Below, one piece after another: positions 1 to 38,264 of a stretch of DNA of 38,264 nt (positions are counted from its first letter, which is position 1; each line of letters begins with the position of its first letter). The translations under genes were made by a program, and so were the position numbers. The stretch covers positions 1 through 38,264 of the forward strand of contig JAFGDG010000139.1 of the NCBI GenBank assembly GCA_016932245.1, written 5' to 3'. The notes beneath the pieces are model-generated. The model was given only the letters and a program-made list of their open reading frames with translations. It was not told the DNA's origin and made no database searches. The stretch is from Thermoplasmatota archaeon (lineage in GTDB: Archaea > Thermoplasmatota > E2 > DHVEG-1).

Positions 1-42
1 ATCAGGATATCTTAAAAACAACGAAAGAACAGTATAAAAACA

Positions 43-237
43 ATGCAAAATGCAAAGAAACGAATGTTACACAGTCTGCACGATGACAAGATCTCACCAA
101 GAAAATCTGGTATTATTTTTTACGATTTCTTTAAACCATTTTATAAAAGATTTGATAAGAAGGAAAAAATAAACTATCTTCTTGTGATTATCATTGTTTT
201 TAATATGTTTTTTATCTATTCTTTAGTCAATGTTTAA
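43..237 (+). CDS. small hypothetical protein with one predicted C-terminal TM segment
   Basis: 64-aa ORF with a hydrophobic C-terminal stretch (YLLVIIIVFNMFFIYSLVNV); no recognised family. Confidence 0.3.
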   Translation: MQNAKKRMLHSLHDDKISPRKSGIIFYDFFKPFYKRFDKKEKINYLLVIIIVFNMFFIYSLVNV

Positions 238-512
238 TACATCTAAATGAATAATCAAAAAAAGAAGTATGAACAATCAAAATGATAAAAATGATCTTAG
301 AGAATAAAAACGATGATAAAATGTATTTGTATAGATACAAATGAGGAAAAGACAGCATTACCGAATAAAACTATTTATTTTATTCCCATAATAAGTGCGA
401 CAATGTTCATAAATCTCTCATTGCACAATGACAACAGACGTCCTACGCTACCAGTGTCAATGATATACATCGTAAAAGACTGAAAACGATATACAACAAG
501 AGGTAAAAAAAG

Positions 513-1043
513 ATGAAAAAAGTATCCATAGAGCTGAAAAGAAAAAAAAACACCGATAAAAAAACACCGATAGACAACGACATAACTGAAATATCTCAAC
601 GGATTATGGTTGAGCTGGAAACCGCAAGTTCCAAGGATTTATCAGAAGCCAAATATGCAAGAAAAATATTACAATTATCAGATCTTGATTATACAAAAAA
701 CTTATTTCGCGAGATAGAAAGTGTTCCATCTGGACCTGAACGCGTTATCGAAAAAAGAGCAGTGATACAGGCATTGTTGCTTTCTACATGGTTGCAGAGA
801 CTCTATTTTATTATCAGGGCAGCTCTTATGTCTGTCCTAGGTGCGGTCGTTACATTCTTTTACGTATGGTTCTTTGGTGAAATAGGTGTTGCTTTGGCAG
901 TTGTCATGGGCGTGCTTATTTTTATCATAGGGTTGATTGTAACAAGATTATTTGATACACAAATAATCAAGGCCACAAAATATATCGTCAGGCGTTTGAG
1001 TTACCATAAAAAGATTAGGGAATTTATCATGAATCACTTCTAG
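513..1043 (+). CDS. hypothetical membrane protein (two TM segments)
   Basis: 176-aa ORF; two adjacent hydrophobic segments (LYFIIRAALMSVLGAVVTFFYVWFF / IGVALAVVMGVLIFIIGLIV); RBS-like gaggt upstream. Confidence 0.65.
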   Translation: MKKVSIELKRKKNTDKKTPIDNDITEISQRIMVELETASSKDLSEAKYARKILQLSDLDYTKNLFREIESVPSGPERVIEKRAVIQALLLSTWLQRLYFIIRAALMSVLGAVVTFFYVWFFGEIGVALAVVMGVLIFIIGLIVTRLFDTQIIKATKYIVRRLSYHKKIREFIMNHF

Positions 1044-1123
1044 TTGAAATGTAAATCTGATGTGTGAACGAAAGTAATAACCCTAATGCGATTTGTGACG
1101 GGGCTTTTAACCCATACTAATAG

Positions 1124-1196
1124 AGCCGCCGGAGGGATTTGAACCCCCGACCTGCTGATTACGAATCAGCCGCTCCACCAACTAAGCTACGGCGGC
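1124..1196 (-). tRNA. tRNA-Thr (anticodon CGT)
   Basis: Reverse complement folds as a cloverleaf: acceptor GCCGCCG/CGGCGGC, anticodon stem-loop GCTGA-TTCGTAA-TCAGC, T-arm GGGGGTTCAAATCCCTC, discriminator T; CCA not encoded. Confidence 0.95.
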
Positions 1197-1282
1197 ATCC
1201 AGGGCTAAATATTCTTGGGTAATAAAAACGTGCCTATTATTCTCCACAATATCTTTTTACGTGCCTGTGCTATTTCTTATGC

Positions 1283-1939
1283 ATGATTGCTGGTGTTGAT
1301 GAGGCAGGGAGAGGTCCGGTGATCGGCCCACTCGTGGTTGCAGGACTAACTGTGGAAGATGATAATGCATTGGTCAACATGCACGTTCGTGATTCAAAAA
1401 AATTATCACCAGCGAAACGACGATTTCTCGCAAAAAAAGTAAAGGAAAGTGCCATCTCTTACGAAATTATAGCTATTGCTGCATCAGATATTGACGATAT
1501 GCGTAAGGTCATGACTCTAAATGAAATCGAGGTGCATGCATTTAGTCGTGTCATTAAGAAATTAAAGCCTCACGTCTGTTATGTTGATGCAGCTGATGTC
1601 GATGGGGATCGATTTGGAAGAGACATTCTTTCTCAGTTGTCGTTCAAACCAGAGATGGTTTCGAAACATAAAGCAGACGATTTGTATCCTATTGTCAGTG
1701 CCGCATCTATTCTTGCAAAAACAACACGAGATGCAGAGATTGAAAAGATTGCACAGATATTGGAAAAGAAAATATCATTGCCATTAGGAAGTGGCTATCC
1801 TGCTGATCCCATTACCCAAATCTTTCTCAAAGCGTGGGTAGATCGTTTTGGTACCTTGCCGCCACACGTTAGACATTCATGGAAGACAGCAAAAGTACTG
1901 CTCAAAAATCATAACACGAAAACGCTAGATAAATTCTAA
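1283..1939 (+). CDS. rnhB: ribonuclease HII
   Basis: MIAGVDEAGRGPVIGPLVVAG motif, DSKKLSP and K-x-DDLYPIVSAASILAKTTRD; archaeal-length RNase HII. Confidence 0.93.
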   Translation: MIAGVDEAGRGPVIGPLVVAGLTVEDDNALVNMHVRDSKKLSPAKRRFLAKKVKESAISYEIIAIAASDIDDMRKVMTLNEIEVHAFSRVIKKLKPHVCYVDAADVDGDRFGRDILSQLSFKPEMVSKHKADDLYPIVSAASILAKTTRDAEIEKIAQILEKKISLPLGSGYPADPITQIFLKAWVDRFGTLPPHVRHSWKTAKVLLKNHNTKTLDKF

Positions 1940-1941
1940 AA

Positions 1942-1967
1942 TGGCAGAAATGCCAGCAGTGCTGGCA
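1942..1967 (+). other. two mutually exclusive short hairpins
   Basis: TGGCA-GAAA-TGCCA (1942-1955) and TGCCAGC-AGT-GCTGGCA (1951-1967) share the TGCCA arm. Confidence 0.4.
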
Positions 1968-2215
1968 TGTCCCCCGCATCTTACGTCTTTCTAGGAGAGA
2001 CAAAGCACTCTTGGTTTATATAGATGCAGACAGGGTAAGCGAAAGTATTTTTTGACTTTGTCTCAAAAGTATTTGATTTCCTCATTTTCGATAACAATTT
2101 TTGGATAAAGAAAAATAATCGAATTACTATTTTTTGAAAAAATGATGCGAAATTGACCAATATTTTGAGTTTTAAGACAAGGCCGTATTATCTTACCGTC
2201 GCAACAAAAATATTA

Positions 2216-2317
2216 TAAAAAGAGGATGGGGTCGGATCAAAAAGCAGGTTTGGTGATTGACCCAAGAAGGTTGGCATCTTGGACAGTCGATCCAGACCCC
2301 TTCGTGTTTGGGATGGG
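2216..2317 (-). ncRNA. candidate structured small RNA of unknown family
   Basis: Stem GGGGTC(t)GGATC/GATCCGACCCC (2289-2300 with 2228-2238) encloses CCAAGA/TCTTGG (2262-2267/2277-2282). TATA-like TTTAAATA (2340-2347) lies upstream and a U-run (2217-2221) downstream on the minus strand. Confidence 0.4.
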
Positions 2318-2418
2318 AATGCCAGGACGGTTATAATTCTATTTAAAACTATCTTGACAAAATAACATTTTGACAAAATACCACTCGGAGAAAAAACAAA
2401 TACATGCGTAGTATTTTA

Positions 2419-2805
2419 TTATTTTTTACCATCGAGGTAGCGGTTACATTCGTCGACACTCGCAAGCAGTTGTTCAGTATCAAGTGGTTTTGCTAAATAA
2501 TCGCGAATGTATGACTCAAGGCCAGCCATTTTCTCATGATCTTTGGTTCCTTTTCCGGTGATAATCTCAATGGCCACTCCTTTCATCAGACCGCGTTGTA
2601 CAATCGTCTTTATCGTGTCCCATCCATCCATATCAGGCATCATGATGTCCATCAGAATGACCCCTTTGAATCCTTTCTCCAATTCGTTGAGACACTCAAA
2701 TCCATTTTTAACAGTGATAACATCAAAATTTTTTCGCTCAAAGATGGTTCGCAGTGCAAACAAAACATCAGGTTCGTCGTCAACAATCATAATTCTCTTA
2801 TTCAT
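2419..2805 (-). CDS. single-domain response regulator (CheY-like receiver)
   Basis: MIVDDEPDVLFALRTIF, LMDIMMPDMDGWDTI, IITGKGTKDHEKMAGLESYIRDYLAKPLD; internal ATG at 2805 preferred over the longer ORF start. Confidence 0.9.
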   Translation of the reverse strand: MNKRIMIVDDEPDVLFALRTIFERKNFDVITVKNGFECLNELEKGFKGVILMDIMMPDMDGWDTIKTIVQRGLMKGVAIEIITGKGTKDHEKMAGLESYIRDYLAKPLDTEQLLASVDECNRYLDGKK

Positions 2806-2964
2806 ATTGTGCCACTCCACCTCAAATATTGATACAACATAACATGTCAAATTTTGTCACTAACTATATTTAAAACTATGCTGGAAAAATGTCAATATGG
2901 TAAAATTGTAAGTGGAGAGAATAAAAAAAGTGATGAAGGCTGAGAGCAACTATCCGCCCAGCAA

Positions 2965-4053
2965 CTACGCATGTTTCTCTTGGAATACTTTCAAAAATTC
3001 AGCAAGTTTCTGTACGCCTTCAAGTGACATAGCATTGTAAAGTGATGCTCGCATGCCACCAACAGATCGATGGCCTTTCAGTCCAACCATGTCATGTTTA
3101 AGAGCTTCGACAACACACGCTTCCTCAAGTTCTGGCGTTGGTAAAGTAAACGTTACATTCATCAGCGATCGGGATTCCTTTTCTGCATGTCCTTTGTAAA
3201 ATCCACCAGATTTGTCTAAGACATCATAGAGTACCGTTGCCTTCTTTCGGTTAAGCTTCTCAATAGCAGGAACGCCACCGATACTCTTCAGATATTCGAG
3301 GCTTAACTTACAGATATAGACTGCCCAACAAGGTCCAGTATTAAAGAGCGAGTCTTTTTCTGCATGGGTTTTCCATTTTTGCATGGTCGGCGTAAGTTCA
3401 GGTACTCTATCTAACAGGTCCTTTCGAACAATGACAAGCGTAACACCCGCAGGACCGAGATTCTTTTGCGCACCAGCATACATGACACCAAAGAGTTTGG
3501 GATCAATCACTTTGTCAAAGATATGGGATGACATATCACATGCAAGAGGAATATCGTTGGGAATCTTAGGCCATTGATGAAATTCCGTCCCATAAATAGT
3601 ATTGTTACCGGTAATGTGAGCAAATGCTGCTTTGTCACCGAAGCAAATATCTTTAGGGATATAGGAAAAGTTTTTGTCCTCTGAGCTGGCAACAACATTG
3701 ACGTCCCCATAGAATTTTGCTTCTTTGATTGCTTTTTTCGACCAAACACCAGTGTTTACATACTCCATAGGTTTCCCCTTGAGCTGTAGATTAAGTGGAA
3801 CCATGTAAAATTGTGATGATGCACCTCCTTGCAACCACAGGACAACATACTCATCAGACAAACCCATTAATTCCCTCACCAGTTGCGATGCTTCTTTATG
3901 CATTGCATCATATGGTTTAGAGCGATGGGACAACTCCATTAAAGACATGCCTGTCTCTTGAAAATCAAGTAGTTCTTCTTGTGCCTTTTTTAATACAGGA
4001 AGAGGTAAGGTTGCAGGACCTGCATAGAAATTGTATACGCGTTTTGTCATCAT
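2965..4053 (-). CDS. serC: phosphoserine aminotransferase
   Basis: YNFYAGPATLPLPVLKKAQEELLDF...GMSLMELSHRS, AGAQKNLGPAGVTLVIVRKDLL (PLP lysine), KGHRSVGGMRASLYNAM. Confidence 0.93.
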   Translation of the reverse strand: MMTKRVYNFYAGPATLPLPVLKKAQEELLDFQETGMSLMELSHRSKPYDAMHKEASQLVRELMGLSDEYVVLWLQGGASSQFYMVPLNLQLKGKPMEYVNTGVWSKKAIKEAKFYGDVNVVASSEDKNFSYIPKDICFGDKAAFAHITGNNTIYGTEFHQWPKIPNDIPLACDMSSHIFDKVIDPKLFGVMYAGAQKNLGPAGVTLVIVRKDLLDRVPELTPTMQKWKTHAEKDSLFNTGPCWAVYICKLSLEYLKSIGGVPAIEKLNRKKATVLYDVLDKSGGFYKGHAEKESRSLMNVTFTLPTPELEEACVVEALKHDMVGLKGHRSVGGMRASLYNAMSLEGVQKLAEFLKVFQEKHA

Positions 4054-4183
4054 ATCACCTTATTTCTTGGAGCTGAGTATGAACAAACCAGATTTAAAAC
4101 ATTCGGAGCGAATCTTTTGATAACAGTTGTACAACAAGTCCTTTATAAGGAGAATAACAAAAAGGGTAGTGTGAGGATATAAT

Positions 4184-4534
4184 ATGAAACGATTGCTCGT
4201 ACAAGCATTGAAAAATAAATTTGATATGGCAAAAGAAGACGCCACTGCCCTGGCAAAGATAGTTGAAGGGATTTTTGATGGCAAAGAAGAAATCGAAGAT
4301 ATGACTATCGATAAATATGCCCGGGCGTTGTTCTATGAACTTCAACGAGAGCGGCTGTTAAAACTTCGGAGAGAAGAATTCAAGGAACAGGGAAAATTTA
4401 TACGAAAATATTATTGGTCATTTAATAACGACATCATCAGAGAGATTGCCTATAAAAAATTCAAAGAGGAAAAATACAAGATTTACAAGAAAATACCAGA
4501 AAGCGCATGGCTCACTCACTCATATTGTAACTAA
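4184..4534 (+). CDS. conserved-looking hypothetical protein
   Basis: 116-aa charged alpha-helical ORF; convergent with the next gene, with stop codons overlapping in CTAA. Confidence 0.6.
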   Translation: MKRLLVQALKNKFDMAKEDATALAKIVEGIFDGKEEIEDMTIDKYARALFYELQRERLLKLRREEFKEQGKFIRKYYWSFNNDIIREIAYKKFKEEKYKIYKKIPESAWLTHSYCN

Positions 4535-4827
4535 TTATTCATAACGGGCGGGTTGAGTAACTGTTCGTACTGGTAGCACTCTTTGACGCTCTGTTCTTTT
4601 TCCTTTCCTTCTTTCAGTCGCAGTCTAATGCCGGTGAGTAATGCATGAACAGCATAAAGGCAGAGGGAAAGCATTGCAATACAAATCAAAACAAGAAGTA
4701 TATACGATGGTCTATTGAGTATCCCACCACCTTCAAAAAGTACTGCACTTAGAAGCATACTGGAAAATATCACGTACATTACAAGCGAAAAAAGAAAGAG
4801 TGTGGCAAGTGACTTTCGGCGCGTCAT
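4531..4827 (-). CDS. hypothetical membrane protein (two TM segments)
   Basis: 98-aa ORF with two hydrophobic segments; last gene of a likely minus-strand operon after Taw3. Confidence 0.55.
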   Translation of the reverse strand: MTRRKSLATLFLFSLVMYVIFSSMLLSAVLFEGGGILNRPSYILLVLICIAMLSLCLYAVHALLTGIRLRLKEGKEKEQSVKECYQYEQLLNPPVMNN

Positions 4828-4834
4828 ATCTACC

Positions 4835-5437
4835 TTATTGTGTGGTTGTTTTGTAAGTACTTAAACGTTTGTGTAGTTCCTGTTCTAATCGATTAAGCTT
4901 TTGTTGTGATCGCTCCATCACTTCATTGGCAATAGTAACCAACAAGTCCAGGTACTCTCCGCGACAAAGTAAGGTACCGTTGTTGCCAATGGGGGCATCA
5001 AGTCGTTCGGTGCTACAAATCTCAACCATAAATTTTTTTCCGGCCGACTTGAGCGTGGAATGTTTAAATCCGCAACTATTCGCAAGGTTTACCAAATGAT
5101 TTGCTGATGCAGTGGTTGTGGCACCAACATGTACAATAGGAGATTGGGCAAGTATCCAGATAAGACCGCTTGTCGCTTTCTTTACTGCCACGGTAACATC
5201 CTCAACAGTGATTTGATGATGCCATTTTCCTAAAAAATGTGCGTGCTGTTTGTCGCCAATGCAAGGAAGTTCCAAGACTACAATTCTACCTGCGCAACTG
5301 CTTGAGGTGTAGTATTCGTCAAATGCATTTAAATCATCAAGAAGAGAGAGTATTTGTGCATCGACATCCTTATCGTTACACGCTTTATCTAATGCTGCTA
5401 AAGCTTTTTCTTTTGCATCTAAAAAGTTTCTGTTCAT
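4835..5437 (-). CDS. taw3: tRNA wybutosine-synthesis methyltransferase TYW3/Taw3 family
   Basis: FDEYYTSSSCAGRIVVLE motif, GLIWILAQSPIVHVGATTTASANHLVNLANSCGFKHSTLKS; ATGA overlap with the upstream gene. Confidence 0.88.
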   Translation of the reverse strand: MNRNFLDAKEKALAALDKACNDKDVDAQILSLLDDLNAFDEYYTSSSCAGRIVVLELPCIGDKQHAHFLGKWHHQITVEDVTVAVKKATSGLIWILAQSPIVHVGATTTASANHLVNLANSCGFKHSTLKSAGKKFMVEICSTERLDAPIGNNGTLLCRGEYLDLLVTIANEVMERSQQKLNRLEQELHKRLSTYKTTTQ

Positions 5438-6534
5438 CTAACTTCCTTAGTAATAATGATATTTCGCTTTTCAAGTTCCTGAAAAAACGGTTGATGGGGA
5501 ATAATTTCTTCAGAACAAAAGACACCCCGATCATTGATGACGCCGCGTTCGATCATCTGAGCGGCAATTGATACTGGATAGGCAGTAGTCCGCATCATGG
5601 AGGTAAGATGGTTTTTTTCATCGCAGTAATCAATCAGAGTGTGTTCAAGATCAATGAGTTTGCCGTTGGTGTGGCCTCCGCCAAAAATTTTCATCAAGAC
5701 GACGTCTTTGCCATTAGAAGGGAGAGTTTGCATTAAATAATCAATTAATTTCTTACGAGGTTCCATCGTTAATAACGGTTTGAATGCCTCACAATGACCA
5801 GGATACCTGATAGTCTTATAATCGAGGTATCCTACGCGCCCTTTGTACGTATAGGGAAGAGTGGAACATCCTCCTGAAGTAATAAAGGCCTCCAATTCTC
5901 CAAAAGGTTTTGGAAATATTATTTTTTCAATATCAGTCATCGACTTTTTGGTAATGATGTTACCATGGTCCAGAACAATAGCATCTTCCACATATTCGTT
6001 TATCAACCCATTAGGAGAAAATACCAGTTGATAATTAAGAGGAGGTTGCGGGTTTAACGGCAATCCTCCCACTCGTATTTTTATAAACTCTGTCGTATCT
6101 AAAGAAGTAACAATATCCTGAGTTACAACAGATACAAGACCCGGTGCAAGTCCACAATCAGGAATGATGGTTACGTCGTGGTTCTTTGCCTTTTGATGAA
6201 TATTTTTTTGTTGTTGAACTACAACAGTATTGCCACCAAGATCAAGAAAGTGAGTCTGTGTCTCTACGGCAATGTTTGTTAACAGATTGTTAAACATATA
6301 GGGAACTGCAGATATTGCTACATCGTATTCTTTAAAATATGTTTTTACCTTCTCTCGGTTATTGATGTCTAAGATATCAAACTCAATAGATAGATTTTTT
6401 AAGAATTGTTCGGCGGAGGCGAGTGTTGTGTTGTCATTGTCAGTAAGAGCGATAGTGTCAAACTGAGAATGTTTGGCAAGGTCGTATGCAATAGCTCGGC
6501 CCATCATTCCTGCACCGAGAACAAGAGCATTCAT
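5434..6534 (-). CDS. saccharopine dehydrogenase family protein (LYS9/lysine-6-dehydrogenase-like)
   Basis: MNALVLGAGMMGRAIAYDLAKHS Rossmann motif; AVPYMFN, FLDLGGN, PDCGLAPGLVS; internal ATG at 6534 preferred. Confidence 0.82.
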   Translation of the reverse strand: MNALVLGAGMMGRAIAYDLAKHSQFDTIALTDNDNTTLASAEQFLKNLSIEFDILDINNREKVKTYFKEYDVAISAVPYMFNNLLTNIAVETQTHFLDLGGNTVVVQQQKNIHQKAKNHDVTIIPDCGLAPGLVSVVTQDIVTSLDTTEFIKIRVGGLPLNPQPPLNYQLVFSPNGLINEYVEDAIVLDHGNIITKKSMTDIEKIIFPKPFGELEAFITSGGCSTLPYTYKGRVGYLDYKTIRYPGHCEAFKPLLTMEPRKKLIDYLMQTLPSNGKDVVLMKIFGGGHTNGKLIDLEHTLIDYCDEKNHLTSMMRTTAYPVSIAAQMIERGVINDRGVFCSEEIIPHQPFFQELEKRNIIITKEVR

Positions 6535-6654
6535 AAATAGTGCCTCCGATAGTATCAGGGAATCAGTGTTGTTCTTAAAAAGGATTGGTCCACAATTTTT
6601 CATAAGAATTATATCTGACTATGTTATTTCGGGAGCACTGAGGGAGGTCAAAAG

Positions 6655-7947
6655 ATGAAGGCAGAATTGTGGGATTCAACGAATGAATCGATGTCTATTG
6701 CCAAATTAAAAGAAGTGCAACTTACTCGTCTAAAAGACTTGGTTCATCGCGTCTATAGCACAAATAAATACTACAAAAAAACCTTTGACGCTGCTGGTCT
6801 TAAACCACGTGATATCAAGCACCTAAAAGATATCGAAAAACTACCGTTCTTAACCAAAAACGATCTACGTGAATACTACCCTTTTGGCCTAGTATGTACA
6901 GAAATGGATGATATCGTTGAGGTACATGCCTCTTCAGGAACTACGGGAAAATCAGTCGTCGGTCCCTACACCCCCAACGATGTTGAGTTGTGGGGGGAAG
7001 TCATGGCCCGATCACTTTGGGCAAATGGCTTGAGAAAACACGACAGAATGCAAAATTCATATGGCTACGGCCTGTTTACTGGGGCACACGGATTTGAAAA
7101 AGGGGCACAAAAAATTGGTGCAATGGTGATTACCATCAGTTCGGGAAACACCAAGCGTCAGATTGATGTCATGAAAGATTTTGGCAGTACTGCTCTTGCT
7201 GCAACGCCCTCGTACTCACTGTATATTGCTGAAGTCGCTGAGGAGCATGGACTTGATCCTCTGAATGATTTTAATCTCCGACTGGGGCTGTTTGGGGCAG
7301 AAGCATGGAGTGAAGAAATGAGAATTAACATTGAGAAGCGATGGGGGATTATTGCTCATGAGCATTACGGGTTAACCGAGATTATTGGCCCGGGAGTAGT
7401 TTCAGAATGCGAACACAAAAAGCTGCATGTGAATGCTGATCATTTTCTGCCGGAAATCATTGATCCAAAAACCGGTGAAACACTTGGACCAGGCGAAGAG
7501 GGAGAATTAGTATTTACTACCTTGACTAAAGAGGCATTTCCTGCTATTCGTTTTCGCACAAAAGATCTTGCCTCGCTCAGTAATGAAAAATGTTCGTGCG
7601 GTCGGACCTTACCCATCCAATCGAGGATTAAAGGTCGCAGTGACGATATGATGAAAGTAAAAGGGGTGATTGTCTTTCCTTCACAAATCGAAGCGGCGCT
7701 CATGCAAGTTGCCGGAGTCAGCGATAACTATCAGATTATCAAAACCAAAAAGGGTGATATCACCTCATTATCTGTTGAGTTTGAACCTACTGAAGAACGG
7801 TATAAACAGGGGCATCTTGACAATTTGGAAAAACAAGCTGAAGGGGAGATATATAGTATTCTCAATCTCCATGTACCAGTAAGGGCAATAGAGCCAAAAA
7901 GTATTCCTCGAAGCACTGGAAAAGCAAAGCGAGTTATTGAACGATAA
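6655..7947 (+). CDS. paaK: phenylacetate-CoA ligase (PaaK/F390-synthetase-like adenylate-forming ligase)
   Basis: ASSGTTGKSVVGPYT, HEHYGLTEIIGPGVVSEC, FRTKDLASL...CSCGRTLPIQSRIKGRSDDMMKVKGVIVFPSQIE, PRSTGKAKRVIER. Confidence 0.88.
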   Translation: MKAELWDSTNESMSIAKLKEVQLTRLKDLVHRVYSTNKYYKKTFDAAGLKPRDIKHLKDIEKLPFLTKNDLREYYPFGLVCTEMDDIVEVHASSGTTGKSVVGPYTPNDVELWGEVMARSLWANGLRKHDRMQNSYGYGLFTGAHGFEKGAQKIGAMVITISSGNTKRQIDVMKDFGSTALAATPSYSLYIAEVAEEHGLDPLNDFNLRLGLFGAEAWSEEMRINIEKRWGIIAHEHYGLTEIIGPGVVSECEHKKLHVNADHFLPEIIDPKTGETLGPGEEGELVFTTLTKEAFPAIRFRTKDLASLSNEKCSCGRTLPIQSRIKGRSDDMMKVKGVIVFPSQIEAALMQVAGVSDNYQIIKTKKGDITSLSVEFEPTEERYKQGHLDNLEKQAEGEIYSILNLHVPVRAIEPKSIPRSTGKAKRVIER

Positions 7948-8046
7948 TAACGCCTGTGCAGACTAAAATTGATTTCACGAGGATACTATTAAAAATATGG
8001 TAAAATGTATTAAGCGTAATTTTATCACATCTACGGAGGCAATACG

Positions 8047-8727
8047 TTGAAGAAAGGAGATGTTATCTGGACTGTAGTTTTAATTGGGATTATAGCATTC
8101 TTATTATACCCGATTACCCACAAATTGTTTGTTACTTTTACAAATAATTATGCATATATAGCTGGATTTCTAAAGTTTGCCATATTAGCAACGATGGGGG
8201 ACCTTTTAGCATATAGAATAGTGACAAGTGAGTGGAAAATACGAAATGGATTTTTATTCAGAATGTTTATTTGGGGCTTCTTAGGAGCAGTAATTGTTTT
8301 AATCTTCGATATTTTTGGAGCAGGTGTAGCAGCTGCAATGGAGACGGGATCATTGCCTGGGGTGGGATATACTATAGCATTTGCGTTTTTTACCAGCACC
8401 ATAATGAATTTAGTTTTTGCACCAACTATGATGGGGTTCCACAGAATTACTGATACTTACGCTGATTTAAAATTTGTTGAAGGGCGAAAGAATTTAAAAT
8501 TAGATCAAGTCTTAAATGAAATAGACTGGAATAATTTTATTTCTTTTATTGTAATGAAAACAATTCCAGCATTTTGGATACCTGCCCATACAATAACTTT
8601 CTTATTGCCGTCGGAATATCGGGTGCTAATGGCTGCATTTTTATCAATTGCATTAGGTGCAATATTATCTTTTGCTAAAGCTAGAAACATTCAACAAAAA
8701 AATAGAGAAGCAAAACCTGCGCAGTAA
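8047..8727 (+). CDS. multi-TM membrane protein with Mpv17/PMP22-like C-terminal pattern
   Basis: 226-aa ORF with TTG start behind ggagg RBS; several TM segments; WNNFISFIVMKTIPAFWIPAHTITFLLPSEYRVLMAAFLSIALGAILS resembles the Mpv17 C-terminus. Confidence 0.6.
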   Translation: MKKGDVIWTVVLIGIIAFLLYPITHKLFVTFTNNYAYIAGFLKFAILATMGDLLAYRIVTSEWKIRNGFLFRMFIWGFLGAVIVLIFDIFGAGVAAAMETGSLPGVGYTIAFAFFTSTIMNLVFAPTMMGFHRITDTYADLKFVEGRKNLKLDQVLNEIDWNNFISFIVMKTIPAFWIPAHTITFLLPSEYRVLMAAFLSIALGAILSFAKARNIQQKNREAKPAQ

Positions 8728-8791
8728 CATGAATAACAGTTGATGTGTTCCTTTATTTGTGATACTCATCGCAGGCCGTCTATCTAAGTAA

Positions 8792-8908
8792 TCACTTCTT
8801 TTTGTGCTTTAACTTGAACATATCTCTAAGAAGAAAATAGGTAAGTGCTAGTGTTGCAAGAATCAGCACAACAGCATCAATGATTAACAACATGGCAACG
8901 GCGTCCAT
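8792..8908 (-). CDS. 38-aa single-TM small protein translationally coupled to the SSS symporter
   Basis: MDAVAMLLIIDAVVLILATLALTYFLLRDMFKLKHKKK; start overlaps symporter stop (TAATG) with GGAGG about 9 nt upstream; longer ORF start at 9019 lies inside the symporter gene. Confidence 0.6.
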   Translation of the reverse strand: MDAVAMLLIIDAVVLILATLALTYFLLRDMFKLKHKKK

Positions 8909-10326
8909 TAGCCCATCCTCCGCATATGGATAATATTTACAATGACAAAGATAATTAAAGACATCATTAACCCAGGATACAGGGGTTCTAACCCATAGTA
9001 ATATTGTGGCCATCCCCAACTATCAAGGTTCATATAACCAGTAATAAGCCAAAAGAGCGAGGTACCTGCTCCTGCAATCATAGAGAGGACAGATGCCAAT
9101 GATGATTTTCTACCATTATAAAAAAATCCCACAAGGATAGGTACAAGCAAAGCAGCAATACCGATAGTACCTAGAGTATACCACATAGCAACAATGGAAT
9201 CAAAAAAGAGAGCGATGACTAGTGCGAATCCTGCAGTAATAACGATGCTGATTTTTGTCATCTTCATCTCTTGTTTCTCAGTGGAGTTTGGCCTGAAAAT
9301 ACCTTTATACAGATCATGAGAAATATTCATGGCACCAAGCAGAGTAAAAGAATCAACAGTACTCATCACAGTGGCAATAAGCCCTGTTAAAAATATTCCC
9401 AACAACACGGGGGGCAAAACAGAGCTAGCGATTGATAGATACGAGGTTGCCGCAGATTCAACAGAAAGCAAACCTGCATTGTAGGCAGCTGCTGCATACA
9501 TACCGGTGAAGGTTGTACAAATGTCAAAGAGCAACCAAAAGACAATAGCAATGAGGATACCTTTCCGGGGAATGCGATCATCTTTTGCCGCATAACACCG
9601 TTGGTAAAAACCAGGATCGACAAGTGTCCAAAAGGCAAGCAGCCCCCATACAAGAATCATTTGTGTGGTCCAGCCACCAGTAATGGTTAAATGGGTCGAA
9701 GGGAGATTTACCATAAGAAAATCTAAACCTCCGTATTTCTGAATGGTAAAGGGAATGATCAGCGCAACGCCTATCATCATAAAGAGAAATTGTAAGAAGT
9801 CAGTGTAGATATCAGCAAAAAATCCTCCGCGGATGGTATAAAAAATAATGAAAATAGTTCCAAAGAGAATACCTAACCATGCTTCACATCCAAAGAAAAT
9901 ACTAAAAATAATGCCCAGTGAAAAAATATAGGGAGCAGGAGTTACCATAATAAAATTGAAAATTGCTCCAACAAACCGTGATTTTTTATCATAGAATCGT
10001 TCAAGCTGATCAGGAATCGTATAGAGGTTTGACTTTCGTATTCTATTGGCAAGAAAGAGGGCAAAAAAAAGATATACCAAGTACCAGAAGAAGCCTTGGG
10101 TGAGCCAATTAACAAGTCCATAATTAAAGGAGAGCTCGCCAACACCCAATAGCCCGCCGTACCATGTAGAAACCAGGGTTGCAACAAAGATAGGTAGCGT
10201 AAGGCGACGGCCTGCTAAAAAATAATCGGTAATACCGTGTACTTTCTTTTTTACTACATAGCCTATGACAAAAAGTAAGACGAAGTAGAATCCAATAATC
10301 CCATAATCAATCAGCGATATCTCCAT
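8908..10326 (-). CDS. sodium:solute symporter (SSS family)
   Basis: 472 aa, ~13 TM segments; DYFLAGRRLTLPIFVATLVSTWYGG, TIRGGFFADIYTDFLQFLFM, LTGLIATVMSTVDSFTLLGAMNISHDLYKG. Confidence 0.92.
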   Translation of the reverse strand: MEISLIDYGIIGFYFVLLFVIGYVVKKKVHGITDYFLAGRRLTLPIFVATLVSTWYGGLLGVGELSFNYGLVNWLTQGFFWYLVYLFFALFLANRIRKSNLYTIPDQLERFYDKKSRFVGAIFNFIMVTPAPYIFSLGIIFSIFFGCEAWLGILFGTIFIIFYTIRGGFFADIYTDFLQFLFMMIGVALIIPFTIQKYGGLDFLMVNLPSTHLTITGGWTTQMILVWGLLAFWTLVDPGFYQRCYAAKDDRIPRKGILIAIVFWLLFDICTTFTGMYAAAAYNAGLLSVESAATSYLSIASSVLPPVLLGIFLTGLIATVMSTVDSFTLLGAMNISHDLYKGIFRPNSTEKQEMKMTKISIVITAGFALVIALFFDSIVAMWYTLGTIGIAALLVPILVGFFYNGRKSSLASVLSMIAGAGTSLFWLITGYMNLDSWGWPQYYYGLEPLYPGLMMSLIIFVIVNIIHMRRMG

Positions 10327-10338
10327 TTGCTCCCCCGC

Positions 10339-10974
10339 TCATTCCTTTCTTACTCGAATAACCAACAGTTTTCCTTTAGCTAGAGCAATGGTTGCAGTAT
10401 TTTGTAGTAAACGATTTGAAATACCAAACCATCCGACCGTGGTTTTTTTGTTGGTCACTGGCCATTTCATCCCTTTATAGGATAAACCTGCAACATCAGT
10501 TAACGGAACGACAGAAACAATGTCATTTTCTTTTCCTGTAATATCAACGGGTTTGTCGACCAATTCAATCGTATTGGTCTCATCAATAATCTGTGCCTTG
10601 ATTGCTGATGGCAATTTAGTAAGACAAAGCATGTTAGCTAGCGTGTGATCCATCCGGCACCCAAGGGCACCAAGTAATACAATTTCTTGTGGATTGAGGG
10701 ATTCGGCAAGAGATAAGGCCAATTCAACATCAGTTTTATCTGGATTAGTATCTTTAACGAGCGTGGTTTTCTTTTGTTCAATAAAGTAGGAGAGTACCTG
10801 TGCCGTTATGGAGTCAAAATCTCCAACAATATACTCTGGAATAACTCCCAATGCGTAGGCATGATTCGCACCGCCATCAGCACAAATAATCATGTCAACG
10901 TTACCCAATATTTTTTTGTGAAATGCATCATCCGTAATGGTTCCGTTAGCAATAATGGCTAGTTTCTTATGCAT
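10339..10974 (-). CDS. thiamine pyrophosphokinase
   Basis: CADGGANHAYALGVIPEYIVGDFDSI, KDTNPDKTDVELAL, LLGALGCRMDHTLANM; internal ATG at 10974 preferred. Confidence 0.87.
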   Translation of the reverse strand: MHKKLAIIANGTITDDAFHKKILGNVDMIICADGGANHAYALGVIPEYIVGDFDSITAQVLSYFIEQKKTTLVKDTNPDKTDVELALSLAESLNPQEIVLLGALGCRMDHTLANMLCLTKLPSAIKAQIIDETNTIELVDKPVDITGKENDIVSVVPLTDVAGLSYKGMKWPVTNKKTTVGWFGISNRLLQNTATIALAKGKLLVIRVRKE

Positions 10975-12013
10975 ACTTCTGTCTCCAGGATTCTGACGTT
11001 CGAAAACATCGGGGATCCCTTCCATAAATACCTCTTCCAGCAGCATATGCTCGTGAGCGACACCCCCAACAGATACTAGAAAGGAGACAGGACGCACAAG
11101 ATGATGGCAATTTCGTACCATCTTTCATAGATTTCAGTATCAAATAATCCTTATGGCGGTCCACTATCTCCCGAAATGAATCATGGCCATGGATTGACGG
11201 AGCGGCAGGATCTCGAATCGTTGCACAGGGAGTAATGCCTCCATCACACAGCACTGCAACGGTTGCAGAACAGTAGTATTTATTTACACAGTTCATAGGA
11301 ACCTGATAAACACCATGCTGTTGCGCATAATAGTGGTATACCTTTGCTACTTCTTCCCTTGAGGGAATAAAGCGTTCAAGATCCATTGATGGACTTCCAG
11401 GGCGCAGATAGGTATGATAGATATTTAATGATGTTAACATGCCAAACTGTTTTTCGAAATACTCCATAGTTGCAATCATATCATCTGCTGTCTGTAAGCC
11501 GGTAAAAGTAACAGAATTAAGCAGTTGCGAGGCAGGGTATCCTAAGTCTAACACACGGCCGATAGCAGATAAAATAGTATAAAGATCATCAGTCGACCGA
11601 TGGGGGTGAAGCCTCTGATATATCTCAGGATTGACACTAGACACATGAACAGAAATCAATCCCGGATTGGCATAGGCCACTGCTTTCTCCGCAACAGAAG
11701 GATTAGCCAGTGGTAATCCACCGGTCCAGATATTGTTTCGAAATCCCAACTTGTGTGCTAGTGCCATATGGTCAAAAATAGATCCTCGGAGGAGCGGCTC
11801 TCCACCAAGCCATTCTATAGCACAAAAATCTAACTGTCTAGCATCGTGTAGAATTGCTGTAATCTGTTGATCGGAAAGTGTATTATGCTCCTGTTCAACA
11901 GCATTCATGTAACAATATACACAGTCCTGAAAACATTGATCGCCTACCTCGAGTTGCAAGGCGTAGAACCCGTCAGTTTCATATGCTTTTCGCAACCGTT
12001 GCTCATCTATCAT
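10967..12013 (-). CDS. radical SAM protein with SPASM-type C-terminal cysteine domain
   Basis: CFQDCVYC (CX3CX2C), WLGGEPLL; C-terminal C-ATVAVLCDGGITPC...CASCLLSSICWGC...RC SPASM pattern. Confidence 0.87.
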   Translation of the reverse strand: MIDEQRLRKAYETDGFYALQLEVGDQCFQDCVYCYMNAVEQEHNTLSDQQITAILHDARQLDFCAIEWLGGEPLLRGSIFDHMALAHKLGFRNNIWTGGLPLANPSVAEKAVAYANPGLISVHVSSVNPEIYQRLHPHRSTDDLYTILSAIGRVLDLGYPASQLLNSVTFTGLQTADDMIATMEYFEKQFGMLTSLNIYHTYLRPGSPSMDLERFIPSREEVAKVYHYYAQQHGVYQVPMNCVNKYYCSATVAVLCDGGITPCATIRDPAAPSIHGHDSFREIVDRHKDYLILKSMKDGTKLPSSCASCLLSSICWGCRSRAYAAGRGIYGRDPRCFRTSESWRQKYA

Positions 12014-12800
12014 TGGAGACCTCTTCTAAAAAAATCAGGAGTTTTTTTACCACATCTATTGCATCAGTTCCAAGGATATAGGTACACGGCTCAATACCAA
12101 AATCTCCTTTGTGCAAAAGGATATCAGCATGTTTGGTATCGTCAAGGAGTTTGAAATCTTGAGTAAGATAACTAGCTTGCAAACTGCTTTTAGTAACATT
12201 GGGGAAATGAGCAACATTCATGATGGCATGAACATCAAGGGTCTGCTGCAAATACAACAAAAGCGAAGAGAGATGCTGACTCGCCCCGAAGCGTATTCCA
12301 TTAAAACTGGATGCTTTTCCATCCACCACCACTAGACCATTTAGAAAAGAAGCAACATCTTCTGCGTTCTTTGCATCTTTTTTTGCCATGGCAATATTAA
12401 CTTTTACCTTTGGCAATAGCCGGCCAATCTCTTTTCCCCTTAAAAGGAAAAATGCCTTGGTCAGATTGTCGATTATTGTATCGGTTTCATCATAACTTAT
12501 TTCATTTTTTGTAGCGATATACCATTTACCCTGCGTGATTTTTTTAGAAAAAGAAACACTGGTATGAAAGGCAGGTGTCGAACCATCGATGATTATCTCA
12601 GCAATCGCCTGTGCCTGTCTCATAATGGAAGAAGGGATGGAAACAGCAGACGTACAATAATTGCTCACCATCGGTTGGGAAAGTTGGAGCAGGGAAGAAA
12701 TTTTTGATTGTTCCATATTTTTACGATATAAAATTTTTGCAATAGCTCTTTTTAGCAGTATTGAATTGTGTTCTGGAACGAAAAATGCTTCCTCCACCAT
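12003..12800 (-). CDS. HTH + ThiN domain protein (ThiR-like thiamine regulator / thiamine-phosphate synthase-like)
   Basis: N-terminal HTH (MEQSKISSLLQLSQPMVSNYCTSAVSIP); C-terminal ThiN-like VNIAMAKKDAKNAEDVASF...RFGASQHLSSLLL...HADILLHKGDFGIEPCTYILGTDAIDVVKK. Confidence 0.82.
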   Translation of the reverse strand: MVEEAFFVPEHNSILLKRAIAKILYRKNMEQSKISSLLQLSQPMVSNYCTSAVSIPSSIMRQAQAIAEIIIDGSTPAFHTSVSFSKKITQGKWYIATKNEISYDETDTIIDNLTKAFFLLRGKEIGRLLPKVKVNIAMAKKDAKNAEDVASFLNGLVVVDGKASSFNGIRFGASQHLSSLLLYLQQTLDVHAIMNVAHFPNVTKSSLQASYLTQDFKLLDDTKHADILLHKGDFGIEPCTYILGTDAIDVVKKLLIFLEEVSNDR

Positions 12801-12808
12801 ATTAACTG

Positions 12809-12826
12809 CTAATAGAAATATATTAG
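12809..12826 (-). promoter_or_regulatory. candidate operator palindrome between TATA-like box and thiN/thiR start
   Basis: CTAATA-N6-TATTAG perfect inverted repeat; TTATAAA-like TATA element immediately upstream on the minus strand (about 12829-12836). Confidence 0.45.
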
Positions 12827-12898
12827 TTGTTTATAAGACTGTCGATTTGTGGCTGTAGACCGCTAACGCTTTATACTCCACTCCTCTGATATATTGCT

Positions 12899-13336
12899 GT
12901 GTATACAATTCGAACCTTTGAACCAACCGACATGTTTCCCGTAATTAAACTTGTTTCTGAAACCTTGCCGGAACGGTATAATCCTAGCATATTCAATTAT
13001 TTTTATGAGACGTTTCCTAAAGGATTTCTGGTTGCTGAGCAATATCACAAAATTGCTGGTGTTCTCGTCAGCGTTATGCTTAATGAGAATATCGCAAAGA
13101 TTCTTATGATTAGCGTTACTCCAGAACATCGTCGGAAAAAGATTGCAACACATTTACTTACTCAGCTAATGAAGAGATTAGCACAAAAAAATATCAAACA
13201 AGTGGAATTAGAAGTTCGTACAGATAACCAATCTGCCTTTAATTTTTATCAAAAACAGGGGTTTACTACACTGCGTCGATTAGAGCATTTTTATCAAAAT
13301 GGAGAGGATGCATATTCAATGCGCAAATCGCTTTAG
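12899..13336 (+). CDS. GNAT N-acetyltransferase (RimI-like)
   Basis: IAKILMISVTPEHRRKKIATHLLTQLM acetyl-CoA binding motif; VRTDNQSAFNFYQKQGFTTL; GTG start. Confidence 0.85.
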   Translation: MYTIRTFEPTDMFPVIKLVSETLPERYNPSIFNYFYETFPKGFLVAEQYHKIAGVLVSVMLNENIAKILMISVTPEHRRKKIATHLLTQLMKRLAQKNIKQVELEVRTDNQSAFNFYQKQGFTTLRRLEHFYQNGEDAYSMRKSL

Positions 13337-13638
13337 GACCGTATGAGTTCTTTTTCTTTATTAGTCATAAATCGTTCAGACATTTGATCCAACCGATTCG
13401 AAATCTTATCTAATCCTGTACACTGGTTATTTGATAGGAGACAAGCAATTCCTCTGCTGAGGGTAAACACCGCAAGCTTATGTTCTCGCTTTGACTTATA
13501 TACTTGGTAGGGGGTAACATCGAGCCTTTGGTATGCCATAAACTCGCTCCCACCATTGTGTTCAACCATATCCTCCAGATGAGTCCTCAGTTGAAGTAAA
13601 AACGTGTGCAATTGAATAAGTTCGTCTTTCTGCATCAC
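13333..13638 (-). CDS. UPF0058 family protein
   Basis: MQKDELIQLHTFLLQLRTHLED N-terminus and length typical of archaeal UPF0058. Confidence 0.7.
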   Translation of the reverse strand: MMQKDELIQLHTFLLQLRTHLEDMVEHNGGSEFMAYQRLDVTPYQVYKSKREHKLAVFTLSRGIACLLSNNQCTGLDKISNRLDQMSERFMTNKEKELIRS

Positions 13639-13762
13639 AATCTTCCACCATCAGAATATATGATGACATGCGGCGTCGACTTTTTATGTCTTTCTATGGG
13701 GGTTTTAAATATAACTCCCACGAACTAAGTTGTGTTTATAAAAAAAGATAAAGGAAGGGGGA

Positions 13763-15028
13763 TCAATCTAGATCCTTTTTAGTCAAAACTTTAACGGATG
13801 CGGGCATCTTAACAACATTGCCGAGCTTGATGCCGACAATTTCTTTGACGTTTTTATTGTTGGCAATGTCAAGCAGTCGTTGGGTAATGATACCGTCAAA
13901 TACGACGGTTGAAATGTTGTTGCTTTTCTTAAGTGCATCAGTTAATTCCCTGACAGGTATTTTCTTGAGTTCTTTTTCATTTTCATCAAATAAGACTGCT
14001 TTAAGTGAGCCAGAGATACTATCTAAAATTTTGCCATAATTTTTCTGAGTGTCAGTCATAATTTTCTTTTTGTCTTCTTTGGTTTGCTCTGATTTTTGTG
14101 GTTTTGATTTCTGCGATTCTTTTTCTTGTTCTTTTGATTGTTGAGTTTGTTGCGGTTTTTGTAACTCTTTATCTCTTTTCTCAATTTTAATATCGTACAT
14201 CTCAGCATATTGCTCAGCAGGGATCTTATTTTTAAGAGCTTTCATAATCAGCTTTTGTGGGATTTCTTCGACCTCGCGAGTTTGTGGTGCCCGAGCAACA
14301 AAGTCAACATCTGCGGTTTGTAGCAATTCCTTTAAAATGAGTTCTCCCCCGCGGTCACCATCAACAAAGGCAGTGGTAATACGTTCTTTTGTTAAATCAA
14401 GAACTGTTTTCGGAATGTTTGTTCCACCTACGGCAATGACATTTTTAATGCCGTATTTCAACAGATTCAAGACATCTCGTCGTCCTTCAACAATAATGAT
14501 GGCGTCGCTTTTGTCAATATTGGGACCCGCAGGGCAGTGATCTTGTCCAAAATGGACGATTTCTTCAACTTGCACTGCTTGCCGGACATTATCGGCAATA
14601 CTCGCGCCTTCAACCTTTCCTTCTTCAATTACCTTATTGAGAAGCTCCTTTGCTCGCTCAATAACTTTCTTTCGTCGAACGACACGCACATCTTCAACTT
14701 CATCTGCTACAATGGTTGCTTTGCATGGACCGACTCGATCAATACTTTCGAAGGCAGCAGCAAGAATGACCGTTTCGACTTTGTCTAGGGAGGTTGGCAA
14801 CGTAATAGTACCTTCAGATTTCCCATTCTTTGATTCAAGTTCTACCTCAATCCGGCCAACACGGGCGGATCGTTGCAGTTCTCGCAAATCTAACTCATCG
14901 CCGAGAAGACCTTCGGTTTGCCCAAAAATTGCACCGACGACATCAGATTTTTCAATAATTCCATCTGCTTTAATATGAGCTTTAATCAAATATTTTGTTG
15001 TTGCTGGATCGATTACCATGATATTCAC
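13763..15028 (-). CDS. dnaG: archaeal DnaG-type primase (Toprim)
   Basis: TTKYLIKAHIKADGIIEKSDVVGAIFGQTEGLLGDELDLRELQ, SDAIIIVEGRRDVLNLLKYGIKNVIAVGGTNIPKTV, AFVDGDRGG; Q/K/S-rich linker near the C-terminus. Confidence 0.95.
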   Translation of the reverse strand: MNIMVIDPATTKYLIKAHIKADGIIEKSDVVGAIFGQTEGLLGDELDLRELQRSARVGRIEVELESKNGKSEGTITLPTSLDKVETVILAAAFESIDRVGPCKATIVADEVEDVRVVRRKKVIERAKELLNKVIEEGKVEGASIADNVRQAVQVEEIVHFGQDHCPAGPNIDKSDAIIIVEGRRDVLNLLKYGIKNVIAVGGTNIPKTVLDLTKERITTAFVDGDRGGELILKELLQTADVDFVARAPQTREVEEIPQKLIMKALKNKIPAEQYAEMYDIKIEKRDKELQKPQQTQQSKEQEKESQKSKPQKSEQTKEDKKKIMTDTQKNYGKILDSISGSLKAVLFDENEKELKKIPVRELTDALKKSNNISTVVFDGIITQRLLDIANNKNVKEIVGIKLGNVVKMPASVKVLTKKDLD

Positions 15029-15043
15029 CTTTTATGTTCTTGT

Positions 15044-15200
15044 TGAAAAATAGCACCTTTATTAGCTTCGTAGCAAATAGAGGTGGTTACCTTCTTCATT
15101 GCGTGTAATAACACGAAGTATCAGATTAAGCGGTAAATCGATTAACTCGAAGTTAACAACATATCATGTGCTATTTTTCATGATATTTTTTACGATATGT
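15044..15200. promoter_or_regulatory. structured dnaG-metG divergent intergenic region with nested inverted repeats
   Basis: 13-bp perfect IR TGAAAAATAGCAC (15044-15056)/GTGCTATTTTTCA (15168-15180); CGTGT-AATA-ACACG (15102-15115); TTAACT-CGA-AGTTAA; ATATCATG-N10-CATGATAT. Confidence 0.5.
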
Positions 15201-15267
15201 TGCTATATATGAGGGTTGCGCCATATTTAAATGTTATGCCCATATTCACGGATGAGGAATTGTTCAG

Positions 15268-17394
15268 ATGACGGGAAAAGTTTATATCGGTGTTGCCTGG
15301 CCGTACGCAAATGGTTCACTCCATCTTGGCCATATTGCTGGTTGTTATTTACCAGCAGACATCTTTGCTCGATTTCAGCGTATGACCGGCAACGAGGTTC
15401 TCATGGTTTCTGGGAGTGACGAACACGGAACACCCATTACTATTACAGCAGAAAAACAACAAACCACCCCTCAAGCTATTGTGGATAGATACCATAAAGA
15501 ACACGCACAGAATATGAATCAATTTGGCATTTCCTTTGATCTATTTACTAGGACCACAACAAAGAATCATAAAGAGACGGTCCAAGATATCTTCTTAACA
15601 TTAAAAGACAAGGGGCATATTTATACAAAAGAAATAGAATCATTTTACTGTGAAACCTGTAAGCGATTTCTTCCCGATCGTTACCTTGAAGGAAAATGTC
15701 CTCATTGTGGCAAAGAAGGGGCAAGGGGCGACCAGTGTGATGAATGTGGAAAATTACTTGACGCTCAAGAGTTGCTTGATGTCACGTGTAAACTTTGTGG
15801 AGGAACACCAGAACTTCATACTACCGAGCACTTCTTTTTTGCATTGAGTGCTTTTGAATCAAAACTACAGACGTGGATCAAAGGGAAAAGCTACTGGAAG
15901 GCAAGTGTCCTTCATTTTACGGAAAATTGGTTAGAAAATGGATTGAGAGACCGTGCAATCACCAGAGACATGTCTTGGGGCATCCCTGTACCAATTAAAG
16001 GATTTGAAGATAAACGCATCTACGTGTGGTTTGATGCAGTCATCGGCTATCTTGCGGCAAGTAAGGAATGGTCACAAAAACAAAACGACCCTAGTAAGTG
16101 GAAAGCCTGGTGGAAAGCAAGGGGGGTGAAACATTACTATTTCTTAGCTAAAGACAATATTCCGTTTCATAGTTTAATATGGCCCTCGATGTTAATGGGC
16201 TATGATGCCGATTTGCAATTGCCCTATGACATTCCTGCCAACGAATATCTAAGACTCAAAGGAGAGCAGTTTTCAAAGAGTCGGGGTCTTGCCATATGGG
16301 TTCCGGATGTGTTGAAGAAGTTTGATGTTGATGCGGTACGCTATTATCTTTCCATTAACATGCCTGAAAACAAAGATACCAACTGGGCATGGGATGATTT
16401 TGTTGCAAAAAATAACGATGAGTTGGTGGGCACCTATGGAAACTTTATCCATCGAGTTGTAACATTTACGGCAAATAATTTTGGAAAGATACCGCCAGCA
16501 GGACCTGCCAATAAAGAGGTTGATGCTAAAATTGCCGAAGCCTCCAAAGACGCCAGTAACGCTATTGCTCGCTGCGAATTCAAAAAAGGATTGAAAGCAG
16601 TAATGGCACTTGCACAATTTGGAAATGTATATTTTGATCGACAGAAACCGTGGGAATTAATTAAAACTGAAAAAGAGCAGTGTGGATTTGTGTTACATCA
16701 CTGTCTACGTATCATACAGGCTCTCGCCGTCTACATGACTCCCTATCTGCCTTTTTCCTCCGATACGCTATGGAACATGCTCGGTCATGAGCAGTCCATC
16801 CATAAAGCAATGTGGGATGATGCACAAACGTCAGTAAAAGTAGGAACTACGTTGGAAAAACCAAAACCATTATTTAAGAAACTATCATTGAAGGATTTCA
16901 TGGAGGAGGCAGAAGACCCCTTTGAAAAACTTGACTTGCGTGTTGCACAGGTGCTAGATGTAAAAGACCATCCGCAAGCAAACAAACTGTATCTTTTGCA
17001 TCTTGATCTTGGTGCACTGGGAAAACGTGTCATTGTTGCAGGCATGAAACCGTACTACACAAAAGAGGAATTGAAAGGGAAAAAAATTGTCGTTGTATCT
17101 AATCTTAAACCAGCGACCATCCGGGGGGTAAAATCGAACGGCATGTTGCTTGCTGCGGAAGATGGTGGCGTGTGCTCACTGCTCGATCCAGGTGATGCAA
17201 CACCAGGATCTGAAGTATTTGCTGAAGGCACTGCCCACCAACCTGCTGGAATTGTTGAATTTGAAGAGTTCAAGAAAGTACCGTTGCAGATTGGAGACAA
17301 GAACAGAGCAACCTATGGAAATAGAGCACTCCAAACAGAAAAAGGCATTATTATTGCTGACAAATCCATGAAAAAAGGAACGAAAATATTGTAA
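15268..17394 (+). CDS. metG: methionyl-tRNA synthetase with C-terminal tRNA-binding domain
   Basis: WPYANGSLHLGHIAGCYLPADIFARF, zinc knuckles CETC...CPHC...CDEC...CKLC, KGEQFSKSRG; C-terminal FEKLDLRVAQVLDVKDHPQANKLYLLHLDLG. Confidence 0.96.
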   Translation: MTGKVYIGVAWPYANGSLHLGHIAGCYLPADIFARFQRMTGNEVLMVSGSDEHGTPITITAEKQQTTPQAIVDRYHKEHAQNMNQFGISFDLFTRTTTKNHKETVQDIFLTLKDKGHIYTKEIESFYCETCKRFLPDRYLEGKCPHCGKEGARGDQCDECGKLLDAQELLDVTCKLCGGTPELHTTEHFFFALSAFESKLQTWIKGKSYWKASVLHFTENWLENGLRDRAITRDMSWGIPVPIKGFEDKRIYVWFDAVIGYLAASKEWSQKQNDPSKWKAWWKARGVKHYYFLAKDNIPFHSLIWPSMLMGYDADLQLPYDIPANEYLRLKGEQFSKSRGLAIWVPDVLKKFDVDAVRYYLSINMPENKDTNWAWDDFVAKNNDELVGTYGNFIHRVVTFTANNFGKIPPAGPANKEVDAKIAEASKDASNAIARCEFKKGLKAVMALAQFGNVYFDRQKPWELIKTEKEQCGFVLHHCLRIIQALAVYMTPYLPFSSDTLWNMLGHEQSIHKAMWDDAQTSVKVGTTLEKPKPLFKKLSLKDFMEEAEDPFEKLDLRVAQVLDVKDHPQANKLYLLHLDLGALGKRVIVAGMKPYYTKEELKGKKIVVVSNLKPATIRGVKSNGMLLAAEDGGVCSLLDPGDATPGSEVFAEGTAHQPAGIVEFEEFKKVPLQIGDKNRATYGNRALQTEKGIIIADKSMKKGTKIL

Positions 17395-17409
17395 ACAGGA
17401 GGAAAAAAT

Positions 17410-18297
17410 ATGGGTGTCGTAACACAAACAGAGTTACCGTTGAAAGTATTTAAGAAAGGAAAAGTTCGCGATGTGTATGGTGTGAATGACGAGTTATTAT
17501 TGATTGTAACTGATCGTATTTCAGCATTTGATGTTGTATTACCAAACCCTATCCCATATAAAGGAGTGTGCTTGACCCAAATTTCAAAGTTCTGGTTTGA
17601 TTTTTTTAAGGATACGGTGCCGAGCCACATGGTTACCACTGAAGTTAACCAGTTTCCCGCGGCACTGCATGCATATGAAGATGTGCTGAAAGGCAGGTCG
17701 ATGCTGGTCAAAAAGGCAGAAGTTTTTCCTGTTGAGTGTATTGTTCGCGGATATATTTCTGGTTCTGCATGGAAATCATACCAAAAAGACGGCACCGTCT
17801 GTGGCATACAGCTACCTGGAGGAATGAAAGAGTCAGAGCAATTTAACGAGCCACTCTTTACCCCTTCAACAAAAGCAGACACCGGGCATGATATCAATAT
17901 CTCCTTTGAAGAGATGGGGGAAATTATTGGCGAGGATTCTGCCGAAGAAATCAAGCAATTATCACTCACTATTTACGATATTGCCTCCAACTATGCTCTT
18001 GAAAAAGGCATTATTATTGCTGACACAAAGTTTGAATTTGGGAGAATTAATGATAGGATTGCAATTGTAGACGAATTACTAACACCAGATTCTTCGCGAT
18101 TTTGGCCCGCTGATCAATACGAATCTGGGAAAGGTCAACCAAGTTTTGATAAACAATATGTTCGTGATTATCTATCTACCACTGGTTGGGATAAAAAGTC
18201 TCCGCCCCCACAACTGCCTGAAGAAGTTATTACTGGGACACAACAGCGATACCAGGAAGCGTATGAAAAGCTTACCGGCAAAAACTTTATGTTTTAG
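17410..18297 (+). CDS. purC: phosphoribosylaminoimidazole-succinocarboxamide synthase
   Basis: KGKVRDVYGVNDELLLIVTDRISAFDVVLPNPIPYKG, VECIVRGYISGSAWKSY, DTKFEFG. Confidence 0.95.
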   Translation: MGVVTQTELPLKVFKKGKVRDVYGVNDELLLIVTDRISAFDVVLPNPIPYKGVCLTQISKFWFDFFKDTVPSHMVTTEVNQFPAALHAYEDVLKGRSMLVKKAEVFPVECIVRGYISGSAWKSYQKDGTVCGIQLPGGMKESEQFNEPLFTPSTKADTGHDINISFEEMGEIIGEDSAEEIKQLSLTIYDIASNYALEKGIIIADTKFEFGRINDRIAIVDELLTPDSSRFWPADQYESGKGQPSFDKQYVRDYLSTTGWDKKSPPPQLPEEVITGTQQRYQEAYEKLTGKNFMF

Positions 18298-18314
18298 TAG
18301 CGGATCACACTTTT

Positions 18315-19445
18315 ATGCGTAAATTAAAATATTATCTCTCTTTGTTTTTATGTTGTTTGCTATTCATTTCGGCAAGTTGTAGCATAGGAGAAATCCATCA
18401 GCATCAAATTGACAAAAAGACAAGTATCGCATGTTCATCTCAACCATCAAATCACCGCACTATCGATGATTTTTATTTTGTCCATATTACAGACACCCAC
18501 ATCATGCATAAGCTCTATGATCCTGAAGAAGTCACAACAACAATTTTTAAAACGGTAAGAGAAACTATTACCTCTTTCCAGGAAAAGCCAGCATTTATCG
18601 TGATTACAGGAGATCTCGTTGAGTGGGGTGGAAGTGGGGTATCAGGTGCGCTTAATTATCAAGCACTAGTTGACTGTTTGTACGAGAACAACAACCAGTT
18701 TTTTGCGGATGAATCTTATACTATTCCAGTCTACACGACCCCCGGGAATCATGATTATAACTTCAATAGAAATCTAAAAAATTATCATCGATTGATCGAC
18801 AGTGATCACGTCACTGACCATGACCGATATATACTCACCCATAACGAGGTGAGTTTGTTCTTTATGGATTCTGGTCCCAACTACTACGCAGATCCTGCCA
18901 AGTGGTTTCATATTCTTGGTGATGGTCTTTATGATGATGACATCCAGTGGCTCGATGAGGGGTTACAACAGTGTAGCTCTCAGCAGAAAATAGTGTTGAT
19001 GCATCACCCTGCAATAAACGATCGAAATGATCAAGGGGAAATGGAGAACGTGATCGCGCGAAACAGGGAGATGTTTATTTCACTGTGCGAAGCATATGAC
19101 GTAGAAGCGGTATTGGCTGGCCATGCTCATCATGCCCGAGTGTTTGATGGTGATGAAAATAGATATGATACTCTTCCCTTAAACTGCAGTCAACATCCTA
19201 CTCTCTTTGTACAAACAGACGATTGTAAACAAGGATGTCACTACCGCAACATCAGCATTCGTGGTGACGATGTGTGGATAGAAGATTCTGTTAAACTGCA
19301 AGTAACTGAGATCCAAATCATAAAAGAATTAGGCGTGCCACAAAGCGTACATTTGAACTATGTCGATGGGATACTACCACCTATAAATAAAAGGTGTCCT
19401 TGCACACTTCTTCACATATCAAACGTTAAAAGCGTAGACAATTAA
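18315..19445 (+). CDS. secreted/lipoprotein-like calcineurin-type metallophosphoesterase
   Basis: Signal peptide with lipobox-like ISASC; FVHITDTHIM, ITGDLVEWGG, TPGNHDYN, LMHHP, LAGHAHH motifs. Confidence 0.85.
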   Translation: MRKLKYYLSLFLCCLLFISASCSIGEIHQHQIDKKTSIACSSQPSNHRTIDDFYFVHITDTHIMHKLYDPEEVTTTIFKTVRETITSFQEKPAFIVITGDLVEWGGSGVSGALNYQALVDCLYENNNQFFADESYTIPVYTTPGNHDYNFNRNLKNYHRLIDSDHVTDHDRYILTHNEVSLFFMDSGPNYYADPAKWFHILGDGLYDDDIQWLDEGLQQCSSQQKIVLMHHPAINDRNDQGEMENVIARNREMFISLCEAYDVEAVLAGHAHHARVFDGDENRYDTLPLNCSQHPTLFVQTDDCKQGCHYRNISIRGDDVWIEDSVKLQVTEIQIIKELGVPQSVHLNYVDGILPPINKRCPCTLLHISNVKSVDN

Positions 19446-19449
19446 AGAA

Positions 19450-20280
19450 CTACCCTTCTTGTACGGGACTACGCCAATCAAGCCCGGGCGTTCGCAGTCC
19501 AATTTTGGGAATTAACGGTGATCGTCGCTTGTGCTGACTCTGTACACGCATCTGTTTTATTCGTTTAACCTCTGCAAGGGCAACACGTGCTTGGACAGCA
19601 ATATCATTGAGTGGGCGTTTGTGTTCAAGTCCCACCAGAATCTTATCAAGTGTTTCGTACTTCAGTTCCAACTCTCCTTCATCAGTTTGATTGTGCCACA
19701 GACCTGCCGTGGGAGGTTTGTTGATTATTGGTTCAGGAATTTTGAGATGGCGAGCTAGTTCCCAGACTTGTGTTTTATACAGATCGCCAAGGGGTTGGAT
19801 ATCAACTCCGCCGTCACCATATTTTGTAAAGTATCCAACAAGTAATTCTGATTTATTTGAGGTACCACACACCAGCAGATTATTCATATTGGCATGCGAA
19901 AACAATATCATCATTCGTATTCGTGCTTTGAGGTTAGCTAACGCGTACTTATCCAGCCTTAGTGGGATGTATTCTGAACACTGACGAACCAAGGTGGAAA
20001 TATCAACTGTTGTACAAGGAAGATCAAAATGTGTAACTAAACGCTTGCAGTGGATATGATCGTTTTGTGGTGTTGTTTGTTCTGGTAAAAACAAACAATG
20101 CGTCTGTTTTTTTCCTAATGCTTGTTGAGAGAGCGCTGCAACTACTGCAGAATCAACACCACCAGAAAGACCAATCACCACTCCTTTGCATCCAGCATTC
20201 CCCACATAGGTGGCAAGAAACTCTTTAATGATAATTGCCGCTTCTTCCACCGGGGAGTAACGACCACGATTTAGATTCAT
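19450..20280 (-). CDS. nadE: NAD+ synthetase (ammonia-dependent)
   Basis: GVVIGLSGGVDSAVVAALSQQALG P-loop; CGTSNKSELLVGYFTKYGDGGVDIQPLGDLYKTQVWELA; KPPTAGLW..QTDEGELELKYETLD. Confidence 0.95.
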   Translation of the reverse strand: MNLNRGRYSPVEEAAIIIKEFLATYVGNAGCKGVVIGLSGGVDSAVVAALSQQALGKKQTHCLFLPEQTTPQNDHIHCKRLVTHFDLPCTTVDISTLVRQCSEYIPLRLDKYALANLKARIRMMILFSHANMNNLLVCGTSNKSELLVGYFTKYGDGGVDIQPLGDLYKTQVWELARHLKIPEPIINKPPTAGLWHNQTDEGELELKYETLDKILVGLEHKRPLNDIAVQARVALAEVKRIKQMRVQSQHKRRSPLIPKIGLRTPGLDWRSPVQEG

Positions 20281-20349
20281 ACTTTCCTATCGGTATCTCT
20301 TTCTTACCTTTAGGATTTTTGCTTTCAAAAATAAGAAGAAGGGCAAGAA

Positions 20350-22305
20350 CTACTGCCCTTTTGACAACCCATCTACTGCCTCAGGGTTTGCAAGCGTCGA
20401 GGTGTCCCCAACATCATTACCCATTGCTTTTGCGCGGATAACTCGACGCATGATTTTTCCGCTTCTGGTTTTGGGAACATCATTGACAAACCAAATCTCA
20501 TCAGGGCGAGCGATTTTACCCATTTCTTTACCCACATGCTCACGAAGCTGCTTCTTGAGTTCTTCACTAGGGGTTGTCCCTTTACGAAGCACGACAAAGG
20601 AAGCAATCGATTCTCCCTTAATCTCATGTGGTTTACCAATGACCGCTGCTTCGGCAACAAGCGGATGGCTTACCAACGCTGATTCAACTTCGGAGTTTCC
20701 AATTCTATGGCCGGAAACATTGAGAACATCATCTGCTCGTCCCTGAATCCAGAAAAATCCATCCGAGTCTTTTCGAGTGACGTCTCCAGCAAGGTAAGTA
20801 TTGTCAAATTTACTCCAGTACGTTTCTTGATATCGATCTGGATTTTTGTAGATGCCACGTAACATACCTGGCCAGGGATGAGTTAGCACTAAGTTACCGC
20901 CAGCATTTTGAATCGGTTTTCCTTCTTCATTGAAGACCTCGGCAGAAAGGCCCGGCAATGGCCGTGTTGCTGAACCAGGTTTCAACGGCGTGAGTGGTAA
21001 CGGCGAGATTACAAAATGTCCCGTTTCGGTCTGCCACCACGTATCCATGATTTGGCAATGTTCTTTACCAATGACTTTGTAATACCACATCCATGCTTCA
21101 GGGTTAATGGGTTCGCCAACAGAGCCCAATAACCGGAGCGTACTCAAATCATGCTTGTCAGGCCATTCTTCTCCCTGTCGCATGAAAGATCGAATGCTAG
21201 TTGGAGAGGTGTAGAGCAACGTTACTCCATAGCGCTCAATAATATCCCACCAGCGATCTGGCTGCGGCCAATCAGGGGCACCTTCATATAACACTGACGT
21301 AGCACCAAGAATCAGCGGTGCATACACAATATAGGAATGTCCTGTAATCCACCCAATATCAGCAGCACACCACCAGATATCTTCCTCTTTCATATCAAAG
21401 ACCCATTTTAAAGTGTAGGAGGTACCTACGGCATAGCCCCCATGAGCATGAATAATTCCTTTTGGCTTTCCTGTGGTCCCTGAAGTATATAAGAAAAATA
21501 AAGGATCATTGGCATCAAGATGCTCCGTCTCACATTCTTTCGGCATGTCTTTTATAGCATCATCCCACCAAATATCTCTGCCCTCGTTCCAGGAAACAGT
21601 ATCTCCCGTTCTTTTGCAGACAATTACGTGTTTAACACTCGGTGCATTTTCTACAGCTTCATCCGCTTGTTTTTTTAATTGCACTTTTTTACCACGACGA
21701 TAGAAACTATCGCAAGTAAAAACCACCTTTGCCTCACAGTCGTTAACTCGATCTCGAAAAGCAAGGGCAGAAAATCCTGAAAAGACAACAGAATGAACAG
21801 CACCAATTTTTGCACAAGCAAGCATGGCAATAGGAAGCTCAGGTACCATAGGGAGATAAATACCAACACGATCGCCTTTTTTGACACCTAATTTTTTGAG
21901 TGCGTTTGCCATTTTATTGACTTCAATGTACAAATCATTGTAAGTATATTTTTTAACTTCACCGGGCTCACCTTCATAGATAAAGGCAACTTTGTTTTTC
22001 CGCCAGGTTTTAACATGTTTGTCCAAAGCGTCATGAACAATGTTGTACTCTGCGCCAACAAACCATTTGACCCAGGGCGGATTCCACTCAACTACTTTTT
22101 TATAGGGTCTATACCATTCAACAAGATCTTTTGAAATCTCGTCCCAGAACCATTGCCAATCTCCACCTTTTTTATAGAGTTCATCAAGCGTTTTGATATT
22201 ATGCTTCTCCATCCATTGCTTGACGTTGGTGTTTTCAACAGATTCTTTTGAGGGCGTGAACACCCTCTTTTCATCCATTAACACAGAGATGTTTTCTTTA
22301 GCCAT
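20350..22305 (-). CDS. acs: acetyl-CoA synthetase (AMP-forming)
   Basis: [67 protein letters not shown]; start at 22305 preferred. Confidence 0.95.
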
Positions 22306-22533
22306 ATATTCTACCTTCCCTTCACGCATAACGCAGAGATACAACAGATACACAAACACATATCTGATAGGCATGTTGAGCGACGACATTCCCCCTATGC
22401 CCAGGGGTGCTGGAATATACTTTGTGTATAAGAAGTTTTTGTAAAAAGGAAGCGCGATTGTTGAAGAAAGTAAGGGTATAACAAGGGTAAGGCATTAAGC
22501 GAAACACTGAAATGCTAAAAGTTGTTATCTATA

Positions 22534-22866
22534 ATGGACTATATGGCTGAGGTGGAAGATGCAGTCACACAGCAGGACGATGGCGTCCATCTTAATCTTT
22601 TTGTTACATCTGGTGCAAAAACAACAAAGTTTCCTGCGGGGTTTAATTCTTGGAGAAGACGTATAGAAATTAAAGTGGAACCACCAGCAAAAGACAATAA
22701 AGCAAATGCTGAAGTACTTACCACCATAGCCTCATTTTTCGGAGTGCCAGAACGAAAAGTCTTTATTATACAAGGAGAGAAACGGCGGACAAAGACAATA
22801 TTGTTAAAAGAAGTATCAGGTACACTCGTAACTCAAAAGTTACGGGAGTCGCTCCATGGATTATAA
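22534..22866 (+). CDS. DUF167/UPF0235 (YggU-like) family protein
   Basis: LNLFVTSGAKTTKF...RIEIKVEPPAKDNKANAEVLTTIASFFGVPERKVFIIQGEKRRTKTILL. Confidence 0.85.
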   Translation: MDYMAEVEDAVTQQDDGVHLNLFVTSGAKTTKFPAGFNSWRRRIEIKVEPPAKDNKANAEVLTTIASFFGVPERKVFIIQGEKRRTKTILLKEVSGTLVTQKLRESLHGL

Positions 22867-23257
22867 GGCATCTCTTGAGGTTTTAGAAAAGATGTTAAAA
22901 GAACTTCAGGAGGAAAATATTACTATCCCTATTCTTGTTGAGGGGGAAAAGGATATTGCAGCTTTACGAAAGTTAGGAATAGCCGGTACTGTTCTCAGTG
23001 TTAATGCTGGTATGTCTTTGATCAGTTTCTGTGATATGATCGCTCGCCAGTACACTGAAATAATTTTACTCATGGATTGGGATCGACGAGGTGGATATAT
23101 TTGCCGTATCCTCCGTAAAAATCTTGAAGGACGTGTTCGATGCAATCTCAGATATCGGGAAATCGTCGCCAAGCATGCTATGATCCGGACCGTTGAAGGA
23201 TTGCCTTCATGGCTTGAGACACTCAATCGTAAAATAACGGAAAAATTTAACGCTTAA
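22856..23257 (+). CDS. small Toprim-domain protein
   Basis: IPILVEGEKDIAALRKLGIAGTVLSVNAG and IILLMDWDRRGGYICRILRKNL (DxD); overlaps upstream gene by 11 nt. Confidence 0.82.
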   Translation: MDYKASLEVLEKMLKELQEENITIPILVEGEKDIAALRKLGIAGTVLSVNAGMSLISFCDMIARQYTEIILLMDWDRRGGYICRILRKNLEGRVRCNLRYREIVAKHAMIRTVEGLPSWLETLNRKITEKFNA

Positions 23258-23304
23258 CCAATAGTGTAATAAGGAAAAGTATAGGAACTATACTTCATTG
23301 TTTT

Positions 23305-23712
23305 TTATTTTAATCCGAATTTAATTGGGGATGTTTTTACTTTTATGGTGTTGGCATTTAGTTTTCCTTCTCGAGCAAGCCATCCTAATGCAGAATATGC
23401 CTCCGGTGGATTGATACCTGCCAACTTTGGCAAGTGGAACTCATCTAATTCCCCCCAAGTATCCAAGAGGCGCCATATCTTTCCAGCATTTTCACCGATT
23501 GTTGGAGTTAAATTGGTTTCTCCAATAAAGTAGTTGGTACCATCGGTATATATTTTATTTTCTTTGGCAAGCCATCCAATGGCAGCATAGCATTCCTTTT
23601 CAGTTAGTCTTGTTGTCTTCATGAGACTCGTTGATGTTAACGATCCATGAGTAGTTAGCGCTTTCCATACTCTGCCAGCATTTCGGCCAAAGTTATCAAT
23701 AACATCTTTCAT
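23305..23712 (-). CDS. tandem winged-helix protein (DUF2582-like, two repeats)
   Basis: Two homologous halves: NFGRNAGRVWKALTTHGSLTSTSLMKTTRLTEKECYAAIGWLAKENKI and TIGENAGKIWRLLDTWGELDEFHLPKLAGINPPEAYSALGWLAREGKL; RBS gagaggg before ATG at 23712. Confidence 0.75.
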   Translation of the reverse strand: MKDVIDNFGRNAGRVWKALTTHGSLTSTSLMKTTRLTEKECYAAIGWLAKENKIYTDGTNYFIGETNLTPTIGENAGKIWRLLDTWGELDEFHLPKLAGINPPEAYSALGWLAREGKLNANTIKVKTSPIKFGLK

Positions 23713-23871
23713 TTTATCCCTCTCTATCCTCACGGATGTGTATAGTATTTGCTTAGGCGTTAAATATCTTGTGATGAAAACGAGATAAGGTACTCTAGAC
23801 GTGCCTATTTATTATATTATTATATTTCTACTATATCTATATGTGCTATTATTATAGACGTGATTGTACCG

Positions 23872-24678
23872 TCACTCTTGTATAGAATACCGATTGTTAC
23901 TAAGAGAAATCAGACCCTCCTGAATCATTTTTTCAAGAATTTTCTGTAATCGAGAAGTGTTTATCTTTGTTATCATTTTCAATTCTTCAAGAGATGACGA
24001 ACATTGTAATAACTGTCGAAGAATCATTCCTCGGATTTGCCGATCTGATCCCTCAAATTTTGATTGCATGGTAAGTGGTCGGATTCCTGTTTTACGGGAG
24101 GTCATTAACAGTGCTCCATAATCCATTAATGCATTATGCCACGTCCGACTCTGATCTTTTGGTAGGCATTGTTCGGCAAGTGACCACAATTCCTTAGAGG
24201 AGATATTTTCTGGTAAAGAGAATTCGTGAATGAAAATACGTCGTATATTCGTATCAACGGTAACGATATCGGCATTGCTTGCAAAAATTCGTACTGCTCT
24301 TGATGTGTAGAGCCCAATTCCAGGTACTTTTTCATAGTGTTCCATCGCTTGTAATATATCGCCAGCAAAGGTGTTCGCAATAGTCTGGGCAGCTTGATGG
24401 ACATGTACTGCTCGACGGTTGTATCCCAGTCCCATCCATGCTTTCAATACATCCTTCCAGGGTGCTTCTGCAAGTGACTCAACTGTTGGCCATCGTTCAA
24501 TCCATTGCATATAATACTCTATAACACGAGAAACTTGTGTCTGTTGCAGCATCATCTCAGACAGCAAAATCTTGTAAGGATCTGTCGTTTTTCTCCACGG
24601 TAAATCGCGACCATGCTGGGTATAAAACGACAATACTTTCTCTTGAAATAAGCGAATTTGTTGGTCAGAAATATTCAC
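23872..24678 (-). CDS. HhH-GPD DNA glycosylase, MutY-like, without Fe-S cluster cysteines
   Basis: RDLPWRKTTDPYKILLSEMMLQQTQVSRVIEYY, VPGIGLYTSRAVRIF, VDTNIRRIF; C-terminal ALLMTSRKTGIRPLTMQSKFEGSDRQIRG has no Cys. Confidence 0.85.
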   Translation of the reverse strand: MNISDQQIRLFQEKVLSFYTQHGRDLPWRKTTDPYKILLSEMMLQQTQVSRVIEYYMQWIERWPTVESLAEAPWKDVLKAWMGLGYNRRAVHVHQAAQTIANTFAGDILQAMEHYEKVPGIGLYTSRAVRIFASNADIVTVDTNIRRIFIHEFSLPENISSKELWSLAEQCLPKDQSRTWHNALMDYGALLMTSRKTGIRPLTMQSKFEGSDRQIRGMILRQLLQCSSSLEELKMITKINTSRLQKILEKMIQEGLISLSNNRYSIQE

Positions 24679-24687
24679 ACATCACAC

Positions 24688-26664
24688 CTATGATGATATC
24701 GTCTCATCAACCATGGGAATCAATTGTTTATCTTTGAATCCTTTTTGTTGCATGGCACCTGAGGGACAAGAACCGACACAAGCACCACAGCCCATGCAGA
24801 GCGCCTCGTTAACCTTGGCATGGGATTTGCCATCCTCTCTTTTTACCAGATCTATCGCATTATACGCACAGACTGCAATACAAGAACTACACCCCGAACA
24901 CAACTCTTCCTCTACAAAAGAAACCATTGGTTCTGCTTCCAGTTCTTTTTTTGAAAGAATTGTTGCTGCTCGAGCTGCTGCGCCACTTGCTTGTGCAACA
25001 GAGTCCTGAATGTCTTTTGGTCCTTGGCAACAACCAGCAATAAAAATGCCGCCCGTAAATGTATCCATGGGGCGAAGTTTGGGATGGGCTTCAAGAAAAA
25101 AGCCATCAGCACTTGTTGAGACGCGCAGTGTCCGAGCAAGTTCATCTGCATTTGTGCGTGGAATAAGTGCAGGAACAAGTACGACAAGATCAGTAGAAAT
25201 CTCAAACAGTTTATTGGTGATTGTATCAAAGATATCGATGGTAAGATGAACACCTGCATTTCGAACCTCTGAAGGACGACCTCTAAAGAAATTGGTATTC
25301 ATTCCTCGGATCTTTCGATAAAATTCTTCATAGCCTTTTCCAAACGATCTGATATCTGTGTAACATACGTTGATTTCTACATCATCGCCACATTTTTCTT
25401 TCAGCAAATACACCTGTTTTAATGCACTCATACACCCAATGCGACAGCACCAGGCACAGGCAGTCTCATCACGTGATCCAACACATAAAACATAGGTGAT
25501 ACTTTTTGGTTTTTCTCCTGTCGATGGACACACAATTTCACCACCAGTTGGGCCTGAGGAATTGATTAAGCGTTCCATCTGCATGGTGGTAATCACATCA
25601 TTAGAGCGAGCATATCCATACTCGTGCAGGGTAGAAGGATCCATGATATCGTATCCTGTCGTGACGACGATCGCGCCAACATTCAATTCTACTGCCTTAT
25701 CTTTCTGTTTGAAATCAATGGCGCCTGCCTCACATGCGTCTACACAAAGCGGGCCCGTTCCACATTTGCCACGAGTGAGCATTAAGCAATGGTCTTTATC
25801 AATAGTACACTTCAGCGGTACTGCTTGTGGAAATGACAGGTAGATGGCGCTTCGTTTTCCCATGCCTTCATCAAATTCACTGGTGATTCTGCCTTTCAAC
25901 CGGCATGCCTCAACGCAGTCCCCACATCCCGTACATTTGTCCATATCTACATATCGTGCTTTCTTATTCACGGTAACAGTATAGTTACCAATACTTCCTT
26001 CAATACCTGTTACTTCAGCATAGGTCAGCAGCTCAATATTTGGATGATTGGCAACCTCCATCATTTTTGGAGTCAAAATACAGCCCGAACAATCAAGAGT
26101 AGGAAAGGTCTTGTCAAGCTGTGCCATCCGGCCACCAATGGTTGGATGTTGCTCAACTAAATACACTTTGTGTCCTTCTTCTGCTAAATCAAGCGCTGAT
26201 TGTATACCAGCAATACCGCCACCAATAACTAATGCATCTGGATTCACATCTATTTTTGATGTTTCAAGTGACTCGAGCAATTTTGCTTTTGCAACGGCAC
26301 CACGAACCAGCGCTTTTGCTTTCTCTGTTGCCCGCGTTTTATCTTCATGGGCCCATGAACATTGTTCTCTCACATTTGCAATTTCTAGATTGAATGCATT
26401 AATGCCGCCTGCTTCAACAACACCTCTGAATGTGTGTTCATGCATCCTTGGAGAACAGCAGGCGATCACCACGCCGTCAAGTTTGTGTTTTTTGATAGCG
26501 TCTTTAATAAGAGTTGCGCCGACATCAGAACACATATATTTGTAATCCTTGCTAACGACGACTCCATCCAATGTTTTTGCATAGTTGACAAGCGTGTTAA
26601 CATCAACAGTGGACGCGATATTGATTCCACAATGGCAGACAAACACACCGATCTTTCTGTCCAT
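24688..26664 (-). CDS. hdrA: CoB-CoM heterodisulfide reductase-like iron-sulfur subunit A
   Basis: GVFVCHCGINIASTVDV, ALVIGGGIAGIQSALDLAEEGHKVYLVEQHPTIGGRMAQLDKTFPTLDCSGCILTPKM; multiple CxxCxxCxxxC ferredoxin motifs. Confidence 0.94.
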   Translation of the reverse strand: MDRKIGVFVCHCGINIASTVDVNTLVNYAKTLDGVVVSKDYKYMCSDVGATLIKDAIKKHKLDGVVIACCSPRMHEHTFRGVVEAGGINAFNLEIANVREQCSWAHEDKTRATEKAKALVRGAVAKAKLLESLETSKIDVNPDALVIGGGIAGIQSALDLAEEGHKVYLVEQHPTIGGRMAQLDKTFPTLDCSGCILTPKMMEVANHPNIELLTYAEVTGIEGSIGNYTVTVNKKARYVDMDKCTGCGDCVEACRLKGRITSEFDEGMGKRSAIYLSFPQAVPLKCTIDKDHCLMLTRGKCGTGPLCVDACEAGAIDFKQKDKAVELNVGAIVVTTGYDIMDPSTLHEYGYARSNDVITTMQMERLINSSGPTGGEIVCPSTGEKPKSITYVLCVGSRDETACAWCCRIGCMSALKQVYLLKEKCGDDVEINVCYTDIRSFGKGYEEFYRKIRGMNTNFFRGRPSEVRNAGVHLTIDIFDTITNKLFEISTDLVVLVPALIPRTNADELARTLRVSTSADGFFLEAHPKLRPMDTFTGGIFIAGCCQGPKDIQDSVAQASGAAARAATILSKKELEAEPMVSFVEEELCSGCSSCIAVCAYNAIDLVKREDGKSHAKVNEALCMGCGACVGSCPSGAMQQKGFKDKQLIPMVDETISS

Positions 26665-26665
26665 A

Positions 26666-27544
26666 TTAGCCCTCCCCCACCATTGCTAATTTGTTCACCG
26701 GACTAAGATTCAAATCAAGACCGAGTTTGTCTTTTGGGATACCAAACGAAAGACCAAGGAGCTGAGTAAGATATAACACAGGAACCTCTAACTTTGCAGC
26801 AACAGTTTCTCCTGCTTTTTTTTGTTTGGAATCATACTGTCGATGGCACCACGGACAGATATCAATGAACGCGTCAAAGTTTTGCTCCTGAACTTTTTGT
26901 AGTTTTTGACCTGTTTTAGTTAATGCAGACTCAGGATGATTTGCCGTAAGTAATCCCCCACAACAATCAAGTTTTTCAGGATAATCCATAGGTTCTGCAC
27001 CGATGGCTTTAAGAATAGTTTCCATCTTCTGAGGATTTTCTGCGTCATCAACTCGCCCGATTTCCGTGGGTCGTATAAGATGACAACCGTAGTGCGTGGC
27101 AACTTTCATCTCCTTCAGTGGTTTTTTGACTAGTTTTGTTATTGTTTCAACACCAACGATATCATGTAAGAGATCAAGGGTTGTTACAACCTCAGCAGTA
27201 CCCATATAATGGAGTTCTTCATCTTTCAAAAAGGCATTTACTTTTTCATTCATTGCAGGATCTGAGTCTACTATCTTTTTACATTCGGAAAATGCGAGAT
27301 GACAGACAGGGCAGGGAGCAAAGACATCGAGCTTTTCTTTTTCAGCGATCGCAAGATTTCGTGCAGAAAGAGCAAGCGTAAGCATTTGATTGACACTTTT
27401 TAGTGGCTCTCCGCAACATGAAAAACCATTGAGGTCAACAAGCTCGATATCGAGTTTTGGAAGTACAGCACGCAGAGACAACTCATATGCATATTGTTCC
27501 GTTGACATTACACAACCGGGATATAACGCATATTTTTTCATCAT
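26666..27544 (-). CDS. hdrB: heterodisulfide reductase-like subunit B (two CCG domains)
   Basis: YALYPGCVMS, GFSCCGEPLKS, CPVCHLAF; ATHYGCHLIRP, LDCCGGLLTANHPE, CPWCHRQYD. Confidence 0.92.
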   Translation of the reverse strand: MMKKYALYPGCVMSTEQYAYELSLRAVLPKLDIELVDLNGFSCCGEPLKSVNQMLTLALSARNLAIAEKEKLDVFAPCPVCHLAFSECKKIVDSDPAMNEKVNAFLKDEELHYMGTAEVVTTLDLLHDIVGVETITKLVKKPLKEMKVATHYGCHLIRPTEIGRVDDAENPQKMETILKAIGAEPMDYPEKLDCCGGLLTANHPESALTKTGQKLQKVQEQNFDAFIDICPWCHRQYDSKQKKAGETVAAKLEVPVLYLTQLLGLSFGIPKDKLGLDLNLSPVNKLAMVGEG

Positions 27545-27551
27545 AATCACC

Positions 27552-28079
27552 TTATACTTTTTCAACAGCAAGTTTTGAAAGCATCGTTTGAAACTTCATT
27601 GGATCTGTTGGTTTAGAAGCGTCAGGAAGGCCAAGATCTGCTCGTGTTTTGGTTTTGTTATCTCGAGTAGAAACACTTTTTACTTCTTGGAGAAGCCCGA
27701 TGGACAAGACGGATTGAAGCCAAGCAGTATAGTTCCCAGGAATTTGTTTGCCACTCGCTACTGCAAGATTTTTTAACGCAAATAAAATCTCAACTGGCGC
27801 CACTTTCTGCGGGCATCGCTCACGACACTTAAAACAGCTCATGCAGGCCCAAATAACATCAGAATTCATCATTTCATCAATAAGCCCTCGTTTGAGAAGA
27901 GCAACCATTCTATGTGGTTCGAGCTCTAGCAGTTTATGAGCTTCGCAACCAGACGTACACTTTGCACACTGGAAACAATAATCAGAATGTTCGTCCTGCA
28001 ATCGAGCCAATCGCTCATTGATTTCTTTTCGTAACTGTGTTTGTGCTTCCCCCATAGAAGTTAAGTCGACAATACTCAT
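27552..28079 (-). CDS. hdrC: heterodisulfide reductase-like subunit C
   Basis: CFQCAKCTSGCEAHKLLELEPHRMVALLKRGL and CMSCFKCRERCPQKVAPVEILFALKNLA: two 4Fe-4S motifs. Confidence 0.92.
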   Translation of the reverse strand: MSIVDLTSMGEAQTQLRKEINERLARLQDEHSDYCFQCAKCTSGCEAHKLLELEPHRMVALLKRGLIDEMMNSDVIWACMSCFKCRERCPQKVAPVEILFALKNLAVASGKQIPGNYTAWLQSVLSIGLLQEVKSVSTRDNKTKTRADLGLPDASKPTDPMKFQTMLSKLAVEKV

Positions 28080-28095
28080 AAACTGACCTCCCTAC

Positions 28096-28113
28096 AATTA
28101 ACAATCGTTAATT
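28096..28113 (-). promoter_or_regulatory. candidate operator palindrome at the hdrCBA promoter
   Basis: AATTAAC-AATC-GTTAATT inverted repeat directly downstream (minus strand) of a TTTAAAT TATA-like box and upstream of GGAGG and the hdrC ATG. Confidence 0.5.
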
Positions 28114-28212
28114 ATTTAAATTTTTGGAATCTACTGATAGCTTTGCCATCCTCTTATAAAATATTGCTATATAAAAGCTGCTAAAAATCTGGATAGAAGA
28201 TCGGAAACTCAG

Positions 28213-28404
28213 TTATTTTTTTACCTTGTGCAGATGGATATTGCCATCGTCAAACACAATCCATCGAAGCTTATCACCGTCATGTAATTTCAGCAATTCT
28301 ACAACCTCTGAGGGAACAGTAATTCTGCGGCGTGATCCCCTAATGGTCAATGCCGTATCAGTAATACACCGAACATCATTCAACTCAACTTTCATAGTAT
28401 TCAT
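28213..28404 (-). CDS. AbrB/SpoVT-like (swapped-hairpin) DNA-binding protein
   Basis: 63 aa: SRRRITVPSEVVELLKLHDGDKLRWIVFDDGNIHLHKV. Confidence 0.78.
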   Translation of the reverse strand: MNTMKVELNDVRCITDTALTIRGSRRRITVPSEVVELLKLHDGDKLRWIVFDDGNIHLHKVKK

Positions 28405-28445
28405 AGTATCAAACAGCCTTTCTTCATAAATAATTTGTTATTTTT

Positions 28446-28459
28446 ACAATACATATTGT
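28446..28459. promoter_or_regulatory. inverted repeat upstream of the abrB-like gene
   Basis: ACAATA-CA-TATTGT, with a further ACAATATG half-site at 28467-28474. Confidence 0.3.
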
Positions 28460-28491
28460 TTTGCTTACAATATGACTCCATACCTACCTTT

Positions 28492-29277
28492 TCACATGAA
28501 CAATTTAACCAGAGTATAAACGCCCAAGAGTATAGCGAGAACTGCAATAGAAATTGTTAGTGATTTCGTCGGTATTCTTTTAACAATCACAGCAGAAAAG
28601 GGCACGGAAAGCATGGCACCAATAATCAGTGATGGAGCTAATTGCCAATCAGCAGATCCTGGAGACGATACGAACACAATAACACCGACCACGCAAGTCA
28701 GACCTTCTGCAAGAGAAGTAATGCCTACCGCATGACTGCCTTTGACTCCAGAAAGAATTTGTCCACCTGTGACAACAGGACCATAACCTCCGCCGCTCAT
28801 TCCCTTGTTAAACGAAGCGATTAACCCCAGACCCGTGATTTTTTTCCAAGAAAATCTAAACGTTTTATTGAGAGTTGCTACCATAACAATACCCATACCC
28901 AGTACCATGATGCCGATATAGACGTTAAGCCATAGTTTTGGAATATTAATTGCAATAAAAACAGCGAGGGCTGCGCCAATAATGCTACATATTGCTAGGA
29001 CAAGAGCTATTTTCAAATGCAAAGATCCGCGAGTGAAATTTACATTACCTGCTCTATGATGTGCTACGCCCGCAGCAAGTCCCGTAAAAAGTTCAGAAAG
29101 CAAGATACAAGGGACGATAGCAAGAGGATTAAATCCTATAATAAGGAGGACTGGAGTCAATGTTGTTCCATATCCCATGCCTAACGACGAATCGACTAAT
29201 TCACAAAAAAATGCGAGAATGATGACAGCAATAAATAGTTCAAAACCAAATAGGTCGATACTTGTAAATTCAATCAT
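28492..29277 (-). CDS. TauE/SafE family (DUF81) permease
   Basis: CELVDSSLGMGYGTTLTPVLLIIGFNPLAIVPCILLSELFTGLAAGVAHHR; GMSGGGYGPVVTGGQILSG; start at 29277 preferred. Confidence 0.88.
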   Translation of the reverse strand: MIEFTSIDLFGFELFIAVIILAFFCELVDSSLGMGYGTTLTPVLLIIGFNPLAIVPCILLSELFTGLAAGVAHHRAGNVNFTRGSLHLKIALVLAICSIIGAALAVFIAINIPKLWLNVYIGIMVLGMGIVMVATLNKTFRFSWKKITGLGLIASFNKGMSGGGYGPVVTGGQILSGVKGSHAVGITSLAEGLTCVVGVIVFVSSPGSADWQLAPSLIIGAMLSVPFSAVIVKRIPTKSLTISIAVLAILLGVYTLVKLFM

Positions 29278-29431
29278 ATCGTGATCGCCATACCTTTTAC
29301 AATTACAGATATGTCTCTCATGATTTATAATGTTATTGGTAATTTTCATATAATTATTGGAATCTTACCAATTTTATTGACGGATTGTTAAGATCAATAA
29401 GTAGAACACAACAAGCTATATACAAAAGAGA

Positions 29432-30478
29432 ATGATGCAGGTGCTAATGATAGGTATCGTTTATCACCACGATTATAACAAATACGATCTGGGGACCACT
29501 CATCCTCTTGTTGGAGATAAACCAAAAAAAACAATAGAATATCTAGAAAAAACAGGAATATTGCATGAATTAACACAGTTCGCTCCTACAAAAGCAACGG
29601 ATGATGATCTGCTTCGTGTCCATGCAAAACAGTATGTTGATAAAATTAAATCACTCAGTAAAACAGGAGGGATGCTAGCATTTGATACCCCTGCTCCGGT
29701 GGGCATCTACGATATTGCCGCCTTGGCAACCGGCGGTACCATGCTTGCCGGTGAGAAGTTATTCTCAGGTTTTGACTGCATGATCAATCCTCTTGCCGGT
29801 TTTCATCATGCAAGCAGCAGTACATCCTCGGGATTTTGTTTTTTTAACGACATTGCAGTTACCATCGAATACTTGCGACAAAAATATCAGCTTCAGCGAT
29901 TCTTAATAGTGGACCTCGATGTTCATCACTGTAATGGCACACAGGACATTTATTACGATGACCCAACAGTACTGACTATCTCTTTTCATCAAGATGGGCG
30001 AACGTTATATCCTGGTACGGGTGCCATTGACAAAATCGGAAGAGACGCAGGGGAAGGATACAATGTAAATCTTCCGCTTCCTTCAGGAACAGGCAATCAA
30101 AGCGTTCGTTATGCATTTCATGAACTCATTCCGTCGTTAGGTATGCAATTCAACCCACAAGTAATCATATATCAATCTGGTGTCGATACTCATCACTCCG
30201 ATCCGTTAGCAGATCTGAAACTCACATATCAAATCTATTACCATCTAGGGAAAAATATGAAAACACTTTCCACTAAAACCTGTAATAAACTGCTCGTTGC
30301 ATTTGGCGGTGGGTATAATAGTGATGCAAGTGTAAAATCATATTATAACCTAGTTTGTGGATTACTTGGGAAAAGAGAACATATCACAGAAAACGAAATC
30401 GCTGACCCAAATAGTCAAGAGGTAAAGGCATTAGTGAATCGGATAAAAACGATACTTAAAGATCACTGGATTTTTTAA
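29432..30478 (+). CDS. histone deacetylase superfamily (AcuC/AphA-like) deacetylase
   Basis: LAGFHHASSSTSSGFCFFNDIAVTIEYL, LIVDLDVHHCNGTQDIYYDDPTVLTISFHQDG, YPGTG; catalytic HH and DxDxHH motifs intact. Confidence 0.92.
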   Translation: MMQVLMIGIVYHHDYNKYDLGTTHPLVGDKPKKTIEYLEKTGILHELTQFAPTKATDDDLLRVHAKQYVDKIKSLSKTGGMLAFDTPAPVGIYDIAALATGGTMLAGEKLFSGFDCMINPLAGFHHASSSTSSGFCFFNDIAVTIEYLRQKYQLQRFLIVDLDVHHCNGTQDIYYDDPTVLTISFHQDGRTLYPGTGAIDKIGRDAGEGYNVNLPLPSGTGNQSVRYAFHELIPSLGMQFNPQVIIYQSGVDTHHSDPLADLKLTYQIYYHLGKNMKTLSTKTCNKLLVAFGGGYNSDASVKSYYNLVCGLLGKREHITENEIADPNSQEVKALVNRIKTILKDHWIF

Positions 30479-30565
30479 TATGAATTATTTACCGAAATGC
30501 TGTAACGATAAACTTATTAACACCATTTAATATGGGGGGCACGACCGCATTTTCTTGATGAGGGA

Positions 30566-33244
30566 ATGAGTATGGGTATTGAGAATTTAGACAAAATTTT
30601 TAAGCCAAAAAGTATCGCTGTTGTTGGAGCAAGTGATAAAGAAGGATCGGCAGGATATCGAATTTTTCGAAACTTAATTGGCTCAGGATACAACGGTGTC
30701 GCATATCCCGTAAATCCAACGAAAGAAAGTGTTCAAGGTGTTCAAGCATATCCAACCGTCGATAAACTACCCAAAATCGTTGATCTAGCAATTATTGCTA
30801 CTCCCTCCAAAGTGGTATTGGATGTTGTTGAGCAATGCGGAAAGAAGGGAATCATAGGAATACTGATTATTTCAGCAGGATTCAAAGAAATTGGTAAAGA
30901 AGGAGTTGCCCTTGAAAAACAATTGTTGAAAATCAAAGAAAAATATGGATTGAGACTTGTGGGGCCCAACTGTGTTGGGTTCATTCTTCCTTACCTTAAT
31001 TTAAACGCAACATTTGCAGGATCAATGCCTGAGCGGGGAAATATTGCATTAATCTCACAGAGTGGTGCCGTCTGCGGAGCCATTCTTGATTGGGCCGCAG
31101 CAGCAAAAGTTGGCTTTAGTTCGTTTGTCTCAGTTGGTTCCATGCTTGATGTTGACTTTGGCGATCTCATAGATTATTTTGGAACGGACATTCATACTCG
31201 CAGTATTGTCCTTTACATCGAATCCATAACAAATGCACGGAAATTCATGAGTGCAGCACGAAGTTTTGCTCGAGCAAAACCCATCATCGTCATTAAATCC
31301 GGGCGGTTCAGTGAAGGGGCAAAGGCAGCCGCGTCACATACTGGAGCAATGGCTGGAGAAGATGCTGTCTACGACGCGGCGTTTAAGCGGGCAGGCATTG
31401 TTCGAGTAAAAGAAATTAGCGATTTGTTTAATTGCTCATCCATTCTTGCAAAACAACCTCGTCCAACTGGACCAAATCTTGCCATTGTCACTAACGCAGG
31501 AGGTCCAGGTGTGTTAGCAACAGATGCGATTATTGAGTTGGGGGGCAAACTAGCAAAACTTTCCCCAGAAACGATGGAAAAACTAAATGCTGCATTACCG
31601 CCTCATTGGAGCAAAGGCAACCCTGTCGATATCATTGGCGATGGAGATGAAAACCGCTACCAAAAAGCTATTGAGGCATGCTTAGAAGATAGTAATATCG
31701 ATGGGTTACTTGTGATTTGTGTTCCGCAGGTCGTGGCAAATCCTAAAATACTGTCAGAAAGAATTATTGATATTGCCAAAAAATCAACCAAGCCAATTTT
31801 AGTAGCATTTCCTGGGGAAGAAAGTGTCTACCACGCAAGACAATTACTAAATAGAAATAATATCCCCGCCTATTCAACACCTGAAGAAGCAGTAGAATCC
31901 TATATGTATCTCTATCATTATGCTCGAAATCTTGAATTATTGTTTGAAACTCCTGAAGAACGCGATGTAAAACCGTCTGCTGATCATCAAGAGAAGCTGA
32001 AAAAGATACTGTCGGATGCACTGAACGAGGGGAGAGCGTTACTGACCGAAGGAGAGGCAAAAGAGTTTCTTGAGCTATATAACATAAAAACAACAAAACC
32101 ACAAATCGCCATCTCAGAAAAAGAAGCAGTATCTCTTGCAAAGAAGGTAGGATATCCTATAGTAATGAAAATTCATTCACGACAGATTACTCACAAAAGT
32201 GATGCTGGCGGCGTAGCTCTTAATTTACAATGCGAAGAAGTGGTACGTGATGCTTACAAAACAATGATGAAAACGGTGAAGCAAAACGCTCCTGATGCAA
32301 TTATTGAAGGGGTCACTATACAAAAAATGATTAAAAATAAGGGCGGAGAGTTTATCTTGGGATCAAAAAAAGATCCGATTTTTGGTTCTATCATCTTATT
32401 TGGTATGGGTGGCATCTATACCGAACTATTCAAAGACCGATCCATAGGATTTCCGCCAATAAATCAGGTGATTACCCAGCGCATTATCGAAAAAACAAAA
32501 GCCTACCAGTTGCTAAAAGGATTTAGAGGTATCGCTCCAGCAAACATGGAAAAGGTGGAGGAAACCATGATGAATTTCTCCCAACTAATTAGCGACCATC
32601 CTGAAATTCAAGAAATTGATATCAATCCGTTGATTGTCGAGGGAGATGACTTAATTGCAGTTGACGCGCGAATTGTTGTTGACAAGCATCCAAAAGGAAA
32701 GCCGCATCTTATTATTAGCCCCTATCCAACCAAGTACATGAAAACCCTTTCTTTAAAGGATGGAACAGAGGTGTTGCTTAGACCAATAAAGCCAGAAGAT
32801 GAGCCGCTGTGGCTTGAGATGTTCAAAACGTTTTCAGAGGAATCGGTACGATTTCGATTTTTCAGAATTATCAAAGATACGCCGCATGAAATGCGAACAC
32901 GATATTGCAATATCGATTATGATCGTGAAATCGGTATTGTCGGTGAAGTGAAAGAGAAGGGGAAACAACGATTACTTGGAGTCACCAGACTCATCGTAGA
33001 GCCAGGAAGAGACGACACTGCAGAATTTGCCCTTATTGTGAGTGATAAATGGCAACGATTAGGATTGGGTTCAGAATTTCTTGATTATACTATTCACATT
33101 GCAAAGGACAAAGGACTCAAGAAACTCTATGGCATTGTCATGAAGGACAATGTTCCTATGATTACTTTATGTAGAGAAAAGAAATTTAAATTTTCGGAAG
33201 GAGACCCTGGACAATATTACATAGAATACAATCTTAAAACGTAA
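30566..33244 (+). CDS. ADP-forming acyl/acetyl-CoA synthetase (fused alpha-beta) with C-terminal GNAT domain (Pat/PatZ-like architecture)
   Basis: FKPKSIAVVGASDKEGSAGYRIFRNLIGSGYNG, GPNCVGFI, ISQSGAVCGAILDWAA, ASHTGAMAGEDAVYDAAF (His retained); ATP-grasp beta part; C-terminal GNAT TAEFALIVSDKWQRLGLGSEFLDYTI. Confidence 0.93.
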   Translation: MSMGIENLDKIFKPKSIAVVGASDKEGSAGYRIFRNLIGSGYNGVAYPVNPTKESVQGVQAYPTVDKLPKIVDLAIIATPSKVVLDVVEQCGKKGIIGILIISAGFKEIGKEGVALEKQLLKIKEKYGLRLVGPNCVGFILPYLNLNATFAGSMPERGNIALISQSGAVCGAILDWAAAAKVGFSSFVSVGSMLDVDFGDLIDYFGTDIHTRSIVLYIESITNARKFMSAARSFARAKPIIVIKSGRFSEGAKAAASHTGAMAGEDAVYDAAFKRAGIVRVKEISDLFNCSSILAKQPRPTGPNLAIVTNAGGPGVLATDAIIELGGKLAKLSPETMEKLNAALPPHWSKGNPVDIIGDGDENRYQKAIEACLEDSNIDGLLVICVPQVVANPKILSERIIDIAKKSTKPILVAFPGEESVYHARQLLNRNNIPAYSTPEEAVESYMYLYHYARNLELLFETPEERDVKPSADHQEKLKKILSDALNEGRALLTEGEAKEFLELYNIKTTKPQIAISEKEAVSLAKKVGYPIVMKIHSRQITHKSDAGGVALNLQCEEVVRDAYKTMMKTVKQNAPDAIIEGVTIQKMIKNKGGEFILGSKKDPIFGSIILFGMGGIYTELFKDRSIGFPPINQVITQRIIEKTKAYQLLKGFRGIAPANMEKVEETMMNFSQLISDHPEIQEIDINPLIVEGDDLIAVDARIVVDKHPKGKPHLIISPYPTKYMKTLSLKDGTEVLLRPIKPEDEPLWLEMFKTFSEESVRFRFFRIIKDTPHEMRTRYCNIDYDREIGIVGEVKEKGKQRLLGVTRLIVEPGRDDTAEFALIVSDKWQRLGLGSEFLDYTIHIAKDKGLKKLYGIVMKDNVPMITLCREKKFKFSEGDPGQYYIEYNLKT

Positions 33245-33256
33245 AAACACCAATAA

Positions 33257-34644
<1,388 letters not shown>

Positions 34645-34645
<1 letters not shown>

Positions 34646-34678
34646 AGAAGTTTAATAAACTTCTTTTTTCTTTTTTTT
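34645..34678 (+). terminator. hairpin + U-run terminator-like structure after gdhA
   Basis: AAGAAGTTT-AAT-AAACTTCTT perfect 9-bp stem (34645-34665) followed by a T-rich run; begins at the last base of the TAA stop. Confidence 0.65.
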
Positions 34679-34766
34679 CGACAATTGGTGTAAAAAGAAA
34701 CCAATGATTTATATTGTAGTTGTATATATCCGCTCTTCGACTCCAAATTCTAAGGGGAAAGAGACC

Positions 34767-36053
34767 ATGGCAAAAGAAGGATACAATCCATTCAAAATGG
34801 CACAACAACAATTTGATAGAATTGCAGATATGTTGAACCTTGATGGACCCACACGAGATCTATTACGGAATCCCTTGAGAGAATATCATGTAGCCATTCC
34901 CATTAAAATGGACGATGGAAAAATAAGAATTTTCAGGGGATTTAGAATACAACATAACGATGCACTTGGCCCCTGTAAAGGAGGAATACGATTTCATCCG
35001 CAGGAAACCGCTGATACTGTTCGTGCACTTTCCATGTGGATGACGTGGAAATGTTCAGTAGCAAATATTCCGCTCGGGGGTGCAAAAGGAGGCATTATTT
35101 GTGACCCGCACAACCTCTCAGAGAATGAACAAGAGCGGTTATGCCGTGGATGGATACGACAGGTGTGCCGGGACATCGGTCCGGTACGAGATGTGCCTGC
35201 GCCAGATGTTATGACAAACAGCCAACACATGCTCTGGATGATGGATGAATACCAGACGATTGTCGGTGGCCAATATCCTGGCATTATTACTGGTAAACCA
35301 GTAGCACTTGGGGGGTCACTCGGAAGAACAGAGGCAACAGGTTATGGACTGATATATCAACTGAGAGAAGTTCTCAAACAAATGGATATGGATATTACAA
35401 AAACGAAAGCATCGATTGAAGGATTTGGAAATGTTGCACAGTATGCAGCAGAGTTATTCATCGATTATGGTGGCACTGTGGTATGTGTTTCATGCTGGGA
35501 CCAAAAAGAGGGGAGAGCCTACAGCTACTATAAAGAAGATGGTATTAACATGGAAGAGTTGCGAAAAATCACTGATCGTTTTGGAACCATCGATAAACAA
35601 AAAGCAGAAAAGCTAGGATACAAAGCAATGGCTGGTAGCGAGTGGCTTAAACACGATGTGGAAGTGCTTATTCCTGCAGCCCTTGAGAATTCCATCACAA
35701 AAGACAACGTTAAAGAAATCAAACCGGGTGTAAAAATTATAATCGGTGGAGCAAATGGACCCATAACTCCTGAGGCGGAAGACGTGCTCACGAAAAATGG
35801 TGTAGCGGTGATACCCGATTTCCTAGCAAATGCAGGTGGGGTAGTATGCAGCTATTTCGAACAAGTGCAGAGCAACCAAAATTACTATTGGACTAAAGAA
35901 GAAGTATTAGGAAAATTAGATAACAAAATGACTGATGCTTTTTACAAAGTATGGGAACTTGCACAACGCAAAAAAGTCAGAATTAGTGATGCGGCATACA
36001 TGATTGCCATCCAGCGAGTGGCTGAAGCCTGCAAGTTAAGAGGATGGGTATAA
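34767..36053 (+). CDS. Glu/Leu/Phe/Val dehydrogenase (second, archaeal-type glutamate dehydrogenase)
   Basis: FRIQHNDALGPCKGGIRFHPQETADTVRALSMWMTWKCSVANIPLGGAKGGIICDP, PAPDVMTNSQHMLWMMDEY, IEGFGNVAQYAAE; start at 34767 preferred. Confidence 0.93.
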   Translation: MAKEGYNPFKMAQQQFDRIADMLNLDGPTRDLLRNPLREYHVAIPIKMDDGKIRIFRGFRIQHNDALGPCKGGIRFHPQETADTVRALSMWMTWKCSVANIPLGGAKGGIICDPHNLSENEQERLCRGWIRQVCRDIGPVRDVPAPDVMTNSQHMLWMMDEYQTIVGGQYPGIITGKPVALGGSLGRTEATGYGLIYQLREVLKQMDMDITKTKASIEGFGNVAQYAAELFIDYGGTVVCVSCWDQKEGRAYSYYKEDGINMEELRKITDRFGTIDKQKAEKLGYKAMAGSEWLKHDVEVLIPAALENSITKDNVKEIKPGVKIIIGGANGPITPEAEDVLTKNGVAVIPDFLANAGGVVCSYFEQVQSNQNYYWTKEEVLGKLDNKMTDAFYKVWELAQRKKVRISDAAYMIAIQRVAEACKLRGWV

Positions 36054-36066
36054 TTATCTTACGATC

Positions 36067-38264
36067 ATGTTCATAAACAATAAAGAACGAAACATTCAAC
36101 AAAGGATCGAAGAAATAACAGGAAAGAAAGTTCAAATAAACCAAGACGTTTGCTATGACTTGGTCAAACATTTTCGCCGATATGGAATTAAAAAGATACT
36201 TTTACTCTCTTCGTCCTTTGAATACTTTCTTTTAGAAGAAGAAGGTCGACTCAGCAGTCTTTTTTCGGAGTGGTATTCTTACAATGAACAAGAATCACCT
36301 CCGATTATCACCCATGCAGAAACGGTAGAAGAGACTTTATCACTTCTTGAAAAGGAAAACTTTGATTTGATAATCCTTTTCTTCTTACCACAAAACGATT
36401 TGATTATTCCAATTATCAAACAAATTGGAAAAAAAGCACAGGCACCCATTGTTGTGTTAGGCAACAATAACGCTGATTTCGCTAAACTTGCAGATGAAAA
36501 AACAACCATTGAAAAATTCTTCACCTGGAATGGTGACGGAAAAATCATTCTCAGTATTGTTCAGTATTTTGAAGACAAAAAAAATATCGAATCATCCTCA
36601 TCACCAGATGGAAGGAAATGTATCCTGCTGCTGGAAGATTCCATTCAACATTATTCTAGCTATCTTTCTTTAATCCATGAAGAAATATGTATGTTTTTAA
36701 ATGAGATACTGCAGGATGATTTGTCATGCGAACAAAAAAATCTTCGGTTTAAAAGAAGACCGTTTGTTCTTCACGCAGACAATCTCAAAGAAGGAGTTGC
36801 CCTCTATGAAAAATACAAGGAGGATCTTATCTGCGTCATTACAGATAATCAGCTAGAACAGGATCAAGAGGCAGGTGTTGAGCTTGCTAACAAGATAGCA
36901 AGTGAAAAACCAGAGTTACCGGTACTTCTTCAATCATCAGAGTCCATCGAAAAAAAAGATATTTCTGGCAATAACGTCCATTTTGTTTCCAAACTTTCTC
37001 AGGGGGCATTTCTTACAATACGGAATTTTATTCATGAAGCTCTTGGCCCTCGGAAACTTGTATTTATTGATGAAACGGGAATGGCCGCATCTCAAGTTCA
37101 AAACATGAAAGAATTTAAACATGCACTAACAACACTTGATGATGCAATTATTTTCCAATCGGCAAAGAGAAATAATATTTCTAAGTGGTTGAAAGCAATC
37201 GGCGAAGTTGAACTTGCAGAAAAAATTTTGACGATAGAACGCAAGTATGAAAAAGGCGACTTGTTAAAGTCTCGCCTAAATGAATTGTTTGAAGAATACA
37301 ACTATTCGATTAACCAGGCCTCCATTTCAAGTTTCACCCGCAATATCGTTGATCCATTAGTGAAGATGAGTCGCATTGGTGATGGAGCTCTTGGCGGCAA
37401 GGCTCGCGGTGTAGCATTTATTGCAAAAATCTTGTCAAAGTATCTGACTGAAGATATGTTTCCTGGCCTGAGAATTACTATCCCGCGAAGCATTATTCTC
37501 TCCACAGATGTTTTTGACAGATTTATCGAACATAATCGTCTTTCTAATGTCGATGTGTTACATGCCTCTGATGACCGCATCGCTGCTAAATATATGAATG
37601 CGAGCATTCCCGCAACGGTCCTTGGAGATCTTCGCGCATTCATCAGGAATACACGTAAACCTCTAATCGTACGGTCGTCTGGTCTTCTCGAGGATTCCCT
37701 CATGCAACCGTTTGCAGGGATTTATGCTTCAATGCTGCTCCCCAATGATTCGTGGGAAACTGATCTTCGCTTTCAAGAAGTGTGCAATGCAATAAAATAT
37801 GTGTACGCCTCGACCTATTTCGAAAAAGCACAGACATACATTAAATCTACCACAAAAAACATTGGCGACGAAAAAATGGCTATTCTCATTCAAGAATTGG
37901 TTGGAGACCATCATGGATCGTATTTTTATCCTACTATTTCTGGCGTAGCCAAATCATACAACTATTACCCTTCAGGACCATGCAAGCCGGAAGAAGGCAT
38001 CGTGTACCTTGCACTGGGGCTAGGAAAAGCAATAGTTGACGGCGGCAGTACCTATGCGTTCTGCCCAGAAAAACCAAAAGTACCATTATTTGGTACACCA
38101 AAAGACTATATGAAATACGCGCAAAATCGCTTTTATGCATTAAATCTCAAATCAATCTATAAATTTGTGGATTACAATGAAGAAACTTCTCTAGAAAAAC
38201 TTGATATCGACGTTGCCAAAGAACACGGAGTTTTGGATAAAATTGTGTCAACATATATTCCTCA
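36067..38264 (+). CDS. two receiver-like domains + PEP-synthase/PPDK-type ATP/pyruvate-binding domain protein (partial, runs off window)
   Basis: Manual translation from ATG at 36067 (absent from ORF track, no stop in window): CILLLEDSIQHYSSY...ICVITDNQLEQDQEAGVELANKIASEKPELPVLLQSS...HFVSKLS, then SRIGDGALGGKARGVAFIAKIL...RSSGLLEDSLMQPFAGIYASMLLPN. Confidence 0.83.
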   Translation, partial: MFINNKERNIQQRIEEITGKKVQINQDVCYDLVKHFRRYGIKKILLLSSSFEYFLLEEEGRLSSLFSEWYSYNEQESPPIITHAETVEETLSLLEKENFDLIILFFLPQNDLIIPIIKQIGKKAQAPIVVLGNNNADFAKLADEKTTIEKFFTWNGDGKIILSIVQYFEDKKNIESSSSPDGRKCILLLEDSIQHYSSYLSLIHEEICMFLNEILQDDLSCEQKNLRFKRRPFVLHADNLKEGVALYEKYKEDLICVITDNQLEQDQEAGVELANKIASEKPELPVLLQSSESIEKKDISGNNVHFVSKLSQGAFLTIRNFIHEALGPRKLVFIDETGMAASQVQNMKEFKHALTTLDDAIIFQSAKRNNISKWLKAIGEVELAEKILTIERKYEKGDLLKSRLNELFEEYNYSINQASISSFTRNIVDPLVKMSRIGDGALGGKARGVAFIAKILSKYLTEDMFPGLRITIPRSIILSTDVFDRFIEHNRLSNVDVLHASDDRIAAKYMNASIPATVLGDLRAFIRNTRKPLIVRSSGLLEDSLMQPFAGIYASMLLPNDSWETDLRFQEVCNAIKYVYASTYFEKAQTYIKSTTKNIGDEKMAILIQELVGDHHGSYFYPTISGVAKSYNYYPSGPCKPEEGIVYLALGLGKAIVDGGSTYAFCPEKPKVPLFGTPKDYMKYAQNRFYALNLKSIYKFVDYNEETSLEKLDIDVAKEHGVLDKIVSTYIP

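Follow-up and report, generated by a model that had tools for sequence, protein, structure and literature searches.

Architecture of the thiamine-linked operon

The window, meaning the whole 38,264-nucleotide stretch of archaeal DNA analyzed here (genome G000), carries five minus-strand open reading frames (ORFs) that overlap or nearly touch one another, preceded by a short conserved element:

12801..12837, minus strand: promoter/operator-like element abutting the thiR start codon (position weight matrix, PWM, match)
12003..12800, minus strand: HTH-ThiN regulator (ThiR-type; gene thiR), 265 aa (PF10120, 90.1 bits, cut-off 25)
10967..12013, minus strand: radical SAM/SPASM enzyme of a family without a name, 348 aa (PF04055, 40 bits)
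10339..10974, minus strand: thiamine pyrophosphokinase (TPK), 211 aa (TIGR01378, 168.5 bits, cut-off 76.4; PF04263 and PF04265)
8908..10326, minus strand: SSS-family Na+/solute symporter, predicted thiamine importer, 472 aa (PF00474, 141.9 bits)
8792..8908, minus strand: 38-aa single-span membrane peptide, translationally coupled to the symporter (homologues at the same place in relatives)

The thiR gene overlaps the radical SAM gene by 11 nt, which in turn overlaps the TPK gene by 8 nt; a 12-nt gap separates TPK from the symporter, whose stop codon is fused to the start of the 38-aa ORF as TAATG. A check of the ORFs, together with HMM scans using Pfam and NCBIfam models and their cut-offs, found the coordinates, overlaps and gene names of the original prediction to be correct. 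The best PDB sequence matches of the TPK are solved TPK structures, the symporter scores under the cut-off of TIGR00813 (133.8, cut-off 184), and the 38-aa ORF has no family match in the HMM scans. The prediction of a thiamine-linked operon also holds, as a ThiR-type regulator, a TPK and a linked symporter are present and no thiamine biosynthesis gene was identified in the genome. The four genes that flank the radical SAM gene constitute a genuine thiamine uptake-and-salvage operon.

The HTH-ThiN protein is 47-60% identical to the HTH-ThiN proteins that head thiamine operons in relatives. In an alignment, 14 of 14 such proteins are without both the MN(I/L)RY Arg and the entire STMEWGT loop, whereas ThiDN synthases from the same archaeal family retain the loop and mostly have Arg or Lys, with a few Cys or Ser, at the Arg position. 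Because these synthase residues are missing from the HTH-ThiN proteins and kept by ThiDN, the protein is likelier to be a regulator than an enzyme. Its N-terminus contains a segment conserved in the alignment (KISxxLxLSQPMVSNYC), for which no HTH Pfam model was reported. It resembles archaeal ThiR in pairing a putatively HTH-like N-terminal part with a ThiN domain devoid of synthase residues, in heading a thiamine operon, and in being preceded by a conserved element, and it is predicted to bind DNA. It differs in that it heads a salvage cassette, whereas the thiR of relatives at the same place heads a biosynthesis operon.

The 37-nt element (12837-12801) comprises a TATA box and repeated TATAAAT-n-ATTAATAT blocks, and ends at the thiR start codon. 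Scored with a PWM built from the thiR upstream regions of nine relatives, it reaches 23.2 bits, whereas 10 shuffled versions of the window, in which base composition alone was preserved, give no more than 6.1; other thiR genes, most of them in the training set, score 25-53 bits. Within the operon body the matrix scores are at or below -0.2, so that a second element is absent there. Since the element overlaps the TATA box, it may serve as promoter, operator or both. The original prediction had named separate promoters for each gene as evidence against itself; the search turned up a single conserved thi-type element, upstream of the regulator, and no such promoters. For this reason the radical SAM gene is likely to be transcribed together with its neighbors, which does not establish that it shares their function. 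A TPP riboswitch was considered and rejected, as none matched Rfam over threshold in the window. The only Rfam match over threshold in the window is one tRNA.

The TPK-symporter cassette and its likely cargo

The operon was compared across a set of 45 genomes from the archaeal family to which G000 belongs. TPK scores over its cut-off in exactly five of them (G000, G175, G195, G198 and G203), a close SSS symporter (70-82% identity) occurs in exactly the same five, and the two genes are adjacent in every genome that carries either. These five genomes are spread over four genera, and identical 5-of-45 sets would arise by chance about once in 1.2 million if drawn independently, a figure that relatedness weakens. 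The pair is preceded by thiR in G000, G203 (locus L124) and G195 (L129); at L124, thiR directly overlaps TPK by 11 nt with no gene between them. The cassettes of G198 and G175 have neither a thiR gene nor the conserved element in front, a point against the explanation favored below.

The chromosomal setting of thiR is itself conserved. In the window the gene lies beside GNAT, UPF0058, DnaG and MetRS genes, and in seven relatives (L118, L120, L121, L122, L123, L125 and L126, with domains checked for L120) it has these same neighbors, as many as each contig holds, and is followed by thi4-thiE-thiC-thiL, seen only as far as thiE in L118. At this site the TPK-SSS pair replaces the biosynthesis genes in G000, in G195 and on contig C57 of G203; G203 carries another thiR on contig C183 (L117), this one together with biosynthesis genes. 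Either a biosynthesis operon or an uptake cassette can follow the same regulator gene at this one chromosomal site.

In G000 as assembled, neither ThiC (PF01964) nor ThiDN was found, nor was ThiE over its cut-off, the one weak match being hexulose-phosphate-synthase-like by sequence; searches for Thi4 gave partial Rossmann-type matches only. With 1.62 Mb in 161 contigs, 88.7% completeness and 5.4% contamination, the assembly could have failed to capture biosynthesis genes that the organism has, which also counts against the explanation favored below. Since joining HMP to thiazole takes a TMP synthase, and neither kind was found, the cargo of the symporter is probably intact thiamine, and thiamine transport is predicted from the linkage to TPK in five genomes. 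Among PDB sequences, the symporter matches the choline transporter CHT1 best. CHT1 carries a quaternary-ammonium cation, and thiamine is likewise a cation; this resemblance to a cation carrier fits thiamine as cargo, as a hint only.

The SSS protein ThiV of SAR11 serves for HMP (PMC11452348). Like the ThiV-type symporters for HMP/thiamine uptake (PMC11452348, PMC10881298), the symporter of the window belongs to the SSS family and is tied to thiamine metabolism; unlike SAR11 ThiV, which carries HMP, it is partnered by a TPK, occurs with no biosynthesis genes found in the assembly, and is followed by the gene for a small membrane peptide that is itself conserved. In G195, G198 and G175 the symporter is trailed by peptides of 37, 56 and 45 aa, respectively, which share the pattern LLIxDAxxLxxATxxxxYFxxxD; the coupling is TAATG in G198 and G175, with a near-identical junction in G195. 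The 38-aa ORF is accordingly more than a chance reading frame, as its homologues trail the same symporter. The symporter, together with its conserved 37-56 aa membrane peptide, can be put to the test as a candidate thiamine importer of archaea.

The radical SAM/SPASM protein and its family

The gene inserted between thiR and TPK encodes a protein with a CX3CX2C motif (C27/C31/C34) that is invariant in 37 sequences. The original prediction had set the protein apart from ThiC, and PF01964 was not reported for it; a ThiC-like role was rejected on the same ground, there being no ThiC domain. The SPASM pattern is CX9-15GX4C - CX2CX5CX3C - C (PMC5715301), and the protein contains C248-X9-G-X4-C263 and C306-X2-C309-X5-C315-X2-C318-X17-C336, plus C242. 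The CX9GX4C block and the final cysteine fit, and the second block reads CX2CX5CX2C, with X2 between C315 and C318 rather than the textbook X3; the cysteines are invariant. Overall, 31 sequences agree fully or almost fully at 81 of the 348 positions. No NCBIfam model scores over its cut-off, and the equivalog scores all lie far below (AhbD 45.7/500, PqqE 51.8/381, MoaA 47.6/325, NirJ2 55/500, viperin 30.5/180). A viperin or defense role was rejected, the matches being weak ones to the radical SAM core only. The protein probably belongs to a SPASM family without a name whose putative cluster cysteines are invariant.

The AlphaFold2 model (pLDDT 91, pTM 0.90) has anSME, SuiB, PqqE, MoaA and SkfB as its best Foldseek matches, at 13-18% identity, and such matches to a predicted model give architecture, not substrate. 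The C-terminal motif of the radical SAM/SPASM heme synthase AhbD is CX2CX5CX2CX17C (PMC10452713), and the protein of the window has identical spacing here together with the full eight-cysteine set; in contrast, it scores only 45.7 against the AhbD model (TIGR04545) with its cut-off of 500, and a CobO-type gene in L007 is the only one among the annotated neighbors of its family that touches tetrapyrroles.

When 84,980 species genomes were scanned with two peptide patterns and 80 loci were retained, so that the counts are lower bounds, at least 30 loci from bacteria and archaea proved orthologous, with 42-63% identity along almost the entire protein, and a sister family contributed at least 50 more. 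The orthologues are spread across Bacteroidota, Bacillota, Ignavibacteriota, Chloroflexota, Asgard and Bathyarchaeota. In a tree the orthologue and sister families split with full support and phyla are mixed within the orthologue clade, where the protein of the window branches beside bacterial sequences with moderate support (86/82). Among 194 genomes sampled from the same phylum as G000 there was no orthologue, only homologues at 34-36% identity. Carriage by a plasmid or virus was considered and rejected, no relatives occurring in a plasmid or viral collection, and an assembly chimera is unlikely given that the upstream gene order is as in relatives and GC3 is the same as in neighboring genes.

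Little surrounds the orthologues consistently. A tblastn search with nine thiamine proteins against 352 kb (E 1e-3) placed thiamine genes near 0 of 30 orthologues, and the same nine queries match the thiamine loci of relatives, which served as a positive control; distant bacterial versions could be missed and some contigs end near the gene, so this result is strong rather than absolute. Genes within about 5 kb have almost nothing in common, the sporadic shared neighbors, named by sequence inspection, being ferritin-like (L019/L022), thioredoxin-like (L009/L015), speE- and agmatinase-like (L018/L023) and carB-like (L006/L032). The nearest relatives of the family are the radical SAM plus methyltransferase proteins of Chlorobi and archaea, at 32-36% identity, which share the same core cysteines (all of the radical SAM set and seven of SPASM). 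Conceivably, though we consider it improbable, the enzyme acts on a similar small metabolite with no methylation step, given that genes of this nearest family go together with one for a sarcosine/dimethylglycine-type methyltransferase and, in many archaea, with TIGR04282/TIGR04283 glycosyltransferase-like genes. However, that family has a fixed methyltransferase partner, whereas the orthologue clade has neither a methyltransferase nor a glycosyltransferase partner, and position 242, a Cys in the clade, is Asp in the inspected sister sequences.

The SPASM architecture and the best fold matches, among them the peptide- or protein-modifying anSME, SuiB, PqqE and SkfB, would also suit a maturase of ribosomally made peptides (RiPPs), with the 38-aa membrane peptide or the symporter as a conceivable target. 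This role is highly improbable: the small peptide is kept in G195, G198 and G175, genomes with no radical SAM orthologue, and no short ORF recurs within 1 kb of the 30 orthologues, except in the near-identical pair L013/L025. We reject it on both grounds.

The radical SAM gene within the operon

The locus is best explained, with a probability of roughly 0.7, as a thiamine uptake-and-salvage operon that contains a horizontally acquired radical SAM passenger unrelated to thiamine. The passenger status is suggested because no vitamin B1 gene was found around any of the 30 close relatives of the enzyme, while related archaea have the cluster without it. Gene content, conservation, co-occurrence, the single upstream element, the lack of biosynthesis genes in the assembly and the lone context of the radical SAM family were all computed directly. 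In the proposed mechanism, the operon thiR - [radical SAM] - TPK - SSS - small membrane peptide would be read from one promoter upstream of thiR, from which HTH-ThiN, presumably a repressor, would be released under a shortage of thiamine or its phosphates. The Na+-coupled symporter, perhaps with the small membrane peptide as an accessory, would bring in intact thiamine, and TPK would turn it into TPP. The self-contained SPASM gene would have entered the operon between thiR and TPK solely in this lineage, presumably as a neutral event. As the full cysteine set is present, its product would probably generate a 5'-deoxyadenosyl radical at its predicted clusters for the oxidative modification of a substrate unrelated to thiamine.

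The original prediction had instead given the radical SAM protein a step in thiamine metabolism. A lineage-specific version, in which the enzyme would make an imported vitamer or breakdown product of thiamine usable for TPK by repair, oxidation or conversion, draws on the position of the gene between regulator and kinase, overlapping both, on its place behind the only thi-type promoter element, and on the apparent dependence of the genome on imported thiamine. We nevertheless regard it as unlikely. A neighborhood search of the kind suggested in the original prediction, for co-occurrence with ThiN, TPK and SSS genes, returned non-thiamine contexts throughout (0/30), the very outcome that prediction had listed against itself, and no orthologue was found in the other four TPK-SSS genomes (G175, G195, G198 and G203) or their cassettes. 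Moreover, the genome yielded neither ThiE nor ThiDN, so that partial precursors would have no way of becoming thiamine. A thiamine step is therefore not supported. Slightly more doubtful still is the idea that a mobile SPASM enzyme was recruited in this lineage to the salvage operon under ThiR control, where it would repair or convert a thiamine derivative taken up from outside; this, if true, would amount to a hitherto undescribed radical step in vitamin B1 salvage.

With the passenger as the preferred reading, the radical SAM gene warns against assigning function from one operon, in this instance to a member of a strongly conserved and widely spread family. Counting against the passenger reading, the 11- and 8-nt overlaps that the gene makes with its neighbors represent tight coupling, a possible product of selection for shared expression.

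Exchange of operons behind the regulator

A single regulator gene, thiR (HTH-ThiN), occupies one conserved chromosomal place, where it heads either the biosynthesis operon thi4-thiE-thiC-thiL or the uptake cassette TPK-SSS (thiamine pyrophosphokinase and symporter). A biosynthesis operon is exchanged here for an uptake cassette.

Window 12003-17394; loci L118, L120-L126 and L129 from other genomes: regulator-headed conserved chromosomal place

In two genomes (G198 C30, locus L136; G175 C1, locus L137), a conserved 490-aa protein is encoded upstream of TPK-SSS, and the L137 copy gave no NCBIfam match.

Small membrane peptide after the symporter

Window 8792-8908, minus strand; homologues at L129, L136 and L137: conserved membrane peptide of 37-56 aa

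In these four genomes the SSS symporter gene and the peptide gene show start-stop coupling or something close to it. The peptide matched no family model; it could possibly be a small accessory subunit.

Neighbours of the radical SAM genes

In most loci of the sister radical SAM family (32-36% identity; L036-L085, L003, L004 and L005), a sarcosine/dimethylglycine-type methyltransferase gene precedes or follows the radical SAM gene, with hosts spanning Chlorobi, Asgard, Bathyarchaeota, Methanoperedens and Thermoplasmatota. This pair is often accompanied by a conserved membrane protein gene and by genes resembling TIGR04282 and TIGR04283, which carry the annotation arsenosugar glycosyltransferase; to our knowledge, the conserved set has not been described.

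Among the orthologues of the window's radical SAM protein, a thioredoxin-like gene follows in two Asgard loci (L009:9081-9530 and L015), and carB-like and ATC-hydrolase-family (PF14196) genes directly precede in a single case, a Coriobacteriaceae MAG (L032:7376-7930).

Follow-up and report, generated by a model that had tools for sequence, protein, structure and literature searches.

The Locus and Its Genes

An HDAC gene followed by a gene for an ADP-forming acyl-CoA synthetase (ACD) with a C-terminal GNAT domain raises the question whether the two proteins write and erase the same lysine acetylation, and on which enzyme they would do so. Work on protein acetylation in archaea has mostly dealt with single-domain GNATs and sirtuins. 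The 38,264 nucleotides analyzed here, in the following the window, make up contig C19 of an archaeal metagenome-assembled genome (MAG) of 1.6 Mb. Its closest named relatives are MAGs of Thermoplasmatota, and its family includes SM1-50 and 3300003432D, described as Thermoprofundales/MBG-D (PMC6461988). We favor a writer/eraser pairing for reversible lysine acetylation tied to acetyl-CoA and acetate metabolism, with a probability of roughly 0.55.

ORF calls, Pfam and NCBIfam agree with the initial annotation that the two genes lie on the same strand, 87 nt apart; both are intact:

29432..30478, + strand: HDAC-superfamily zinc deacetylase (HDAC-1), ORF of 348 aa; PF00850 (Hist_deacetyl), 279 bits, residues 24-307
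30566..33244, + strand: ADP-forming acyl-CoA synthetase with C-terminal GNAT (ACD-GNAT, Pat-like), ORF of 892 aa

Conservation of the N-termini across relatives places the likely true starts at 29447 (MIGIVYHHDYN, 343 aa) and 30572 (MGIENLDK, 890 aa), respectively. Orthologues within the family are 56–68% identical for the HDAC and 64–80% for the fusion, far above chance. Two further deacetylases, a SIR2 and another HDAC, are encoded in the host genome, together with separate ACD alpha and beta subunits; because of the latter, the fusion may be dispensable for acetate formation.

Divergent HdrABC-like genes are located upstream of the HDAC in several genomes (window 24688-28079; L070, L087, L088), with a TauE-like gene in between in the window, and hydrogenase-like genes (L091:15918-18385) occupy this position in genus g23. 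Downstream of the pair the window contains the following genes, which we do not consider part of the unit since relatives do not have them next to the pair:

33308-36053: two different glutamate dehydrogenases in tandem (NADP-type and archaeal GdhA-type)

The HDAC Has a Complete Active Site

The HDAC contains the His pair, the Asp-His-Asp zinc ligands and the catalytic Tyr of classical Zn-dependent deacetylases:

29804..29809, + strand: catalytic His-His pair H125-H126, conserved without exception in family (27/27) and wider (9/9) orthologues

The zinc-ligand positions D163, H165 and D252 and the catalytic Y295 are likewise invariant in the 27 family orthologues. The AlphaFold model (pLDDT 91.5) has bacterial HdaH/KDAC-type deacetylases, HDAC8 and HDAC6 as its best PDB folds. 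The closest, HdaH of P. aeruginosa and Klebsiella, Kdac1 of Acinetobacter and the DmhA/PrpH hydrolases, are 27–31% identical to the window HDAC and have all catalytic residues in common with it; compared with these enzymes, its active-site loop has the G-F-H-H form.

Polyamine deacetylases of the ApaH/HDAC10 type are characterized by a gatekeeper Glu (PEG motif) or Ile (PIS motif) (PMC11532494). The corresponding stretch of the window HDAC reads D-P-L259-A, and the Leu, which is neither, is invariant in 36 orthologues. An enzyme limited to acetylpolyamines, which the initial annotation had named as counting against the pair, is thus not supported by the gatekeeper residue.

The Fusion Retains the Catalytic Residues of Both Its Parts

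The fusion shows the Pfam order CoA_binding_2, Succ_CoA_lig, Ligase_CoA_2 and ATP-grasp_5, followed by Acetyltransf_1/3 at residues 736-870, and scores 573.5 bits against the NCBIfam ACD alpha domain TIGR02717 (cut-off 567). Three features are central to its predicted activities:

31337..31339, + strand: codon of H258, the swinging-loop phosphohistidine of ACD (in SHTGAMAGED), equivalent to H256 of Nmar_0206
32192..32194, + strand: codon of H543, the ATP-grasp histidine, equivalent to H535 of Nmar_0206
32720..33241, + strand: GNAT domain, with catalytic Glu E820 and motif A Q830-R-L-G-L-G835

In Nmar_0206, for which the structure has been solved, H256 and H535 carry phosphate (PMC11494057). 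H258 is invariant in 21/21 family fusions and 62/62 others, and H543, which is also present in PatZ, in 83/83. Together with the ATP-grasp motifs, the fusion therefore holds the two catalytic histidines by which an ACD is recognized. The stretch of E. coli K-12 PatZ aligned to SHTGAMAGED reads ...RLLNTTAGMD, and this alignment bears out the earlier observation that the histidine kept in the fusion is lost in PatZ.

The domain order, both catalytic histidines and the ATP-grasp motifs are shared with Korarchaeum ACD1 and Nmar_0206, neither of which has the added C-terminal GNAT; in ACD1, unlike in the fusion, the alpha and beta chains are separate as well. Assays of the ANME-2a Acd were considered as proof that such fusions work and discarded, since that enzyme consists of two separate subunits, alpha and beta, of 55 and 25 kDa (PMC7414198).

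Residues of the GNAT domain were assigned by alignment to PatZ, S. lividans PatA and M. tuberculosis Pat. All 83 fusions keep E820, and nearly all have the acetyl-CoA motif Q-x-x-G-x-G. The initial annotation had allowed for a GNAT lacking acetyl-CoA binding; the domain has both this motif and the catalytic Glu. The AlphaFold model of the fusion (pLDDT 88) has E. coli PatZ (TM 0.83-0.87), the Nmar 4HB-CoA synthetase and Korarchaeum ACD1 as best PDB folds, and the GNAT model matches 4u5y, in which the PatA GNAT is bound to the C-terminal domain of Acs (TM 0.92 by target length).

Linkage Is Conserved Within the Family

Among 45 genomes of the family, the fusion is found in 23, an HDAC-1 orthologue in 27 and both in 21, a co-occurrence with a Fisher p of 1e-5 that is uncorrected for phylogeny (21/2/6/16 for both, fusion only, HDAC-1 only and neither). 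Conserved adjacency in related archaea had been proposed as a check of the pair, and it holds in 19 of the 21 genomes with both genes: the HDAC lies upstream of the fusion, codirectional and on one contig, across 12 genera. No gene intervenes in 11 of these 19 (G000, G004, G009, G010, G011, G017, G019, G022, G025, G029, and G032), which represent ten genera and have gaps of 61-134 nt to the longest ORF. The genes outside the pair vary from genome to genome in this group; as the flanks are shuffled while the pair is kept, the linkage is not mere block preservation.

Seven of the 19 linked genomes belong to genus g23, where a single pyruvate:ferredoxin oxidoreductase (PFOR) gene of ~1200 codons separates the HDAC from the fusion. 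In G003 PFOR and three further ORFs lie between the two, and in G043 and G044 the HDAC and PFOR are together, with the fusion on a separate contig. The PFOR is complete in all intact g23 cases (L098:7259-10840, L091:11033-14644, and equivalents); this genus includes SM1-50. In the window genome, PFOR is located on a different contig (C16).

HDAC-1 occurs without an intact fusion in G001, G002, G007, G012, G026, and G027 and in sister families, so that its distribution is broader than its partnership with the fusion. In G026 an intact HDAC is positioned directly 5' of a broken fusion remnant of about the first 50 codons (L088, about 10095-10400); the writer was lost recently here, and the eraser has stayed. 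The fusion without HDAC-1 was observed in G008 and G020, both ~72% complete. Such absences are soft, because all genomes are MAGs and many are incomplete.

A Promoter-Like Element Lies Between the Genes

When the intergenic regions of 12 family genomes were aligned, a conserved element emerged in the gap between HDAC and fusion:

30506..30521, + strand: BRE/TATA-like element CGATAAACTTATTAAC, inferred promoter of the fusion gene
30531-30535, + strand: conserved TATGG-like stretch downstream of this element

In genus g23, similar BRE/TATA-like elements precede both PFOR and the fusion. With a conserved promoter-like element between them, HDAC and fusion may be transcribed separately; the fusion apparently has a promoter of its own, and we do not claim an operon for the window pair, given the conservation of the TATA-like element in 12 genomes.

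The Pairing Recurs Outside the Family

The initial annotation had named an absence of adjacency outside this genome as refuting the pair; besides the family, independent instances exist in Altiarchaeota, a Lewinellaceae and a Dehalococcoidales. An HDAC is the next gene in 3/63 named fusion loci outside the family, where ~0.1 would be expected (P ~1e-4 in a rough gene-count model):

L163, Lewinellaceae: fusion and HDAC with a 13-nt overlap
L166, Dehalococcoidales: fusion and HDAC convergent, 22 nt apart
L170, archaeon LFW-28: fusion and HDAC 1 nt apart

An HDAC is present somewhere in 28 of 31 fusion-bearing genomes outside the family, and adjacency is therefore exceptional outside the two archaeal groups. 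LFW-28 belongs to the Altiarchaeota (PMC8561730), and in all five fusion-bearing genomes of its order the fusion precedes the HDAC, the reverse of the window order, at a distance of -4 to +1 nt. The HDAC of this order is of a different subfamily, 32% identical to the window HDAC and in a separate clade (support 100/97), and in the tree the fusions of this order do not form a sister clade to those of the window family. The pairing has therefore arisen or been rebuilt independently. The literature searched, which consisted of open-licence papers only, contained no account of an archaeal HDAC gene adjoining an ACD-GNAT gene.

Acs as a Candidate Target

The window also encodes a full AMP-forming Acs, as was pointed out in the initial annotation:

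20350..22389, - strand: AMP-forming Acs, full length; TIGR02188, 922 bits (cut-off 725)

The target lysine (K in RSGKIM) is residue 645. This Acs indeed lies about 8 kb from the pair, but its nearness is not kept in relatives. Most family genomes encode Acs, whether or not they have the fusion, and its proximity was rejected as evidence: in G003, G012, G020, and G038, where the locus is on a long contig, Acs is located on a different contig or far off, and only G026 has it within 17 kb. In other lineages Acs is found closer. The gene order is PAT-HDAC-ACS in G436 (L215), G435 has ACS-PAT at a contig end and PAT-HDAC on another contig (L216/L217), and in seven Bathyarchaeota loci the fusion has an AMP-forming Acs as its immediate neighbor, in convergent orientation.

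A known parallel is B. subtilis, in which the GNAT AcuA and the HDAC AcuC acetylate and deacetylate AMP-forming AcsA (PMC13121692). As in acsA-acuABC of B. subtilis and Geobacillus, a GNAT acetyltransferase and an HDAC-like deacetylase are encoded together (PMC13121692), with Acs nearby in some relatives of the pair; Acs joins the acetyltransferase-deacetylase pair in two Altiarchaeota-order genomes, not in the window family. The pair differs from acuABC in that the acetyltransferase is a full ACD-GNAT fusion rather than the single-domain AcuA and that no AcuB was recognized beside the fusion; in addition, the window Acs is 8 kb off and a promoter-like element lies within the pair. Of the interpretation as a pair, the pairing of a candidate writer with a candidate eraser is supported; the proximity of Acs is not kept in relatives, and, given the promoter-like element in the gap, HDAC and fusion are adjacent genes but not an established operon.

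Proposed Mechanism and Alternative Explanations

We infer both activities of the fusion, the identity of the substrate and the direction of control from the observed gene content, conserved linkage, intact catalytic residues and predicted folds. The ACD part of the fusion would catalyze acetyl-CoA + ADP + Pi <-> acetate + ATP + CoA via H543 and H258, and its Pat-type GNAT would acetylate lysines of partner enzymes with acetyl-CoA as donor. The most plausible target is the RSGKIM lysine of the AMP-forming Acs, whose acetylation would stop ATP-burning acetate activation at high acetyl-CoA, and the neighboring HDAC would strip the acetyl group off. That Acs is the main target in the window lineage we hold with lower confidence than the pairing itself. 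The placement of PFOR, which makes acetyl-CoA, between HDAC and fusion in g23 lends support to the mechanism. As the pair recurs in distant archaea, sometimes beside Acs, it makes a good candidate on/off switch for acetate metabolism. A more elaborate version, in which the ACD of a bifunctional enzyme gates its own GNAT, flux from PFOR to ACD sets Acs acetylation, the HDAC erases it, and archaea put the arrangement together on two or more occasions, using different HDACs, is put forward as a speculative possibility.

The least probable alternative, and in our view a quite improbable one, is that the fusion is a plain type I Pat, with an ACD part that, like that of PatZ, only senses acetyl-CoA and lacks synthetase activity. 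The N-terminal ACD and C-terminal GNAT form the layout that the initial annotation recognized as that of Pat/PatZ proteins; E. coli PatZ and Salmonella Pat share it together with the catalytic Glu, and PatZ is both 35% identical over the full length and the best fold match. The likeness does not extend to the dead ACD: type I and II Pats are described as inactive in this region through loss of the catalytic swinging-loop histidine (PMC8556138), whereas the fusion keeps that histidine and the ATP-grasp motif GGIYTELFKD, both lost in PatZ but invariant among the fusions, with H258 and H543 invariant in 83 fusions. It is therefore not a textbook type I Pat and, judging from its sequence, apparently an intact bifunctional enzyme. 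This suggests that a large group of archaeal and bacterial ACD-GNAT proteins is misread when each is taken for a Pat whose regulatory domain is dead. The textbook partner of PatZ, moreover, is the sirtuin CobB and not an HDAC.

The same invariance of the ACD residues in 83 relatives would suit a fusion that is mainly a metabolic ADP-forming acetyl-CoA synthetase and conserves energy downstream of PFOR, with GNAT and HDAC adjusting the fusion or PFOR rather than Acs. The insertion of PFOR beside the fusion in g23 and G003 fits this as well, but this genome has ACD alpha and beta as separate genes too, and the recurring neighbor in other phyla is Acs, not PFOR; we regard this explanation as rather unlikely. 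Also unlikely is that small molecules or unrelated proteins are the substrates of the HDAC, its adjacency reflecting gene-order inertia or shared regulation, and that SIR2 deacetylates the Pat targets. The SIR2 gene in the genome, the persistence of HDAC-1 in fusion-less genomes and sister families, and the separate promoter element of the fusion all agree with such a scenario. The linkage has nevertheless outlasted the shuffling of other neighbors, Altiarchaeota link another HDAC subfamily to the same kind of fusion through overlapping genes, and the gatekeeper is a Leu. Under the writer/eraser pairing, a conserved pair whose writer contains an apparently live synthetase, from a lineage widespread in sediments, offers a concrete and easily expressed test system for the question of how acetate production and use avoid a futile, ATP-wasting cycle.

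Related GNAT Domains

Proteins of ~625 aa from other Thermoplasmatota bear the same kind of C-terminal GNAT (L198:6613-8484, L199:6467-8338), on an N-terminus that by eye resembles acetyl-CoA hydrolase/CoA-transferase. In G133, a stand-alone GNAT adjoins a similar gene (L195). The GNAT appears to accompany enzymes for the interconversion of acetate and acetyl-CoA. One sister family has a stand-alone GNAT that is 52–53% identical to the C-terminal domain of the fusion.
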